Assembly (NCBI GenBank): GCA_017557635.1
Contig: JAFYYH010000004.1
Span: 1 to 64,000 of the forward strand
From: Bacteroidaceae bacterium
GTDB taxonomy: Bacteria > Bacteroidota > Bacteroidia > Bacteroidales > Bacteroidaceae
Length of the DNA stretch: 64,000 nucleotides
Reading direction: 5' to 3'
A model generated the notes under the pieces. The model was not told where the DNA came from. It did no database searches and saw only the letters and a list, made by a program, of their open reading frames with translations. Of this stretch, positions 1 through 64,000 are shown piece after piece; position 1 is the stretch's first letter; each line of letters opens with the position of its first letter. Both the position numbers and the translations under genes were made by a program.

Positions 1-1117
1 TATCCGTAGTGCCGGTTCCTACCTTCTCAATATAGCCAGCTAATTATACAGGGTAAGCCAAAAGGGGGTTGACAGGTAGCGATGTGTGTTCGGCACTAAG
101 CATTCCAATGGTTATTCCCTTAGGTAATCGTCCTGGGTTCCTGACTTCAAGCCTATTATTAAACAACATAACTTGGACAGATCCATTGCTCAAGTAATCC
201 CGGTGTACACATGAATTAACTATTGTTTCTGTTACAGCCTGCATCGGTAGCTCATGTTCCACATCCACTTGCGCAGATTCTGTTCTTTCACCCACACGGG
301 CGTCAATATGAGACATGACAAAAGAAACGGCTTGATCAACCACCTCAAAGATGCTTCCTGTATAAACCTGTTGGCTGGCCATCGGTTTTTGCATCTTATT
401 TCCATAAAACTGTACACACTTTACAATGGCAGTGACAAACCATTTCTGGGTATCCTTGGCAAAAAGCAATAATGCCGCGTTTGAAACTTTACCGTCATCA
501 GATATTAAATGGAGACTGGTAAGTATTTTATGAACATTCTCTTCACTATAGGCAATAGGGTAGTTGCGTTTCTCCCTCGCCATCCCTGTCCACCAGCGTA
601 TCTTATCATTATCAAGATCTTCTAAAGTGGCATCTTCATTCCAAGTGGCATCAAAAGGCTTGTTTTGCAGAAATCCTCTCAACTCCAGATAATGCACCAA
701 TGCAGCATAAACAGCATTCTTAAGTTCTTCAATTGTCTTATATTTGTTACGTACTACATCATGCTCGGCCTTCTTAATCAAAGCTTTTTCTTTAGGTTCG
801 CGCTGTGGTACATCCTTAATCAGGATTATCCTGTATTTGTGGTTTACTGTGGCATTGTCATATTCTCTCTCTGTGGGCGAAATGCCCTCATTATCCTCAA
901 AACCATATTCGGCTCCAAATAGGCCCAAATAAACGTCCGAATCCTCTACTTCTGATAAGTAAGCTTGAGCAGCAGACACATCTCTTGCCGGTAACTCCTC
1001 AAACAGGAAAGGTTCAAAGAATTTTCCCATAACAGCATCCTGCCTTATGTATGCCGCGATTTCTTTACGCTCTTTAGCAAACTCCTTCTGTACACTACTA
1101 ATAAATAGTTTTATCAT
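1..1117 (-). pseudogene. DUF4062 / RecG-like ATPase-domain protein, broken by an in-frame stop
   Basis: The preferred start is the ATG at 1115-1117 (MIKLFISSVQKEF), because this is where DUF4062 proteins normally begin; an ATG 13 codons upstream is also open. Residues about 1-105 are a DUF4062 domain (FISSVQKEF, YLGLFGAEYG, SPTEREYDNA). The middle (KVSNAALLLFAKD) and the C-terminal part (ETIVNSCVHRDY, EVRNPGRLPKG) resemble the ATP-binding C-terminal domain of AlbA/Schlafen-associated RecG-like proteins. After NPLLAYPV comes TAA (44-46), but the same frame continues as LAGYIEKVGTGT, a motif conserved in this family, so the gene was longer and has a nonsense mutation. The remainder runs off the window. 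Such proteins occur in mobile and defence islands; its role is not known. Confidence 0.75.
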
Positions 1118-1894
1118 AACGCTTATCAACTTGAGCCATTCTATAGTGAATGACAAAATAACAAATTAAATTCCATATCATGACAAAGACATGAATTCAA
1201 AAAAATAATCTGAGAGTGGCTCAAGAGTTTTCAATCATACTAATGTGTTGGAGAAGAAGTGCAAGTGATTGTTCCTCTTCTTTTTTGTACACACCCGCCA
1301 TCGCCCCAAGACACACCGTTTAAGTCACAAATTGTCCGTCTCGTTTTTGTGGACTGGACAGATGCTTGCAGACCGGTCATCTGGTTTTGTCATCCGCCAT
1401 CGTCCAACGGTTACACAAGCCGGACACACTTCTTTCCGTCTGAAGGTGTTGCTTAGTATAGATTTGTGTAGTGTTTAGGTTAGCTGGCTTTTTGCGGAAT
1501 GTCCTGCTATTGATCAACCGGGCATCCGCTGTTTGTCCGTCATTTACCAAAGGGATTAGAAAAACCGCATGACACCAGTCATGCAGCCTTGCGTTCCCTC
1601 GGGTTATCGACGCCCTAACTTACGCTTTGACATACATACCGATGCCATGCGGAAGGGAATATGAAAACCCCTTTTTGGGTTGCATATACACCTTACACAG
1701 GCATCCGGCTTATGTTTCATCTTCGTAAGTTTAGTTTGTGTCGATAATTTAAGGAACGCAGCGAAACTAAAGCAGAATACTTTATTATGTCTTGTTCATT
1801 GGCCTGTTTTCCTCCGAACGGAACAAAGTTATAACATTATTCGGTAAGTACCGTTCATCTGCATCTGTTTCTCATTCTTTTCCATTTTGTGCAT
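1118..1894. other. Non-coding stretch of the element
   Basis: About 780 bases with no convincing gene; the open frames on the plus strand have no recognisable protein features or promoter. It contains a perfect 7-bp hairpin (1567-1584), an 8-bp inverted pair TTTAGTTT (1730-1737) / AAACTAAA (1764-1771), and two imperfect copies of CCGCCATCGyCC about 100 bases apart (near 1295 and 1394). In related elements mobilisation genes often follow the DUF3987 gene; here they are missing, so this could be a deletion scar or a transfer-origin region. Both are inference. Confidence 0.5.
1567..1584. repeat. 7-bp perfect inverted repeat
   Basis: GCATGAC, loop ACCA, GTCATGC, in the gene-free stretch downstream of the DUF3987 gene. 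No T-run follows on either strand, so it is not an obvious terminator. Function unknown. Confidence 0.45.
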
Positions 1895-3706
1895 CTACTC
1901 ATTCCGCTGAGTCTTGGCATAGGCTCCATGCCCTTGTTTCTCCAGACTTCCGCTCTGGCACAGCTGCTTAATATATCTGTCTGCGCTACGGTCCGGGATG
2001 TTCAATTTCGCAGCCACCTCCATGTAAACAGTCCTCTCAAATTCATCGGGTAGGGCATCATAGAACTTTGTTTTTTGAGTGTTCTGCATCTGAGGCGGTA
2101 TATCCCCTCCGCAGCACAACTCTATATACACGCTTTGAGTGTGCTCAATCAGCACCTTTACCATTGTCATAGTGGTATCAAAGTCATCATTGCTACATAC
2201 CAGGTCTGTACCAAAATCACCAGTCTCCATTATTCGCAGAGTTGTAAGAATCATCGCAATCCTGAAACATATCAGTCCCATTCTCCTTACACTAGCTATT
2301 ATAGGGCCCCCGTACAGTTTGAACAGTCGCTCCTGCAGGGCATTAAAGTATGCGTTGAACTTCACTATCTGGGCCGCGTTCAGACAGAACTTCATCGCAT
2401 GTGCTTTCATCAGCGTCTCATAGAACTCCGCAAACCTCTGGCCCAATTCCTCAAACACCGTATTCAAACTCTTCCCTGTAGGGTTGGCAAACACGTTTTT
2501 CCAAACCAGCCCCGTATTCAGGCGGTAGTAAATGAATCTGCTGAACAATCCGTTTTCTGCATCTTTAATCAGGCTCTTTAACTGTTCCGGAGTGCCACTT
2601 AGTACCGTGCTCAACTGAGGGTGTTTCAAATCTACATGTTCGTCATCCTTGCGTCTGTGATAACTTATAGATTCGTGGTGAAAGGCCTTCCTGAATCCGT
2701 CGCTGAAGTTACCAAAGTCACTTGCAAAAGAGTAAGCAAGCGTATCACCTTCCGTCTCAAATATCAGTCCCCGTTCATTGCTCTCTCCCAGGATCTGATA
2801 TACCGATGTAGCACTACTGTTGGCCGGTATAAAGAGCATGTTCTTCACCGGTGGAGTGGGCTTGGGTATGCTGGGAGTCTTGTTGCTCTCATAGTCTTTC
2901 CTCTTCATCTCATACTCCTCCTTCTGCAGTCGGTACAGTTCAAACAGCCGTTCATGGATTCCCTCCACCAGCAGCTTGCACAGGTTCAACCGTCCCTTGC
3001 CGCTGCTGGCCCTTGCCGTCAGAAAGAAATAAAGGTTTGGATAAACATCCACCTCATTGTAAAGACCGCTTACATTCGGCATGCAGGCTGACAGCGTTAC
3101 TATCGTTCCCAGTATCAGCACATCTTTTTCCTGACTGTCATTGCCTCTTGCAGCTACCAGTTGCAGGAAATGAGGCAAATCAGTCTCAATTGTATTACTA
3201 AAGGTTGGCATCCAGTCTGATATTGCCAAATCGCCATAATTGCCACTGGGTGATGATTTGGCAATATCGCCATTTTTATTGGTTGGCGGTATTGGCAATA
3301 TTGGCGATTTGGCAATTTGCCGTGTCTTGATATCTACTCCCATATCCTTTGCTTTTTGAAAAAAAGTCTTTACAGTTATCCCGCCTTTCTTACCCTTCAG
3401 GCAGCGGTTGAATTGCTTGTCTGTCTCCTTGGCATCATACGTTGGATAGAATCTGCTAATACGGTGGTAATAGTCGCGGCCCGCTTCTCCCAGTCCGTCC
3501 GCCAGTGCAAAACCCACGTCCCTCCAACTACCGTAATCGCTGGTAATATCCAGGCATCGGGACTCAATCCTGCTTACCACCTTCTCTATGTCATCATAAA
3601 GCTCCTGAGTGGCTATCCTCGGAGCGTCCGCCCCGGACAGCGGCCGGTCTTGTGTACCACTGTCCGATTTGAACCACTTCGCAATGTCAAACTCTTCCTC
3701 TGCCAT
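1895..3706 (-). CDS. PriCT-2 / DUF3987 domain protein (primase/helicase-like)
   Basis: 603 aa. Residues about 35-130 (LYDDIEKVVSRIESRC ... SWRDVGFALADG ... FNRCLKGKKGGITVKTFF) match the PriCT-2 primase-associated domain. Residues about 165-545 are the DUF3987 domain, with the phosphate-loop-like TARASSGKGRL and a following conserved block (SGTPEQLKSL). Proteins of this type sit in the replication/primase module of Bacteroidales integrative elements and phage-like islands, normally downstream of a VirE-N protein as here. A role in element DNA replication is inferred from the family and context; no catalytic activity is demonstrated by the sequence. The start at 3706 is supported by the short gap to the VirE-N stop. 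Confidence 0.85.
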   Translation of the reverse strand: MAEEEFDIAKWFKSDSGTQDRPLSGADAPRIATQELYDDIEKVVSRIESRCLDITSDYGSWRDVGFALADGLGEAGRDYYHRISRFYPTYDAKETDKQFNRCLKGKKGGITVKTFFQKAKDMGVDIKTRQIAKSPILPIPPTNKNGDIAKSSPSGNYGDLAISDWMPTFSNTIETDLPHFLQLVAARGNDSQEKDVLILGTIVTLSACMPNVSGLYNEVDVYPNLYFFLTARASSGKGRLNLCKLLVEGIHERLFELYRLQKEEYEMKRKDYESNKTPSIPKPTPPVKNMLFIPANSSATSVYQILGESNERGLIFETEGDTLAYSFASDFGNFSDGFRKAFHHESISYHRRKDDEHVDLKHPQLSTVLSGTPEQLKSLIKDAENGLFSRFIYYRLNTGLVWKNVFANPTGKSLNTVFEELGQRFAEFYETLMKAHAMKFCLNAAQIVKFNAYFNALQERLFKLYGGPIIASVRRMGLICFRIAMILTTLRIMETGDFGTDLVCSNDDFDTTMTMVKVLIEHTQSVYIELCCGGDIPPQMQNTQKTKFYDALPDEFERTVYMEVAAKLNIPDRSADRYIKQLCQSGSLEKQGHGAYAKTQRNE

Positions 3707-3743
3707 TGTAATTAATCATTATGTTGTGTAGTAGTGGCGGGTT

Positions 3744-4328
3744 CTACATATAGTTTGGGTTGAGATAAACCTCAGGATCCCAAGGCAGCAGGCATCCGTG
3801 CGACAGTGGCCGTGCCTGCATATCCACCTCAATATGGTGTATCTCCCTCAGGTAATTACTCACGGCATTGTAGAAATCTACATGCTTGAATATACTCCTG
3901 TTGTTCACCACCCATTTTACGCCGTGCCCCGTTGGGCTTGTAAATATCAGCACAGTTTCAAACTGCTTGAGTTCCATCAGAATATCCTTCACGTGTTGAA
4001 CAGAAACATGGTCTATATCAAAGCAGACATACCCGCTGGCTTTCTTCAGCCCGCCATCACACTTCTTCTCATATACGCCGCTAAAAGTCGCTGTCTCAAA
4101 CTGGCTGTGCTTGAAAGCCTTCGCTTTGTCAGTATCGTATATCCTGCGCAGTTGTTCGGTCTGCTCTCTCGCCACACCGTCACGTATATACACGTAAGCC
4201 GAATATGGATCCATAACACCGTATGGCTCCGTTATCCAAACACCCTTCTTATATACTGAGAATGTCTGTGGCGTCGGCTTCCAGAACTCCCTTTTCTCAG
4301 ATTCTTTCATATTTTCCATATTAACCAA
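3744..4328 (-). CDS. VirE N-terminal domain (BT4734-like) protein
   Basis: 194 aa. The pattern EKKCDGGLKKASGYVCFDIDHV, ILMELKQFETVLIFTSPTGHGVKWV and the final HGCLLPWDPEVYLNPNYM is characteristic of VirE-N/BT4734-like proteins, which resemble archaeo-eukaryotic primase small domains (the DID and the SPTGxGxK motif). It overlaps the DUF3853 stop by 8 bases and precedes the DUF3987 gene by 37 bases, so the three are co-transcribed. In many relatives VirE-N and DUF3987 are adjacent or fused, suggesting a joint primase-like function (inference). M4 is an alternative start. Confidence 0.85.
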   Translation of the reverse strand: MVNMENMKESEKREFWKPTPQTFSVYKKGVWITEPYGVMDPYSAYVYIRDGVAREQTEQLRRIYDTDKAKAFKHSQFETATFSGVYEKKCDGGLKKASGYVCFDIDHVSVQHVKDILMELKQFETVLIFTSPTGHGVKWVVNNRSIFKHVDFYNAVSNYLREIHHIEVDMQARPLSHGCLLPWDPEVYLNPNYM

Positions 4329-4611
4329 TATTCTTAAAGGGTTTATTTGCCTTGAACAACGCTATGGCATACTCCACATCAACCACAATCTTCCTTCCCG
4401 TTTGGCTCACTGCATCCTTAATCACAGTAGTTTTCAGGGTCTGTGCTGTTGAACGGCAGCACTTGAACAGTTGCATTATTCCAGGAATCCCATATACGTA
4501 TGTATGCGGTTTCTTCTCAGTATCCGGCTTTACACCGGTCAAATCCTTCATAACCTCCTTGAACTCTCCCACAGAGAGTGTGGCCATAATACGGCCATTT
4601 TCAATTTCCAT
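4321..4611 (-). CDS. DUF3853 family protein
   Basis: 96 aa. The block YVYGIPGIMQLFKCCRSTAQ-LK-x-I-xDAVSQTGRKIVVD is the DUF3853 signature and has the shape of a winged-helix/MerR-like excisionase fold: a helix-turn-helix followed by a short wing. It is the first gene of the DUF3853-VirE-DUF3987 operon. Proteins at this position are often excisionase-like or replication-accessory DNA-binding proteins. It is a reasonable candidate for binding the nearby 11-bp repeats, but that is inference only. Confidence 0.85.
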   Translation of the reverse strand: MEIENGRIMATLSVGEFKEVMKDLTGVKPDTEKKPHTYVYGIPGIMQLFKCCRSTAQTLKTTVIKDAVSQTGRKIVVDVEYAIALFKANKPFKNIG

Positions 4612-4760
4612 AATCTTGATGGTTTTTGTTGTTCATTATAAGTTTATCTGCAAACAGTCAAAAGGCCTTTAAGTGCTGTCACGGCGCAAATTTGAACAAC
4701 AAAAACGGATAGTGAATGGTATAGATACTAACTATTCTGTTCATACTATTCGTTAACAAT

Positions 4761-4784
4761 CAAAAACCCCTCTATGAGGGGTTT
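4761..4784 (-). terminator. Intrinsic terminator
   Basis: On the minus strand ACCCCTC-ATA-GAGGGGT is followed by TTTTTG. It would end transcription arriving from the 223-aa gene (4958-5629), which places the 11-bp repeat array in that gene's 3' untranslated region. Confidence 0.7.
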
Positions 4785-4831
4785 AAAGACAGCATTAAAC
4801 TCAGTGGCATGGCTTTACAAAAACATCCGTG

Positions 4832-4952
4832 TACCATTTCTATACCATCAATATCCCATAAGGATACCATAATCTTCTTACTTAAATACCATTGCCATAC
4901 CACAAGGGTCCCATTGCTATACCATTGGCATACCGTCAGCATACCATAAATT
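4832..4952. repeat. Array of eleven 11-bp TACCAT repeats (iteron-like)
   Basis: Eleven consecutive units of exactly 11 bases begin at 4832, 4843, 4854, 4865, 4876, 4887, 4898, 4909, 4920, 4931 and 4942. The first six bases read TACCAT in six units, TCCCAT in two, TACCAC and TACCGT in one each, and are degenerate (TCTTAC) in one; the last five bases vary. One binding site per helical turn on one DNA face is what an array of protein-binding sites would look like. It lies upstream of the DUF3853-VirE-DUF3987 replication-type operon. Two more units (7620-7641) cover the -33 region of the integrase promoter. Confidence 0.85.
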
Positions 4953-4957
4953 ACCTG

Positions 4958-5629
4958 TTAAACTTTGTAAATAATACTATTGTACTCCGGATATAGCTTA
5001 ATCAATAGTGGGTCCAAAGCCCGTTCGTTAAGTGAATAGAAAGTCTTCGACATCCTTTTTAGGTTCCAGCAAGTCTCAAAATCCTTCCATTTCTTACGGC
5101 TCGGAATCCCCAATAGTTTGCCAATCACATGTGCAGCTTGTGCCTTAAAAGCATTTGTCACCCCTTCCATCCATTTCCCACCGTCATACAACTCAACAGG
5201 AAGTCTTGCTAATAGTTCTTTAGCTTTCTCAGTATCCAGAATTGATGTAGTCTTCTTGCCTTCACTCTTTGATAGGATCGAAATCTGCTTCTTAACAGTA
5301 AACTCTTCTCTCTGTTCCAGATTTCGTAGTAATGCCTCGCAGAAGTCCTTGAACGCACAACCATTATCCCAGCGTTCCTTATAGAAAATGAAATCCTTCT
5401 TTATCAGATATAGTCTGTAGCACTCTAGACACGCCTTAACAGCGGCAATTTGCGCCTCGGGCTCTTTAATGCAGAAAATAATTCTTTGTAAACAATCCGG
5501 CTGATAGCAATTAGTATACAATTCCCAGTCCAGAACCAAAAAACTGTCAATCTCAGAGTTGTTGATCTTCTTAATAATCTTTTGCTGGGCAACAAACACA
5601 GGATTTCTCATCTCTAAAATTTCTTTCAA
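4958..5629 (-). CDS. Hypothetical protein of the element
   Basis: 223 aa, not recognised. It is rich in charged residues and Leu/Ile, with several short Cys-containing helices in the N-terminal half (CYQPDCLQRIIFCIKE, KACLECYRLYLIKKD) and no signal peptide or membrane segment. The final part (GKLLGIPSRKKWKDFETCW) could be a DNA-binding helix pair. A family with this layout accompanies integrases and VirE-N genes in Bacteroidales elements, but I cannot name it with confidence. It lies between the integrase and the repeat array and has its own terminator. A possible -7 box is at 5842-5849. Confidence 0.65.
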   Translation of the reverse strand: MKEILEMRNPVFVAQQKIIKKINNSEIDSFLVLDWELYTNCYQPDCLQRIIFCIKEPEAQIAAVKACLECYRLYLIKKDFIFYKERWDNGCAFKDFCEALLRNLEQREEFTVKKQISILSKSEGKKTTSILDTEKAKELLARLPVELYDGGKWMEGVTNAFKAQAAHVIGKLLGIPSRKKWKDFETCWNLKRMSKTFYSLNERALDPLLIKLYPEYNSIIYKV

Positions 5630-5805
5630 TCATTTTAATAAATCTCTCCATTTGTCGATAATTTAGGGATTAGTTCATTTCCTCACCTTCACTTTGTAAA
5701 AATATACGCCACAAACATAGGTCCCGATACCAGATGATACCTGGGCCTTATGATAAAACGCATATTTCATGGGAGTAGATTGGAAAGGACTTTGACTGTT
5801 TTTGG

Positions 5806-5838
5806 GGGCCGTCAGTAATATGTAGGCCCCTTAAACAG
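5806..5838. repeat. Inverted repeat with G+C-rich core
   Basis: CTGTTT (5806-5811) and GGGGCC (5815-5820) are mirrored by GGCCCC (5825-5830) and AAACAG (5833-5838), separated by two or three T on each side. This gives a 12-bp interrupted stem with a 4-nt loop. No T-run follows on the minus strand, so it is more likely a structured or protein-binding site than a terminator. Confidence 0.6.
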
Positions 5839-5955
5839 CCGCAAATATATCAATTCACGACTTGATAGGGTTTATTGCTTTGCAAGAAATTACATTCCTA
5901 AAAGTAAATTGTAACATATACGAATATATCTGAACCAATAGTGTGTATAATGATT

Positions 5956-5999
5956 GCGTAACAAGCGCGTTACAAAAACGTTACACAACCGCAACAAGT
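5956..5999. repeat. Four 11-bp direct repeats (GCGTTACAAAA type)
   Basis: Units GCGTAACAAGC (5956), GCGTTACAAAA (5967), ACGTTACACAA (5978) and CCGCAACAAGT (5989) follow each other without gaps. The middle pair matches 17 of 20 bases of the operator-like repeat found in the 36-44 kb island (GCGTTGCAAAA ACGTTGCAA). No promoter with the island's spacing is seen beside it. Confidence 0.6.
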
Positions 6000-6104
6000 C
6001 ATCTCTTCCTTTCAATGCTTAGAATAAATATGTATTGCAGATACAATAAGTTGATATGAGACCTTGTTATATAAGCGGTATTATACCTTATTATATAGAG
6101 GAGA

Positions 6105-7547
6105 CTACTTGAAGTAGTCATACTGCAGCACCAACTTTTGTGCCACCTCCAGCTTATCCGCCCTGATGTACTTCTCTAAAGAGGTCACACTGGTATGGCC
6201 CGTAACCTTCATGATGTCATATACTGCAACACCATCCAGATACATCAGTGTAGCACCGGTTCTTCTGGCTGTGTGGGTACAAATCAACTCGTATTTCTTA
6301 TGATACTCTTTGGTCACCATTCCTCCACGGCTTGACTTAATCTCTACCACATCATCAATCCCGGCCAACTTACCAATATCCTTGATGTGCATATTGATCT
6401 TCTGGTCACTAAGATGAGGTAGTCCCTTTGGGTACTTCTCCAGGATTGCACGCACCTTGGCATTGCAGGGAATCTCCACCTGCCTTCCCGTTTTCTGCTG
6501 ATGAATAGATATATATGTAATAGGTGTATCACCATTATTCACCACCTTAATGTTCTCCGGCTTCAGATTGTTGTAGTCCGAAACCCTCTGTGCAGTCCAT
6601 ACACCTATCATAAATAGATCTCTGGCCAACTCATAACTCTTATTATTCTCTGTCTTTGACAGGTCCACCTTCTCCATTTTTTCAACCTCCTCACGGGTCA
6701 AGTAGATAGCATCAACATCCAGAGCCTGCGCCTTAAATTCGACACTCTTGTATGCAGGATTCACCGGATACCCACGGCTATCCGCAGCCCTAAGAACGCC
6801 TTTTAGTTTACGGATAAAACCACCAATAGTATTGTCGGAGTAATGAATCTCTTCCTTCTTCACCTTCGGGGCAACCTTATTCCCATCCTTATCGACAGTC
6901 TCCTTATTCTCCGGATTGATATCCTTATGAATAAGCCAGGTCATATAACGGTTGTAGCAGTCCATATCAACATCCTTAAAGTCGTATGTAATGCCCGTTT
7001 CCTCCATGAACTCCTTGAAATGGCCCAATGAGTTTGCCACACTGAACCTTGACCCCCGTACAAAAGTACGTCCGTGCGCAAGCGTAGTCCTGTTGCCCTC
7101 CTTTACATCCTTAATATACTCATCAATGAATTTGGACAGCGTCATCTGCTTCTTCCGCATCTCCGCCTCCTCCTTCTCCTGTTTATTTTTCTCCCTTTCT
7201 GCTTTCAGTTGATTTGCCTCTTCAATTGCATCAGCATGGGTAACATCATGAATAATATCCCTCAGCGTCTTGGAATCAAGATCGTAACCGGCATTATCAA
7301 TCTTCTCCCTGATTGCATCTAATTTCTTAATCTCCTTGGCAAAAATAGGATTGTCCTTCTTGAACTGAGTCTGTGAGTTCTCATTCTTGTAGGCATTGTA
7401 ACGGTTCCAGTCCGCTTCATTAATCTTCAGGTCCTGAATAAACTGTCGCTGGTTAACCACCTCACGTGGAACGCCATCAATCAAACGCTTCATCCTAACC
7501 CGAACCTTAATGGTTCCATTCTTCTCAAAGCTGAATTTTGTCGGCAT
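6105..7547 (-). CDS. Tyrosine-type site-specific integrase
   Basis: 480 aa. An N-terminal arm-binding region (about 1-120, with a Lys/Glu-rich coiled stretch) is followed by a SAM-like core-binding domain (about 125-260, MTLSKFIDEYIKDVKEG ... YNRYMTWL) and a catalytic domain (about 280-480). The tyrosine recombinase residues are visible: Arg in GVWTAQRVSDYN, Lys in HQQKTGRQVEIP, HxxR in CTHTARRTGATL and the nucleophile Tyr in SLEKYIRADK. It starts 192 bases from the 3' end of tRNA-Val, whose 3' end is the likely attachment site. A minus-strand -7 box (7594-7601) gives a short leader before the ATG at 7547. Confidence 0.95.
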   Translation of the reverse strand: MPTKFSFEKNGTIKVRVRMKRLIDGVPREVVNQRQFIQDLKINEADWNRYNAYKNENSQTQFKKDNPIFAKEIKKLDAIREKIDNAGYDLDSKTLRDIIHDVTHADAIEEANQLKAEREKNKQEKEEAEMRKKQMTLSKFIDEYIKDVKEGNRTTLAHGRTFVRGSRFSVANSLGHFKEFMEETGITYDFKDVDMDCYNRYMTWLIHKDINPENKETVDKDGNKVAPKVKKEEIHYSDNTIGGFIRKLKGVLRAADSRGYPVNPAYKSVEFKAQALDVDAIYLTREEVEKMEKVDLSKTENNKSYELARDLFMIGVWTAQRVSDYNNLKPENIKVVNNGDTPITYISIHQQKTGRQVEIPCNAKVRAILEKYPKGLPHLSDQKINMHIKDIGKLAGIDDVVEIKSSRGGMVTKEYHKKYELICTHTARRTGATLMYLDGVAVYDIMKVTGHTSVTSLEKYIRADKLEVAQKLVLQYDYFK

Positions 7548-7593
7548 AACAAGGTCTCAATAAATAAAAAATGTGGTTACAGTTACTGATACA

Positions 7594-7641
7594 CAAAGAT
7601 AATAATAATCTAATCAATGTACCACTTCTGTACCACTTTTT
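7594..7641 (-). promoter_or_regulatory. Integrase promoter overlapped by two 11-bp repeat units
   Basis: Minus-strand TATCTTTG at 7594-7601 fits the Bacteroidota -7 box. The -33 position (about 7621-7624) has no clear TTG; instead two 11-bp units TACCACTTCTG (7620-7630) and TACCACTTTTT (7631-7641) cover it. These match the units of the 4832-4952 array. A protein binding them could control integrase expression (inference). Confidence 0.6.
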
Positions 7642-7738
7642 TCAATCGGCAATAACCTTCAGTGTTTTCCAATAATCAATACCGACCTAGTAATCAATCA
7701 CATGTCCCAACCAGCCACTCATCTAAAACCAAAAATTG

Positions 7739-7813
7739 TGATCCTTAGCAGATTTGAACTGCTGACCTCTTGCCTGTCAAGCAAGCGCTCTAAACCAACT
7801 GAGCTAAAGGATC
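7739..7813 (-). tRNA. tRNA-Val (anticodon GAC)
   Basis: Folds fully on the minus strand. The acceptor stem is GATCCTT/AAGGATC, the D stem GCTC/GAGC, and the anticodon stem CTTGC/GCAAG with loop TTGACAG (anticodon GAC, reading GUC/GUU). The T arm is AGCAG TTCAAAT CTGCT, with discriminator A. CCA is not encoded. The 3' end faces the integrase and is the presumed integration site. Confidence 0.9.
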
Positions 7814-7833
7814 AGATCCCTTGAAATATGACG

Positions 7834-8604
7834 TCAATCCCAATATTCGATCTCGCGCACAAGAACCTCGACGGGGAGACGCAGGTCGTTATAGGTGCGG
7901 CAGTCTTTCCAGTTGCCGTGGTCGTCGAAATAGCCGTATTCAATGAAGGTTATCTCTTCCTGAGTCTGGCCGTCATCGTCCCAGCGGGTCACGACATGCT
8001 TCTCAATTACGTTATGCTTGTCATCCAACTTGTTGGTCTCAATCGTGGTGAGTTGTTTCTGCGGCTGCTTGGTAGTTATCTTGACCGGATAGCCATGACG
8101 GTCCGTACGGACGATACTGATTGTTGTCACCTTGCCGTCCTCAGTAACCACTGATTTGTTCCTGCGCAGGAACGAACTCTTCTTAATCGTCATGCGGATG
8201 ATGCGGCCGTTCATCTCCTTATTATAAACAAGGGTGTTCTTATCCTGTGAGATCAGATTGATGCGAGCCACCACCCTGTCTCCGGCCTTCTGGACGCTGC
8301 GTATGCATACACCGTCCTCGAACAGGCTCTCGGCCTCACCCCGAACACGCTCCGCGCTGTCCAGGTCAGCCGAGCATATCTCGTTGCCGTAGATATCGTA
8401 GACCATAGTATTCACATACATTACATCCGTGCCGATGAAGTTGGCGTACCAAACCTCGGGCATCAGATGATAGACTGTTACTTTCTGGACACGGCCGTTC
8501 ATTCCGCCAAACGGTTTCTCCTTATACCTGCTACCGCATGAGATCATCAGCACGAAACAGATCACTGCCAGAAATGCAGTCAGTCGTCTTTGGTTCAGTC
8601 TCAT
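7834..8604 (-). CDS. Lipoprotein with RHS-like strand repeats
   Basis: 256 aa. A lipoprotein signal peptide ends in the lipobox LMIS-C (residues about 18-23). The rest has short beta-rich motifs such as DIYGNEI, DRHGYPVKI, DKHNVIEKHV and DDHGNWKDCRTY, resembling RHS/YD-like sugar-binding repeats seen in many Bacteroidota lipoproteins of unknown function. The ATG overlaps the stop of the DUF3109 gene by 4 bases (ATGA type), so the two are translationally coupled. Probably anchored in the inner or outer membrane facing the periplasm. No specific function can be assigned. Confidence 0.75.
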   Translation of the reverse strand: MRLNQRRLTAFLAVICFVLMISCGSRYKEKPFGGMNGRVQKVTVYHLMPEVWYANFIGTDVMYVNTMVYDIYGNEICSADLDSAERVRGEAESLFEDGVCIRSVQKAGDRVVARINLISQDKNTLVYNKEMNGRIIRMTIKKSSFLRRNKSVVTEDGKVTTISIVRTDRHGYPVKITTKQPQKQLTTIETNKLDDKHNVIEKHVVTRWDDDGQTQEEITFIEYGYFDDHGNWKDCRTYNDLRLPVEVLVREIEYWD

Positions 8605-9182
8605 ATTATGTTCTGTTTCTTCATTTCACCTACCGTAAGTTCCAACTCATCATACCACTCCTGTCCGAATCGGCGGATAAGCGGCTCCTTAAGGCATTTA
8701 TAAACGGGAATATGCTCCCTGTGTCCTTTGATGGCAGCAGCCTGGCATACATCCCAGCGGTCATAGTTCAGTCCCCAGTACGGTCCGATTTTCTTGACGC
8801 GGATGGGATACAGGTGGCACGATACGGGCTTCATGAAACTCACCTTTCCCTCCCTGTATGCCTTCTCGATGGCGCAGTAGCAGCAACCGTTCTCATCATA
8901 ACAGGTAAAGACGCAGTCCTTGCCGTTGACAATCTGGGTTACCAGTTCTCCCTCCGGATCGGGGTATGCGATACCCTTCTCCTCGATGGCCTTGAGTGCA
9001 TCGGCCGATAACATGTCGCTGATTACCGGCAGGAGTTCCTCAATCTGAGCTATCTCTTCAGGGGTTACGGGAGCTCCCGCATCACCTTCAACGCAGCATG
9101 CCCCGTGACACTTTTTCAAGTCACAGCAGAACTCCTTGGTGATGACATCAAGTGAAACTATCGTATCCTGAATCTGAACCAT
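8601..9182 (-). CDS. DUF3109 family protein (Cys-rich, YkgJ-like metal-binding)
   Basis: 193 aa, the usual length of DUF3109. Conserved cysteine clusters are visible: FCCDLKKCHGACC near residue 20, CVFTCYDENGCCYCAIEKA near residue 90, and SCHLYPIRVKKIG. Proteins with this pattern are thought to bind zinc or an Fe-S cluster; the activity is unknown. It is the first gene of a two-gene unit with the lipoprotein. A minus-strand TACTTTCG at about 9186-9193, close to the -7 consensus, lies only a few bases from the ATG, so the mRNA may have almost no leader. Confidence 0.88.
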   Translation of the reverse strand: MVQIQDTIVSLDVITKEFCCDLKKCHGACCVEGDAGAPVTPEEIAQIEELLPVISDMLSADALKAIEEKGIAYPDPEGELVTQIVNGKDCVFTCYDENGCCYCAIEKAYREGKVSFMKPVSCHLYPIRVKKIGPYWGLNYDRWDVCQAAAIKGHREHIPVYKCLKEPLIRRFGQEWYDELELTVGEMKKQNII

Positions 9183-9234
9183 CGCGCGAAAGTAGTGAAA
9201 TTATTGCTACCTTTAGCCCTCAAACAACCAAAAT

Positions 9235-9714
9235 ATGACTTCTACCATACTGATTGTTCTTGCCGTAATTCTGGCGGTTATAGGCATTATAGGCAGCATC
9301 GTTCCGGGATTGCCCGGTCCCCCGCTCAGTTGGGTGGGTCTGCTCCTGGCATTCTTCAGTCACAAGTTGGGCGGGGCCGATATGACCCTCACAACAGTTC
9401 TCATCTGGCTGGGCGTGACCGTCATCGTCTCAATCCTTGATTACACCGTACCTGCCAGGTTCACAAAACTGGCGGGAGGCTCCAAAGCCGGAAGCCAGGG
9501 CGCGCTGATAGGCATGGTGATTGGTATTTTCCTTACACCCATAGGCATGATACCATGCAGTCTTGCAGGAGCTTTCCTTGCCGAGATGTTCCAGGAGAAC
9601 AAATCAGCAGGTGAGGCATTCAAGGCCGCACTGGGTACTTTTGCAGGTTTTCTGGTGGGAACAGGCATGAAACTTATAGTTTCAGCGATAATGGCGTACA
9701 TCATCATTATCTGA
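9235..9714 (+). CDS. DUF456 family membrane protein
   Basis: 159 aa with three or four hydrophobic segments (about 2-22, 28-70, 95-120, 130-158) and the glycine-rich signature GIIGSIVPGLPGPPLSWVGL plus SKAGSQGALIGMVIG, both typical of DUF456. An inner membrane protein of unknown role. Divergent from the DUF3109 gene and followed by the esterase gene, which has its own -7 box. Confidence 0.85.
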   Translation: MTSTILIVLAVILAVIGIIGSIVPGLPGPPLSWVGLLLAFFSHKLGGADMTLTTVLIWLGVTVIVSILDYTVPARFTKLAGGSKAGSQGALIGMVIGIFLTPIGMIPCSLAGAFLAEMFQENKSAGEAFKAALGTFAGFLVGTGMKLIVSAIMAYIIII

Positions 9715-9724
9715 AAAAAATATT

Positions 9725-9732
9725 TAACTTTG
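9725..9732 (+). promoter_or_regulatory. -7 box of the esterase gene
   Basis: TAACTTTG matches TAnnTTTG and lies 54 bases before the ATG at 9786. No clear -33 box is seen at the expected distance. Confidence 0.5.
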
Positions 9733-9785
9733 CGTGCCTTGTGAGGTATTACTTAAAGAACATTACTTCTTAATTACACAATAAT

Positions 9786-10823
9786 ATGAAAAAGAACATT
9801 CTTCTCGTAGCGGCTGTTATGATGTCGCTCACAAGTTTTGCCCAGTTCCCGGGCGGTGGTTTTGGTGGTGGTATGCCTCAGGGCGGATTCGGCGGCGGAA
9901 TGCCTATGGGCGGTTTCGGCGGATTCGGTGGTCCTCAGGGCGGTGCTCAGGTTGAGTGCTCAGAGAAATTCACAGACATCAACTACGCCGGTGACGACGG
10001 TCAGGTTTATCACATGCTCGACATCTATCTTCCCAAGGAAGTTAAGGATAAATACCCTGTAGTTGTACACATCTACGGTAGCGCATGGGGCAGCAACAGT
10101 TCAAAGGGTATGGCCGATATCAACACCATCGGTCAGGCTCTCCTCAATGCCGGTTATGCAGTGGTTTGCCCGAACCACCGTTCAATCGCTGACGGCAAGT
10201 GGCCCGCTCAGGTTAACGATATCAAGGCCGTTATCCGCTTCATCCGCGCTAACGCCGACAAGTACAAATTCGATACCTCATTCATCGCAACTTCAGGTTT
10301 CTCATCAGGCGGTCACCTGAGTGCCGTTACCGCTCTTTCTAACAATGTAAAGATCGGTAAGTACGGCACAGCCGAGTATGACATTGAGGGTAATGTAGGC
10401 CCCTACACCAAGGAGTCCAGCTATGTAAACGCATTCTGCGACTGGTCAGGTCCCACAGAGCTCCTGCAGATGGAGTGCGGTAACGCAATGGTATTCGGCG
10501 GCAAGGGCAACACTCCCGAGGAGCAGCTCATCGGCGCACCCAAGGAGGGCAACGAGGATAAGTTCATGCTTCTGAGCGCAACCGGTTTCCTGGATAAGGA
10601 TGACGTTGCAGGTTATATGTTCCATGGCGATGCTGACTTTGTAGTTGCATCATGCGTAAGCCAGTATCTGTATGACAAGATGCAGGAGGCAGGCGTAGAG
10701 AGCTACATCGTTCGCGTACCCGAGGGCAGCCACGGCGGCGCAGCCATGTACACCGAGGAGAACCTCAAGAAGATGACAGACTTCCTGGATGCTCAGCGCG
10801 CCAAGGCAGCAAAGAAAAAGTAA
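9786..10823 (+). CDS. Secreted alpha/beta hydrolase (esterase)
   Basis: 345 aa. A Sec signal peptide (about 1-19) is followed by an unusual Gly/Met/Pro-rich low-complexity linker (about 21-54, repeats of GGFGGGMP). The catalytic domain has an oxyanion strand VVVHIYGSAW, nucleophile elbow GFSSGGH, acid in HGDADFVV and histidine in SHGGAAMY, as in carbohydrate-esterase-like alpha/beta hydrolases of the BD-FAE/Aes type. Probably a periplasmic or surface esterase acting on acylated glycans (family inference). Monocistronic: own -7 box and a terminator directly downstream. The substrate cannot be read from the sequence. Confidence 0.85.
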   Translation: MKKNILLVAAVMMSLTSFAQFPGGGFGGGMPQGGFGGGMPMGGFGGFGGPQGGAQVECSEKFTDINYAGDDGQVYHMLDIYLPKEVKDKYPVVVHIYGSAWGSNSSKGMADINTIGQALLNAGYAVVCPNHRSIADGKWPAQVNDIKAVIRFIRANADKYKFDTSFIATSGFSSGGHLSAVTALSNNVKIGKYGTAEYDIEGNVGPYTKESSYVNAFCDWSGPTELLQMECGNAMVFGGKGNTPEEQLIGAPKEGNEDKFMLLSATGFLDKDDVAGYMFHGDADFVVASCVSQYLYDKMQEAGVESYIVRVPEGSHGGAAMYTEENLKKMTDFLDAQRAKAAKKK

Positions 10824-10842
10824 TCACTGATATATAAAAAGA

Positions 10843-10872
10843 GACGCGGGGAACATCCCTGCGTCTTTTTTT
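10843..10872 (+). terminator. Intrinsic terminator of the esterase gene
   Basis: GACGCGGGG-AACA-TCCCTGCGTC followed by a run of seven T, 20 bases after the esterase stop. Confidence 0.85.
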
Positions 10873-10890
10873 GTCCCTTTTCAATAAAAA

Positions 10891-10954
10891 ACTATGATTC
10901 ATAGTTAATTTTTTGCCTTTTTTGATTCAACTATAAAAAATAGTCGTATATTTG
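10891..10954 (+). promoter_or_regulatory. blaI-blaR promoter with two dyad operators
   Basis: Two 15-bp palindromes, ACTATGATTCATAGT (10891-10905) and ACTATAAAAAATAGT (10930-10944), share the half-site ACTAT/ATAGT and are 39 bp apart. The second lies directly before the -7 box TATATTTG (10947-10954), in the -33/-7 spacer. This is the classic layout for BlaI/MecI autorepression. Which protein binds is inferred from the adjacent blaI-type gene. Confidence 0.8.
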
Positions 10955-10976
10955 CCCCGTCAATCGATTAAAAACT

Positions 10977-11336
10977 ATGAAGAGACTTAGTAAAAAAGAG
11001 GAGGAGATCATGGAACTGTTCTGGCAGAACGGACCCATGACCGTAAGTGAGCTCAGGGAGCTTCTGCCGGAGCCCAAGCCTCACCAGAACACTATCTCCA
11101 CCCAGGTGCGCCTGTTGGAGTCCAACGGATTCCTGAGTCACACCAAGGAGGGCATGGGTTACCGCTATCACGCAGCCGTAAGCCGTGATGAGTACAGCAA
11201 CACGTCTATCGGACGTATAGTGTCGCACTGTTTTGAGAACTCGTACATCGATGCGGTATCTGCCCTGGTCAAGGATGACAAGATATCGGTCGACGAGCTC
11301 AAGGAACTCATTAACCGCATTGAGAAAGAAAACTAA
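10977..11336 (+). CDS. BlaI/MecI/CopY-family transcriptional repressor
   Basis: 119 aa, standard length. An N-terminal winged helix (LSKKEEEIMELFWQNGPMTVSELREL, then TISTQVRLLESNGFLSH) and a C-terminal dimerisation helix region (about 75-119). It represses its own operon by binding dyads and is released when the partner M56 protease triggers its cleavage. Two matching dyads sit in its promoter, and the M56 gene follows 24 bases after its stop. No beta-lactamase gene is adjacent, so the regulated function is probably something other than penicillin resistance. Confidence 0.93.
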   Translation: MKRLSKKEEEIMELFWQNGPMTVSELRELLPEPKPHQNTISTQVRLLESNGFLSHTKEGMGYRYHAAVSRDEYSNTSIGRIVSHCFENSYIDAVSALVKDDKISVDELKELINRIEKEN

Positions 11337-11360
11337 TAATCAAATAATCCTTTTACTATA

Positions 11361-14120
11361 ATGGAGGCATTGTTATTATATCAGATAAAGGTGGCTGTTC
11401 TCGTAGCAGTACTGTTCGGTGCTTACCGTCTGCTGCTGGGACGTGAAACGTTCCACCGCTTTAACCGCTTGATACTGATAACCATTGCTCTTCTCTCCTT
11501 TGTTTTGCCCCTTTTTCACATTACAAGACAGGCTCCCCAGCCGCAGCCGTTCTTTCCGCCCGCAACCGCCCAGACGCAGATGGAGGACTATGAGATCCTG
11601 GCCGCCGAAAGGTCAACTCACATCGATCCGGTTACCATCCTTCTGGTGTTGTACGGCGCAGGCGTGCTGTTTGTACTTGTAAAGAAAGGAATTTCAGTCT
11701 GGGCTATGTCAAACATCATCCGCAAAGGACGGTATGCTGACCGTTCCGAGGGTGTTGACGTGATAGAGTCCGACCAGATCCCAGGTCCTCTCAACTGGAT
11801 GCGGTTCATTGTTATGCCGCATGAGTGGCTGGAAAGTGAGAACGCATCGGTGTGGAAGCATGAGAATCTTCATGCCCACCGATGGCACTCGCTGGACCTG
11901 CTGATGGCCGATGTCATGACTGCGTTCCAGTGGTTCAACCCCGTGATGATCCTGCTGCGCAAGGAGTTCGAACTCATCCATGAGTTTGAGGCCGACCAGG
12001 CTGTGATTGAAAGCGGAGCCAATGCAAAGGAGTATAAACTCATGCTGGTAAGCGCCGTAGCCGCCAACCGCGGATGGGCAATGACCAGTTGGCTCAAACA
12101 ATCCAACCTGAAAAAAAGAATAGATATGATGGACAAAAAACAATCAAACGGATGGTGCAGGCTCAGAGCCCTGTTCATCCCTGCAATCGCGTACCTCTTC
12201 CTGTTTGCAACCGCCAATATCAATGAAGCATCGGCCCAGAACTTTGAATTCCGCTGGCCGATATTCGAGAACGGTCAGGTCTGGTACTTCGAGGACGGAA
12301 CCGCAAAGGTCCGTACTTTTGACGGCGTCCAGGCCAACATGAAGGCCGATGAGGTGGCCGATTACCTGAAGAACTACACAAGGTTCAAGACCACCCGCAT
12401 GACTCTTATGTTTGATTATAAGATTGAGGGTCTGGCCGATGTGCAGCCCTATGTCGAGCAGCTTTACGCATTGGGCATAAGGACAAACATTGCCACAAAC
12501 GAGGATATGCTGTCCCGTATGGAACAGCCCGAATTCCGCTTGGCAAGAGTCTATGATGAGGGTGACGGCAAGTACCGTTTTGAGGTTATCTGCAACTCCC
12601 ACGATCATCGTATGAGCCATTATTACTCAAGGGGACAGTTCGAGTTGAAATATGAAGACCCCTCCATCACCGGAGATCTGGACCTGATGAAGAAATGGAT
12701 CAGCATGTTTGACGGTGTGGCAATTGCCATATATCCCAAGACCATGCCGTACAGTGACCTGCAGGAACTGGCCCAGGCTTCATGGGACAGCGGCAAGGAT
12801 CAGGTATCGGCCGTAATAAGTTTCGGTGAGTTCTCTTCCGCCATATTCACGGCCATTGCCAAAGGAACTGACCTTGGAGCAAAGTATCCGGGCAAGAATG
12901 CCTATGAAGTCATTCAAAGTTACAACCGCAGCCGTTCATCGGACTATTTTGACAAAGGCGTACACATCAAGTACCCCCAGTCATTCTACAACAACAATCC
13001 CAGTTTCAACAACGTTACAGATATTGTTAAGACCGATGATGAGCTTATAATCATTTTCCACTGCAACCAAGGCTGTGACCTCTGGGTCAAGGAGGACAAC
13101 GATTGGAGCATGGAGATAAACGGAGAGATCTATCCCGCTTCAAAATATGAGAGTCTTGACGGTTATGAGCACGTGATGTTCTGGAGTCCGGTTAACGGTT
13201 ATTACATCTCTGCCGTTCATTTTGACGTGACCATACCCGATGACGTCAAGACCGTCAACCTTATCAACTCAAATGACGGTGACGAGGTAATAAGCGGTCT
13301 GCAGGTATCGGAGGAGCCTGTTGACTACAGCAACATAAGAATTGTCCGGATAAATGAGATGGTTCCGCTCAGGACCACTCACAGAAAGGATGATAATGTC
13401 AGAGACTATGTTACCATACAGAGAATAGATTTCTCCGATGAGCAGACAAAAGTTTATGCCTCAATGGATATCAGGCAGGCACCCACATTCCCCGGTTATC
13501 TGGGAAGTGACATAACAATCATGCTCGCTGACAGCCTGGAGGTAAAGGCAACCAAAGTCATCGGAGTGCCTACCGATGAGGATTTTGACCGTCACGGAGA
13601 CTATCTGAACACCCATTTCACGATGATATTCCCGCCAATCAGTCAGGAGGAATGGAACAGGGGCGAGAATTCGATAAAGCTCAATGTCTGCCACGAACCT
13701 GTAACCGTCAACTTCAGAAAAAGGGTCGAACCCAATATTTCAATAGAATATGTCGACGAGATAACCGGCGGAAAGTACACCGGAGAAACTCAGAAATTTG
13801 AATTTGTCAAGACTGCCGAAGGTGACATGTATGAACTGAAAGGTGAGTACAACATCAAAAAATGTGAGATTGACAGCAAAGGCAGGATGACATTGACCGG
13901 AAGCGAATCTGACGACCTCCCCGACGGAAAGTATACGCTTTCCTGGAACAAGCCCGAAGCGGGGGACACCATCCCCAAAGTGGAAATCAAGGGCAAGAAA
14001 TTCAAGATGCAGTTCCAGGTCCGCAGGATAGGATTACCGGACCAACTGATCCAATACAGTCTCGTCAATCTGACTGACGAAGGAGCAATAACATTACAGT
14101 TATCTCCTGTAAACGAATAA
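11361..14120 (+). CDS. BlaR1/MecR1-type M56 metallopeptidase sensor with a long unknown ectodomain
   Basis: 919 aa. The N-terminal ~300 residues are the M56 module: transmembrane segments at about 10-26, 33-50, 88-110 and 270-288, and a zinc HExxH motif in WKHENLHAHRWHSLDLL with the downstream helix HEFEADQAVIESGA. After the last membrane segment (ending in ASAQ) comes about 625 residues of extracytoplasmic sequence. It is not the penicillin-binding sensor domain of BlaR1, and I recognise no known family in it. The protein presumably senses a periplasmic signal and inactivates the co-encoded repressor. Terminated by a strong bidirectional hairpin. Confidence 0.85.
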   Translation: MEALLLYQIKVAVLVAVLFGAYRLLLGRETFHRFNRLILITIALLSFVLPLFHITRQAPQPQPFFPPATAQTQMEDYEILAAERSTHIDPVTILLVLYGAGVLFVLVKKGISVWAMSNIIRKGRYADRSEGVDVIESDQIPGPLNWMRFIVMPHEWLESENASVWKHENLHAHRWHSLDLLMADVMTAFQWFNPVMILLRKEFELIHEFEADQAVIESGANAKEYKLMLVSAVAANRGWAMTSWLKQSNLKKRIDMMDKKQSNGWCRLRALFIPAIAYLFLFATANINEASAQNFEFRWPIFENGQVWYFEDGTAKVRTFDGVQANMKADEVADYLKNYTRFKTTRMTLMFDYKIEGLADVQPYVEQLYALGIRTNIATNEDMLSRMEQPEFRLARVYDEGDGKYRFEVICNSHDHRMSHYYSRGQFELKYEDPSITGDLDLMKKWISMFDGVAIAIYPKTMPYSDLQELAQASWDSGKDQVSAVISFGEFSSAIFTAIAKGTDLGAKYPGKNAYEVIQSYNRSRSSDYFDKGVHIKYPQSFYNNNPSFNNVTDIVKTDDELIIIFHCNQGCDLWVKEDNDWSMEINGEIYPASKYESLDGYEHVMFWSPVNGYYISAVHFDVTIPDDVKTVNLINSNDGDEVISGLQVSEEPVDYSNIRIVRINEMVPLRTTHRKDDNVRDYVTIQRIDFSDEQTKVYASMDIRQAPTFPGYLGSDITIMLADSLEVKATKVIGVPTDEDFDRHGDYLNTHFTMIFPPISQEEWNRGENSIKLNVCHEPVTVNFRKRVEPNISIEYVDEITGGKYTGETQKFEFVKTAEGDMYELKGEYNIKKCEIDSKGRMTLTGSESDDLPDGKYTLSWNKPEAGDTIPKVEIKGKKFKMQFQVRRIGLPDQLIQYSLVNLTDEGAITLQLSPVNE

Positions 14121-14149
14121 AAAAACGCGGGGTCTACCCCGCGTTTTTT
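14119..14149. terminator. Bidirectional intrinsic terminator
   Basis: AAAAAACGCGGGG-TCTA-CCCCGCGTTTTTT, a perfect stem with A/T tails on both sides, between the convergent M56 gene and the flavodiiron gene. Confidence 0.92.
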
Positions 14150-14165
14150 ATTGATATCCGGCAGA

Positions 14166-15356
14166 TTACTGCAATAACGCGTCAGCCAGAGATTCAAGTG
14201 CAGGTATGTCTGCCTGCTTCATACGACTCTTGATGGTTACCATGGGCTCGACAATCTCGATGTTACTCATCGACGAGAGCATCTCCTTCATTACGCGGCC
14301 GGCAGAAGGAGCCCACGAGCCGTTTTCTACGATAGCCACCTTACGGTTGCAGAATCCCTTTATCTGCAGACGGTGCAGGAACTCATACATAGGAGTGAAT
14401 ACGCCTGCATCGTATGAAGAGGCGGCTACCACCAGTTTTGAGTGACGGAAAGCATCCTCGACATTCTCGGCAAAGTCCGAACGGCACAGGTCACTTACTA
14501 CGACACGCTCAGCACCTTTGGCGCGAAGTATATCAGCAAGTTTCTCGGCAGCAGCAAGAGTTCCGCCGTGAATTGATGCGCAGGCAATGAATATGCCCTC
14601 AGTCTCAACATCGTAGTTGCACCAGATATTATAAAGGTTGATGTATTCTGAAAGATTGTCCTCAAGGATAGGACCGTGAAGCGGACGGATGGTTCTGATG
14701 GCCAGTTGTGCCGTCTTGCCCAGAAGGGTACGTACAGGACTGCCGTACTTGCCAACGATATTGAAGTAGTAGCGGCGGGCCTCGCAACTCCAGTCGTCAT
14801 CGTCGCGACCGTAGAATCCGCACTTGCTCAGGGCGCCGAACTTTCCGAATGCGTCGGCACTGTACAGGGCGCCGTCGGTCTCATCGAACGAAACCATTAC
14901 CTCGGGCCAGTGTACCATGGGAGCGCCTATGAAACGCAGTTTGTGTTCACCCAGTTCAAGCTCCGAACCCTCCTTGACCGGAAGAGTGCGGCCCTCGATC
15001 TTAATACCCTCAAAGAACTGCTCCAGCATCTGGATTGCCTTTGCGCTGGCTACAAGGGTAAGTGCGGGGAAATGGGCAAGAGCCCATGCAATCAGAGCCG
15101 AATGGTCAGGCTCCATATGATGAACGACAAGATAATCGGGCTGACGTCCGGCAAGAGCCTCCTTGAGGTTTGCCTTCCACTCATCGGCCTTGCGGGCATC
15201 GGCTGTATCAAGTACAGCAACCTTCTGATCCAGGATTATGTACGAGTTGTACGCCATTCCCTCGGGAACGATATACTGACTCTCGAACAGATCCAGATCC
15301 AGATCATCCACTCCAATGTATTTTACCTTATCGCTCAGATTCTTTACCATAGTCAT
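14166..15356 (-). CDS. FprA-type flavodiiron protein (A-type flavoprotein)
   Basis: 396 aa from the ATG at 15354-15356 (MTMVKNLSDK). The N-terminal metallo-beta-lactamase-like domain holds the diiron ligands (HHMEPDHSAL, further His in PMVHWPEVM, SADAFGKFG, and PLHGPIL). The C-terminal flavodoxin domain (about 250-396, IFIACASIHGGTLAAAEKLA) binds FMN. Flavodiiron proteins reduce O2 to water or NO to N2O in the cytoplasm of anaerobes, taking electrons from rubredoxin, whose gene is divergently adjacent. A longer reading start exists at 15386, but the -7 box at 15374-15381 excludes it. ATG at 15350 is also possible. Confidence 0.93.
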   Translation of the reverse strand: MTMVKNLSDKVKYIGVDDLDLDLFESQYIVPEGMAYNSYIILDQKVAVLDTADARKADEWKANLKEALAGRQPDYLVVHHMEPDHSALIAWALAHFPALTLVASAKAIQMLEQFFEGIKIEGRTLPVKEGSELELGEHKLRFIGAPMVHWPEVMVSFDETDGALYSADAFGKFGALSKCGFYGRDDDDWSCEARRYYFNIVGKYGSPVRTLLGKTAQLAIRTIRPLHGPILEDNLSEYINLYNIWCNYDVETEGIFIACASIHGGTLAAAEKLADILRAKGAERVVVSDLCRSDFAENVEDAFRHSKLVVAASSYDAGVFTPMYEFLHRLQIKGFCNRKVAIVENGSWAPSAGRVMKEMLSSMSNIEIVEPMVTIKSRMKQADIPALESLADALLQ

Positions 15357-15373
15357 TATTTTTTTGTGAGACA

Positions 15374-15421
15374 CAAAAATAGTCAATTCACTTGGAATTC
15401 TTATTTCCGTTACTATATTTG
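15374..15421. promoter_or_regulatory. Divergent promoters of flavodiiron protein and rubredoxin
   Basis: Minus-strand TATTTTTG (15374-15381) serves the flavodiiron gene. Plus-strand TATATTTG (15414-15421), with CTTG 19 bases upstream (15391-15394), serves rubredoxin. The two -7 boxes are 32 bp apart, so one regulator bound between them could affect both genes. Confidence 0.65.
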
Positions 15422-15451
15422 CAAAAACAACAACATTAAAAGCCTACAACT

Positions 15452-15610
15452 ATGACTAAGTACGTATGCGATATGTGCGGATGGGAGTATGATCCCGAAG
15501 TAGGATGCCCCGAGGCAGGAATAGCCCCCGGAACACCCTGGGAGGAGGTACCCGATAATTTTGAGTGCCCTATTTGCGGCGTAACTAAAGATCAGTTCTC
15601 AGCTGAGTGA
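15452..15610 (+). CDS. Rubredoxin
   Basis: 52 aa: YVCDMCGWEYDPEVG near the start and NFECPICGVTKDQF near the end give the two CxxCG knuckles that bind a single iron; length and spacing are normal for rubredoxin. It carries electrons to the flavodiiron protein encoded divergently next door. It has its own promoter. Its last 12 bases overlap the convergent nhaA stop region. Confidence 0.93.
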   Translation: MTKYVCDMCGWEYDPEVGCPEAGIAPGTPWEEVPDNFECPICGVTKDQFSAE

Positions 15611-17008
15611 ATTCTTACTGGTTCCGGAAACCAGTTTAATAAGAATCGTACCCAAAATGCCGGCAGCAAGAGAGCCCATCAGAATGGCTATCTTGCCGGC
15701 ATTTCTCATTTCCTCTACTGCAGGTGCATCCTGGAAGGAAAGAGTGTCGACAAAGATGGACATTGTAAAACCGATACCTCCAAGGCAGGCAACGGCAAAG
15801 AACATAGCCCATCCGGCTTTCTCGGGCATCTCACAGAGCTTTGACTTGATTGCGGCATAACTGAACAGGGTGATGCCCAGCGGCTTGCCCAGCACAAGAC
15901 CCAGGAAAATACCCAACCCTACTCCACCGGCTACTCCGGTTGTATTGAAGATATTGAAATAGGCCAGATCCGGAATCTCCACACCGGCGTTGGCCAGTGC
16001 GAATATGGGCATGATCAGGAAGTTCACCCAGGGAGAAAGGGCATGCTCCACGCGGTAACTCATATTGAGTGATCCGTATGCGGTCTTGTGTATCTTACGC
16101 AGGAAATGACGCTGCGGACCGTTGGGGAACATGGTCTCATCATCGATCTGGTCAAAAGAGAGCAGTTTCTGTGAGAAGAACTTGATCTTATGAAGTACGT
16201 ATGAGCGCTCGTAACGGGCCTCGGACGGAATGATGAATGCCATGACGACACCTGACATGGTCGCATGGATACCGGAGTAGTAGAAAAGTATCCAAACCAC
16301 AACAGCCAGTGCAAGATAAACCGCGATGTGCTTGTGTCCCAGGTACTTGATCAGCCATGCAATGAAAATCACCACAACAGATATACCCAAAAGCATCAGG
16401 TTTACATGTCCGCCGTAGAAGATAGCCACAACCAGGATGGCAATCAGGTCATCGGCAATGGCAAGGGCGGTAAGAAACACCTTGAGTGAAACCGGCACCC
16501 TGTCACCCAGGACAGAGAGGATACATACTGCGAAAGCGATATCGGTTGCGGTAGGAATACCCCAGCCGGATGCGCCGATGGTTCCGCGGTTTACAAGAGT
16601 ATAAAGAAGAGCCGGCATGATAACACCGCCGAATGCGGCAACAACAGGAAGAAGAGCCTTCTTGACCGATGACAGCTCACCGTGAGCAACCTCACGCTTG
16701 ATCTCAAGACCCACGGTGAAGAAGAACACCACCATCAGGATATCGTTGATAAGCTTCTCAATGGTCATTCCGTGGGGGAACAGCCAGTCAACGCTGCCCT
16801 CGGGACTCTGCATGTGAATCTGGATGCTTGTCTCAAGGAAAGCATGGTAATAGTGACGGGTTGCGGGCAGGTTTGCCAGCAGCATTGCTATGATTACGCA
16901 CAGCAACAGCAGCACACCCTGAAACCAGGGCTGGTGTGAAAGACGGTCTTTCTTACGGTTGAACTCAAGGACGCTGCGGTTCCAGGTATAAATGGGAATC
17001 AGTTTCAT
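15599..17008 (-). CDS. nhaA: Na+/H+ antiporter NhaA
   Basis: 469 aa integral membrane protein with about 12 hydrophobic segments. NhaA hallmarks are present: FFFTVGLEIKREVAHGEL, GWGIPTATDIAFAVCILSVLG, TALAIADDLIAILVVAIFY (the two adjacent Asp of transport) and KPLGITLFSYAAIK. It is about 80 residues longer than E. coli NhaA, mostly because of a cytoplasmic insertion around 260-310 (RYERSYVLHKIKFF). It exchanges Na+ for H+ across the inner membrane. A minus-strand -7 box TATTTTTG at 17016-17023 lies only 7 bases from the ATG, so the transcript may be leaderless or nearly so. Confidence 0.95.
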   Translation of the reverse strand: MKLIPIYTWNRSVLEFNRKKDRLSHQPWFQGVLLLLCVIIAMLLANLPATRHYYHAFLETSIQIHMQSPEGSVDWLFPHGMTIEKLINDILMVVFFFTVGLEIKREVAHGELSSVKKALLPVVAAFGGVIMPALLYTLVNRGTIGASGWGIPTATDIAFAVCILSVLGDRVPVSLKVFLTALAIADDLIAILVVAIFYGGHVNLMLLGISVVVIFIAWLIKYLGHKHIAVYLALAVVVWILFYYSGIHATMSGVVMAFIIPSEARYERSYVLHKIKFFSQKLLSFDQIDDETMFPNGPQRHFLRKIHKTAYGSLNMSYRVEHALSPWVNFLIMPIFALANAGVEIPDLAYFNIFNTTGVAGGVGLGIFLGLVLGKPLGITLFSYAAIKSKLCEMPEKAGWAMFFAVACLGGIGFTMSIFVDTLSFQDAPAVEEMRNAGKIAILMGSLAAGILGTILIKLVSGTSKNSLS

Positions 17009-17017
17009 TCAGACACA

Positions 17018-17061
17018 AAAATAAAAAAGGACAACCGACGGTCATAGTCCAAGACCGTCGG
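17018..17061 (-). terminator. Intrinsic terminator of gpmI
   Basis: On the minus strand CCGACGGTC-(9 nt)-GACCGTCGG is followed by a T-rich tail (TTGTCCTTTTTTATTTTT). The tail overlaps the nhaA -7 box, so gpmI termination and nhaA initiation share the same bases. Confidence 0.85.
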
Positions 17062-17084
17062 CTATTTAAAAAATAGTTTAGCAG

Positions 17085-18587
17085 TTACTTAACGAGAACC
17101 TTACCGTTCATCTCAGCCGGTATGGGAAGACCCATTACGGTGAGGATTGAAGGAGCGACATCGGCCAGGATTCCTGACTCGACCTTAGCGTCCTTGCGCG
17201 GGGTAACGTAGATTACCGGAACAGGATTAAGTGAGTGAGCGGTGTTAGGTGTGCCGTCGGGGTTCAGGGCGTTATCGGCATTACCGTGGTCGGCAATGAT
17301 GATGGCCTCATAGTTATGGGCCTTGGCTGCCTCGATAACATCATGAACGCAGGCGTCAACAGCAACGACAGCCTTCTCGATTGCCTCGTAAACACCGGTA
17401 TGACCAACCATATCACCGTTTGCAAAGTTTACGACGATAAAGTCATACTTATCGGTGCCGATAGCCTCGACCAGCTTGTCACGAACGATGTAAGCGCTCA
17501 TCTCAGGCTGCAGGTCATAAGTGGCAACCTTGGGTGAAGGAACCAGGATGCGGTCCTCGCCCTCAAACGGAAGCTCACGGCCGCCGTTCAGGAAGAATGT
17601 AACGTGAGCGTACTTCTCGGTCTCGGCAATGTGCAGCTGCTTGAGACCCTGAGCTGACAGATACTCGCCCAGTGTGTTGTTCACGTTCTCCTTGTCAAAC
17701 AGAATGTGTACGCCGGTGAAAGAAGCATCGTACGGAGTGAGGCAGTAGTACTGCAGACCGGGAATGGTGTGCATACCCTCAGCATCCATATCCTTCTGAG
17801 TCAGAACGATGGTGAGCTCCTTGGCGCGGTCGTTACGGAAGTTGAAGAAGATGATGGCATCACCCTCCTCGATGCGGCTGTCATAAGCCTCGTTTACGAT
17901 AGGCTTCATGAACTCGTCGGTAACGCCCTCGGCGTATGACTCCTCAACAGCCTTAACCATATCTGAAACCTTGCGGCCCTCACCGCCTACCAGCTGGTCA
18001 TAAGCGATCTTTACACGCTCCCAGCGCTTGTCACGGTCCATTGCATAATAACGGCCGATGATGGTGGCAACCTTGTCACCGCGCTTTACAAGCTGGTCGA
18101 TGAAACCCTTACCGCTCTTGGGGTCGGTGTCACGACCGTCCATGAAGCAGTGTACGTATGTCTTGTCGATACCGTACTCGCGGGCGATGTCGGTCAGGCA
18201 GAACAGATGCTCCAGTGAACTGTGAACACCGCCGTCTGAAACCAGACCCATCAGGTGCAGTTTCTTGCCGTTCTCCTTGGCGTAGGTGTAAGCCGATACA
18301 ACCTCCTTGTTCTGACGGATGCTGCCGTCAGCGATGGCGCGGTTTACCTTAACCAGATCCTGATATACAACACGTCCGGCACCGATATTGAGGTGACCTA
18401 CCTCTGAGTTACCCATCTGACCGTCGGGCAGACCGACGTTTTCACCTGATGCAAGTAACTGTGCATTAGGATAATTGGCATTCAGGTAATCCATGTAAGG
18501 AGTGGGAGTGTTGTAGATAACATCGGCCTTGGAGCGGTTACCGATGCCCCAGCCGTCAAGAATCATAAGGAGTGCTTTCTGTTTCAT
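17085..18587 (-). CDS. gpmI: 2,3-bisphosphoglycerate-independent phosphoglycerate mutase
   Basis: 500 aa from the ATG at 18585-18587 ([16 protein letters not shown]); the upstream in-frame ATG would add 14 residues not found in the family and lies close to the -7 box at 18627-18634. Catalytic features include the metal-binding LDGWG, nucleophile Ser in [41 protein letters not shown] and the C-terminal metal site [11 protein letters not shown]. It interconverts 3- and 2-phosphoglycerate in glycolysis and gluconeogenesis, in the cytoplasm, with Mn2+. Monocistronic with its own terminator. Confidence 0.96.
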
Positions 18588-18675
18588 ATAGTAGTGTGTT
18601 TTTAACCTTGCTTTTTTAAACGGGTGCAAAGGTACATAAAATTAACACTTTAAGCGCATTAAAAATGTATAAATA

Positions 18676-18704
18676 AAGGGTGGCCGCATTATGCAGCCAC
18701 CCTT
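18676..18704 (-). terminator. Intrinsic terminator of the 18726-20204 gene
   Basis: Minus-strand AAGGGTGGC-(11 nt)-GCCACCCTT followed by TATTTAT, 22 bases after the lipoprotein stop. Confidence 0.8.
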
Positions 18705-18725
18705 CATCATACCGGTTTGTTATCC

Positions 18726-20204
18726 TTATTTCTTCTTGTTTTCCTTAATTGCGTTGATGAACTGACCGAAGGTAGCCTGGAACTTTTCCTGAACAGTCTG
18801 TACCAGATTGGAATAATCAATCTTGCTGAAATACTCCTCAAACTCTACCTCAACCTCATTGCCATCGGCGTCATGTGCAATCAGAACAGGGTATGCACCT
18901 GTCTTTTCAAACAGCTCGGCAATAGCCTTCAGAGGATTGCCCTCTTCTTCCTCCTCATAAGCGCTACCCTTTGTACCGGTCTCTTTCTCCTTGAAAACGA
19001 ACTTAAGCTTTGCCTGAGGCTGCTTGAAGCCCTCAAAGTAGATACCGGCATTGATCACACCGTTCAGCTGCTCTATGGTCTCCTTAGCCTTCTCCTCTGT
19101 GAGCTCTACACCGGGAACCATCAGGGTACGGAGTGTTGTAGCAAGATCCTGGTTCTTGAAAGGATTGTCAATAGCGCACTTTACCTCAACCTTACCGCCT
19201 CCCATTGAAGCATTCAGGCTGATTGACTTGAGCATCTCGGGATTCTGAGCCCAAATCAGTATTGCAGTGTCATTCTCAATATTAAGACCCTCAAATACGG
19301 CATCCAACTTACCGTTTATTGAAAGGAGTTCATTGTCAGCGTATTTGGCAGTCATATTGGCTTCAGCACCCTTATTCATGTCGAACTTGATGCCACCGGC
19401 CAGTTCATAGCTTACCACCTTGATGCTGCCGGATACTGAGAACTTGGTTCCGTCAAATTCCACAATATCATCACCGTCCTTTACATCTTCATAATAAAGA
19501 CTCATGTCCGATGTGTACTCACCGTTGATGGCTGCAAGCAGTTTACCGTCCAGAGAAAGTGATACTTCGGCTGATTCAGGCAGATAAACGGTCTTGTTGG
19601 TCTTCTCGCTCTTATAGGTGATGATGCTCTCACCGGCTTTTACCTTAGCCTTTAATGTCAGTTCGTGGTTGTCAACAAATACATTGAGCTGGAAGAAATC
19701 CACATCATGTCTGATATTATCCAGTACATACAATGTCTGATAGGTAGTATCTACATAGAAACCTGCAGCACCACCCTCACTCTGCTGACGAATTGTATCA
19801 ATGCGGACGGTATCCTTTACAAACAGGTCTGCCGACAGATAAAGGGGAGACAGGTCAATGGCAATGGTATCCCGAGTGTACAGAACCGCTGCCTGTGAAA
19901 TCTTCTGCTGTAAAACGGAATCCTCCAGAACTGCGGGGCTGGTAATAATCTGTATCAGATCCTTTGTATTGATCTCTCTGCCCATCATCTCCTGGACAAA
20001 ACCAAGAGCGTTGGAGAACTCTGTAAACTGTATAGCCTCGGCAACACCGTCAAGTGCACTTGTGATAGCCTGCTGCTGCTCGGGAACGGTCAGATATCTG
20101 CCGCCGTCATTATCATCGTTGTTGATCTTGTCATCGTCATTACATGAGATGAATGTGAATGCACCGAGTGTCAGTGCAAATACACTAAAGAAAAGTCTTT
20201 TCAT
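18726..20204 (-). CDS. Hypothetical lipoprotein
   Basis: 492 aa from the ATG at 20202-20204 (MKRLFFSVFALTLGAFTFISC). A lipobox FIS-C is followed by Asp/Asn-rich residues, typical of surface or outer-membrane lipoproteins of Bacteroidota. The body is beta-rich with alternating hydrophobic strands (KLLAAINGEYTSDMSLYY, SINGKLDAVFEGLNI) and an acidic tract EEEEEGN near residue 425. The -7 box TACCTTTG at 20235-20242 rules out the longer start at 20237. Not recognised as any named family; convergent or regulatory partners are absent. Monocistronic with terminator. Confidence 0.75.
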   Translation of the reverse strand: MKRLFFSVFALTLGAFTFISCNDDDKINNDDNDGGRYLTVPEQQQAITSALDGVAEAIQFTEFSNALGFVQEMMGREINTKDLIQIITSPAVLEDSVLQQKISQAAVLYTRDTIAIDLSPLYLSADLFVKDTVRIDTIRQQSEGGAAGFYVDTTYQTLYVLDNIRHDVDFFQLNVFVDNHELTLKAKVKAGESIITYKSEKTNKTVYLPESAEVSLSLDGKLLAAINGEYTSDMSLYYEDVKDGDDIVEFDGTKFSVSGSIKVVSYELAGGIKFDMNKGAEANMTAKYADNELLSINGKLDAVFEGLNIENDTAILIWAQNPEMLKSISLNASMGGGKVEVKCAIDNPFKNQDLATTLRTLMVPGVELTEEKAKETIEQLNGVINAGIYFEGFKQPQAKLKFVFKEKETGTKGSAYEEEEEGNPLKAIAELFEKTGAYPVLIAHDADGNEVEVEFEEYFSKIDYSNLVQTVQEKFQATFGQFINAIKENKKK

Positions 20205-20284
20205 AATAATCAGTTTTTGGTTGTAATCTGAGGCCAAAGGTAACCATTATTACAATCGGTTATCCTTAAAATGTAAAAAAATGT

Positions 20285-21499
20285 TTAAAACATACATCTT
20301 ACACGCTCGATTCCGGCGCTCAGAGTATCTATTTCGGCCTTTGTATTATAGAAGGAGAACGATGCACGAACCGTGCCGGGGATACCCATGCGGTCCATCA
20401 GCGGCTCGGCGCAATGATGACCGGTACGTACTGCTATACCCAGACGGTCAAGCAGGGTTCCCATGTCTGAAGGATGAATGTTTCCTACCAGGAATGATAT
20501 GACGGCACTGCGGTGGTCTGAGTTACCTATGATGCGCATGCCGGGAATCTCTGAGAGTTTGCCTATAGCGTAATCGCAGAGTTCCGATTCATACTGTGCG
20601 ATTGTATCCAGACCTATCTCCTGAACGTAATCAAGAGCAGTTGCGAGCGCTATGGAGCCCACATAATCGGGAGTGCCGGCCTCAAACTTGTACGGCAGTT
20701 CGTTATAGGTAGTCTTTTCAAAGGTGACGCGCTTTATCATCTCGCCTCCGCCCTGATAGGGAGGCATCTTTTCAAGCAGTTCCTTACGTCCGTAGAGTAC
20801 TCCTATTCCGGTAGGACCGTATATCTTGTGTCCGCTGAATGCGTAGAAATCGGCCCCGAGTTCCTTAACGTCCACTTTGATGTGAGGTACAGACTGGGCA
20901 CCGTCCACTGCAACGGGAATTCCGTGCGAATGGGCCAGACTTATGATGTCCGATATGGGATTCACGGTACCTAAGACATTGGAAACATGTGTGATGCTTA
21001 CCAATTTTGTCTTAGGGTTAAGGAGTGAACTGAAAGCATCCATATCCAGCTCTCCACGGTCGGTTACAGGTATGATCCTGAGTTTGAATCCGTACTTTCC
21101 GGCCTGGATCTGCCAGGGAACTATGTTGCTGTGATGCTCCATTCCGGAGATTATAACCTCATCACCCTCCTTGAGGAATGCCTGGGCGAATGAACTTGCA
21201 AGCAGGTTCATGCTCTCGGTAGTGCCACGGGTAAAGATTATCTCTTCTGTGCTGCCCGCTCCTATGAACTGACGTACCTTGTCGCGGGCCGCCTCCATCA
21301 TATCGGTAGCCTGCTGTGAGAGGAAATGGATGCCGCGGTGTACGTTGGCATTCACGTTGCAGTATGCCTCGCTTATGGCATCGATGACGCACTGAGGCTT
21401 CTGGGTAGTGGCGGCATTATCCAGATAGACAAGCGGTTTACCGTAAACCTCACGTCCCAGAATGGGGAAATCCCTGCGAATTCTCTCTACGTCAATCAT
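20285..21499 (-). CDS. sufS: Cysteine desulfurase SufS
   Basis: 404 aa, normal length. A PLP-dependent class V aminotransferase fold: VYLDNAATTQKP near the start, HHSNIVPWQ, AVDGAQSVPH, PLP-lysine in FSGHKIYGPTG, and the SufS catalytic cysteine region RTGHHCAEPLM. It takes sulfur from cysteine for Fe-S cluster assembly. Last gene of the cvpA-sufBCDS run; 6 bases separate it from sufD. No SufE or SufU partner is visible in the window. Confidence 0.96.
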   Translation of the reverse strand: MIDVERIRRDFPILGREVYGKPLVYLDNAATTQKPQCVIDAISEAYCNVNANVHRGIHFLSQQATDMMEAARDKVRQFIGAGSTEEIIFTRGTTESMNLLASSFAQAFLKEGDEVIISGMEHHSNIVPWQIQAGKYGFKLRIIPVTDRGELDMDAFSSLLNPKTKLVSITHVSNVLGTVNPISDIISLAHSHGIPVAVDGAQSVPHIKVDVKELGADFYAFSGHKIYGPTGIGVLYGRKELLEKMPPYQGGGEMIKRVTFEKTTYNELPYKFEAGTPDYVGSIALATALDYVQEIGLDTIAQYESELCDYAIGKLSEIPGMRIIGNSDHRSAVISFLVGNIHPSDMGTLLDRLGIAVRTGHHCAEPLMDRMGIPGTVRASFSFYNTKAEIDTLSAGIERVRCMF

Positions 21500-21505
21500 A
21501 CTCTT

Positions 21506-22852
21506 TTATCTGCATGCACGGCAGCCCTCACACTGGGTGAGTTCACCGCGGAAACGTTTCTCTACAAGTCTGTTAAGGCGGTCACGGAGCGGTTCAAGCG
21601 ATAAGCGTCCAATAACCTCGCCTACGAATGCCTGCATCAGCATCATACGGGCCTCGGCCTCGGGAATACCGCGCTGGCGCATATAGAACATGGCCTTATC
21701 GTCCAACTGACCCACTGTAGCGCCGTGTGAGCACTTTACGTCATCGGCATAAATCTCCAGCTGGGGCTGTGTGAACATGCGTGCCTGGCGGGTAAGACAG
21801 ATATTCCGGTTAGTCTGCTGTGACTCAGTGTGTTGAGCTCCGTGACGAACCAGAACCTTTCCTGCGAATGCCCCGCTCGCGCTGTCATCCAAAACGTATT
21901 TGAACAACTCGTTGCTGGTGCAATCCGATACACGATGGTCCACAAACGTCATATTATCAACGTGTTGCTCCTTGTCAATGGTGGCAATACCGTTCAGTGA
22001 GAGGTTAGAACCGCGTCCTGCAAAAGTTGAGAAAACAGTGTTGCGTGTCTGTCCGTTATGCAGTGTCACGTAGTCAATCTCAACGTTACTGTCGGCCTCC
22101 TGACTGACGTAAAGCTCTGATGTACGCTTATTTGCGTAATGAGTCTCCTCCAGGTCATACAGCTCAAAGCTGGAGTTCTCTCCTGCGAACACCTCAATCA
22201 CCTGAGTAGTCAGATACTGATTCGCAGCAAGAGCATGGTCGCAAAGCAGCAGTTTTGCCTGTGCGCTGCGTCCCAGAACCACCAATATCCTGCGGTTGAC
22301 CATCAGATCCACCTTGGAACTCAAAAGAGTTATCAGCTGTAACGGTTTTTCCAGAACAACACCATCCGGAACATAGAGCAGGAATCCATCCTGTGCAAAC
22401 AGGGTGTTGATGGCTGCAATTCCGGGTTTGTCCATATCGGCCAACTTGCCGTAGAACTTCTCAACCAGTTCGGGACGGTTATGGGCGGCCTCCTTGAGAC
22501 TGCCTGCAAACGCTCCGTCGGGCAGACTGTTCTTGGCGGCCGTATCGGAACTTGCAAAAGTATCGTTGGCCAGGAAGTAGAGCTGGGTGCTCAGATTAGG
22601 CACGCTGCACTTAAATGCCTGAGCAAAGTCAACCGGCATATCCAGACGCGCCAGGTTCATACCCCAGTCGGGCTCGAACCACTTTGCTACTTCAGTATGC
22701 AGATACTCCTCAAGTCCGCTGTGCGGCAGGCCGTACTGCTCAAGACTGGCCAATGCAGCATCACGCAGGGAGTTCATGACACCGGCCGATCCGCGATCCA
22801 CCAATGCCCTGTTTTCCTTGAACAGCTCTATGTAATTCTGCGCCGGCTTCAT
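21506..22852 (-). CDS. sufD: Fe-S assembly scaffold protein SufD
   Basis: 448 aa. The C-terminal part (RHGAQHTESQQTNRNICLT, ADDVKCSHGATVGQLDDKAMFYMRQRGI) is the SufB/SufD signature, including the His in CSHGATVG. The N-terminal half (HSGLEEYLHTEVAKWFEPD) matches SufD and is less conserved. SufD pairs with SufB in the SufBC2D scaffold. Its ATG overlaps the sufC stop by 4 bases, indicating translational coupling. It ends with an extra Cys-rich tail (CEGCRACR) that is common in Bacteroidota SufD. Confidence 0.94.
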   Translation of the reverse strand: MKPAQNYIELFKENRALVDRGSAGVMNSLRDAALASLEQYGLPHSGLEEYLHTEVAKWFEPDWGMNLARLDMPVDFAQAFKCSVPNLSTQLYFLANDTFASSDTAAKNSLPDGAFAGSLKEAAHNRPELVEKFYGKLADMDKPGIAAINTLFAQDGFLLYVPDGVVLEKPLQLITLLSSKVDLMVNRRILVVLGRSAQAKLLLCDHALAANQYLTTQVIEVFAGENSSFELYDLEETHYANKRTSELYVSQEADSNVEIDYVTLHNGQTRNTVFSTFAGRGSNLSLNGIATIDKEQHVDNMTFVDHRVSDCTSNELFKYVLDDSASGAFAGKVLVRHGAQHTESQQTNRNICLTRQARMFTQPQLEIYADDVKCSHGATVGQLDDKAMFYMRQRGIPEAEARMMLMQAFVGEVIGRLSLEPLRDRLNRLVEKRFRGELTQCEGCRACR

Positions 22853-23613
22853 TTCTGAGAATCCTCAAATTCCTTAATTACCCAGTCATAACCGCGCTCC
22901 TCAAGCTCAAGTGCCAGTTCAGGACCGGCGGTCTTGATGATACGTCCGTGATAGAGCACGTGAACGATATCGGGCTTGATATAGTCAAGCAGACGCTGAT
23001 AGTGGGTGATGACTATCACTGATGTCTCGGGGCTCTTGAGGCGATTGACGCCATCGGCCACAATACGCAGTGCATCGATGTCAAGACCTGAATCAGTCTC
23101 GTCAAGTATGCTGAGAGACGGCTCAAGCATGGCCATCTGGAATATCTCGTTACGTTTCTTCTCACCGCCGCTGAAACCCTCGTTGACCGAGCGGTTCATG
23201 AACTTGGCGTCAAGCTTAACCAGGTCACGCTTCTCCTTGATGAGTTTCAGGAAATCAGTGGGTGACATGGGCTGCAGTCCCTGGTACTTGCGCTTCTCAT
23301 TGATGGCGGTACGCATGAAGTTGGTCATGCTCACGCCCGGTATCTCAACCGGATACTGGAATGACATGAACAGGCCCTCATGGCTGCGGTCCTCGGCCGG
23401 CATATCCAGCAGGTTCTTACCCTTGAAGGTAACAGACCCTTCAGTAACCTGATAGGAAGGATGGCCCACCAGCACGTTGCTCATGGTACTCTTGCCTGAT
23501 CCGTTGGGACCCATAATGGCATGAACCTCGCCGGCATTCACCTCAAGGTTAATACCTTTCAATATCTCTTTGCCGTCTATACCGGCATGAAGGTTTTCAA
23601 TCTTAAGCATCAT
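22849..23613 (-). CDS. sufC: Fe-S assembly ATPase SufC
   Basis: 254 aa ABC-type ATPase without membrane domain: Walker A GPNGSGKSTMSN, signature FSGGEKKRNEI, Walker B LSILDETDSGLD and the H-loop VIVITHYQRLL. ILDE(T)DSGLDIDALR is SufC-specific. It energises cluster assembly on SufB/SufD. It follows sufB by 4 bases and overlaps sufD. Confidence 0.97.
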   Translation of the reverse strand: MMLKIENLHAGIDGKEILKGINLEVNAGEVHAIMGPNGSGKSTMSNVLVGHPSYQVTEGSVTFKGKNLLDMPAEDRSHEGLFMSFQYPVEIPGVSMTNFMRTAINEKRKYQGLQPMSPTDFLKLIKEKRDLVKLDAKFMNRSVNEGFSGGEKKRNEIFQMAMLEPSLSILDETDSGLDIDALRIVADGVNRLKSPETSVIVITHYQRLLDYIKPDIVHVLYHGRIIKTAGPELALELEERGYDWVIKEFEDSQK

Positions 23614-23617
23614 AGTC

Positions 23618-25078
23618 TTAACCTACCGTATTTTCAAGTGACACCGAAAGCAGGCGCTGGGCCTCGACCGCAAACTCCATAGGCAGTTTGTTGAGCACCT
23701 CCTTGGCGTAACCGTTAACAATAAGGCCGATGGCCTGTTCCATAGGTATGCCACGCTGGTTGCAGTAGAACAGCTGGTCCTCAGAAATCTTTGAGGTAGT
23801 TGCCTCATGCTCCACAATGGCAGTCTCGTTCTTTACATCCATGTAAGGGAATGTATGTGCGCCGCAGTCGCTTCCCAGCAGCAGTGAATCACACTGGCTG
23901 TAGTTACGCGCTCCGTCAGCATGCTCGCCCACCTTGATAAGTCCGCGGTAGGAGTTCTGGCTGTGTCCGGCCGATATACCCTTACTTATTACCGTACTCT
24001 TGGTGTTACGGCCTATGTGTATCATCTTGGTACCCGTATCGGCCTGCTGCCAGTTATTGGTCAGGGCCACCGAGTAGAACTCACCCTGTGAGCCGTCACC
24101 CTGCAGCACGCAGCTGGGGTATTTCCATGTTATGGCCGATCCGGTCTCCACCTGGGTCCATGACAGCTTGCTGTCAACACCCTTGAGCAGACCGCGCTTG
24201 GTCACGAAATTGTATACACCGCCCTTGCCGTTCTCATCGCCCGGATACCAGTTCTGGACTGTGCTGTACTTTACCTCGGCGCGATCCAGCACCACGATCT
24301 CTACGATTGCGGCATGCAGCTGGTTCTCATCACGCATAGGCGCGGTGCAACCCTCCAGATAGGATACGTAGCTGTCGTCATCGGCCACAATCAGCGTACG
24401 CTCGAACTGACCTGTTCCGGCGGCGTTGATGCGGAAGTATGTTGACAGCTCCATGGGGCAGCGGACGCCCTTGGGAATGTATACGAATGAACCGTCACTG
24501 AAAACAGCGCTGTTCAGTGCGGCAAAGAAGTTGTCACGGTAATTCACCACGCTTCCCAGATACTGTTTGATCAGGTCAGGATGGTTCTTTACGGCCTCGC
24601 CCATTGAGCAGAAAATGATGCCCTTCTCGGCCAGGGTCTGCTTGAAGGTGGTCTTGACCGATACGGAATCCATGACCGCATCGACGGCCACGCCTCCGCT
24701 CAGCGCCAGACGCTCCTCAAGGGGTATACCCAGCTTGTCAAAGGTCTTCATCACCTGAGGATCAATCTCCTCCAGGCTCTTGGGACCCTCCTTCTTCACC
24801 GTGGGGTCAGCGTAGTATGATATGTTCTGATAGTCTATCTCAGGGATGTCCAAGTGCGCCCAATGAGGCATTTCCATGGTAAGCCAATGACGGTACGCCT
24901 TAAGACGGAACTCCAGCATCCACTCCGGTTCGCCCTTGCGCTCTGAGATGAGCCTTACGGTATCCTCGGTCAGACCGCGGTCTATTATATCGGTGTGGAC
25001 ATCGGTAGTGAAACCGTACCTGTACTTCTCGGCACTGATCTCCCTTATCAGACTGTTGTCCTGTGTCTCGGTATTCAA
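23618..25078 (-). CDS. sufB: Fe-S assembly scaffold protein SufB
   Basis: About 486 aa if translation begins at TTG (25076-25078), giving [19 protein letters not shown], which fits the usual SufB length. The only upstream in-frame ATG (25156) would add 26 Lys/Arg/Thr-rich residues read from inside the 3' end of cvpA, which is unlikely. An AAAAGG sequence sits 9 bases before the TTG, just inside cvpA. SufB signatures include [42 protein letters not shown], and [22 protein letters not shown]. It is the main cluster scaffold with SufC and SufD. Confidence 0.93.
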
Positions 25079-25082
25079 CTTA

Positions 25083-25643
25083 TCAAACCTTTTGTTGGTC
25101 TTTCTTGTCTTTATCTTTGTCTTCTTTCTTATAGTCAGGAATAAGATCCTCGGCATTCTCCTTAACCTTGTTCCAGGTCCACTGCAGGCAGAATCCTGAG
25201 AACTCGCTTACCGGCACATAGAGCTGTGACTGTTTCTTCTCCTCCTTCTTTACGATCTTGTCGGAGACACCGGTCATATCCAGCACCATGATTATCAGAC
25301 CCATTATGAGCACCACCTTGAAGAGTCCGAACACGGCTCCCAGAGCCCTGTCAATGAATCCCAGGCTGGCAGCATGCACCAGCTTGGAAAGAGCCTTTCC
25401 AAGCAGTCCGCATACCATGGGTACTACAAGAAGAATTATCACGAAAGCCACTATCCTGGCTACCTGGTCAGACATCCTGAATATGCTCAGGAGCAGTCCT
25501 GCAAACGGCTCGTAGAGCAGCGTACCCAGTATGATGCCCAGGATAAGACCTCCCAGGCTGAATATCTGCTGGATGACACCCTTGATGATGCCCCCGATCA
25601 GACCCACCAGCATGACTATAATGATAATCCAATCCAATACCAT
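25083..25643 (-). CDS. CvpA family membrane protein
   Basis: 186 aa. Four hydrophobic segments (about 3-20, 26-50, 62-85, 100-125) match the CvpA/colicin V production fold; a Lys/Asp/Glu-rich C-terminal tail ends [15 protein letters not shown]. Family members sit in the inner membrane and affect envelope homeostasis in some bacteria; the function here is not known. It lies between infB and sufB, and its stop (25083-25085) is a few bases from the probable sufB start. Confidence 0.85.
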
Positions 25644-25656
25644 AATCTATCCTGTT

Positions 25657-28611
25657 TTAAAGAGTCTGCTTAACCTCAATCTGAGTGAATGTCTCAATGA
25701 TATCACCCTCCTTGATGTCATTGTATGATACCAGGCTCATACCGCACTCCATACCTGCCTGAACCTCCTTGACATCGTCCTTGAAGCGCTTCAGAGCCTG
25801 AATGTCGCCGGTGTGGATAACGATACCGTCACGGATCACACGGGCCTTGTCGTTACGTGAAACCTTACCCTCACGTACACGGCAACCTGCTACCATACCA
25901 ACCTTTGAGATATGGAATACCTCCATAACCTCGACTGTAGCGGTAACCTCCTCCTTGACCTTGGGTGCAAGCAGACCCTCCATGGCTGACTTGACCTCGT
26001 CAATGGCATCATATATGATTGAGTAGATACGTATGTCAACATCATTCTGCTCGGCAAGACGCTTTGCAGCACCTGAAGGACGGACATCAAAGCCGATGAT
26101 GATGGCGTTTGAAGCCGATGCCAGGCTGACATCACTCTCAGAGATGGCACCTACAGCCTTATGGATAACGTTGACCTGGATGTTCGGAGTAGAGAGCTTG
26201 ATGAGTGAGTCGCTCAGAGCCTCGACTGATCCGTCCACATCGGCCTTGACGATAAGGTTGAGCTCGTGGAAGTCGCCCATCTTGATACGACGGCCCAACT
26301 CATCCAGAGTAAGTGTCTGTGCAGTACGTACGCCCTGCTCACGCTGCAGCTGCTCACGCTTGCCGGTAATCTCACGGGCCTCACGCTCGCTGTCCACAAC
26401 GTGGAAGCTTACACCGGCCTGGGGAGCGCCGTTCAGACCCAGAATCAGAACAGGCTCTGCAGGAGCGGCCGATTTCATCTTCTGGTTACGCTCGTTGAAC
26501 ATAGCCTTAACCTTACCCCATGATGTTCCGGCAATCACGATGTCACCCATCTTAAGGGTACCGTTCGATACCAGCACGGTAGCCACGTAACCGCGGCCCT
26601 TGTCCAGTGAAGACTCGATGATGGTACCGGTAGCCTTGCGGTTGGGGTTGGCCTTGAGGTCAAGCATCTCGGCCTCAAGCAGCACCTTCTCCATAAGTTC
26701 GGGAACTCCTATACCCTGCTTGGCCGATATATCCTGGCTCTGGTACTTGCCTCCCCAGTCCTCGACCAGGAAGTTCATCTGTGCCAGCTCCTGCTTGATA
26801 CGCTCGGGATCAGCAGCGGGCTTATCGACCTTGTTGATTGCGAATACTATAGGTACACCGGCTGCGGTGGCGTGTGCGATAGCCTCCTTGGTCTGGGGCA
26901 TCACGTTGTCATCGGCAGCTACGATGATGATTGCGATATCTGTTACCTGAGCACCACGGGCACGCATGGCGGTAAATGCCTCATGACCCGGAGTATCCAG
27001 GAATGTGATGTGACGTCCGTCATCCAGCTTCACGTTGTAGGCACCGATGTGCTGGGTGATACCGCCCGCCTCACCGGCAATTACGTTTGACTTGCGGATA
27101 TAGTCAAGCAGAGATGTCTTACCGTGGTCTACGTGACCCATAACGGTTACGATAGGTGCGCGCGGTACCAGATCCTCCTCCTTATCGGCCTCCTCGCTGA
27201 TCTGCTGGGCAACCTCGGCGCTTACGAAATCGGTGCTGAAACCGTACTCATCGGCCACGATATTGATTGTCTCGGCATCCAGACGCTGGTTGATTGACAC
27301 CATCATACCTACGTTCATACAGGTTGCGATAACCTGGGTAACGGGTATGTTCATCATGGTGGCCAGCTCGTTGGCTGTTACAAACTCGGTAAGCTTAAGT
27401 ACCTTGCTCTCGGCCATCTCCTGCTCCAGAGCCTCCATCTGACGCTGCTGAACCTGCTCACGCTTGTCCTTGCGGTATTTTGAAGACTTGGTCTTACCCT
27501 TCTGGAACGATGAGAATGTATCTCTGATCTGACGGTTTACGTCCTCGTTTGAGAACTCAGCCTTATCGGCCTTGTTGAAACGGTGATCCTTGTTGTTACG
27601 GCCGCCGCCCTTCTGTGCATCCTTGCCGCCGCCACGGTTCTCGTTCTGTGACTGGCTGTAGCTGTCGGCCTTGGTCAGGTCAACCTTCTCACCGCCGATG
27701 CGGACACGGTTCTTCTTGCGCGGAGCATCGCCGTCCTGGTTCTTGTCACCGGGCTTGATCTCCTTCATCAGGGACTCCTTGAACTGCTGACGCTGTTGCT
27801 GGCGCTGCAGCTCCTTGGCCTCACGTTCCTTCTTCTTCTCCTCCTTGGACTTCTTCTTGGGACGGGTTGACTGATTGATGGCTGTCAGGTCAATCTTACC
27901 CACGGTCTTGATATTCAGACCTCCGTTCTGGGGAGCTTGAATCTTGAACACGTCCTCCTTGGGAGCCTGCATCTCAGGTTCAGGTGTAGCTACAGCCACA
28001 GGCTCTGCGGCCTTGACGGGAGCCTCCTCAACCTTAGGCTCAACCTTGACGGGTTCAGCCTTTACGGGCTCTGCCTTAGGTACTACGACCTTCTTGGGCT
28101 CCGGTTTGGGCTCAGCCTTCACCTCGGGCTCCTTCTTGACGGGCTCGGCAGGTTTGGGTTCCTCCTTCTTGGGCTCTACAGGCTCAGCCTTGGGCTCAGC
28201 TGCCGGCTTGACCGGCTCTTTCTTCTGCACAGGCTCTGCCTTGGGCTCCTCTTTGGATTCGGCCTTCTCCTTACCCAGGTCAATCTTACCTACTGTCTTG
28301 AACTTTATTACCGGCTCCTCGGGGATGACGGTCTCCACCATCTCCGGCTCCTTCTTGGCAGGCTTCTCCTCCTGAACAGGCTCCTCAGGAGCAGCTTTCC
28401 TGCTCATACGGTCCTGAAGGAAACGGTTGGCCTCCTCACGGATTGACTTGTCCTGACTGTACTCTGCCACCAGGAGGTTGTACTCCTCGTCGGTAAGTTT
28501 CTGGTTCAGGTCCTCGGTAATATCGGCAAAACCCTTCTTGTGCAGGAACTCCACCAGGGTGGAAACTCCCACATTCAACTCTCTTGTTGCTTTACTTATT
28601 CTTATCGCCAT
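25657..28611 (-). CDS. infB: Translation initiation factor IF-2
   Basis: 984 aa. A short N-terminal IF2_N domain (about 1-55, [21 protein letters not shown]) is followed by a long low-complexity Lys/Pro/Glu/Ala linker (about 65-330). Then come the second IF2_N region (about 395-450) and the GTPase domain from about residue 485 with [26 protein letters not shown] and NKVD, and domains II-IV. It brings initiator tRNA to the 30S subunit. Part of the rimP-nusA-infB unit, followed by cvpA after 13 bases. The linker is rich in KAEPVK-type repeats. Confidence 0.98.
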
Positions 28612-28658
28612 CTATAAAAATATCTTTCTGTTAGTCCAGGGCTCTGCCCCGATAAAAA

Positions 28659-29945
28659 TTACTTCTTTATGAACTTCTGGAACTCCTCCTCATCGGCAAA
28701 CTCACGTGCCAGGATGTCCAGTATCTCATCTACCTGCTCCTCCTCAAGGTCAACTGACTCGGTCAGGATCTCGCGGTCGGCACGCAGAACGGCCTTGGCT
28801 GTCTCAAAGCCTGCATCGTGCAGAGCGTCAACAACCCAATCCTCAATGTCACCGCGGAAGTCATCCAGGTAGATATCCTCCTCGGTTGAATCCTGCTCGA
28901 GCTCACGGTATACGTCGATGGTATACTCGGTCAGCATACTTGCCAGCTTGATGTTCAAGCCGCTCTTACCGATAGCCAGTGAAACCTGATCCTGCTTGAG
29001 GTAAACCTCTGCACGACGGGCCTCGGTATCCAGATTCAGCTCTGAAATCTTGGCGGGGCTCAGGGCACGCTTGATGAAGAGCTCTATGTTGGTGGTGTAG
29101 TTGATAACGTCGATGTTCTCGTTACGCAGCTCGCGAACGATACCGTGAATACGTGAACCCTTTACACCTACGCAGGCGCCTACGGGATCGATACGGTCAT
29201 CATATGACTCAACGGCAATCTTGGCACGCTCACCCGGGATGCGGACAATCTTCTTGATTGTGATCAGACCGTCGGCAATCTCAGGAACCTCCTGCTCCAG
29301 CAGACGCTGCAGGAACACAGGTGATGTACGGCTCAGCATGATCTTGGGGTTGTTCACGTTGTCAACGCGGTCAACAACGGCGCGGACAGTCTCACCCTTG
29401 CGGAAGAAATCGCTGGGAATCTGGTCTGTCTTAGCCAGCAGCAGCTCATTACCCTCCTCATCCAGAAGCAGGATCTCCTTCTTCCAGATCTGATAAACCT
29501 CACCGGTAACGATGGTGCCTATCTTCTCGACATACTTGTTGTACAGACTGTCCTTCTCAAGCTCCAGAATCTTTGAAGCCAGTGTCTGGCGCAGATTCAG
29601 GATGGCACGGCGGCCGAACTTGCTGAAATCAACCTGCTCGGAAACCTCCTCACCTACCTCAAAGTCCTCGTCAATCTGACGGGCCTCAGTAAGTGAAATC
29701 TGAGTGTTGGAATCCTCCAGATCCTTATCCTCAACCACGATGCGTGAACGCTGGATCTCGCAATCACCCTTGTCAGGGTTGACAATAACCGAGTAGTTCT
29801 CATCGGTTCCGAACATCTTTGAGATAACACTGCGGAAACTCTCTTCAAGAACAGAGACCAATGTCATACGGTCAATGTTCTTCAGTTCCTTGAACTCCTG
29901 AAAGGTATCGATCAATGAGACCGTTTCTTCTTTCTTAGTAGCCAT
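28659..29945 (-). CDS. nusA: Transcription termination/antitermination factor NusA
   Basis: 428 aa: N-terminal RNA-polymerase-binding domain (about 1-130), S1 domain (about 135-200, GTIVTGEVYQIWKKEILL) and two KH domains (about 230-345, including GACVGVKGSRIHGIVREL and SLAIGKSGLNIKLAS). An acidic C-terminal region (DSTEEDIYLDDFRGDIEDW ... DEEEFQKF) replaces the AR1/AR2 repeats of E. coli. It modulates pausing and termination. Lies 1 base after rimP. Confidence 0.97.
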   Translation of the reverse strand: MATKKEETVSLIDTFQEFKELKNIDRMTLVSVLEESFRSVISKMFGTDENYSVIVNPDKGDCEIQRSRIVVEDKDLEDSNTQISLTEARQIDEDFEVGEEVSEQVDFSKFGRRAILNLRQTLASKILELEKDSLYNKYVEKIGTIVTGEVYQIWKKEILLLDEEGNELLLAKTDQIPSDFFRKGETVRAVVDRVDNVNNPKIMLSRTSPVFLQRLLEQEVPEIADGLITIKKIVRIPGERAKIAVESYDDRIDPVGACVGVKGSRIHGIVRELRNENIDVINYTTNIELFIKRALSPAKISELNLDTEARRAEVYLKQDQVSLAIGKSGLNIKLASMLTEYTIDVYRELEQDSTEEDIYLDDFRGDIEDWVVDALHDAGFETAKAVLRADREILTESVDLEEEQVDEILDILAREFADEEEFQKFIKK

Positions 29946-29946
29946 T

Positions 29947-30417
29947 TTACTTTAAACTTATTACGTATTTTACATATTTCACCTCATCATAGCCGAACGG
30001 CATCTCTACCTCGACTGTCTTGGGACGCTTACTGCCCTCAACCTTCTGCTTCTGCTGAACCTTGACGGCAAATCCCTTTTCATCGGCAGATACAAGTATA
30101 CCTTTCAGTTTGGCGCCGCTCTTGGGGAGCACCTCAACCTCCTGGCCGATGTGGTTAATGTACTGCTGGAGTACTTTAAAAGGCTGGCCGATACCCGCGG
30201 AGCCCACCTCCAACTCATAATCCTCGACATCACGGTCAAGTGAGGCCTCGATGAAACGGCTCAGGTCCACACAATCGTCAATCCAGACACCCTCTGCCTG
30301 GTCAATCTCTACGACAATGCGATTGTCAAGGGTAACATCCACATCAACAAGAAAATAGCCCTCCTTGGTATTGAGCCATTTCTCTGCGATACTGATAACT
30401 TGTTGTCTGTCAATCAT
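29947..30417 (-). CDS. rimP: Ribosome maturation factor RimP
   Basis: 156 aa from the ATG at 30415-30417 (MIDRQQVISIAEKWL). A longer frame to 30486 would begin only 18 bases from the -7 box and adds residues not seen in RimP. N-terminal alpha/beta domain (VVEIDQAEGVWIDDCVDLSRFIEASLD; the DCVxLSR motif is RimP-specific) and C-terminal SH3-like domain (GAKLKGILVSADEKGFAVKV). It is needed for 30S subunit maturation. First gene of the rimP-nusA-infB run. Confidence 0.95.
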   Translation of the reverse strand: MIDRQQVISIAEKWLNTKEGYFLVDVDVTLDNRIVVEIDQAEGVWIDDCVDLSRFIEASLDRDVEDYELEVGSAGIGQPFKVLQQYINHIGQEVEVLPKSGAKLKGILVSADEKGFAVKVQQKQKVEGSKRPKTVEVEMPFGYDEVKYVKYVISLK

Positions 30418-30503
30418 ATAAAAGTTAAACTTATTTCCTGATAAGTGACCGTATGGCAACAAAAAAGAGGCCCTCGGCCTCTCCACACATCATCTTATCG
30501 GGT

Positions 30504-30534
30504 GCAAAGATAGTGTTTCTGCTCTACACGACCA
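30504..30534 (-). promoter_or_regulatory. Promoter of the rimP-nusA-infB operon
   Basis: Minus-strand TTGG (30531-30534), 19 bases, TATCTTTG (30504-30511): an exact Bacteroidota -33/-7 match. The likely start of transcription is about 80 bases before the rimP ATG. Confidence 0.85.
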
Positions 30535-30552
30535 AACAAAAGCTGGAAAAAG

Positions 30553-30637
30553 TGCCAAAGGGGACGGTTCTCTTTGGCAAGTGCTATTGTAAGCGAAAGT
30601 CGCTTAATTATGTATTTGCCAAAAAGAACCGTCCCCT
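30553..30637. repeat. REP-like compound inverted repeat
   Basis: A 22-bp arm (30559-30580, AGGGGACGGTTCTCTTTGGC plus AA) is mirrored with one mismatch at 30616-30637. The left arm itself folds: TGCCAAAG (30553-30560), loop, CTTTGGCA (30572-30579). A small hairpin AAGCG-AAAGT-CGCTT (30591-30605) lies in between. The GGGGACGG core recurs in the hairpin at 47261-47290. It looks like a repetitive extragenic palindrome pair sitting between the esterase stop and the rimP promoter. Confidence 0.7.
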
Positions 30638-30656
30638 CTGGGCTTCGGGCGCTTAA

Positions 30657-31535
<879 letters not shown>

Positions 31536-31562
31536 TTAAGTGAGTTCTACAAGAAAAACCGG

Positions 31563-31570
31563 TAGCTTTG
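31563..31570 (+). promoter_or_regulatory. -7 box before a small membrane ORF
   Basis: TAGCTTTG matches TAnnTTTG, 17 bases before the ATG at 31588. No good -33 box is seen. Confidence 0.4.
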
Positions 31571-31587
31571 TGCCAAAATCGTACTTA

Positions 31588-31713
31588 ATGAAAAGAAGAT
31601 CTTACCGATCCAACAACAATTTCCTTTTGGGCTCACTCGTAATGATAGTGGCAGTGCTCGTTATCGTAGTGATGTTCCTCTACCTCTCATTCAGGTTCTC
31701 AACCCCTCATTGA
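31588..31713 (+). CDS. Small single-span membrane protein (41 aa)
   Basis: MKRRSYRSNNNFLLGSLVMI, then a continuous hydrophobic stretch (MIVAVLVIVVMFLYLSF) and a short tail. A basic N-terminus followed by one membrane helix, as in many small inner-membrane proteins. A -7 box lies upstream, and its stop overlaps the convergent S41 protease stop by 7 bases. Not recognised; the call rests on promoter, composition and the otherwise empty gap. Confidence 0.45.
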   Translation: MKRRSYRSNNNFLLGSLVMIVAVLVIVVMFLYLSFRFSTPH

Positions 31714-33368
31714 GGAGAAGCCAGGATGGAGTCATAACGCTTGCGGTCGCCAAGCACTCCCGCTGCCTCTTCAAGGAACCTGTCTGATTTCATGTTATAC
31801 ATAACCACTCCGCGCTGGTAGTAGTAACGCACCAGTATCTCCATCGCAATTACGCGTTCCAGATCACTGCGGAACACATCCAGGTCATTGCGGAGGTCAT
31901 ACTGAAGTTTGCTCTCCAATGACTTGAACTCGTCCTGAGCCTTATCGGCCAAACCCTCACGCTGGGCCAGTTTTTTGAGTGATTCCAGTGCCTTGCCGCT
32001 GTTGCTCTCAAACTTGAAGTCAGAGTTGCAGACAAACTCCTTGAAATCATTGTAGTCCTCATCGGTCAGTTTGAACTCCTGCGCAGGTGCAATCTTATCA
32101 TGCTTGGTGCACCACCCGTTCACATAGTCAAACAGCACCACGTTCTGGGCCAGATAATAGAGAATGTCAGGCATGGTATCCTGCTTGCAGACCACGTCGG
32201 GGCGGATTCCGCCGCCGTCGCGTACCGGACGGCCCGCAGCGGTGTAGAACACCTTAGTCAGACTGTCAGGGATATGCTGTGCCTGCCCCTTGTCATTACG
32301 TTTTGAGTAGTCGATCTCCTGAATGCAGCGTCCGCTGGGTATGTAGTACTTGGCTGTGGTAACCTTCAGAGTACCGTTGAACGGCAGCATGCGGGTGGTC
32401 TGCACCAGACCCTTTCCGAATGTACGCACGCCCACAATCACGGCACGGTCCAAATCCTGCAGGCTTCCTGCCACGATCTCGGAGGCCGATGCCGACTGGT
32501 CATCGGTCATAACCACAAGAGGAATGTTCTCATCTATGGGATTGCGCTGTGTAAAGTATGTCGATGCGGCCTGCGGAACCTTGCCGCGTGTCTCCACCAG
32601 TTTGGTGCCCTTGGGAACGAACAGGCCCACAATCTCAACCGCCTCGTTAAGCAGTCCGCCGCCGTTGCCGCGCAGATCCAGGATAATACCCTTGGCGCCC
32701 TGCTCCTTAAGTTCCACCAGCGCCTTCATCACGCTCTTGGAGCAGTTCTCGGTGAACTGGTCCAGCATGATGTAACCGTAACCCTTGTACATTCCGTAAT
32801 AAGGAACGGCAGGCAGCGCAATCACGCTGCGGACCACATCGATGCTCAGTGAATCCGGCACACCCGGGCGGCGTACCGTAACCGTAAGTTTGCTGTCGGC
32901 CTCACCGCGAAGATGGTCGCTCACGTATGATGAAGCCTTACCCTTCATGCTCTCGCCGTTGATGCTCAGTATCTCATCGCCCGCTTTCAATCCGTATCGT
33001 GCGGCAGGCATACCCTCATACGGCTCGTCAATGTAGATATAATCACGACCTGTGTACTGACGTATCACCGCACCAATTCCGGCATACTTACCGGTGGTGA
33101 TCATCTTCAGGTCCATCATGTCATTCTCGGGGTAGTACTCAGTATACGGATCGATGCTGCTGAGCATGGCCTGTATACCCTTCTCTATAGTCTTGGTAGG
33201 ATTGATGGTATCCACATAGAACCGGTCCAGTTCACTGACAATCTCATGGAAAACCTCAAGGTTCTTGGCAATCTCAAAGTTGTGGTCCTCACTCTTCTGG
33301 GCCGATGCTCCAGTACTTGCGATTCCCAATATGGCGAACAGGGCTATACCCTTGATAAATCTCTTCAT
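31707..33368 (-). CDS. S41 family C-terminal processing peptidase
   Basis: 553 aa with a signal peptide (about 1-23, ending ASA). N-terminal helical region (FHEIVSELDRFYVDTINP), PDZ domain (about 85-165, YGLKAGDEILSINGESM) and S41 catalytic domain (about 170-365) with ILDLRGNGGGLLNEAVEI, nucleophile Ser in DDQSASASEIVAGSL and Lys in RTFGKGLVQTTR. The C-terminal ~180 residues are helical. A periplasmic tail-specific protease of the CtpA/Prc type. Monocistronic, followed on the other strand by the small ORF. Confidence 0.95.
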   Translation of the reverse strand: MKRFIKGIALFAILGIASTGASAQKSEDHNFEIAKNLEVFHEIVSELDRFYVDTINPTKTIEKGIQAMLSSIDPYTEYYPENDMMDLKMITTGKYAGIGAVIRQYTGRDYIYIDEPYEGMPAARYGLKAGDEILSINGESMKGKASSYVSDHLRGEADSKLTVTVRRPGVPDSLSIDVVRSVIALPAVPYYGMYKGYGYIMLDQFTENCSKSVMKALVELKEQGAKGIILDLRGNGGGLLNEAVEIVGLFVPKGTKLVETRGKVPQAASTYFTQRNPIDENIPLVVMTDDQSASASEIVAGSLQDLDRAVIVGVRTFGKGLVQTTRMLPFNGTLKVTTAKYYIPSGRCIQEIDYSKRNDKGQAQHIPDSLTKVFYTAAGRPVRDGGGIRPDVVCKQDTMPDILYYLAQNVVLFDYVNGWCTKHDKIAPAQEFKLTDEDYNDFKEFVCNSDFKFESNSGKALESLKKLAQREGLADKAQDEFKSLESKLQYDLRNDLDVFRSDLERVIAMEILVRYYYQRGVVMYNMKSDRFLEEAAGVLGDRKRYDSILASPQ

Positions 33369-33410
33369 AGCGATTTTTGTTTTCGCGAAGATAGATATTT
33401 TGGCTATGAC

Positions 33411-33444
33411 AAAAAAAAATCAGTCCCAATTTCTTGGAACTGAT
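33411..33444 (-). terminator. Intrinsic terminator of tRNA-Asn
   Basis: Minus-strand ATCAGTTCC-(8 nt)-GGGACTGAT followed by a run of nine T, directly after the tRNA 3' end. Confidence 0.85.
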
Positions 33445-33449
33445 TTCTG

Positions 33450-33523
33450 CGCTCCTTCTAGGACTTGAACCTAGGACCCCCTGATTAACAGTCAGATGCT
33501 CTAACCAACTGAGCTAAAGAAGC
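33450..33523 (-). tRNA. tRNA-Asn (anticodon GTT)
   Basis: Acceptor GCTTCTT/AAGGAGC (one G-T pair), D stem GCTC/GAGC, anticodon loop CTGTTAA within CTGA/TCAG, T arm CTAGG TTCAAGT CCTAG, discriminator G; no encoded CCA. Confidence 0.93.
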
Positions 33524-33623
33524 ATTTTGCCACATTTGGAGCAGTACTGCTCTCAAACGCGGTGCAAATTTACCGCCTTTTTTGGAATATCCAACACCTG
33601 CGGGCAAAAAAAACAACTAATCG

Positions 33624-34904
33624 TCAATTTTTTCTTCGCAGCATAATCGATATCAGAACGCAGATACCTACCGCGAACGGATAGTAGAGATAAGGGATAA
33701 TCTGTGTGGTAGCCAGACCCGTAAGACCTGCAGCCATAAGCAGCTGAGCGCCGTACGGAATGATTCCCTGCACAAAACAACTGAAAATATCCATCAGGCT
33801 GGCAGCCCTGCGCTTGGGGATATTGAACTTCTCCGAAATATCATTCACAATACCGCCCACCGTGATGATCGCGATGGTATTGTTGGCAGTACAAAGGTTG
33901 GCCAAAACCGTAAGGAGTCCGATGCTGAGTTCGGCGCCACGACGTCCGTGAGCCCTCTTTACCACGCTGCGCATGATGAAATCCAGTCCGCCGTTATAGC
34001 GTATAATACCCAGCATACCGCCGGCCAGCATAGTCACAATGATAAGGTCACCCATTCCGGCCATACCCTGACCCATGGAACCCAGGAAACTGAACCAGTC
34101 CAGCGAGCAGGTCGCAAACCCCACAAACGCATTCAGCAAAAGTCCTATCACAAGAACCAGAGTGACATCCAGACCCGTCAAAGCCAGAATGATGACTGAC
34201 AGATACGGAATCAGTTTGAGCCACTCGATGGGATGAATATCGGCCGAAGTCTGGATACTCAGACCCTTGAAAATGTAATAACCGGCAACCACAATCACCG
34301 CCGGCAGCACAATCTTTAAGTTCGCCTTGAACTTGTCACTCATGGCGCAGCCCACCGCACGTGTGGCCGCGATGGTGGTATCGGATATGAATGAAAGGTT
34401 ATCACCAAAGAATGAACCGCCCACCACCAGAGCCGTCATCATGGCCTGGCTCATACCCGTCTCCTCGGCAATACCGCTGGCAATGGGCACCAGCGCCACG
34501 ATCGTACCCACGCTTGTGCCGATGGCCAGTGACACGAAACAGGCCGTAAGGAACAGTCCGGCCAGCAGGAAACGCGCCGGGATGATGTTAAGGGTAAAGT
34601 TTACCGTAGCCTCAATGGAGCCAATCTCCTTGGCCGACCCCGCGAACGCGCCAGCCAGCAGGAAAATCCACACCATAAGCATGATGTTCCAGTGACCCGC
34701 GCTCTCAGAGAACACATTGATCCTGTAACTGAGCTCACCCGGAGTAATCCAAACGGCATAAACCGACGCTAAAAGGAAGGCCGATGACACCGGAACCTTG
34801 TAGAAATCGCCCGCCAGAAGCGACGAAATCAGATAAACTACCAGAAAAACAATAATGGGGCTCAAAGCCAAGAGCCCCGGTAACTTCACCTTGTTCCTAC
34901 TCAT
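33624..34904 (-). CDS. NhaC-family Na+/H+ antiporter
   Basis: 426 aa with about 11 membrane segments. Features of the NhaC/ArsB-like antiporter group include FAGSAKEIGSIEATVNFTLN, AIGTSVGTIVALVPIASGIAEETGM, GGSFFGDNLSFISDTTIAAT and ANLCTANNTIAIITVGGI. It probably exchanges Na+ for H+ (or a coupled organic ion) across the inner membrane. It directly abuts the mannose-1-phosphate guanylyltransferase gene (stop of one and start of the other are adjacent), so they are likely co-transcribed, though no functional link is evident. Confidence 0.85.
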   Translation of the reverse strand: MSRNKVKLPGLLALSPIIVFLVVYLISSLLAGDFYKVPVSSAFLLASVYAVWITPGELSYRINVFSESAGHWNIMLMVWIFLLAGAFAGSAKEIGSIEATVNFTLNIIPARFLLAGLFLTACFVSLAIGTSVGTIVALVPIASGIAEETGMSQAMMTALVVGGSFFGDNLSFISDTTIAATRAVGCAMSDKFKANLKIVLPAVIVVAGYYIFKGLSIQTSADIHPIEWLKLIPYLSVIILALTGLDVTLVLVIGLLLNAFVGFATCSLDWFSFLGSMGQGMAGMGDLIIVTMLAGGMLGIIRYNGGLDFIMRSVVKRAHGRRGAELSIGLLTVLANLCTANNTIAIITVGGIVNDISEKFNIPKRRAASLMDIFSCFVQGIIPYGAQLLMAAGLTGLATTQIIPYLYYPFAVGICVLISIMLRRKN

Positions 34905-35993
34905 TTAAGAGTACTTTTCGCCATATTTGAGCATGGCGTCATTAATATATTTCTTAAAGTCCGTCTCGTTGTTACGCCGGCAAATAACCAGCACGTCATC
35001 AGTATCCACAACCAGGAACTCACTCAGGTCGTCAATCACCACCAGTTTCTTCTCCTTGTTGCAAAGGAACATACTGTTGTTGCAGTTGTAAACCTGGTAA
35101 TTGTACATACCCAGCACGTTGCCGTCGGCATCCTTGGCGCAATAGTCATAAAGCAGATCCCAGCTCTCAATATCGTTCCAGCTGAAATCACCTATGGTCA
35201 TGCACACCTTATCGGTCTTTTCAAGAATACCGTAGTCTATGGAGATACGGGGGAACGCCTCATAAACCGAGTAAAGCAGGCTGCGGCGCTCGTCACGGTT
35301 ATGCTTTGTATCGTAAATGCGGTTGAACTGCGTGATCATCTCCGGCAGATACGTCTTGGCAATCTCCAGGTAAGCGTTCACGTTCCACATCAGGATACCC
35401 GAGTTCCAGTAGAACTCACCGCTGTCCACGAACACCTTTGCGAAAGACTCCTCGGGTTTCTCGGTGAACGTACGCACGCTGTAAATGCCGTCGGCCACCT
35501 TCTCATCCATCTGGATGTAACCGAAACGGGTCTCGGGACGCGTAGGCTTGATACCTACCGTAAGGATGCAGTTGTTATCGGCCACATAAGACATGCCGCG
35601 CTCAATCACATCAATGTAGGGGGCCTCATCCCTTATTACAAGGTCCGATGGCACCACCAGGATATTGGCGTTGGGGTTTATGTCACGGATGTGGTACGAT
35701 GCAAGCGTGATGCTGGGTGCAGTACCCTTCATGACAGGCTCGCGCAGCACCTGAAGCGGATTCAGGTCCGGCAACTGGTTGCACACATCCTCATAAAAAT
35801 CAAGATTTGTGGAAACTATGATGTTCTCCTCCGGAAAAATACGTCTCATTCGCTCAACGGTCTCCTTGAGCAATGTACGTCCGTTGTTGTTGAAATCCAA
35901 AAACTGCTTAGGCATACCCTTGCGGCTCAAAGGCCAAAGCCGCGTTCCGAATCCGCCTGCAAGCACAACGCAGAAATTATCTTGTCCTAACAT
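34905..35993 (-). CDS. Mannose-1-phosphate guanylyltransferase
   Basis: 362 aa. N-terminal nucleotidyltransferase domain: FCVVLAGGFGTRLWPLSRKGMPKQFL (signature GGxGxRLxPLS and KQF), PSDLVIRDE, FTEKPEE, FYWNSGILMWN. The C-terminal part (about 285-362) is the left-handed-helix end region; the phosphomannose-isomerase domain of bifunctional ManC/AlgA is absent, as usual in Bacteroidota. It makes GDP-mannose from GTP and mannose-1-phosphate for glycan and fucose precursor synthesis. Confidence 0.92.
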   Translation of the reverse strand: MLGQDNFCVVLAGGFGTRLWPLSRKGMPKQFLDFNNNGRTLLKETVERMRRIFPEENIIVSTNLDFYEDVCNQLPDLNPLQVLREPVMKGTAPSITLASYHIRDINPNANILVVPSDLVIRDEAPYIDVIERGMSYVADNNCILTVGIKPTRPETRFGYIQMDEKVADGIYSVRTFTEKPEESFAKVFVDSGEFYWNSGILMWNVNAYLEIAKTYLPEMITQFNRIYDTKHNRDERRSLLYSVYEAFPRISIDYGILEKTDKVCMTIGDFSWNDIESWDLLYDYCAKDADGNVLGMYNYQVYNCNNSMFLCNKEKKLVVIDDLSEFLVVDTDDVLVICRRNNETDFKKYINDAMLKYGEKYS

Positions 35994-36115
35994 AGTACCT
36001 TTTTTCGTCTGCTACGAAGATATTGCATATTTGGACTCAAGCAAGCGTTTGGCCGTTAAAATAGCGCAAAACCAAAAAAAACTGCGGCATTACCCTATGT
36101 TTCATCAAATTATTG

Positions 36116-36123
36116 TACCTTCG
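36116..36123 (+). promoter_or_regulatory. -7 box of tRNA-Leu
   Basis: TACCTTCG, one base from TAnnTTTG, 18 bases before the tRNA 5' end. Confidence 0.45.
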
Positions 36124-36141
36124 CGGCGGTTTTGACACCAA

Positions 36142-36223
36142 GCCCAGATGGCGGAATCGGTAGACGCGCTGGTCTCAAACACCAGTGGGGCAACCCGTGC
36201 CGGTTCGACCCCGGCTCTGGGTA
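36142..36223 (+). tRNA. tRNA-Leu (anticodon CAA)
   Basis: Class II tRNA of 82 bases: acceptor GCCCAGA/TCTGGGT (one terminal G-T pair), anticodon stem CTGGT/ACCAG with loop CTCAAAC (CAA), a variable arm, T arm GCCGG TTCGACC CCGGC, discriminator A; no encoded CCA. Confidence 0.92.
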
Positions 36224-36227
36224 CAGG

Positions 36228-36256
36228 AAAGGGAGGTTTTCGGACCTCCCTTTTCT
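36228..36256 (+). terminator. Intrinsic terminator of tRNA-Leu
   Basis: AAAGGGAGGT-(6 nt)-ACCTCCCTTTTCTT, starting 5 bases after the tRNA; a further outer GGTACA/TGTACC pairing reaches into the tRNA 3' end. Confidence 0.9.
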
Positions 36257-36282
36257 TGTACCCGCCGCCGGGGCCGCTCCCT

Positions 36283-36425
36283 CGCCAAAGTGTCCCACAC
36301 TCGCCTAGCCCACAGCACCCTCTAACGCAGGTGCGTGCGTAACATACCCTCATCTAAGGGGGTGTGTCCCACATCAACCTCGCTCACAAGTCTCACAGGG
36401 CCGATGCGCGCGTTACACTTTGGCG
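36283..36425. repeat. 11-bp inverted repeat flanking a gene-free spacer
   Basis: CGCCAAAGTGT (36283-36293) is mirrored exactly by ACACTTTGGCG (36415-36425). GTGTCCCACA occurs twice inside (36290 and 36364). No gene is present. Function unknown. Confidence 0.5.
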
Positions 36426-36428
36426 GGA

Positions 36429-36959
36429 TTAAGGGCAGACGGGACGGATGTATGATGTGTCAGTATCATCAAGCCATGGTAAATCCAGTCCCATTTTTGC
36501 ATTAAAAATATCATCGATGGTATACAATCCAAGACTTTCATATTCTGAGATATCTATTAGGACTGGTGCTTTTGCTGCATCTTGCACATCACGGGAATCC
36601 AAAGGTGCAAAATCCTCCCAATCTATTGGCGGCAAATCCTTATCATCCTGCATTCTGATTTCAAAGTAGGCCTTATCTATAGGGAGAACTATCTTTTCTT
36701 TACGATAATAGCTGAATTGAATCCTGTCCTTTGGATTAACCAGACTGAATGAAAATTCACCCTTCAGATCAGTATATGCATAAGCTACAGCACGGTCAGC
36801 CGAATCCAGTTCTGTGATATATACTGCCATTAAAGGGCTGACACTATCGGTAACAACGCCGGAAATAGTATCACCTGCCTTTGGCTTACTCTGAGCTAAC
36901 ACCTTGACGGAAGATGTCAGCATCAGCAATAGTGACAAGAGGAATAGAACCTTTTTCAT
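36429..36959 (-). CDS. Secreted protein with a carboxypeptidase-regulatory-like domain
   Basis: 176 aa, signal peptide about 1-22 (ending VLAQ). Residues about 27-105 form a CarboxypepD-regulatory-like (Ig-type) domain: GDTISGVVTDSVSPLMAVYI, DLKGEFSFSLVNPKDRIQFS. This matches, nearly residue for residue, the domain in the 41761-42498 protein (GDIISGTVTDREGPMMMVNI ... EGNFSFRLVNPADRLQVTY). In SusC-type receptors this domain precedes the plug; here there is neither plug nor barrel. The last residues SYIRPVCP resemble the end of FISUMP proteins (SIRPVHP). It follows the DUF4419 gene by 4 bases. Confidence 0.75.
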   Translation of the reverse strand: MKKVLFLLSLLLMLTSSVKVLAQSKPKAGDTISGVVTDSVSPLMAVYITELDSADRAVAYAYTDLKGEFSFSLVNPKDRIQFSYYRKEKIVLPIDKAYFEIRMQDDKDLPPIDWEDFAPLDSRDVQDAAKAPVLIDISEYESLGLYTIDDIFNAKMGLDLPWLDDTDTSYIRPVCP

Positions 36960-36963
36960 ATTC

Positions 36964-38496
36964 TTACAGCTGTACTACGACGGCGGTGGGGAACTGGCTA
37001 AGGATATCAGCCTTCTGATCATCGGTCATAGGAGCCTTTACGGTCAGTTCAATTATACCGAGTTTGCGGCACCACGCACCCAGATCTGACGGTACGGTTA
37101 TGGGGTCAAGTGAGAGAATCTCATAACTCTTGCGGCTGTGATTGGGATACTTGGCAAGCATTGATTCCGGGAAACCTATAAAAATCCATGTATCAACATC
37201 TCCGAAAATCTCATAGATTTCATTTGATGTAATAAATGATTTACCGTCACCGTATCTTTTAAGGAACTCTATTTCAGCCTGTTCCAAGCCGTCCATATTA
37301 AGCCCGAATCCCACTTCTTCACGAACCATCCAACTGATAGATGGTTTAAGAGAGCAGTTTTCACTGTCCAACTCCATGCCGATGAATCCGGCCCAGAGTT
37401 CAAGACTATGATTTATCTCGCGTCCATCGGGCAGATGCTCCACATATCTTACGGGCGCTTTTTTTACCTCCGAGCAGACCTTTGTGTTATGAGATACAAT
37501 CTTAGGAGTACGTGCTATACGGAGGGGACCGTTATACGGATCTTCCTCATAGAACGGGAAGAAAACCGTAAACCATCCGTTGTATGTTGCCGGAACAGGG
37601 CCACCACCGCAACCGCCTGTTCCCGCTCTTGCAGGTGAATACTGCTGTACCATATCCAACCAGAACTTGCGGTTTATCTTTCCTTCCGATGCTTTCACAA
37701 ACTCATCAAGTACGGGCTCCAAATCCTTGCGCCACCACTCCAGATCCAGATCATCCAGCCTTGAAATACGTGAACGTATCTCCTTCCAATCATCGGGCGT
37801 GCCAAGAAGTGTGATGTTGGGAATGCCGCATCCCAGATAGTGAAGTTCATATTTAAAGAACCTCTTTACGCTCTCCATCATGGTAATCTGTGATGCAATG
37901 CGTTCCAGATTGCCTGTAGTAGAGAAATTGCAGACCATAAGGTCCGAGAACTTTGCTTTCATATTCCTGTCGATAGAGTCGCTGAAAGCCGGAATAATCC
38001 AGTTCCAGTCCTCCTCATTCTCCAGCACATCCCTGTATGTCTCTATTTTCAATGTACGCTGACCTTCAAAATCTACCAGTCGGTTGCGCAGATGCTCCGC
38101 GTGCTCATTTATTTGTGTGCCTATTCCCTGGCTAATTAACATCCAGATAATATCTGGTGACAGCACCAGCGAGTAATGCTTGTCATAGGCTGTCAGAAAA
38201 CCTTCAAAGCACGTATTGCGGCTAAAGAATACCATTTTGGAATCTTTTGCGCTGTGTGTTCTGATATTGTAATTGGTTGATGCAATATTGGAGCTATTAA
38301 GCATCTTCTCCCAACACTGTTGGCCCGATATCTCATCCATCAGGTACAGAGGCTCATCCTTATCCTCTATATGGAACTTTACTCCGCCGCTCTCCAGGAA
38401 TTGTACGGTCTCATCGGCCTTAACCTTCTTTTCTCTCTTGGCATACGCCACGCTCACACACATAAGTGAAACGAGAATAAAAACCAGTTTCTTCAT
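36964..38496 (-). CDS. Secreted DUF4419 family protein
   Basis: 510 aa from the ATG at 38494-38496 (MKKLVFILVSLMCVSVAYAK), which gives a clear signal peptide. The upstream frame runs through the promoter and is excluded by the -7 box at 38526-38533. DUF4419 features are HYSLVLSPDIIWMLISQGIGTQINEHAEHLR, VEFDGQRTLKIE-type strands, the Gly-rich GTGGCGGGPVPATYNGWFTVFFPF and GWFTVFFP. The family occurs in bacteria and fungi and has no known activity. First gene of a two-gene unit with the carboxypeptidase-regulatory protein. Confidence 0.85.
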   Translation of the reverse strand: MKKLVFILVSLMCVSVAYAKREKKVKADETVQFLESGGVKFHIEDKDEPLYLMDEISGQQCWEKMLNSSNIASTNYNIRTHSAKDSKMVFFSRNTCFEGFLTAYDKHYSLVLSPDIIWMLISQGIGTQINEHAEHLRNRLVDFEGQRTLKIETYRDVLENEEDWNWIIPAFSDSIDRNMKAKFSDLMVCNFSTTGNLERIASQITMMESVKRFFKYELHYLGCGIPNITLLGTPDDWKEIRSRISRLDDLDLEWWRKDLEPVLDEFVKASEGKINRKFWLDMVQQYSPARAGTGGCGGGPVPATYNGWFTVFFPFYEEDPYNGPLRIARTPKIVSHNTKVCSEVKKAPVRYVEHLPDGREINHSLELWAGFIGMELDSENCSLKPSISWMVREEVGFGLNMDGLEQAEIEFLKRYGDGKSFITSNEIYEIFGDVDTWIFIGFPESMLAKYPNHSRKSYEILSLDPITVPSDLGAWCRKLGIIELTVKAPMTDDQKADILSQFPTAVVVQL

Positions 38497-38525
38497 ATCG
38501 TCGTCGTTTTTGATTTGTTCTGCGA

Positions 38526-38608
38526 CAAAGGTAGAAGCGACGGTTTCGGCCCACAAACAAACAGCGTTGCAAAACTGATGCAAATTTCTTGCAACGTTTT
38601 TGCAACGC
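38526..38608 (-). promoter_or_regulatory. Island promoter 1: -33/-7 with repeat operator (DUF4419 unit)
   Basis: Minus strand: TTGT, 19 bases, TACCTTTG (38526-38533). The operator copy GCGTTGCAAAA CTGATGCAA (plus-strand reading) starts at 38564, 30 bases from the -7 box. A second, perfect copy of the consensus (GCGTTGCAAAA ACGTTGCAA) lies in the opposite direction at 38589-38608, so this promoter has an inverted pair of operators. Confidence 0.8.
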
Positions 38609-38628
38609 CTCTATGAAAAAATGGGGGC

Positions 38629-39183
38629 TTATTTCAGGATCTGCCAATCATCTTCCAGCTTGCCCTCTTTCTTGTATGTGCGGTATTGTTTCTTGGTTAG
38701 AACTTCCAATACGCCATAAAATCCCCTGAAGCCCCAAATAGCCGTTGCCTTAGTATTCTCCACAAACCTCACGGCTTTCAAGCTGCTCTTCCTTACTCCC
38801 AGCAGACCGGCCAGACTCTTACTGTTAAAGAAATCCTCATATACAAATGATTCCAGTTTTGCATCATCAATCTCCCTTATCTCAGAATCAAGCACCACAA
38901 GCGGTCTTGAAACATCGGCTCCGTCAATCTTTTTCATCAGAGCACGTACTGGAGGTCCGTACGCCAGATCACCGGATTGAAATATTATATCAAAACCGGC
39001 AACCTTTCCCTCTAAAGCCTCATCAACCCAAGCATCAACATGAATTGAATCAACATGAACTCTATCACCCGCCTTCTGGGCCGATGCCCGATTGCAAACC
39101 ATTGACAACAATGAGAATGACACAAAGCAAACCACCTTGCACCATCCCTTGCTCAAAAGGATTCTAACTCTGCGGATTTTCAT
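38629..39183 (-). CDS. Secreted plug-domain-like protein without a barrel
   Basis: 184 aa. The N-terminus MKIRRVRILLSKGW is shared with three neighbours and is followed by a hydrophobic signal segment. The remainder reads like the plug domain of a SusC/TonB-dependent receptor: LEGKVAGFDIIFQSGD, PLVVLDSEIREID, then SSLKAVRFVENTKATAIWGF and RGFYGVLEVLTKKQYR, matching the receptor pattern (GKVAGV..., P-L-V-V-D-G, VLKDA-AIYGSRGANGVILVTTKKG). It stops where the barrel would start. Second gene after the 97-aa protein (37-base gap). Function unknown. Confidence 0.75.
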   Translation of the reverse strand: MKIRRVRILLSKGWCKVVCFVSFSLLSMVCNRASAQKAGDRVHVDSIHVDAWVDEALEGKVAGFDIIFQSGDLAYGPPVRALMKKIDGADVSRPLVVLDSEIREIDDAKLESFVYEDFFNSKSLAGLLGVRKSSLKAVRFVENTKATAIWGFRGFYGVLEVLTKKQYRTYKKEGKLEDDWQILK

Positions 39184-39220
39184 AACAGCGTATGCTTTTC
39201 GGTTTACAAATATAATCTTT

Positions 39221-39514
39221 TCATCGTGCCGATGGTGGAATCTGGACTCCGTACATCAGACGGATCTCGGGCGTTTCTACTCCCAGGCCTTGGAAATCTT
39301 CCATACGGATTGTGGATACTTCATCGGCCGATGGTATTTCAACATCATTTGCATCGGGAACTTCAACGTCACCAGCATCAACTGTTTTCTGTTTTGAAAC
39401 CGCTCGGGTCGATGAGCATGAGCAGAGGGCTGAAAACAGCAGGAAAGAGAAGGCGTACACTATGCGGTACCAGCCTTTGGATAGCAGTATTTTGATTGTA
39501 CGTTTATTCATCAC
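39221..39514 (-). CDS. Small lipoprotein sharing the island N-terminus
   Basis: 97 aa. M(M)NKRTIKILLSKGW followed by a lipoprotein signal (FSALCSC). The mature part is Asp/Glu/Val-rich (DAGDVEVPDANDVEIPSADEV) and ends RLMYGVQIPPSAR, which resembles a stretch of the 40937-41764 protein (TELAYGVPRP). It may be a shortened paralogue. First gene after island promoter 2. Confidence 0.65.
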   Translation of the reverse strand: MMNKRTIKILLSKGWYRIVYAFSFLLFSALCSCSSTRAVSKQKTVDAGDVEVPDANDVEIPSADEVSTIRMEDFQGLGVETPEIRLMYGVQIPPSAR

Positions 39515-39537
39515 TAAAACATTTATTCTTTTCGCAA

Positions 39538-39595
39538 CAAAAGTATATTACCCTACATGGATAGCCAAGCAAAGAGCGTTGCAAAAACGTTGCAA
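39538..39595 (-). promoter_or_regulatory. Island promoter 2: -33/-7 with repeat operator
   Basis: Minus strand: TTGG, 19 bases, TACTTTTG (39538-39545). The perfect operator GCGTTGCAAAA ACGTTGCAA (39576-39595, plus-strand reading) starts 30 bases from the -7 box and 7 bases upstream of the -33 box. It drives the 97-aa lipoprotein and plug-like genes. Confidence 0.85.
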
Positions 39596-39780
39596 TGAAA
39601 AGAGAAATCCTTTTAGCCGGAAATGCAGTAAAATCACGAGCATTTCTTTGTAATCAATTCGTATTATTACTACATTTGCGTAACGGCAGTAAGGTGGTGG
39701 TTGTCCCAAATCATACAAACAAGGGAATAGAAAAAGGAACTTATTACAATATCTTGCGTCAGGCAGGAATAAGCAAGTAA
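39595..39780 (+). pseudogene. HicA-like toxin remnant
   Basis: The C-terminal part (NGSKVVVVPNHTNKGIEKGT, then NILRQAGI) is a clear match to the end of HicA mRNA interferases. The first ~33 residues do not look like HicA: the dsRBD-like start and the catalytic Gly-Ser-His motif are absent, replaced by MKREILLAGNAVKSRAFL and a hydrophobic stretch. A good promoter (39647-39678) lies inside this frame, so transcription may begin after the supposed toxin start. Probably a decayed toxin upstream of an intact antitoxin; the length (61 aa) would suit a divergent intact HicA, so I am not certain. Confidence 0.6.
39647..39678 (+). promoter_or_regulatory. Promoter of hicB inside the hicA remnant
   Basis: TTTG (39647-39650), 20 bases, TACATTTG (39671-39678), a close Bacteroidota promoter match about 100 bases before the hicB ATG. 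Confidence 0.55.
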
Positions 39781-40190
39781 TGAATATGGATAAATTACAG
39801 GTAATAGTAGAATACGCAGGTGATAATCTTAGCGCATATATAAACGATCTGCCTATTGTGGCTGTGGGAAAGAACCTGAACGATATTAAGCGTGATATTA
39901 CAGAAGCCATTCAGGTTTATAAGGATTCATGTGTGGAATTGGGCGTAGAGCCATCGGCCCTTGTTACAGGTGACTATGAATTGTCTTTTGTTATTGACGC
40001 CACAACGTTCATAAACTACTACAGCAGCATCTTTACAAAAGCTGCACTTAGCAGAATAACCGGAATAAACGAGAGGCAGTTATGGCATTATGCTGCAGGC
40101 CTGCACAAACCGAGAAAGAGACAACTTGAAAGAATTCAGCGCGGTGTTAAGACCTTGACTGAGGAACTCAACTCGATTTGTTTACTTTAA
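39780..40190 (+). CDS. hicB: HicB-type antitoxin with C-terminal helix-turn-helix
   Basis: 136 aa. Residues 1-75 are the HicB partial RNase-H fold (LQVIVEYAGDNLSAYINDLPIV, VGKNLNDIKRDITEAIQVY). Residues 90-136 (ALSRITGINERQLWHYAAG, KPRKRQLERIQRGVK) form a helix-turn-helix as in DNA-binding HicB proteins. It neutralises HicA and represses its operon. The ATG overlaps the hicA stop by one base, the normal hicAB layout, although the toxin appears damaged. Confidence 0.85.
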   Translation: MNMDKLQVIVEYAGDNLSAYINDLPIVAVGKNLNDIKRDITEAIQVYKDSCVELGVEPSALVTGDYELSFVIDATTFINYYSSIFTKAALSRITGINERQLWHYAAGLHKPRKRQLERIQRGVKTLTEELNSICLL

Positions 40191-40225
40191 AATGGCTTGC
40201 AAAAGGGACAAAACCCAATTGCACA

Positions 40226-40894
40226 TCACGGATGGACGGGACGGATGGAGCGGCCTTCGTTGCGGTAAGAGCCGTTTCCCATCGACGCATCACGACAGAA
40301 CCAGATTCCGTTTGCATGGTCCCAACCACCCATCAGGAAACTACCGCTCTCATGACTTAGTGTGCTTGACCAGTATACACCGTATTCCGGATACTGATGT
40401 AGTGTAGCTACTGCTACCGAGTCATTAAACGCATTGACTGGAAGGAATATCGAGTTGTTCTCATAACCCTCTTTCTTACCCGATACACGGAAACCTTTTA
40501 CATCGTTCTCTGTTGTCCAGGTCCAGTTGCACTCCCGGCGCAGTTCATCCATCTCGGCACTGGTGGGAACCCTCCAGCTACCACCCCACTTGACGTGAGC
40601 CACATCATCCTCAAGATCGAACTGGGTCTTCTGGTCAGTATCGTTGTACTTGTTATAATTTCCTCTGTTGCCATCTACACAGAACTTATACGTAGAGTAA
40701 CTATACTCAGTCTTGGTTTCAGTCTCACCCCAGGCGTATAATCCGCCTATGTCTTCGGGCTTATCGGCCCCGACATTACATGTGGCCCACTTTACACTCA
40801 GGCCCAGATCAACAAACTCATGTTGGGCACATACGGGAATGCAGAGTGACATCAGAATGGATGTCAGTGCAAACAATCGGATATTCTTTCTCAT
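40226..40894 (-). CDS. Secreted FISUMP-domain protein
   Basis: 222 aa with a signal peptide (about 1-23, ending VCAQ). The rest is one FISUMP/DUF1566-like domain: FVDLGLSVKWATCNVGADKPED, YAWGETETK, WGGSWRVPTSAEMDELRREC, YWSSTLSHESGSF and the terminal NEGRSIRPVHP. Such domains are widespread on the surface of Bacteroidota and Fibrobacter and have a C-type-lectin-like fold; the ligand is unknown. Last gene of the 42498-40226 unit, 42 bases after the preceding stop. Confidence 0.88.
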   Translation of the reverse strand: MRKNIRLFALTSILMSLCIPVCAQHEFVDLGLSVKWATCNVGADKPEDIGGLYAWGETETKTEYSYSTYKFCVDGNRGNYNKYNDTDQKTQFDLEDDVAHVKWGGSWRVPTSAEMDELRRECNWTWTTENDVKGFRVSGKKEGYENNSIFLPVNAFNDSVAVATLHQYPEYGVYWSSTLSHESGSFLMGGWDHANGIWFCRDASMGNGSYRNEGRSIRPVHP

Positions 40895-40936
40895 AATGCT
40901 GTTTTTTGGTTTTCTGTCATATAAACTGAGTTTTGC

Positions 40937-41764
40937 CTAAAATACGTCCAAGTTTTTGTAACTGTTGTCAAGACGGCCTTCCCGGCGGAGCTGTCGGTAA
41001 TACTTTTTTGTTACCACCTCAATTGTTGTAGCCTCAGATTGGGGACCTATCAGTCTTACCGCTTTGAGTTTACTCTTCTTTACGCCTACCAGTCCTGCCA
41101 GGCTTTCAATATCCATAGGGGCGTTCTCATTAATGAATGACTTCTTTTGCTCATAACTTAGGTTTACCCTGGTGCCGTCAAGGAATACTGTAAGTTCCGT
41201 ATTTTTGTTCAGGTATTTGCTCCAGGGCTCCTCAATCTGCGGCCTGGGAACGCCGTATGCCAGCTCCGTAAATTCATTCATATCGATGGTTTCCAGAAAA
41301 TCCGAGGCCTCGCGCAGAGGTATTGCAAGACCATTAACTATCTGAACTCCTCCAGTCTCTACCGAGTCCTGTTCTTCTTCCATCGTTATCACAAAAACGT
41401 TACCGTTAATCCTGCACTCGGCCATGTCATAACCCACATATGAAACCTGAATGCGGTTTTGCGGATCAACGACCTTAAGGGAAAAATGGCCCTCTCTGTC
41501 AGTGACAGCATGTGATACGATACGGTCATTTGAATCACGCTCCACCACATTGGTAAACAACAGCGGCCCATCAGAATCATGAACCCAACCGTTTATGGTA
41601 TCGCCGGCCTGAGGTTTGACGCCCGATATGACAACCTTGGAACGGAATGATTCGTCAAGCGTGCCGGCATGTGCAGACAGGAAAGAAAGCACCAGGAAAG
41701 ACACACTGTAAAGAGCGTATGTCCATCCTCGTGATATCTTTATCCTTACTGTCCTGAACTTCAT
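40937..41764 (-). CDS. Secreted protein with regulatory-like domain and degenerate plug
   Basis: 275 aa. N-terminus MKFRTVRIKISRGW plus signal segment. Residues about 50-130 are a carboxypeptidase-regulatory-like domain (KPQAGDTINGWVHDSDGPLL ... EGHFSLKVVDPQNRIQVSYVGYDMAE). A plug-like second half ends SKLKAVRLIGPQSEATTIEV, VTKKYYRQLRREGRLDNSY. It lacks the Gly-rich GxxG of the plug end that the neighbours keep, and its C-terminus matches that of the 38629-39183 protein (YRTYKKEGKLEDDW). No barrel. Its ATG overlaps the upstream stop by 4 bases. Confidence 0.75.
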   Translation of the reverse strand: MKFRTVRIKISRGWTYALYSVSFLVLSFLSAHAGTLDESFRSKVVISGVKPQAGDTINGWVHDSDGPLLFTNVVERDSNDRIVSHAVTDREGHFSLKVVDPQNRIQVSYVGYDMAECRINGNVFVITMEEEQDSVETGGVQIVNGLAIPLREASDFLETIDMNEFTELAYGVPRPQIEEPWSKYLNKNTELTVFLDGTRVNLSYEQKKSFINENAPMDIESLAGLVGVKKSKLKAVRLIGPQSEATTIEVVTKKYYRQLRREGRLDNSYKNLDVF

Positions 41765-42498
41765 TTCCGGCCTTTCTTGGTCTGCACCTCAATCGCGCCA
41801 TTAAAGCCATGGACTCCCCATAGCGCCATAGCTGCTTGACGTTTTAAATAACTGACACTCTTTATTTTTCTGGCTTTAACTCCAAAAAGACGTGCCAGTT
41901 CTTCCTTGGAATAATCAGCTCTTGTAATGTCAATGCCCGCCCACGCTGTTGAATCGGCGGTTATTATTTTGTCGTCCAGGACAAGCAGAGGTCTGGCAAT
42001 AATATCACCTGCATTATATACAATATCCAGACCTGCGGAAGGCCCATAAGCTTGAGGATTGTCCTGAACGTCCGTCATAAGGGCAAGTTCTTCAAACTCA
42101 TCCCAATTGATGGCCGGTTCTATCTTTATATCAAAGTATGTACTGTTAATCAATGTATCAACAGTTGTGTATCCTGCATATGTAACCTGTAATCTGTCGG
42201 CTGGATTGACAAGACGGAAAGAGAAATTACCCTCCATATCCGTAATGGAATGGGCAACGATACGGTTCTTTGAATCACGCTCTGTGATATTGACCATCAT
42301 CATAGGCCCCTCGCGGTCTGTAACCGTGCCCGATATAATATCACCGGCCTTAATACTGTCCTGTACAGCCGCAGCTGTAACATTCTGTCCCTTGGCCGAT
42401 GCAAAGCTGCAAAACATTGAAAACAGAGAGTATGATACGCACCATACCGCAACATACCACCCTTTTGCCAACAAAACCTTAATTCTGCGTATTTTCAT
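41761..42498 (-). CDS. Secreted protein with regulatory-like domain and plug domain, no barrel
   Basis: 245 aa. N-terminus MKIRRIKVLLAKGW plus signal segment (ending FASA). Residues about 48-125 are a carboxypeptidase-regulatory-like domain (GDIISGTVTDREGPMMMVNI). The second half is plug-like (AGLDIVYNAGDIIARPLLVLDDKI ... KSVSYLKRQAAMALWGVHGF-NGAIEVQTKKGRK) and ends with the TKKG that in SusC receptors leads into the beta-barrel. It is therefore the complete N-terminal extension and plug of such a receptor as a free protein. First gene after island promoter 3, and the best preserved of the set. Confidence 0.78.
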   Translation of the reverse strand: MKIRRIKVLLAKGWYVAVWCVSYSLFSMFCSFASAKGQNVTAAAVQDSIKAGDIISGTVTDREGPMMMVNITERDSKNRIVAHSITDMEGNFSFRLVNPADRLQVTYAGYTTVDTLINSTYFDIKIEPAINWDEFEELALMTDVQDNPQAYGPSAGLDIVYNAGDIIARPLLVLDDKIITADSTAWAGIDITRADYSKEELARLFGVKARKIKSVSYLKRQAAMALWGVHGFNGAIEVQTKKGRK

Positions 42499-42521
42499 AA
42501 CTCAATACGTTTATCTGCTGA

Positions 42522-42579
42522 CAAAAGTAGCTGAGTAATCTACAAACACCAAGGATTAGGCGTTGCAAAAACGTTGCAA
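42522..42579 (-). promoter_or_regulatory. Island promoter 3: -33/-7 with repeat operator
   Basis: Minus strand: TTGG, 19 bases, TACTTTTG (42522-42529). The perfect operator GCGTTGCAAAA ACGTTGCAA (42560-42579) starts 30 bases from the -7 box. It drives the three-gene unit 42498-40226. Confidence 0.85.
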
Positions 42580-42608
42580 ATGACACAAAGGAATCTGATC
42601 GTTTTGTG

Positions 42609-43562
42609 TCATTCGTAGGTCCAGATGGTTGTCTGCCAAGGTCTTCGGAATATTATGTAGTCATCGGGACTATAACCGAATTCTTTGATTGGGACTCTTG
42701 AGCGGAAATCATATTTCCAAAGGTGCACACTGTGTTTACGAAACTTGCCGTCTTTCATTATATAGGTGACACTCTTGGTCCTTAATCCGTTCTTATACTT
42801 TTCCTTGTATTTCCAGCTTGGCTCTTTATGATAGCTTCCATCCTTGTACTGCTTGAGGCTCTCAATCCTTATCACCTTATTCCCTATGTATTTATACGTA
42901 TCTGTCAGGTAATTGGGATAGATGCTGTCAGTCTCATCGGGATCAAAAGATTCCCTGCTTAATATCCGGCCCTTTCTGTCATATCTGTAAACGGACTTGC
43001 CGGAGATGACAACAGGCAGTGAGTCAAGTTGATAATAAGTTGTGGTTACGGACTGCAAACCATCATCTGAATATTCAATTATGTTGCCTCCTCTTTGAAT
43101 CTGATTGTTATCGTTTACTGTTTCATACCAATCATTTGAAGGACGTCCCTGGGCATCGAAAGTATACCAGTCATGATAACCCTCTGACTGCACTTCTACG
43201 ATCCTTCCTTTTTCATCTCTTTTTCTGTAAGATTTCTCTTTCCAGAGGCCCGCCACAAGATCATAAGACCTTATGCTTCCGTCGCTGCTCTTTACAGTCC
43301 TATGTATACTGTTGGTTGTTTCTATTGTATCTGTCGTCTGGCCGTTATGTCTGATTTCATACTCTGTCCATGTGGAATCCGGAGCATTATTCATAAGAGT
43401 AATACGGGTAACCAAAGCAAGCTCATCACCTGAATAATGATACTCTTCACGCTCATATAGCGCATCGTCATGATACTCAACCCTACTCAACAGCTTACCG
43501 CGAGTGCTGCTGCACGCTGCAAACAACAAGGAAAAGGATATTACAGCTACTATCTTTTTCAT
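42609..43562 (-). CDS. Lipoprotein with RHS-like repeats
   Basis: 317 aa from the ATG at 43560-43562 (MKKIVAVISFSLLFAACSS), giving a lipobox FAA-C. The -7 box at 43583-43590 excludes the longer start at 43613. The body has repeated short strands like RDEKGRIVEVQSEG, FDAQGRPSNDW and YDRKGRILSRESF, i.e. RHS/YD-like repeats as in the 7834-8604 lipoprotein. Possibly a surface ligand-binding protein. Monocistronic, under island promoter 4. Confidence 0.75.
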   Translation of the reverse strand: MKKIVAVISFSLLFAACSSTRGKLLSRVEYHDDALYEREEYHYSGDELALVTRITLMNNAPDSTWTEYEIRHNGQTTDTIETTNSIHRTVKSSDGSIRSYDLVAGLWKEKSYRKRDEKGRIVEVQSEGYHDWYTFDAQGRPSNDWYETVNDNNQIQRGGNIIEYSDDGLQSVTTTYYQLDSLPVVISGKSVYRYDRKGRILSRESFDPDETDSIYPNYLTDTYKYIGNKVIRIESLKQYKDGSYHKEPSWKYKEKYKNGLRTKSVTYIMKDGKFRKHSVHLWKYDFRSRVPIKEFGYSPDDYIIFRRPWQTTIWTYE

Positions 43563-43582
43563 CAGACCAGTATTATCTGCTG

Positions 43583-43640
43583 CAAAACTATACGTATTAA
43601 TAAGTTTACACAAGGATTAGGCGCTGCAATATCGTTGCAA
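43583..43640 (-). promoter_or_regulatory. Island promoter 4: -33/-7 with repeat operator
   Basis: Minus strand: TTGT, 19 bases, TAGTTTTG (43583-43590). The operator copy GCGCTGCAATA TCGTTGCAA (43621-43640) has 3 mismatches to the consensus and begins 30 bases from the -7 box. The flanking CAAGGATTAG is shared with island promoter 3. Confidence 0.82.
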
Positions 43641-43696
43641 GGTGTGGATATATAGAAAAGTTCACTCAAAAAGTTCCGGGTATTAAAAATAATACC

Positions 43697-43704
43697 TATA
43701 TTTG
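43697..43704 (+). promoter_or_regulatory. -7 box of the DUF4160-DUF2442 pair
   Basis: TATATTTG, 31 bases before the ATG at 43736; only a weak TTCC at the -33 position. Confidence 0.5.
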
Positions 43705-43735
43705 TGCTGTCTAACTTTAAAAACACTAATCTATT

Positions 43736-43981
43736 ATGCCAGAAGTATTCAGATTTTTCGGTTATTCTTTCTTTTTCTATAGTAGAGAACACGAACCCCT
43801 TCATATACATGTAGAAGGGAACGGAGGAATAGCCAAGTTCGAGTGGAATGAAACAGAGTTTATTCTTAAAGAGCAACAAGGCATAAAAGTTAGTGATTTA
43901 AAGAAGATTGAAAAAGTAATAAACGATAACGCTGATTTAATTGTACTTCGGTGGAATCATTACTTCAACAAAGAGGACTGA
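43736..43981 (+). CDS. DUF4160 family protein
   Basis: 81 aa, normal length. Signature MPEVFRFFGYSFFFYSREHEP and HIHVEGNGGIAKFEW. DUF4160 genes are found next to DUF2442 genes, as here, and the pair has been suggested to be a toxin-antitoxin-like module; no activity can be read from the sequence. One base separates it from the next gene. Confidence 0.88.
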   Translation: MPEVFRFFGYSFFFYSREHEPLHIHVEGNGGIAKFEWNETEFILKEQQGIKVSDLKKIEKVINDNADLIVLRWNHYFNKED

Positions 43982-43982
43982 G

Positions 43983-44393
43983 ATGAAAGAAATAAATGAA
44001 ATATGGTTTGATTCTGATTACATTTACGTACGTGATGAAAAGGGACAGGAGTACCGCCAATCTTTGCTGTGGTACCCCATGCTGCGCAATGCAACTGATC
44101 AAGAACGGCTTCAATATACTATAGGATTAGACGGCATCCATTGGAGAGCACTTGATGAAGACATCAGTTTTGAAAGTTTTGAATACGACGATGCTGATCC
44201 TTCACCGCTGCAGCGTTTCTTTCTAACTCACAAAGAGATAAATGTAGCAGAATTTGCACGTTCAGCCGGAATAAACGCCACCCTACTCCGCAACTATATC
44301 AACGGCTTCAAGAAACCCTCCGTTGAACGTGAAAAGGAGATTCTCCAGCACATCCACGAATTAGGACAAGAACTGCTAAAGGTTTCCTTCTGA
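43983..44393 (+). CDS. DUF2442 protein with C-terminal helix-turn-helix
   Basis: 136 aa from the ATG at 43983 (MKEINEIWFDSDYIYV). The N-terminal ~75 residues are DUF2442 (SLLWYPMLRNATDQERLQY-IGLDGIHWRALDEDISFE). The C-terminal part (INVAEFARSAGINATLLRNY, then INGFKKPSVEREKEIL) is a helix-turn-helix closely resembling that of HicB proteins. Likely DNA-binding and self-regulating partner of DUF4160. Confidence 0.85.
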   Translation: MKEINEIWFDSDYIYVRDEKGQEYRQSLLWYPMLRNATDQERLQYTIGLDGIHWRALDEDISFESFEYDDADPSPLQRFFLTHKEINVAEFARSAGINATLLRNYINGFKKPSVEREKEILQHIHELGQELLKVSF

Positions 44394-44394
44394 T

Positions 44395-44871
44395 TCATTT
44401 TAGAGGGCACAGCATTATGGCCTCTTCAGCATCTTGTGAGAGGATTTGGAAGCCGGCCTTTTGGTACATCCTAATGGCGTAGTTAGCTTTCTGGACCGAT
44501 AAGGACACGCTCTTGTATCCGTCTTTTCTTAATAAGTCAAGCATTTGCCGGAGCAATTGGGAGCCTATACCTTTGTTGCGGTATTCCTTGTAAAGCGAGA
44601 TTGCAATTGACGGTGTTTCGTCATCAATATGGCCGTAGTCATTCATGATTCGGCTCCATATGGCGCCCACAATGCGGCCATAGGATTCGGCAACCAGGCA
44701 TCGGTCATCGGGGTACTGGCCGAAATCACGGATGTATATCCGGAGGCTTTCATGGTCAATGATGCTGCGCGGAGGTGCTTCAACACCTTCCGGAATAAAT
44801 ATTGCCTCATAAAGGAAATCGCTGAGCACAGGTATCTCAGCGGGCTGTATTGGTCTTATCTGATAATACAT
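44395..44871 (-). CDS. GNAT family N-acetyltransferase
   Basis: 158 aa from the ATG at 44869-44871 (MYYQIRPIQPAEIPVLSDF), the usual GNAT beginning; the longer frame is read out of phase within the symporter gene. Acetyl-CoA-binding motif SLYKEYRNKGIGSQLLRQML, then SVQKANYAIRMYQKAGFQIL. The substrate is unknown. The start overlaps the 3' end of the symporter gene by 35 bases, so the two are co-transcribed. Confidence 0.88.
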   Translation of the reverse strand: MYYQIRPIQPAEIPVLSDFLYEAIFIPEGVEAPPRSIIDHESLRIYIRDFGQYPDDRCLVAESYGRIVGAIWSRIMNDYGHIDDETPSIAISLYKEYRNKGIGSQLLRQMLDLLRKDGYKSVSLSVQKANYAIRMYQKAGFQILSQDAEEAIMLCPLK

Positions 44872-45838
44872 TAGCTTGACGGGCAAAGATATTGGCCAGG
44901 ATGGTGCCGCTGATGCTGTGCCAGGCACAGGATATGGCGCATGGGACTACGGCCATGGGATTGGTGGCTACAAAGAATGTCATGGCCAGGTTGGTACCAA
45001 GACCGGCGTTCTGCATACCCACTTCAATTGAAAGGGTACGTTTCTTGGCGACACTGAACTTGAACAGCTTGCCTACCGAGTAGCCCAGAACATAACCTAT
45101 GGTATTGTGACAGAACACCATTCCGAAAGTGAGCAGGAACAGCACAAGGCCGTTCTCCACCAGCGGATCATGAACCGTGGTGATGACGCCGCCCACAATA
45201 CAGGCCAGACATATGACCGATACGCCCGGCATGCAGCCCTGAATCTTGCGGAACACCTCCTTGTGGCCAAGCCAGACGTTCAGGAAGAAGCCTATGGCAA
45301 TAGGTATGATGGTCACAATGAGTATCTGTCGGAACATACCCCATGCATCAACATCCACCCTCTCGCCGGCAAGCATAAGCACCAGCAGCGGCGTGAGCAC
45401 GGGTGCCAGCAGGGTCGATACGCAGGTCATGCCCACGGAGTATGCGACATCGGCCTTACACAGGAACGACATGATATTGCTCGATACGCCTCCGGGACAG
45501 CAGCCCACCAGAATTATACCGATGGCCATAGCAGTGCTGTACGGCGCAAAGGCCGGCACCTGACTGAAGAGCCATGAGAGAGAGAACGCCACCAGCGGCA
45601 TGATGGTGAACTGAGCCACCGCGCCAATCAGGATGTCAAACGGACGCTGGGCCAGCAGCTTGAAATCATGCGGCGTAAGGGTGAGTCCCATGGTAAGCAT
45701 GATGATTCCCAGGATGATGGTCTGCATATTGCCTTTAACCCAGGCAAAGAGCCCCGGGAAAAAGAATGTAATCAAGGCAGTCAGTATGATAAAAAGACTT
45801 GCCTTGGCACTCAGTATATCACTTAGTTTCTTGAGCAT
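44837..45838 (-). CDS. Bile acid:sodium symporter family (BASS) transporter
   Basis: 333 aa with nine or ten membrane segments. Family motifs: IIMLTMGLTLTPHDFKLLAQRP, IGIILVGCCPGGVSSNIMSFLCKADVAYSV (Na+-site region) and TLSIEVGMQNAGLGTNLAMTFF. The bacterial BASS group takes up diverse organic anions (pantoate, ketoacids, bile acids) with Na+; the substrate cannot be inferred. A -7 box TATTTTTG is at 45890-45897. Confidence 0.9.
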   Translation of the reverse strand: MLKKLSDILSAKASLFIILTALITFFFPGLFAWVKGNMQTIILGIIMLTMGLTLTPHDFKLLAQRPFDILIGAVAQFTIMPLVAFSLSWLFSQVPAFAPYSTAMAIGIILVGCCPGGVSSNIMSFLCKADVAYSVGMTCVSTLLAPVLTPLLVLMLAGERVDVDAWGMFRQILIVTIIPIAIGFFLNVWLGHKEVFRKIQGCMPGVSVICLACIVGGVITTVHDPLVENGLVLFLLTFGMVFCHNTIGYVLGYSVGKLFKFSVAKKRTLSIEVGMQNAGLGTNLAMTFFVATNPMAVVPCAISCAWHSISGTILANIFARQANVLSDKTNTAR

Positions 45839-45976
45839 AACATAAATACGGCAACTATTCTATAGTAGAGCTCTCTTTTGTCCGGAGTGCAAAAATAAGG
45901 AATTATCTCAGAAAAGCCTGTCCATAAATAGCTGTCATTTAAAGACAATAGTGTATATTAGCGAAAAAATTTAGTT

Positions 45977-47257
45977 ATGTTCCTAAAGAAATTCACCCTT
46001 GTATTTGCATCAGTTCTGCTAATAACATCCTGCATGGCCGCAGTATCTGCATGGGCCAATGACGGCGCCTTCTACGCCAGCGGCAACCACCTTATTCCCA
46101 TCACTGAGACCGATATCCGCGTACAGAAAGAGATTCTTACCCTGAACCGCGTCGGTGACAGCATCCAGGTAAACGTATATTACGAATTCTTCAACCCGGT
46201 AGCCGAGAAAGAGGTTCTGGTAGGTTTTGAAGCCCAGCCGCCATCGGTCGATTTCAACAAATCATCAGTTGAACGGTTCCCTGGACATCCCTACATGAGT
46301 GACTTTAAAGTGGTTATGAACGGACAGACACTGCCGTATGAGATAGCCCATGTTCTCTTATATCATGATAACGAAACTATCAAAGAACCCCCGTATTATG
46401 TTAACGGCAAGATTCAGGCCAAATCAGCCGATGAATTGGAACTCACTGAATGGCTCACGGTAGGTGAAGCAGAAGCAGTAGGACATCCGCTGTACGTCTA
46501 CCATTTCAAGGCCAGGTTCCGTCCCGGACTCAACATCATACAGCACACATATAACTATCATATGTCAGAGTCCCAGATGCCAATCTTTGTCATGATGTTT
46601 GCCGGAAGTTTCGATTACACACTGACCGCCGCCAACCGCTGGGCCAACAACCAGATAGATGACTTTACACTCAACATCAACATGGGTGACCACACATCAT
46701 TCTGTCTCTACCCCATGTTCTTTAACAGCCCCCAGGAGTGGCAGATACAGGGCAAGGGCAAATACGTCATTGAACCCGAGCCAGATGAGAACATGAAATA
46801 CACAATGCAATACGCATCCAAAGGGAAACAGGGAATACGCTATCACATGCAAAACGGAGCCCTCACCTTCCATAAGGAGAACTTCCACCCCGAAAGAGAA
46901 CTGTATATCAATGAGGTACGCCGCCTGAGTTGGGAGAGTCCGTCGTGGCGCAGGTGGGACAGCTTCGATACAGCCGCTACCCAGCTGGTCATAGACTGTT
47001 TCCGGCATGAATACCTGCCCACCCGTCTCTATTCCACAAGCACCAGAGAGAACCTCAGTTATGATAAATTCACTCCGCAGCAGCGCCGCATCCTAAAGAA
47101 CCTGCCCTTTGCCTACAGGGGCTACATATTCAAAAGCAAGGAGCTGCAGGACTTCTTTGAATCCACCCCCTGGTACATACCCGCCCCCGACTACGGGGCC
47201 GATGTCCAGACACTCACCCCCGATGAACAGAAGTGGGTTGAGTTCTGGGGAGAATAA
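45977..47257 (+). CDS. Secreted protein with DUF4424-like region and C-terminal YARHG domain
   Basis: 426 aa, signal peptide about 1-28 (ending AWAN). The N-terminal ~270 residues resemble DUF4424-type extracellular proteins (MNDGAFYASGNHLIPI-like start, ETDIRVQKEILTLNR, YYEFFNPVAEKEVLVGFEA). The last ~85 residues are a YARHG domain (RILKNLPFAYRGYIFKSKEL, QDFFESTPWYIPAPDY). YARHG domains are extracellular and thought to act on or bind the cell wall. Function unknown. Followed by a hairpin shared with the convergent RND genes. Confidence 0.78.
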   Translation: MFLKKFTLVFASVLLITSCMAAVSAWANDGAFYASGNHLIPITETDIRVQKEILTLNRVGDSIQVNVYYEFFNPVAEKEVLVGFEAQPPSVDFNKSSVERFPGHPYMSDFKVVMNGQTLPYEIAHVLLYHDNETIKEPPYYVNGKIQAKSADELELTEWLTVGEAEAVGHPLYVYHFKARFRPGLNIIQHTYNYHMSESQMPIFVMMFAGSFDYTLTAANRWANNQIDDFTLNINMGDHTSFCLYPMFFNSPQEWQIQGKGKYVIEPEPDENMKYTMQYASKGKQGIRYHMQNGALTFHKENFHPERELYINEVRRLSWESPSWRRWDSFDTAATQLVIDCFRHEYLPTRLYSTSTRENLSYDKFTPQQRRILKNLPFAYRGYIFKSKELQDFFESTPWYIPAPDYGADVQTLTPDEQKWVEFWGE

Positions 47258-47260
47258 AAG

Positions 47261-47290
47261 AAACTGGGGACGGAAAACCGTCCCCAATTT
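47261..47290. terminator. REP-like hairpin acting as bidirectional terminator
   Basis: AAACTGGGGACGG-AAAA-CCGTCCCCAATTT, a 13-bp stem with one mismatch, between convergent genes and followed by T-rich sequence on both strands. It shares the GGGGACGG core of the repeat at 30553-30637. Confidence 0.75.
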
Positions 47291-47291
47291 C

Positions 47292-50200
47292 TTATTCTAT
47301 AGTGTGTGACTTGGCCGTAAGCGGGAAGAACACCGGCATGATGAGCACGATGGCAACCACCGAGAAGAGCATGCCGCTCATTACACCTATCGCAAAACTG
47401 AACCAGAACGGGTTCTGCTTGCCGTCCAACAGGAACGGTATGAGACCCAGCACCGTACTCAGAATAGTAAGCATGGTAGGTATGATCTTACGGTTATACG
47501 CCTTGATATAGGTCTTAAGTCCGTGCTGTCCGGTAGCCGCCGCGATGGTTCTGTATTCCGATGTCAGGTAAATGCCCGCATTCACCGTGATACCGCACAG
47601 CATTATCATGGCAGCGAATCCGCCCTGTCCGAACGAGACTCCGAATATGGGATATGCCAGGAACAGACCCATGAAACTGACCGGAATGAGCAGCACAATC
47701 ATGAGCGGCACCTTGAATGACTCGAACATCGTTGCGCAGATCATGAATATAACCACTACCACGACAAAGATCAGTACCGTACGCTGCTTCTCGGCGGTCC
47801 ACCATCCGTAGTAGTTGCTCGAGCCCACACGGAATCCCATGGGCAGACGCTCGTTGAACCGCTTGGTAATATCACGCTGCATCTTGTTCTGCAGATCATA
47901 CGAGCCAATGAACTCATAACCCACAGAAATCCTGTACTCCTGGTTGTCGCGCTGGATGGAAAGACCGGTACGCTGCTTGGATATACTGCCCAAATCACTC
48001 AGACGTATGTTCATGCTGTCAATCACAACCATATCGTTGCGCATGTGCCACAGGTCATAATAATCCTTGTCCGATGACACCAGCCTTGTGGGAACATAAT
48101 CACGGCCGTCAAACACGCCCCTGCCCACCTGACTGTCATACAACTGCTCGCGGATAAATGAGAGGTACTGGTTCAGGTTCGTACCGGTACGGATCAGTCT
48201 CTCACGGTCCAGATCCATGTAGAACTCACTCCTGACGAAGTTGTTGTAGCCACGTGCCGTGAATCCGGCCTGACCGTTTACGCGGCGGTTGGCCTTGAGC
48301 GTGTCAATCAGCTCCTCGGCATAACGGTACAGAAGGTCATAATTGTATCCGTAAACATCCATGGAGTTGGACCAGCTGGTCCTGTAAACGCTGTTGGTAA
48401 GGGGAGTGTCACTGTCCGCAATCTTAGGAATGGTCCATACGGCACCGCCATACCTCATGGCCTTGGCCCACAGACGTTGCTTGAGGTCAAGAGGGAAGTT
48501 GGTATTCTGGTATTCATCCTTGAAGTGAATCTCCAGGGTGCCGCTTGTACCCGACAGAGAGGTATGGAAGTAACTGATCTCATCATACTGCTGCAGCCAG
48601 TTCTCCATCTCCTTGACAATCTCGTTGAGCTGCTGTACGGTCTGACCCTCGGCCAGATCGGCCATAACATTAAGCACCACCTCACGAGGTCCTTCATCCT
48701 GACGGCTGAATGACATACGTCCGTTGGAGTGTTTCTGGAATATGTTCATGGTTCCGCCAAGCGGATACTCGAACCACTTCTTGTTACGCTGATACCACTT
48801 GCTTCCGATAGTCTTGTTATAAAGGCCCACCAGACCTCCCTTGTTCATATCCCTGCCTTCCACACGCTCCTTGTGGCTCACCTGCGACGGCAGGAGCTGG
48901 ATGGGAATACCGAACAACAGTATCAGTGCCACAATGTAAACCCAACGGTGAGAGCGGCTCCACTGAGTCATACGCTCGTAACGCGCCGTGTATCGGACCA
49001 GACGGCGACGGCGTCCCATGGTGTTGTTTACTACACCCTTGTTCTTAAGGGGCAGGTACTCCAGCAGAGCCGGCACGAACAGGAACGCAATCACGATGGA
49101 AAGCGTCAGGTTGATTACAATCACCCAGATAAAATCGGTAAGGTTGGCCCTGGTCTCCTCCGGAAGGAAGAACACCAGCATCAGGGCACCGATGGTAGTA
49201 AGCAGGGCACCCGTAATGGAGAACATCACCTTACGGTTTCCGTAATATGTGTAGTGGTCGGCAATGACTATCGCCGTATCAATGATGATACCCAGCGACA
49301 CCGTAATACCCGCCATTGAATAAATCTCAATGTTCACGCCGAACACCTTGTAGAAAATTACCGCGCTCAGCAGGTTCACCACGATGGTAAGACCTATCAC
49401 GGCAAGGTAACGGAAGTTACGGCTCACCGCCAGAACGAACACAAGCAGGATAATCAGTGAGAACAACGCACGCAGTAAAATCTTCTGCATCTCATTGCTC
49501 AGGTACTCCGATGCGTCATAAGAGAGTTTGATTGCAAAGTTATCCGGCAGTGATGCCTTGAGAGTCTCCATCTTCTCCTTTACGGCCGATGTCACCTCGA
49601 TGGTATTGATATCCTCCAACGCAGTAACATACAGATAGATGGTATTCAAGCCATTGATTCTTTCATATGAATAGGGAATCTGCTCGCGGTACTCCACCGT
49701 AGCGAAATCACCCATATAGTACATGCGTCCGTTAACCTTACCCACCGGGATCTTCTCCAGTTCACCCGTCAGGTCACGGCTCTTGAGACGAACCAGCATC
49801 AGACGGTCCTCCATCACCTCGGTACCCACGATGGTATTCTGGTAATAGCGGTTCATGGCCTCGCTCAGGTTGGAGGGCGTCATGCCCACCGCGCGCAGCG
49901 AGTTGGGATTAAACGTCAGAACCCACTCAAAGGACTTGGCGCCTGATGTATTCACGCTCTCCACGCCTTCAATCTTTGAGAGTTTGGGCATCAGATGCTT
50001 CTCGACATAGCGTACAATCTCAATGGCCGGCATATCGGCATTGATGGTATAGCGCAGTATCTGCTGACTGCTGCGTCCGCCGCCTCCTGCCGAACCGCCC
50101 AGACTGTAAGTGGCACCCTCCGGGAGTTTGCTGCGTATCTGACGCAGACGTGTGGCTACGTCAAAACGCGTAGTCTCCATGTTGGTACCCTTCTTGAAGT

Positions 50201-50486
50201 TCAGCGTAATGTTTCCATTGCCCTGGTTAGTGGTAGCGCTGATACTGCTTACGCCGTCCACCGTATTCAGGGCGCCCTCAATGACAGACGTCACCTCGGT
50301 CTCCACCACTCGGGCTGAACCCGGTCCGCTGAAACCCACCGACAGGCTCAGGTTCTCATGAACCGGATTGTACTGAATGGTCAGCTGACCGGTGTAGAGG
50401 AATATGGCTCCCACCAGCATCAGCACAACCATAATAAGGATTATGGAGAAGGCGTGACTCTTCTTTCCTTTCTGCGTATTATTCAT
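47292..50486 (-). CDS. RND family efflux permease (second of two)
   Basis: 1064 aa. AcrB/CusA-type fold: N-terminal membrane helix (about 13-32), porter domain, helix block about 335-480, second porter domain and a helix block at the end (about 875-1055). The proton-relay segment in helix 4 reads GIIIDTAIVIADH, keeping only one of the two Asp of AcrB. A cytoplasmic insert (about 495-520, RRRRLVRYTARYE) lies between helices 6 and 7. It overlaps the partner permease gene by 4 bases. Probably forms a mixed or alternative pump with the adaptor and TolC protein. Confidence 0.92.
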   Translation of the reverse strand: MNNTQKGKKSHAFSIILIMVVLMLVGAIFLYTGQLTIQYNPVHENLSLSVGFSGPGSARVVETEVTSVIEGALNTVDGVSSISATTNQGNGNITLNFKKGTNMETTRFDVATRLRQIRSKLPEGATYSLGGSAGGGGRSSQQILRYTINADMPAIEIVRYVEKHLMPKLSKIEGVESVNTSGAKSFEWVLTFNPNSLRAVGMTPSNLSEAMNRYYQNTIVGTEVMEDRLMLVRLKSRDLTGELEKIPVGKVNGRMYYMGDFATVEYREQIPYSYERINGLNTIYLYVTALEDINTIEVTSAVKEKMETLKASLPDNFAIKLSYDASEYLSNEMQKILLRALFSLIILLVFVLAVSRNFRYLAVIGLTIVVNLLSAVIFYKVFGVNIEIYSMAGITVSLGIIIDTAIVIADHYTYYGNRKVMFSITGALLTTIGALMLVFFLPEETRANLTDFIWVIVINLTLSIVIAFLFVPALLEYLPLKNKGVVNNTMGRRRRLVRYTARYERMTQWSRSHRWVYIVALILLFGIPIQLLPSQVSHKERVEGRDMNKGGLVGLYNKTIGSKWYQRNKKWFEYPLGGTMNIFQKHSNGRMSFSRQDEGPREVVLNVMADLAEGQTVQQLNEIVKEMENWLQQYDEISYFHTSLSGTSGTLEIHFKDEYQNTNFPLDLKQRLWAKAMRYGGAVWTIPKIADSDTPLTNSVYRTSWSNSMDVYGYNYDLLYRYAEELIDTLKANRRVNGQAGFTARGYNNFVRSEFYMDLDRERLIRTGTNLNQYLSFIREQLYDSQVGRGVFDGRDYVPTRLVSSDKDYYDLWHMRNDMVVIDSMNIRLSDLGSISKQRTGLSIQRDNQEYRISVGYEFIGSYDLQNKMQRDITKRFNERLPMGFRVGSSNYYGWWTAEKQRTVLIFVVVVVIFMICATMFESFKVPLMIVLLIPVSFMGLFLAYPIFGVSFGQGGFAAMIMLCGITVNAGIYLTSEYRTIAAATGQHGLKTYIKAYNRKIIPTMLTILSTVLGLIPFLLDGKQNPFWFSFAIGVMSGMLFSVVAIVLIMPVFFPLTAKSHTIE

Positions 50487-53400
50487 CTATCAGACTTCTT
50501 ATAGATTACATAATAAGCCAGAGGTACAAAGAATACACTCACGAATGTACCGGCTATCATACCGCTTATAAGAGCAAGTGAAAGAGGATATTGCAGGTCA
50601 CTGCCCATGTCACCGCGTACCAGGAACGGAGCGATGGCAAGGATCGTAGTGAGTGAAGTCATTATGATGGCCTTCAGTCTGCGGCCGCCTGCCTCCAGGA
50701 TGGCGTGCTTCAGACCCATGCCCTGTTCACGCAGGCGGTTTATGGTATCCACCTTCAATATGGAGTCATTGATAACGATACCGCACATAACCACCATACC
50801 GATCATGGACATCAGGTTAATGCTCTCACCGAACAGCCACAGGATACCCAGCACTGCGAATATGTCAATGATCAGCTCGCTAAGTATGATGAACGGCTGT
50901 ATCAGACTCTCAAACTGGGCTGCCAGGATAAAGAACAGCAGCAGGATTGAAATTACCAGCACGGTGCACAGCTCCTTGATCATCTCACGGTTACTGAAGT
51001 AAGTACCTGCAAAGCTGACATCGAACCTGTCATCCTCACGTACCACCTTCTTGATGACATCCATCGCGTGGCGTGCCTCGCGGCCCTTAACATCCAGAAC
51101 CAGCGGATAGAACTCACCGTCCACGCCCGATGTCACCTGCTTGAGGTCACGGTTACGGGTCTCCTTGAGCAGGATCTCAAGCGGCACGCGTCCGCCACCG
51201 GTGACGATGTAACTGCCCTGAATCAGGTCACGCGCCTCCTTGGTGCCCACACCGATAACCACCGGCATGGAGAAATCACCCTTTGAGATACGCAGTACCG
51301 AGCCTGCATTCATTGAGTTCTGCAGGTAACTCAGCACCTGACCGAAACTAACGTCATACAGAGCCAGACGCTCCGGGTCAGTGATAAGTTCAATGTACTC
51401 GTTCCACTCAGGCTGCGGGATATACTGCTCGGGCAGAGCCGCACGCAGGGCGTACAGCAGCGATGAGAGCTGCTCCGGCTCGGGAGTAGTGCCGTCAGTG
51501 TTCTTGATACGGGCTACCAGCGGAGCCTCCTTGTCAGAGAACAGCATGTCAAATATGTTGCCCGATGCCTGACTGCTGTGAACAGCCAACGGCCACTCAC
51601 GGGTAATGTAATCGTTAGCCTCGGCCTCGATTCGGTCAATCTCCTTGGTACCCTGGGCCTTGATGTAAATGGTAGCCTCCGAAATACCCATCTCACGGGT
51701 GTGTGACAGTGCGAACTGCTGTGAGCCCGTCATAGCGGTATACTGGGTGATCTCATCCGGGAACTGTGCCAGAATCTGCTCGCAGCGGCGGTTGTTCTCC
51801 TCGAGCGAAATGCGCTCGTTCCACTCAATGTTGAGCAGGGAGTCGCTGTGTGACAGAGTAGGCAGTTTCTGCTTGTCCAGATTGATGAACAGCACACCGA
51901 TCAGCACCACAGCCGCAGCAAAGATGCTCCACATCACTCCTCTGTGACGGAAGAACCAGCTCAGTATGGCATCATAACCCTTGGTCATGTTACCCACGCT
52001 TATCTTACTGATAAACTTGTTGGGAGTAAAGCAGGGCTGGTTACGGTAGAACCTGTAATAGAATACCGGAATCACCAGCACTGACATGATCAGGGCCGAT
52101 ATAAGAGTGATGGTCACAGCCATAGCCTCATCATAGAACAGCGCACCTGCAATACCGCTCATGAAAATCAGCGGGATAAAGATGGCGCAGGTGGTCATAA
52201 CCGAACTCAGCATGGGAGTGAACACCTCCTGGGTACCGTATACGCAGGCATCGGCCAGGGGCTCACCCTTCATCCAGCGCTGCGTTATGTTGTCAATCGT
52301 AATGATGGAGTTGTCCACCATCATACCCAAGCCCAACACAAGTCCTGACAGAGATATGATGTTGATTGAGATGTTAAGCACAAAGAAGAACAGGAACGAC
52401 AGAATCAGCGCCGTAGGAATGGTAATGACCACCAGCAGCGGACTGCGGAAATCCTGCATGAAGAAGAAAATGATGATACAAGCAAACAGGGCACCGAAAA
52501 TAAGGTTTCGTACCATGTTGTTGATGGAGTAGTCGAGAAGCTCCGTCTGGTCACGTGTAATCTGGAAGTTAAGATCCGGATACTCGCGCTCAAACACCTG
52601 CATCAAATCCTGTATGCCGTCACGGAGTTCGGCCATGCGTGCATCGGTACGCTTGATCACAGCCATTGAGATGGCGGGCTCGCCGTCGGCCGAAATCATG
52701 CCCTTGGCACGCTGCTGCTCCTCACGTACCTCGGCCAGATCCTTTATCTGATAGGTACGTCCGCCCAACTTGAGCCATACGTTCTCCACATCCTCACGGG
52801 TCACTACGTTGGACTCAAAACGTACGTCAAAGCGGTACTCACCGTCACGGATCGAGAGGCTTCCCAGGTTCACCTTGGCGCTCTGGATCGCACTGCTCAG
52901 GGTGTTCTCATCGGCACCGATGGCACGCAGTTTCTCCATGTCGGGTATGATGAGCAACTGCGGGTACAGTACGCCCGATATGTCCACCATTGCCACCTGC
53001 GGCAGCTGCTCCAGACGGCGTGTTATCACCTGACGGCAGAAATCACTCATCTCCAGCATGCGGGTTCCGCCGGTATGCTTGGAATCCTTGAGTGAAATGT
53101 TGATAAAGAAAGCGGGGATATCGGTTGCGCTGGCACGTGCAATCAAGGGTCTCTCCTCACCGGCACCCCAGCCCTGGGTGGCCCTGTCCACACGATCATT
53201 CACATCAATGAAGATGTAGTCGGCATCGGCACCGTAATCGAAAGTCATCTCAATCAGACCGCCTCCGTCCTTGGCCGTGCATACGATATCCTTAAGATGA
53301 GCCACCTGCGACAGGTTTGAACGCAGCGGGGCCATCAACGCCTCATTCAGCTCACGCGCACTGCGGTCCGGCGATGTAACCTGAACCGTAATCTGCGGTA

Positions 53401-53518
53401 TGTTTATGTCCGGCACCAGTGATACCGGCAGTTTCCTTATGGCCGCAATACCCAGCACCATGACTGCTATCAGCACCATGGACACCGCTATCGGGCGCTT
53501 AATCAATCCCTTGAACAT
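50483..53518 (-). CDS. RND family efflux permease (first of two)
   Basis: 1011 aa. MFKGLIKRPIAVSMVLIAVM start, KLPVSLVPDINIPQITVQV and ADYIFIDVNDRVDRA are typical of AcrB/HAE1-like permeases; the helix 4 segment GLGMMVDNSIITIDNI again has a single Asp. Twelve membrane helices are in the usual 1+5+1+5 arrangement. With the adaptor and TolC gene upstream it forms a tripartite exporter. Substrate unknown. Confidence 0.94.
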   Translation of the reverse strand: MFKGLIKRPIAVSMVLIAVMVLGIAAIRKLPVSLVPDINIPQITVQVTSPDRSARELNEALMAPLRSNLSQVAHLKDIVCTAKDGGGLIEMTFDYGADADYIFIDVNDRVDRATQGWGAGEERPLIARASATDIPAFFINISLKDSKHTGGTRMLEMSDFCRQVITRRLEQLPQVAMVDISGVLYPQLLIIPDMEKLRAIGADENTLSSAIQSAKVNLGSLSIRDGEYRFDVRFESNVVTREDVENVWLKLGGRTYQIKDLAEVREEQQRAKGMISADGEPAISMAVIKRTDARMAELRDGIQDLMQVFEREYPDLNFQITRDQTELLDYSINNMVRNLIFGALFACIIIFFFMQDFRSPLLVVITIPTALILSFLFFFVLNISINIISLSGLVLGLGMMVDNSIITIDNITQRWMKGEPLADACVYGTQEVFTPMLSSVMTTCAIFIPLIFMSGIAGALFYDEAMAVTITLISALIMSVLVIPVFYYRFYRNQPCFTPNKFISKISVGNMTKGYDAILSWFFRHRGVMWSIFAAAVVLIGVLFINLDKQKLPTLSHSDSLLNIEWNERISLEENNRRCEQILAQFPDEITQYTAMTGSQQFALSHTREMGISEATIYIKAQGTKEIDRIEAEANDYITREWPLAVHSSQASGNIFDMLFSDKEAPLVARIKNTDGTTPEPEQLSSLLYALRAALPEQYIPQPEWNEYIELITDPERLALYDVSFGQVLSYLQNSMNAGSVLRISKGDFSMPVVIGVGTKEARDLIQGSYIVTGGGRVPLEILLKETRNRDLKQVTSGVDGEFYPLVLDVKGREARHAMDVIKKVVREDDRFDVSFAGTYFSNREMIKELCTVLVISILLLFFILAAQFESLIQPFIILSELIIDIFAVLGILWLFGESINLMSMIGMVVMCGIVINDSILKVDTINRLREQGMGLKHAILEAGGRRLKAIIMTSLTTILAIAPFLVRGDMGSDLQYPLSLALISGMIAGTFVSVFFVPLAYYVIYKKSDR

Positions 53519-53524
53519 GGCTCG

Positions 53525-54625
53525 TTACTCCTGAATAACCACTGCAGCGTCATCACCCAGATTCAGGTTACCGGTGGTAATGATAAGGTCACCGATGTTG
53601 AGGTCTGCGCCACGATCCTTGTTGGGCTCAACCACATGTTCCTGAGTGTTTGACATAATAACGTTCACGTATGTCCAAAGGCTGTGTCCTGTCTCCGGGT
53701 CGATGCGGAACAGCACCTCCATGTTGTCGCGGATAACCACTGCGCTCTTGGGAACAACCATCTGGTTAGGAACGCTGTTCTCAACGGTGATGCGTACGTT
53801 CATACCATCCATAAGTTCATCGGCTCCGGGAACCTCGGCCGTAACGGCAATCTGACCGTTCTGGTCAACGGTGGGGTTGATTGATACTATCTGACCCTTG
53901 AGCACCACCTCATTGTTCACGAACGGTGAAACCATCACCGGCTGACCGATATGTACAAAACCGTACTCAGTCTCCAGGATGCTGAAACGTACCATGTAAC
54001 GGCTGTCATCAATCAGCGTGCAGAACTGACCGCCCTGCTCGAACTTACGTCCCTTGACGCTTGCCACCTTACCTGCAAAAGGAGCCTTCAGGTCACACTG
54101 TGCGAAAGTCCTCTCGGCATTCTCAAGAGCCATCTTTGCATCGATGAAACCGGTATTGATGTATATCACGCGCTTCTGCTCGGTCGGAATCTTGGCGGTA
54201 TCGGCCAGCTTATAACCGTAATCCAGCAGTTTGTCGGCCAGGCTCATCTCGGCCTTGTCAAATGACAGGCGGGCCTGCTCCAGCTGACGGCGCGGCTGCT
54301 CCTTGTCAAGTGATGCCAGAACCTGTCCCTTCTGGACCCTCTGTCCGTCACGAACGTTAACCTGGGCAATGGCACCCTGTGCGCTGAACTGCACCGTCAC
54401 CTTGCTCTGGGCCTCCAGCTTACCGTTACAGATAAGCTGCTTGTTGAATGTCTTGAGCGCCAACGGCTCAACTGTCACTATGTTCTGATCAGCTTTGAAA
54501 GTACCGCGGGCCATCTCGGTGGTATCCTTGGTTTCCTCCTTGTCTTTCTTGTTCTTGCATCCGCAAACAAGGCCTGCAACCAGTGCAAGCATCAATACTG
54601 TAGTAAAAGGTCTGTATGTTTTCAT
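53525..54625 (-). CDS. RND efflux periplasmic adaptor (membrane fusion) lipoprotein
   Basis: 366 aa. Lipobox in LVAGLVCGC near residue 22. Barrel-sandwich halves ICNGKLEAQSKVTVQFSAQGAIAQVNVRDGQRVQKGQVLASLD and CDLKAPFAGKVASVKG flank an alpha-helical hairpin (about 105-175), followed by a beta-barrel domain. It links the permeases to TolC. It is separated from the permease gene by 6 bases and from the TolC gene by 8. Confidence 0.94.
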   Translation of the reverse strand: MKTYRPFTTVLMLALVAGLVCGCKNKKDKEETKDTTEMARGTFKADQNIVTVEPLALKTFNKQLICNGKLEAQSKVTVQFSAQGAIAQVNVRDGQRVQKGQVLASLDKEQPRRQLEQARLSFDKAEMSLADKLLDYGYKLADTAKIPTEQKRVIYINTGFIDAKMALENAERTFAQCDLKAPFAGKVASVKGRKFEQGGQFCTLIDDSRYMVRFSILETEYGFVHIGQPVMVSPFVNNEVVLKGQIVSINPTVDQNGQIAVTAEVPGADELMDGMNVRITVENSVPNQMVVPKSAVVIRDNMEVLFRIDPETGHSLWTYVNVIMSNTQEHVVEPNKDRGADLNIGDLIITTGNLNLGDDAAVVIQE

Positions 54626-54633
54626 ATCAATAG

Positions 54634-56133
54634 TTATTTTATCAGTTTGTCAAATTCGGCACTGATGTCAGTACCTGAAACATAATCATAAAGCGTGGTC
54701 TGGCGAATCTGGAAGTAGTAACTCCAGAAGCTTGCCACATTATTCACATAAGTGCTCAGCGCGTTGTCACGCTTATCCTTCAACTGATCCAGCTGAGTCA
54801 TGGTCATGCTGCCGCTGCCAAAGTTCTGAAGAGCCAGCTGGTAACTTTCCTCGGCCAGCTGAGCGGCACGAGCCGATATCTCACACTGGCTGCGCTGGTT
54901 GTTGAACTGCATCACCTGAGTAAGCAGATTCTGACGCTTGTCAATCATGGACTGCTCCAACTGGTTGCGGGTGGTCAGTGCCTGGGCCTCGGCCATACGT
55001 ACGCGACCGCGGGCCAGACCCCAGTCAATCAAAGGAATTGAGAGTGAAATGCCAATCTGCTCCTGATCCTGCAGTTGTACGAAAGTCTGATTCAGCTCAT
55101 CGGACGATCCCGACATACCCAGAGTAGCCCTGATGCTGGCAGACAGACCGCGGTTGGCCTTGGCCTGAGCGATGGTGCTCTCGGTCTGAATGTAACTTAT
55201 CTCCTGATTCAGGCTGAATGACGAGTTCTGGAGAGAACGCTCCAGCACATCCTCATACTCCAGCGTTACATCAGGAATATCATAATCTATTATAAGGTTA
55301 AGTTCTGTATCCTCATTATATCCAATGTATGAGCAGAGGCGGTTAAGTGATGTCCTCAGGTTAACCTTCTTGGTATTCAAGCCAAGTGAGTCCATAAGCA
55401 TGCTTGACTCAATCTGCATCAACTGGTCACGGTTAATTGTACCCATTGCAAAACGGGTCTGAGCGGCCTCAAACAGACGCTTGCTGTCATCAAAACTCTT
55501 TACGGCACGCTCATAATCCTCTTTGTCCCTAACATAATTCCAAAAATAAGATACCGCAGTCTGGTTAACCTGCTCCATGCTCTCTATGTACTGACGCTTG
55601 GCCAGTTCATAGTTCTTGGGCTCGGTCTTACGGCTCCACTTGAAACGGTTATAGCCCCACAGGCTCTGTGAGTATGTCAAATATACGGGCTGTGCATAAT
55701 AAGTGGTACTGCGCATGGGGCTGTACTGGTCCAGACGCTGCAGTGAAGTTGTGAGTGAAACCGTACCGCCTGTCCATGGAACATTCTGGCTCACAAATAC
55801 ATTCACCGAATTGTTCATGTTGTAGTTGGGACGGTAACTGATGGCACCTGTCTGATAATCCTGCAAAGCCACAAGTGAACGGTTGAACCGTGCCAGATCA
55901 GCACTCAGGGTAAGTGACGGAAGCAGCTCGGCCCTGTAAGAACGGAAACTCCAGTACCTTGAAGCAAAAGTATTACGGTTACTCATTGAAGCGATGGAGT
56001 TCTCCTGAGCCAGTTCAACAACCTGCTGCATGTTGAGCGTTCTTGGTACGATAACCTGCGCATCACATACTCCGCCGGCCATAAGGCCTACAGCCAGAAT
56101 AACTCCTTTGGAAAGGGATTTGATTTGAAACAT
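54634..56133 (-). CDS. TolC family outer-membrane efflux protein
   Basis: 499 aa from the ATG at 56131-56133 (MFQIKSLSKGVILAVGLMAG), which gives a signal peptide ending CDAQ; an ATG 4 codons upstream is also open. Long helices with TolC repeats (LNMQQVVELAQENSIASM, SYFWNYVRDKEDYERAVKSF, SYQLALQNFGSGSMTMTQLDQLKDKRDNAL). It forms the outer-membrane channel of the tripartite pump. First of the four efflux genes. Confidence 0.93.
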   Translation of the reverse strand: MFQIKSLSKGVILAVGLMAGGVCDAQVIVPRTLNMQQVVELAQENSIASMSNRNTFASRYWSFRSYRAELLPSLTLSADLARFNRSLVALQDYQTGAISYRPNYNMNNSVNVFVSQNVPWTGGTVSLTTSLQRLDQYSPMRSTTYYAQPVYLTYSQSLWGYNRFKWSRKTEPKNYELAKRQYIESMEQVNQTAVSYFWNYVRDKEDYERAVKSFDDSKRLFEAAQTRFAMGTINRDQLMQIESSMLMDSLGLNTKKVNLRTSLNRLCSYIGYNEDTELNLIIDYDIPDVTLEYEDVLERSLQNSSFSLNQEISYIQTESTIAQAKANRGLSASIRATLGMSGSSDELNQTFVQLQDQEQIGISLSIPLIDWGLARGRVRMAEAQALTTRNQLEQSMIDKRQNLLTQVMQFNNQRSQCEISARAAQLAEESYQLALQNFGSGSMTMTQLDQLKDKRDNALSTYVNNVASFWSYYFQIRQTTLYDYVSGTDISAEFDKLIK

Positions 56134-56185
56134 GTCTGCAAACAAAGTTTCTAGTTAGTAAAATGGGTTAACAGCGCGAATTTAA

Positions 56186-56566
56186 TTATTTTGTATGACC
56201 TTTCACCGCAATTGCCAGGAAATCTTCCTGGCCCGATGCCTGAACATACACATATTTAATGAACTCACCCGGATTCTCCACCGCTACCTTGACCTCAAGC
56301 TTACCGCACTCGCGCGGCTTGAGCCTCATGATATCGGTGTTAAGGGTAGTACAGTCACACTCGGTCATGAAAGAGAGGGCAATCTGCTCCTTTCGGTTGT
56401 TACGGAACGTAAATGACGCCTTTACGGAATCACCCACGGTCGCCTGGCCCACGTCCACTATCTCACGGCGTACGGTGAACGCAGCGTCAGAATCATTGCA
56501 ACCTGTCAGCAGCGGTGCTGCAGACAGGATTGCAAGAAAAAGGCCATTGATAATTCTGTTATTCAT
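56186..56566 (-). CDS. DUF1573 lipoprotein
   Basis: 126 aa from the ATG at 56564-56566 (MNNRIINGLFLAILSAAPLL), lipobox LLTG-C. The mature part is a DUF1573 Ig-like (ASPM/MSP-type) domain: GDSVKASFTFRNNRKEQIAL, ECDCTTLNTDIMRLKPRECGKLEVK. Widespread in Bacteroidota; probably a periplasmic or surface accessory protein. The gap to the TolC gene is about 50 bases, so it may be the first gene of the efflux unit. Confidence 0.85.
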   Translation of the reverse strand: MNNRIINGLFLAILSAAPLLTGCNDSDAAFTVRREIVDVGQATVGDSVKASFTFRNNRKEQIALSFMTECDCTTLNTDIMRLKPRECGKLEVKVAVENPGEFIKYVYVQASGQEDFLAIAVKGHTK

Positions 56567-56634
56567 AATCACTAGGTCAATATAATGTAATCACAGTTCT
56601 TTAAGATTTTATTTTTCTGATCGGCTCAGCCCAG

Positions 56635-56657
56635 CCTCCGACCCTTTCGGTCGGAGG
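56635..56657 (-). terminator. Hairpin between DUF3244 and DUF1573 genes
   Basis: CCTCCGACC-CTTTC-GGTCGGAGG, a perfect 9-bp stem with an outer CAG/CTG pairing. No strong T-run follows on the minus strand, so it may be an mRNA 3'-end stabiliser or a weak terminator. Confidence 0.55.
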
Positions 56658-56728
56658 AAGCTGAAACCAATAACAATTGAAACAGGAGAGAGACTTATAT
56701 TGTTCATCTGATTAATGGAAAAGGTACT

Positions 56729-57121
56729 TTATTCTATATAATATTTCCCAATGTACGATTTACCGTTGGAAAGGGTAATTGTCAGATAATAAGTACCCGG
56801 CTCATCAGTTACACTCATAATAAGAGTATCACCTACGCAGGTATCGCTCCAGGTAACATTATCCTCTGCGCGTACAATCTGAGCATTGATGAAAGTAATT
56901 CCGTTTCCAGCCTCGATGGTAACCTCACCTTCAAAGTAAGTGCAGATGGGTTCCACTATATAACGTGCACGTGCACGGGCTCTGGGACCACCACCTTGGC
57001 TAGTTGTTGGATCCGGGAATAGCGGAACATCCTCCGGCTCACCCATTGCCCATGTGTTTGTCTGGAAACAAGGTAATAATACCATAACTGCCACCATTGC
57101 TTTTTTCACAAAATTCTTCAT
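56729..57121 (-). CDS. Secreted DUF3244-like protein
   Basis: 130 aa with a signal peptide (about 1-25, ending TWAM). The C-terminal ~75 residues are Ig-like beta strands (GEVTIEAGNGITFINAQIV, GTYYLTITLSNGKSYIGKYYIE) as in DUF3244. A low-complexity GGGPRARARARY lies before the domain. It has its own consensus promoter and is followed by a hairpin, so it is probably transcribed alone. DUF3244 genes often lie near double-glycine peptide loci in Bacteroidales, as here (recollection; worth checking). Confidence 0.75.
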   Translation of the reverse strand: MKNFVKKAMVAVMVLLPCFQTNTWAMGEPEDVPLFPDPTTSQGGGPRARARARYIVEPICTYFEGEVTIEAGNGITFINAQIVRAEDNVTWSDTCVGDTLIMSVTDEPGTYYLTITLSNGKSYIGKYYIE

Positions 57122-57192
57122 ACGACTTCAATAATTAGGTTTAATAATTAGGTTATTTATTTGGGTTAACTTTTTCGTTCTTGGTTCTGATG

Positions 57193-57223
57193 CAAAGTTA
57201 TGGCAGCCCTAATTCATGACCAA
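57193..57223 (-). promoter_or_regulatory. Promoter of the DUF3244 gene
   Basis: Minus-strand TTGG (57220-57223), 19 bases, TAACTTTG (57193-57200), an exact -33/-7 match. The leader to the ATG at 57121 is about 65 bases. Confidence 0.85.
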
Positions 57224-57254
57224 AAAAATGGGGCTGTTTAAGTCTGACAGCCCC
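57221..57254 (-). terminator. Intrinsic terminator of the peptide-export operon
   Basis: Minus-strand GGGGCTGT-(9 nt)-ACAGCCCC followed by ATTTTTTTG, downstream of the TPR gene. Its T-tract touches the -33 box of the DUF3244 promoter. Confidence 0.9.
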
Positions 57255-57423
57255 CTTTGTGAACTATTGATTTTCAATAAGTTACAGCTAACGGGTTCAC
57301 TAAATTTCTGACAGCCTGTTTTTCGTCAGAAAAGTTAATGAAAAATGGGTGCCGGCAAAAGGATTTTCCGGCTTTGTTTTCAAATTGTTGATAATTGGAC
57401 GGTGTTTACATGTCAGGATTTCT

Positions 57424-58467
57424 TCAGTCCGTGATTGTATAACTGAAGTATTGTTCCAGGTCACTGACTATATACGGAAATCTTATGGGATTGCCTCCGT
57501 ATAACTTCTCCAGACGGAAAGACTGGTCCGACGCGGAATACTGCGCCATCATATCCATCCTGTATTTCTTAAGTACCTCTTTTTCAACCAGTTTCTGTAT
57601 TGGAAGCACATCCGTTTCATCCAGTTTGTATGAGCGCTTAAAGTATTCCAGTGCAAGATCCTCGTCTCCACGAGCCTCCTTGATGCACCCCAGATAATAC
57701 CAGGTCCTGTTCAGCGAAGGCATCTCCCTTAGCACCCATTCCATCAGAGATTCTGATTTATCCAGGTCACCCATGGTGTAATACAGCTTTCCAAGCCTTG
57801 CGGCAACAAGCGGATCCTCAGTCCGGTCATACTCATCCTTCAGTTTTTTGACCGCAGTCGTTAAGGATTGTTCCGCCAATGCAGAATCGTTCCTTCTCAA
57901 ATCTGCAAAAAAGCGGCTCTCAGTGATGTCTGTAAAGCGTTCTATCGCTTTTGAGAAATAATACGCAGCAGCATCCCTGTTACCGGTCAGTTCATTCAAC
58001 CATCCGGTAACCAGCAGCACCTCACGGGTTGAGTAAGACTCACCCGCAAAAGGTTCCAACACCTCCAGTGCCGCTGCATAATGTCCTTTCATCATAGCAT
58101 TCAATGAATAATTCAATGCAAATACCGGTTCATACGGAAACATTGAATAGATGTCACCCACCAGTTCATCCAGTGAATAGTCCAATCTTTCATTCCGGTT
58201 TCCGCCGGCGGCCAGTGATTTGAATAAATCTGAATCAATTGAATCCAGTTTAGCGTAAAAGCAGCATAAATTGAGTTTGTAGAGCGGATTAAGCTCATTC
58301 AGTTTAATGGCTTTCTTTTCCAGAGCGACGGATTTTTCCATATCCGTAACGCTGCAAGCATACAGATTTTTCTTTTCAGCGCTGTTCTGCACTATTATCA
58401 GGGAGTAAAGCGCCTCAAAAAGAAGAACCATCGATACAATGATCGTAAACCTAAATTTTCTTTTCAT
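57424..58467 (-). CDS. TPR-repeat protein with N-terminal membrane anchor
   Basis: 347 aa from the ATG at 58465-58467 (MKRKFRFTIIVSMVLLFEAL). One membrane segment (about 7-25), then helical tetratricopeptide repeats (NYSLNAMMKGHYAAALEVLEPF, LVTGWLNELTGNRDAAAYYFSKAIERF, AARLGKLYYTMGDLDKSESLMEWVLRE, YLGCIKEARGDEDLALEYFKRSYK). It overlaps the ligase-like gene by 17 bases, so the two are coupled. It would present a periplasmic TPR platform. No partner is proven. Confidence 0.8.
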   Translation of the reverse strand: MKRKFRFTIIVSMVLLFEALYSLIIVQNSAEKKNLYACSVTDMEKSVALEKKAIKLNELNPLYKLNLCCFYAKLDSIDSDLFKSLAAGGNRNERLDYSLDELVGDIYSMFPYEPVFALNYSLNAMMKGHYAAALEVLEPFAGESYSTREVLLVTGWLNELTGNRDAAAYYFSKAIERFTDITESRFFADLRRNDSALAEQSLTTAVKKLKDEYDRTEDPLVAARLGKLYYTMGDLDKSESLMEWVLREMPSLNRTWYYLGCIKEARGDEDLALEYFKRSYKLDETDVLPIQKLVEKEVLKKYRMDMMAQYSASDQSFRLEKLYGGNPIRFPYIVSDLEQYFSYTITD

Positions 58468-59674
58468 ACCGGCAAACAGGATAAACACTCAAAAACATAA
58501 TTATAATCGTAAGAAGCGGTAAACAGTTATTTTCAAAAATCGAACTGAAGAAAAACTCATGAACCAACAGGGCGGCAAAAGCAGCTATGAAAGGAATCGT
58601 GTCAACTTTCTTTCGGGCCGACACCACAGACCCCACAATGAAAGCCACTATACCAATCAGGTAACATATGCCACCCAGCAAACCCTTCTCGGCCAGCACC
58701 TGGAGATAACTGTTGGTTGACCGGAAAGAGAGGGCGTTATACTCTTTTTTGCCATACAGGGCCGATGCCTGCTGATAATTGCCGCTGCCGTATCCCAGAT
58801 ATGGCCTTGACTTGAACAGATCCACGGCTTCCTGCCACTTGCCAAGGCGTGCATCGGTACTGCGGTGCTGAACGGTAGTCCTGTTCAGGGAGAGTGTAGT
58901 AAGCACTGATTCCTTATCAGACATCATAACACTGCCCAAAGAGATGGTAAGAGTACATGCTGCAATACATATGAACTTAACCATAACCTTTCTGTGAAAC
59001 AGAAGTATCGCGCCAAAAGCAGTCAGGTAGAAGAAGAACAGTGAAACATAGCCTCCGCGGGAGAAACTTACCAGTATCACCACGTTCATGGCGATGAATG
59101 TAAGCAGGCCCAGTATCCTGACATAAATGTTTCCGTTTCTGAGAATAAGCGTCAGTGATGCAGGCAGCAGGCATATCAGAATTGCAGTCCAGTCATTTGA
59201 TATTATTCCCAAAGGCCTGTAGTACTGCCTGACAGAAGTAAGGTCAGTGTACCCCATTTCCATGAATGCAGCCCTATGCTTCAGATAGGTTATCATTGTT
59301 ATGACGGCCATCACCAGTGATGTCAGCAACAAGGTTTTTATCATAACAGCAACCTGTGACCTGTCAGTAATGAAATACCTCATGTAAAACCACAATGTTA
59401 CAATTCCTATCAGACGCGCACATGCATCCACGCTTTTGGGTACATAACCGGAGTAAATTGACGCCGCCAGTTCCGCCGCACAGATCAACAGCAATGAGAC
59501 ATCAAGAAAACTGATCCTGAAAACCCTTTTGTCTGCAGGTCTGCGTATGCACATGAGTACGGCCAACGGGAGTACTATGCACCAAGACACCATCTTGAAG
59601 CATCCCAGAACAACCAGCACAGTCAGAATAATGGCCGGAAGCAGGATCAATTGTTCACTTTTATTATTCGTCAT
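58451..59674 (-). CDS. O-antigen ligase/polymerase-like (Wzy_C) membrane protein
   Basis: 407 aa with about 11 membrane segments and one large periplasmic loop (about 245-320). The loop contains RSTDARLGKWQEAVDLFKSRPYLGYGSGNY, the pattern of the Wzy_C/WaaL family (Arg and the RP-x-x-GxG motif). Family members transfer or polymerise glycans on the periplasmic face. Its position, overlapping both the ABC exporter gene (11 bases) and the TPR gene, is unusual for a peptide locus and suggests a coupled role (inference). Confidence 0.82.
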   Translation of the reverse strand: MTNNKSEQLILLPAIILTVLVVLGCFKMVSWCIVLPLAVLMCIRRPADKRVFRISFLDVSLLLICAAELAASIYSGYVPKSVDACARLIGIVTLWFYMRYFITDRSQVAVMIKTLLLTSLVMAVITMITYLKHRAAFMEMGYTDLTSVRQYYRPLGIISNDWTAILICLLPASLTLILRNGNIYVRILGLLTFIAMNVVILVSFSRGGYVSLFFFYLTAFGAILLFHRKVMVKFICIAACTLTISLGSVMMSDKESVLTTLSLNRTTVQHRSTDARLGKWQEAVDLFKSRPYLGYGSGNYQQASALYGKKEYNALSFRSTNSYLQVLAEKGLLGGICYLIGIVAFIVGSVVSARKKVDTIPFIAAFAALLVHEFFFSSIFENNCLPLLTIIIMFLSVYPVCRYEKKI

Positions 59675-61856
59675 CGCTCAATCTGTTCCAATACTGACTG
59701 TAGAAATTGTCAGACTTCATAAGTTCCTTATGGGCACCCTGAACGGATACGCTGCCATTCTCCAGTACAACAATGTTATCACTCAACAGTCTGGCAGTCT
59801 CCAGTCTGTGTGTAACAAAGATTATGATGTTGTCCTTCTTAAGCTCCTTGAGCAGGTCACATACAAAAGACTCGGTCCTGCGGTCCATAGCTGATGTTAT
59901 CTCATCCAGGATAATGACCTTGTGATTTCTGTACAGAGCCCTTGCCAAAGCCACAAGCTGCTTCTGTCCGCCCGACAGGTTAATACCCTCTTCACCTACC
60001 AGGGTAAACACACCTGCAGGCAGTTCATTGAAGTATTTTGTAAATCCGTATTTGTCACAGAACTCAAAAATATCCTGCGGATTCTCAAGTTTCTCACCAA
60101 AGCAGATATTGTCAAGGATAGTTCCGTTATACAGGAATACATCCTGGGGAACATAAGATACAACGTTATGCCATGAATCCGAGTCAATGTCCGAAAGGTC
60201 AACTCCGTCAACCATAATTTTTCCGGATTCAGGCTTGTAGAAGTTCTCTATGATCTGGCACAATGAACTCTTGCCGCATCCGCTCTCACCTATGATGCTG
60301 GTAATGGTACCCTTTTCAAATGAGAGTGACACATCGTTAAGCAGGCGCTTTCTGCCTGTAAAGCGGAATGAAAGATCATCAATCTCAATCTTGTCGGCAG
60401 CCACGTCCATAACTTTCTTCTCAGTATCATCCGCCTCCTGCTCATCCTGAGTGTCAACAAACTCAAACATACGCTGGAAGGCAACCTTAGCCTCGTTGAT
60501 AGGTATGATTGCTGACGCAATCCTAGACATCTCGGACAGAATGTTAGTTGACATGCTTACCATTGCCATCATTACACCTACGGTCAAGGCATCCTTGAAT
60601 ACAAAGTAGGAGCAGAGTGACAATAACAGGATCTGGAAGAAAGAGTTGGACAAGCCGGTCTCTACACCAATCTTTACGTTGGTTCTGCCCAGGGAGTATG
60701 CCTGATCCTGGAAATTTGAGAACAGACTGTAGTTGTTGTCAAGGAACCTGCCCTCCTTTGAGTAACTCTTAATGTCAGTAATACCGTTTACAGTATTGAT
60801 AAGGCTGCTTTCACTTGCGGCATAGGCACTCATGGTGCTACGCTGCTGCTGCAGGATCTTCTTGTTCCTCTTTATGATAACCCAGAAGAACAACGGAGAG
60901 AAACAGATTACCAGCAAACCTATTTTCCAGGAATAATGGAACAGGAATATGGAATAGATAAGTACGGTAAGAGCGCTGATTGTAGTGCTGTTGACCAATG
61001 TGCTTATTATTGACTGCAGTCTTCTGGTATCACCCAGACGTGAAAGTATCTCACCTACTTTTCTTGTATCATAGAAATATTTGGGCAGTCTGAGCAGTTT
61101 TCTCAGAAAGAACTTTGTAATCCTGTTGTTGAAACCGCGGCTTTGTTCAAGTAACAGCTTGCCTCTGAAAGAGCCCAGCATTACCATTATAAGGTTAATC
61201 ACCAGAATCGACGACAAACCGATGATGAGTTTGACCAACTCTTTGTTTACGAGTATCGAGTCTATCAGTTTCTGAGAGAATATGGTCATTGCCAAACCCA
61301 GCAGGGTTGTAATGATGCCTATGATCAGGCTGACTGAGAACAGGCCGTAATCATCACGCACCAGGTTCTTTATCCACTCAGTCTTTCTCTGCAGTATGGA
61401 AGTCTTCTTTTCGAATGAAAGGTTCGGTGTCAGGATGAGACATTTTTTGGTCCATATCTCTTCAAGTTCCTGCTCGGAAACCGTCTTGACTCCTTCGGCC
61501 GGATCTCCAATCAGGAAATTGCCGTCTTTATATGAAAAGAGAGTTACATAATGACTCAACACTTTTTCTTTAACTACCGACAGTATGCAGGGAGCATCCA
61601 GTTTTTTGAGTTCATCCACGCTGTCAACCACTGCACCAAAAGCGTCAAAGCCCATGGTTTTGGCTGCCTGGCACAGTCCCAGAAGGGTTGTTCCGGTGCT
61701 GGAGGTTCCGCTTATTTCACGCAGATGCATGATGCTTGAATCGCCGTTATAGTATTTGATCATCATAAGCAGGCAGGCAACGCCGCAGTCTGAAAAATCA
61801 TGCTGCTCTACAAATGATGCGTTTATTCTTTTCTTATTGTTGTATTTCATATTCAT
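59664..61856 (-). CDS. Peptidase-containing ABC exporter (C39, double-glycine leader processing)
   Basis: 730 aa. N-terminal C39 cysteine protease (about 10-140): catalytic Cys24 in EQHDFSDCGVACLLMM, His in VLSHYVTLF, Asp in IGDPAEGV. Six-helix transmembrane domain (about 170-450). C-terminal ATPase with Walker A GESGCGKSSL, signature LSGGQKQL, Walker B VIILDEITSAMD and H-loop VTHRLE. Such transporters cut leaders after Gly-Gly and export the peptide. The three precursors upstream have matching leaders. Confidence 0.96.
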   Translation of the reverse strand: MNMKYNNKKRINASFVEQHDFSDCGVACLLMMIKYYNGDSSIMHLREISGTSSTGTTLLGLCQAAKTMGFDAFGAVVDSVDELKKLDAPCILSVVKEKVLSHYVTLFSYKDGNFLIGDPAEGVKTVSEQELEEIWTKKCLILTPNLSFEKKTSILQRKTEWIKNLVRDDYGLFSVSLIIGIITTLLGLAMTIFSQKLIDSILVNKELVKLIIGLSSILVINLIMVMLGSFRGKLLLEQSRGFNNRITKFFLRKLLRLPKYFYDTRKVGEILSRLGDTRRLQSIISTLVNSTTISALTVLIYSIFLFHYSWKIGLLVICFSPLFFWVIIKRNKKILQQQRSTMSAYAASESSLINTVNGITDIKSYSKEGRFLDNNYSLFSNFQDQAYSLGRTNVKIGVETGLSNSFFQILLLSLCSYFVFKDALTVGVMMAMVSMSTNILSEMSRIASAIIPINEAKVAFQRMFEFVDTQDEQEADDTEKKVMDVAADKIEIDDLSFRFTGRKRLLNDVSLSFEKGTITSIIGESGCGKSSLCQIIENFYKPESGKIMVDGVDLSDIDSDSWHNVVSYVPQDVFLYNGTILDNICFGEKLENPQDIFEFCDKYGFTKYFNELPAGVFTLVGEEGINLSGGQKQLVALARALYRNHKVIILDEITSAMDRRTESFVCDLLKELKKDNIIIFVTHRLETARLLSDNIVVLENGSVSVQGAHKELMKSDNFYSQYWNRLSDDE

Positions 61857-61887
61857 AACTTCTTTTCAAAAAAAGGAGATTTTACAT

Positions 61888-62403
61888 TTATTTCAACCAA
61901 TCTACCAGGACAGAGGATTCCATTCCTCCGTAGTTACTGTTTACAAGAACGCCTTCCTTGTCATATATGAATATGGCGGGCGGTCCTACAACCTGATATA
62001 AGGTGTGATATTTGGGAGAGTCCTCAAGCAATATCACTGAGTTTTCCAGTTTATCAATAGGAGTGTTTTCCAGGAAATATTCCATTTCATCCTCCATAAA
62101 GGCAAAGGAGATGAAAACCCATCTGTTATCGGGATATGAATCCCTGTTCTTTAAGATCTCATTCAGTTCCGTTTCACATATACCGCACTCAGGGCTGAAA
62201 AACAGCACTACGGTCTTTCCCTTGGTATAGTCATTTACAACAGTATATGCATCTCCCATATATTGCCTGGCGGTAATTTCCGGCAGCATCTCCTTGGGAG
62301 CGGTATCTTCATTACCGGTCTTTGTGTATACCTTGACGGATATGGCACAAACAACCAGCAACAGAATGATGATTCGGGATATTTTAAAACTTTTGGTTTT
62401 CAT
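61888..62403 (-). CDS. Thioredoxin-like protein, membrane-anchored
   Basis: 171 aa. One N-terminal membrane or signal segment (about 9-25), then a thioredoxin-like/TlpA-AhpC fold with active-site CGIC in VVLFFSPECGICETELNEI and the cis-Pro region VVGPPAIFIYD. It faces the periplasm. It lies between the precursors (each with two CxxC) and the exporter, so it may form, reduce or isomerise disulfides in the exported peptides (inference). Confidence 0.88.
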   Translation of the reverse strand: MKTKSFKISRIIILLLVVCAISVKVYTKTGNEDTAPKEMLPEITARQYMGDAYTVVNDYTKGKTVVLFFSPECGICETELNEILKNRDSYPDNRWVFISFAFMEDEMEYFLENTPIDKLENSVILLEDSPKYHTLYQVVGPPAIFIYDKEGVLVNSNYGGMESSVLVDWLK

Positions 62404-62440
62404 AAGATCTTAAGATTATCTTGATTAATGATCATTTTAA

Positions 62441-62493
62441 TTATTTCATTGCAGTCAATTCTGTCATATGCAGCCTTGACTGCAATGAAATAA
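62441..62493 (-). repeat. 18-bp perfect hairpin after the precursor genes
   Basis: TTATTTCATTGCAGTCAA (62441-62458), 17-nt loop, TTGACTGCAATGAAATAA (62476-62493). It lies between the last precursor stop and the thioredoxin-like gene and is not followed by a proper T-run. It probably protects the precursor mRNA or lowers read-through into the export genes. Confidence 0.75.
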
Positions 62494-62510
62494 CCAAAAC
62501 AGGTGATTAA

Positions 62511-62741
62511 TTACTCACCCATAACAGCGTTGAGGCAAGGAGTGCAAGCAAGTGCAACATCAATTGATGATGCTATTGCAGCGATAATTGAACCAACCAG
62601 GGTAAAGGCTGAACCTTCGGCAATTAAAATACCGGCCTGTGCAAGTGCTCTGTAGCAATTGAGGCAAACATCCTGCTTGAGTGCATCCGGATTCCAACCA
62701 CCTGAAATTTCCACCATCTGATCATTAGTCAATGTAATCAT
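62511..62741 (-). CDS. Double-glycine-leader peptide precursor (third)
   Basis: 76 aa. Leader MITLTNDQMVEISGG (15 residues; Leu, Met, Ile at -12, -7, -4 and Gly-Gly, as in C39 substrates), predicted mature peptide 61 aa starting WNPDALKQDV. Two CxxC motifs, CLNC (26-29) and CTPC (66-69), flank a hydrophobic, Gly/Ala-rich helix (VGSIIAAIASSIDV). Closely related to the two upstream copies. It may be a bacteriocin or signalling peptide; activity cannot be read from sequence. Confidence 0.88.
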   Translation of the reverse strand: MITLTNDQMVEISGGWNPDALKQDVCLNCYRALAQAGILIAEGSAFTLVGSIIAAIASSIDVALACTPCLNAVMGE

Positions 62742-62803
62742 AATAATTAAGTTTTAAAAAGTTAATAAATAATTGATAATTAATGAATTATATAAATAAT
62801 ACA

Positions 62804-63034
62804 TTACTCTGCCATAACTGCATCAACGCAAGGCTTGCAGCTTGTATAAATGTCCAATGAATGAATCAGAGCAGCAATAAGGCAACCTACAAAGGAGAGA
62901 GTTGCACTCTTTGCAACTGTCATGCCGGCCTCAATGAGGGCTCTATAGCAATTAAGGCAAACGTCCTGCTCAAGAGCATCCCAGTTCATACCACCTGCAA
63001 TTTCTACCATCTGATCATTAGTTAATGTTGTCAT
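62804..63034 (-). CDS. Double-glycine-leader peptide precursor (second)
   Basis: 76 aa. Leader MTTLTNDQMVEIAGG, mature part starting MNWDALEQDV (61 aa). CxxC motifs CLNC (26-29) and CKPC (66-69), and a fifth Cys in the central hydrophobic stretch (SFVGCLIAALIH) that the other copies lack. It ends CVDAVMAE. Tandem duplicate about 290 bases from its neighbours, with a similar AT-rich leader (CATAATAATTTAAG reading on the plus strand). Confidence 0.88.
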   Translation of the reverse strand: MTTLTNDQMVEIAGGMNWDALEQDVCLNCYRALIEAGMTVAKSATLSFVGCLIAALIHSLDIYTSCKPCVDAVMAE

Positions 63035-63098
63035 AATAATTTAAGTTTTAAAAAGTTGATAATAAGTTGATAATAAATAGTTTAGTTAAATAAATGAA

Positions 63099-63335
63099 TT
63101 ACTCTCCGATAACGGCCTGTACGCAAGGCTTGCAGCTCAGGTAAACGTCGCTTCCAATTACCAGCGCAGCAATGATAGCGCCTACAACGGTCGCTGCTGA
63201 ACCCTCGGCAATTGCAACACCGGCCTCAAGAAGTGCTCTGTAGCAGTTAAGGCAAACCTCCTCACCCAGTGCATCGGGATTCCAAGTCCAACCACCTGCA
63301 ATTTCTACCATCTGATCATTTGTTAATGTTGTCAT
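63099..63335 (-). CDS. Double-glycine-leader peptide precursor (first)
   Basis: 78 aa. Leader MTTLTNDQMVEIAGG, mature part starting WTWNPDALGEEV (63 aa). CxxC motifs CLNC (28-31) and CKPC (68-71), a central helix with small residues (GSAATVVGAIIAALV) and end CVQAVIGE. First of the three tandem copies in transcription order. The leader is almost identical in all three while the mature parts differ mainly in the central helix, indicating selection to keep the processing signal. Confidence 0.88.
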   Translation of the reverse strand: MTTLTNDQMVEIAGGWTWNPDALGEEVCLNCYRALLEAGVAIAEGSAATVVGAIIAALVIGSDVYLSCKPCVQAVIGE

Positions 63336-63410
63336 AATAATTTAAGTTTTAAAAGTTAATAATAAGTTGATTATAAATTAATTAGTTAAGTTTTTGCAAA
63401 CAAGGACCCA

Positions 63411-63998
63411 TCAGAAGGCTATTATGGTCGATACTGCAACGAACAGCAGCATCATTACTCCGTATGTCTTCAATACAAAGGAGATTGACTCCATGAATGA
63501 GTATTTAAAGTTTCTGTGAACCAGGAATCCCAGGAAGAGCATGTACAGTATCTCCTGAAGGTTTACTGAGAGCAACAGAATGTACAACCAGGTCTGGGTC
63601 TCCTTCAATGCTGCGGCATCAAACCAGTGCAGCAGGGACATTGATTCAAAAAGACTCTGTGAATGTTGTTCCAATGTGACAATGTCAACTGTTGACATGG
63701 CGGCATAGAACAGGATGAAAACCAACATGGATTTTACTGAAACCATCCAACAGGTAGAGAATTCCTTCTTTCCGGCAGGTGACTTGACCATCTGTACCAC
63801 ATAGAAGCAAACACTAACTGCAACTATGCGTACAATGATCTCCAGCGGTTTCTCCAGATAAACAATCCATTTGCTCCTCTGAATGGACTCCAATACCATT
63901 GCTACTATGTCGGCGGGAGCCTCAGGATCCAGTTTCTCAAATAGTACGGGAAAAACTATTTTGTTCTCAAGATACAGGAAGACAGTGGCAATCAGCAT
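63411..63998 (-). CDS. Multi-pass membrane protein (possibly partial)
   Basis: 195 aa to the last visible Met (MLIATVFLYLENKIVFPVLF); the true start may lie beyond the window. Five or so hydrophobic segments (about 1-16, 48-66, 82-100, 128-150, 170-192), no recognised family. It is just upstream of the precursor genes on the same strand (75 bases), so it may be part of the locus, for example an immunity or accessory membrane protein (inference). Confidence 0.6.
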   Translation of the reverse strand: MLIATVFLYLENKIVFPVLFEKLDPEAPADIVAMVLESIQRSKWIVYLEKPLEIIVRIVAVSVCFYVVQMVKSPAGKKEFSTCWMVSVKSMLVFILFYAAMSTVDIVTLEQHSQSLFESMSLLHWFDAAALKETQTWLYILLLSVNLQEILYMLFLGFLVHRNFKYSFMESISFVLKTYGVMMLLFVAVSTIIAF

Positions 63999-64000
63999 AT

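Follow-up and report, generated by a model that had tools for sequence, protein, structure and literature searches.

The sequence TTGCAACGnnnTTGCAACG(C), which precedes all four promoters of a gene island in the window (the whole 64,000-nucleotide stretch of Bacteroidaceae DNA analyzed here), very probably serves two purposes: it would be the activator operator of a genus-specific regulon of secreted proteins and, at the same time, the preferred target of an insertion sequence (IS) of the IS3 family. We propose that an activator binds two half-sites with a spacing of one helical turn, their end lying 8 bp upstream of the −33 TTG and 31 to 32 bp upstream of the −7 box TAnnTTTG, and that the transposase reads the DNA sequence of this same operator. 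With its many dispersed noncoding sites, at which an insertion would do little harm, the regulon could offer the IS a safe haven. The original prediction could not make the link to the IS, which the window alone does not reveal.

The putative operator in the window

The original prediction described copies of an 11-bp-period motif at a fixed distance from four minus-strand promoters, and both the copies and the geometry were borne out. In the orientation of transcription, TTG follows the motif at 8 bp and TAnnTTTG at 31 bp in all four cases. Scored over 16 fixed positions, the copies at 39577-39595 and 42561-42579 are perfect, the one at 43622-43640 has a single mismatch, and the one at 38565-38583, TTGCATCAGTTTTGCAACG, has two. 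The additional perfect copy in reverse is also present, on the plus strand at 38589-38607; it has no promoter behind it and forms an inverted pair with 38565-38583. Inverted pairs with the same 24-bp offset were found at C18:155290/155314 and in G017:C69. With up to three mismatches allowed, the window holds 9 matches against 0.67 expected, a count that none of 100 shuffles reached; it takes in two matches close to position 5957 and two that are overlapping registers of copies given above.

The operator-promoter at 38526-38583 (this and the other three on the minus strand, like the genes that they would drive) precedes a gene for a DUF4419 protein of 510 amino acids with a hydrophobic N terminus (36967-38496; PF14388, E = 7.9e-67) and one for a probably secreted, CarboxypepD_reg-like protein (36429-36959; E = 3.7e-4, under the curated cutoff). 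Behind that at 39538-39595 come a small, probably secreted protein without Pfam matches (39221-39511), encoded by the first gene of the unit, and a probably secreted protein that resembles the TonB plug segment of SusC with the barrel absent (38629-39183; 8ypt, E = 6.6e-5; TIGR04056, E = 0.0024, far under the cutoff). The third, at 42522-42579, would drive a unit spanning 40226-42498, with two probably secreted, CarboxypepD_reg-like proteins (41761-42498 and 40937-41764) and a probably secreted protein with a weak Lcl_C match (40226-40894), all three matches being under the curated cutoff. The fourth, at 43583-43640, precedes a putative lipoprotein gene (42609-43562; N terminus judged by eye) with a weak RHS-repeat match (E = 0.0085, under the cutoff). 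The predicted arrangement of eight genes between 36429 and 43562 in four codirectional units thus holds, except that two opposite-strand genes lie among them: a HicA-type gene (PF07927, E = 1.5e-6) and a small partner gene without a Pfam match, at 39595-40190 on the plus strand and divergent from the island units.

Distribution of the operator-promoter

All four island promoters carry the operator, but the notion of one island proved too narrow, since 7 of the 11 composite operator-promoters in the window's genome lie elsewhere; the reversed control gave none. Across the 37 genomes of the genus, mostly fragmented drafts, we counted 201 composites in 29 genomes (the sum over genomes, with up to three mismatches allowed) and 2 with the reversed pattern. 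A motif strewn at random without promoters, the outcome named beforehand as speaking against a regulon, is therefore not what the genus shows. The bare 19-mer is only moderately enriched, as judged by 14 matches versus 8 for the reversed control in the window's genome at up to two mismatches; summed over the genus at one mismatch, the counts were 211 versus 45. The discriminating feature is the composite with the promoter (11 versus 0), not the bare 19-mer. Some of the reversed-control matches may themselves be operators, with GCAACGTT recurring in copies that have a T-rich spacer. In a class-wide sample of 395 genomes, in which the window's genome is the sole member of its genus, the exact composite was found in this genome only.

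The first downstream genes encode a hydrophobic N terminus in 56 of 58 cases, as judged by a heuristic that gave 73 of 135 for control open reading frames, and the proposal that the targets are secreted proteins is thereby supported beyond the island. Taken together, the sequence comparisons give good support to an operator that is specific to the genus and belongs to a regulon of secreted proteins. The putative operator offers a sequence-based entry to an uncharacterized surface-protein regulon in a genus encountered here in assemblies of gut metagenomes: its members should be listable from sequence alone in any genome of the genus, and its regulator could be fished with one DNA fragment. Narrow literature searches on the operator and promoter and on the target protein families returned no description of this operator. 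As a separate observation, a repeat of about 75 to 130 bp ends at the operator in several genomes.

An IS3-family element inserts beside the putative operator

The IS belongs to the IS3 family. Its OrfB is a transposase with an integrase core (rve; PF00665, E = 1.6e-18; PF13683, E = 1.8e-20), overlapped in the −1 frame by orfA (open frames 977-1396 and 1330-2403 of locus L089, with a predicted frameshift), and it has TG...CA inverted repeats (TGTCTTGTCCTAAAAAAAGTTGACTCG / TGTGTTTTCCTAAAAAAGGTTGACTCG) and 3-bp target duplications. A helix-turn-helix match in OrfA (HTH_23, E = 4.9e-4) falls under the curated cutoff. In the window's genome, left ends flanked by TTA, TTT, ATT, and AAT pair one to one with right ends flanked by TTT, AAT, TTA, and ATT, giving four insertions, all at one operator base and in one orientation, with the right end adjoining the operator in every case.

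Searching the genus with a 65-nucleotide query from the IS right end, itself free of operator sequence, yielded 44 ends in 16 of the 37 genomes, 42 of them with a readable flank. An operator (at most three mismatches of 16) lies exactly 2 bp from the end in 31 of these 42; the 31 represent 25 distinct flanks in 12 genomes, and all of them have a −7 box (at most one mismatch) at 31 or 32 bp. The element enters at (N)NT^TGCAAC... and duplicates 3 bp, and in the 31 exact cases it left the promoter in place and has the 3′ end of the transposase gene facing the operator. Several IS ends are short remnants, so that some shared flanks are inherited rather than separate events. The operator consensus is much alike with and without the IS. 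The IS end occurs in none of the 8 operator-less genomes versus 16 of the 29 others (P ≈ 0.005, calculated by hand and ignoring phylogeny).

The remaining 11 ends fail the operator criterion: 7 have no recognizable operator, including a divergent relative in the window's own genome (C4), 2 adjoin degenerate operators, 1 lies inside another IS copy, and 1 end (G029:C13) is truncated, with an operator fused to it. At G009:C30, a left end and an operator of opposite orientation are 6 bp apart. The four operators of the window show no clear IS remnant, and no inverted repeat of the IS was found in the window, where the best likeness to the IS tail was 11 of 17 matches at 43640.

Alternative explanations

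The preference could also arise if the regulator guided the IS, with the transposase tethered to the operator-bound activator, much as Pol III factors tether Ty elements. In yeast, the retrotransposons Ty1 and Ty3 target Pol III promoters under the guidance of bound factors, and there, too, a mobile element settles beside promoters that stay unbroken, although here the element is a bacterial IS. The distribution is compatible with tethering, given that the operator-promoter is restricted to the genus as sampled, that the IS end is found only in operator-bearing species, and that ISs with 51 to 68% identical transposases insert elsewhere in other genomes. This last point comes from 66 related loci in the genome collection, of which 44 were scanned for ends (L097 and L109 being G007 and L129 apparently G016, both in the window's genus): 13 loci, a modest count, had ends starting with TGTC and a matching 3-bp duplication, with differing flanks and no operator at any of the 13, and the others had no clear end pair or no duplication. 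We nevertheless consider tethering unlikely, because the insertion point is exact to the base and the two ends at degenerate operators (G007:C76 and G005:C20) have no promoter at the usual distance, which favors a transposase that reads the DNA. In addition, the transposase is reported to determine the target of IS1397 and ISKpn1, two IS3-family elements that insert into repetitive extragenic palindromic (REP) sequences (as cited in PMC1525189).

These two resemble the present IS in family and in inserting at one recurrent intergenic motif, but their REP target is palindromic, whereas the target here is a direct-repeat operator with constant spacing to the promoters of one regulon. ISPsy8, ISPa11, ISPpu9, ISPpu10, ISRm22, and ISRm19, REP-specific members of several families, are alike in their specific insertion at repeated extragenic sequences (PMC1525189), which are not promoter operators. 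Judging from its flanks, the element appears to work like the REP-targeting ISs but is not one of them. Our narrow searches of the literature on IS target choice, most of which demanded every term, or nearly every term, at once, found no regulon operator as an IS target. If the IS does read the operator of a single regulon with base precision, it would be a natural bacterial example of "safe-haven" targeting close to promoters, and every insertion would also mark a member of the regulon.

A second alternative concerns the operator itself: the 19-mer might be a promoter extension read by a particular σ factor. The near-invariant distance to TAnnTTTG would fit this, the −7 box lying 31 or 32 bp away in 54 of the 68 distinct sites, 29 bp away in 1, and being absent in 13. 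We think it quite improbable, since the like half-sites stand in tandem one helical turn apart, clear of the −33 element, and resemble an activator site, while the core promoter is the ordinary promoter of Bacteroidota. Operators of the OmpR/PhoB type, such as the PhoB box, consist of direct repeats with an 11-bp period just upstream of the −35/−33 element. Tandem 11-bp direct repeats are present in this position here as well; period and position are alike, and the sequence differs.

It is very improbable that the copies are no more than the legacy of a single promoter duplicated along with its gene family. Several targets are indeed paralogous (DUF4419 and CarboxypepD_reg-like proteins), but the 61 distinct sites sort into 45 clusters by the sequence 3′ of the operator (less than 75% identity over 45 bp), and the operator and its spacing are conserved in front of different gene families. 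Random insertion with persistence only just upstream of operators would account for sites that leave promoters in place, yet it is scarcely credible, as selection could not confine 31 of 42 junctions to a single base and orientation when insertion a few bases upstream would be equally harmless.

Candidates for the activator

For the preferred reading, an operator bound by an activator, the 11-bp period points to what is perhaps a winged-helix protein. Among the Trans_reg_C and LytTR families of the 37 genomes, we found no protein whose distribution settles the activator. Two OmpR-type proteins were found in the window's genome. One is a regulator of 235 to 246 amino acids with counterparts, grouped by length and score only, in 32 of the 37 genomes; of the 8 operator-less genomes, at least 7 have it. 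The other, a Na/Pi-PhoU-winged-helix fusion, is present in 20 genomes (71 to 100% identical), with a fragmentary copy in G010. It was not found in G013, G022, and G031 (84, 83, and 90% complete), which bear 8, 12, and 4 operator-promoters, respectively, and is therefore unlikely to be the sole activator. A membrane LytTR protein (at least 60% identity) occurs in 25 of the 29 genomes with the operator and was not found in any of the 8 without it, a pattern that species relatedness could explain equally well.

Possible assembly of operator-gene arrays

A bolder idea is that the operator acts as both switch and docking site: the IS would home to it, perhaps via the bound activator, and insertions and deletions behind the same base would build and reshuffle codirectional operator-gene arrays. 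New surface-protein genes would then join the regulon at once, in an IS-driven analogue of an integron, a scenario that we regard as distinctly unlikely. No gene cassette with two like IS ends and a matching duplication was seen in 19 of 20 fetched regions that were examined (5 + 14; L230 was left out). One 1,872-bp segment with equal flanking AAA triplets was rejected as a cassette, its ends differing in subtype and the left end being a separate short element. Suggestive of such assembly are G020:C18 and G026:C26: both have remnants of IS ends between one unit and the next, and they share a DUF4419 unit, including its downstream junction with an IS end, that precedes different operator-genes in each.

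Operator-promoters form a genus-wide class

Operator-promoters for secreted proteins form a class found across the genus, and an IS3-family insertion sequence (IS) homes to them. In the window, TTGCAACGnnnTTGCAACG (in the orientation of transcription) lies ahead of all four units of the island at 36429 to 43640, where it had been predicted, and the predicted geometry proved correct, with the TTG starting 8 bp and the TAnnTTTG box 31 bp after the motif in all four cases. The window holds nine motif matches with up to three mismatches, compared with 0.67 expected, a number reached in none of 100 shuffles. Activators of the OmpR/PhoB kind commonly act from direct repeats that are spaced by one helical turn and lie immediately upstream of the core promoter, and an activator of the operator would be expected to exist.

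The window makes up the first 64 kb of contig C21, in a genome of 24 contigs totaling 2.44 Mb. Across this genome there are 11 copies of the composite of operator, N31 and TAnnTTTG (up to three mismatches) and 0 of a reversed control; over 37 genomes of the genus the sum is 201 against 2, with the composite present in 29 of the 37; the 201 take in some sites with the box at 32 bp, matched via box mismatches. The original prediction of an operator shared by the island's promoters thus held for the operator-promoter itself but drew its limits too narrowly, since only four of the 11 composites lie inside the window and the class is genus-wide.

The bare 19-mer is less sharp than the composite: at up to two mismatches the window's genome gave 14 matches versus 8 for the reversed control, and at one mismatch the genus gave 211 versus 45. 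Operators with T-rich spacers, themselves containing GCAACGTT, may account for some of the control matches. At one mismatch, the bare 19-mer had a single match each in 5 of 24 genomes from other families of the order, compared with 29 of 37 genomes in the genus. The exact composite, a strict test that relaxed versions would escape, was found in one of 395 genomes of the class, namely the window's own (the sole genus member in that sample), and was absent from all six sampled family members outside the genus, which represent four genera. Across the genomes sampled, the operator-promoter is confined to the genus.

From the loci, we collected 68 distinct sites with up to two mismatches, or three where a promoter box was present. 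TAnnTTTG starts at 31 or 32 bp in 54 of these and at 29 bp in one; among the 13 sites without a box are inverted partner copies, overlapping registers and matches probably due to chance. Bases 8 to 11 read CTTG or GTTG in 53 of 61 sites chosen by promoter or IS end. The base following the motif is C in 44 of 45 cluster representatives (one per cluster), whose spacers are mostly unrelated because clusters were cut at 75% identity across the 45 bp following the operator.

Inverted operator pairs, with starts 24 or 21 bp apart, occur at window 38565 to 38607, where the pair can form a long hairpin, at 155290 to 155332 of contig C18 in the same genome, and at loci L085 (G017:C69) and L084 (G009:C67) of two other genus members. 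Of these four pairs, that of G009 alone is flanked by promoters on either side.

Downstream genes

A hydrophobic N-terminal decamer, a heuristic rather than a signal-peptide predictor, was found in 56 of 58 first downstream genes versus 73 of 135 control open reading frames, a set that takes in membrane proteins as well as genes further down the same units. Target families comprise DUF4419, CarboxypepD_reg-like proteins, a FISUMP-like protein and weak RHS or Lcl_C matches; family matches other than DUF4419 are mostly below curated cutoffs. Within the island, 38629 to 39183 encodes a probably secreted protein similar to the SusC plug segment without the beta-barrel. The probably secreted proteins encoded within 40937 to 42498 likewise resemble a SusC N-terminal module (CarboxypepD_reg-like domain) without the barrel. 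The island also holds a divergent HicA-type gene with a small partner gene (39595 to 40190); DUF4160 and DUF2442 genes adjoin it (43736 to 44393), and a tRNA-Leu(caa) gene (36142 to 36224) lies just beyond its low-coordinate edge.

Candidate regulators

Two Trans_reg_C proteins were found in the window's genome. One, of ∼238 amino acids, is matched in length and score, the only features compared, by a protein in 32 of 37 genomes, at least seven of the eight operator-less ones among them. At G000:C20:235491-237452 (L203:6492-8453), a 654-amino-acid fusion of Na/Pi cotransporter, PhoU domain and C-terminal OmpR-type winged helix is a membrane transporter with its own predicted DNA-binding domain. 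Full-length relatives, 71 to 100% identical, occur in 20 of 37 genus genomes, the window's own included, and G010 has a fragmentary copy; the fusion was not found in operator-bearing G013, G022 and G031. In 25 genomes, every one operator bearing, a membrane LytTR protein reaches ≥60% identity; it is below 60% or absent in operator-bearing G004, G016, G018 and G032 and in all eight operator-less genomes, a distribution that can be explained by species relatedness.

An IS inserts at the operator

Four contigs of the window's genome (C13, C19, C2 and C7) share their first 139 to 140 bp, with an operator two bases further on. The shared stretch forms the right end of an element resembling IS3, of which a full 1,515-bp copy lies at the end of contig C1. 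The element's OrfA and OrfB overlap in the −1 frame, and OrfB has an integrase core. The triplets preceding the four left ends in the assembly (TTA, TTT, ATT and AAT) and those following the four right ends with flank (TTT, AAT, TTA and ATT) pair with none left over, as would follow from four insertions that each duplicated 3 bp. Every time, the operator's first base is the third duplicated base, and the orientation is identical. A divergent relative of the right end on C4 lies away from any operator. The window's contig ends in one of the four left ends, ∼24 kb past the window; within the window no inverted repeat of the IS occurs, and none of the four operators has a clear IS tail beside it. 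At 43641 to 43660, immediately upstream of the 43622 operator, 11 of 17 positions agree with the IS tail when it is placed at the exact offset, which may reflect a decayed remnant or chance.

Searching all 37 genus genomes with the last 65 nucleotides of the IS, independently of the operator, yielded 44 right ends in 16 genomes, two of them at contig edges. An operator (up to three mismatches) starts exactly 2 bp past the end in 31 of the 42 with flank (30 without G020:C18b, whose end was placed by hand three bases on), and all 31 have a −7 box at 31 or 32 bp (up to one mismatch). Together they represent 25 different downstream flanks from 12 genomes. Seven of the remaining 11 have no recognizable operator; the ends at G007:C76 and G005:C20 adjoin degenerate operators with no promoter at that distance, G007:C111b lies within an IS copy, and at G029:C13 a truncated end is fused to an operator. 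All 16 genomes with IS ends belong to the 29 with operator-promoters, and the search found the end in none of the eight genus genomes without them. Outside this search, G009:C30 has a left end separated by 6 bp from an oppositely oriented operator. Of 20 loci inspected, 11 hold the end as an 18- to 54-bp remnant with unrelated sequence upstream, so the IS has probably been in the genus for a long time and is decaying in place.

ISs that target repeated motifs are already known; narrow queries of the literature on IS target choice returned no regulon operator as a target motif. Among related ISs elsewhere, the 13 with clear ends and duplication (transposases 51 to 68% identical) have varied insertion sites, and the same holds for an IS of 61% identity in G016, a member of the genus. 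We propose that the transposase itself reads the operator DNA. This direct reading is favored because insertion is precise to the single base, because degenerate sites without a promoter were hit, and because IS1397 and ISKpn1 provide a precedent (PMC1525189); tethering of the transposase to a regulator bound at the operator is less likely. Insertion 2 bp upstream spares operator and promoter, making the site a plausible safe haven.

Arrays and neighboring repeats

Operator-gene units frequently stand in codirectional series, in the window as elsewhere, with the divergent pair at G009:C67 as an exception. IS-end remnants lie between units in G020:C18 and G026:C26. One DUF4419 unit with the same downstream IS-end junction is followed by different operator-genes in these two genomes, which suggests that the IS may help build the arrays; no cassette with two like IS ends and a matching duplication was found. 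A repeat of ∼75 to 130 bp ending in LCRLAAKYKAVK or a close variant (L088 at 1793 and 10152, L226 at 2175, L234 at 4885, and L235 at 6076 and 12853) halts precisely at the operator in several of the genomes, is adjacent to an IS end in both G007 and G005, and is perhaps the tail of another mobile gene. Two short MITE-like elements are each bounded by a pair of IS ends, one of ∼320 bp adjoining an operator (L222, G026:C26, 10869 to 11188) and one of ∼60 bp away from any operator (L238, G011:C20, 7654 to 7714).
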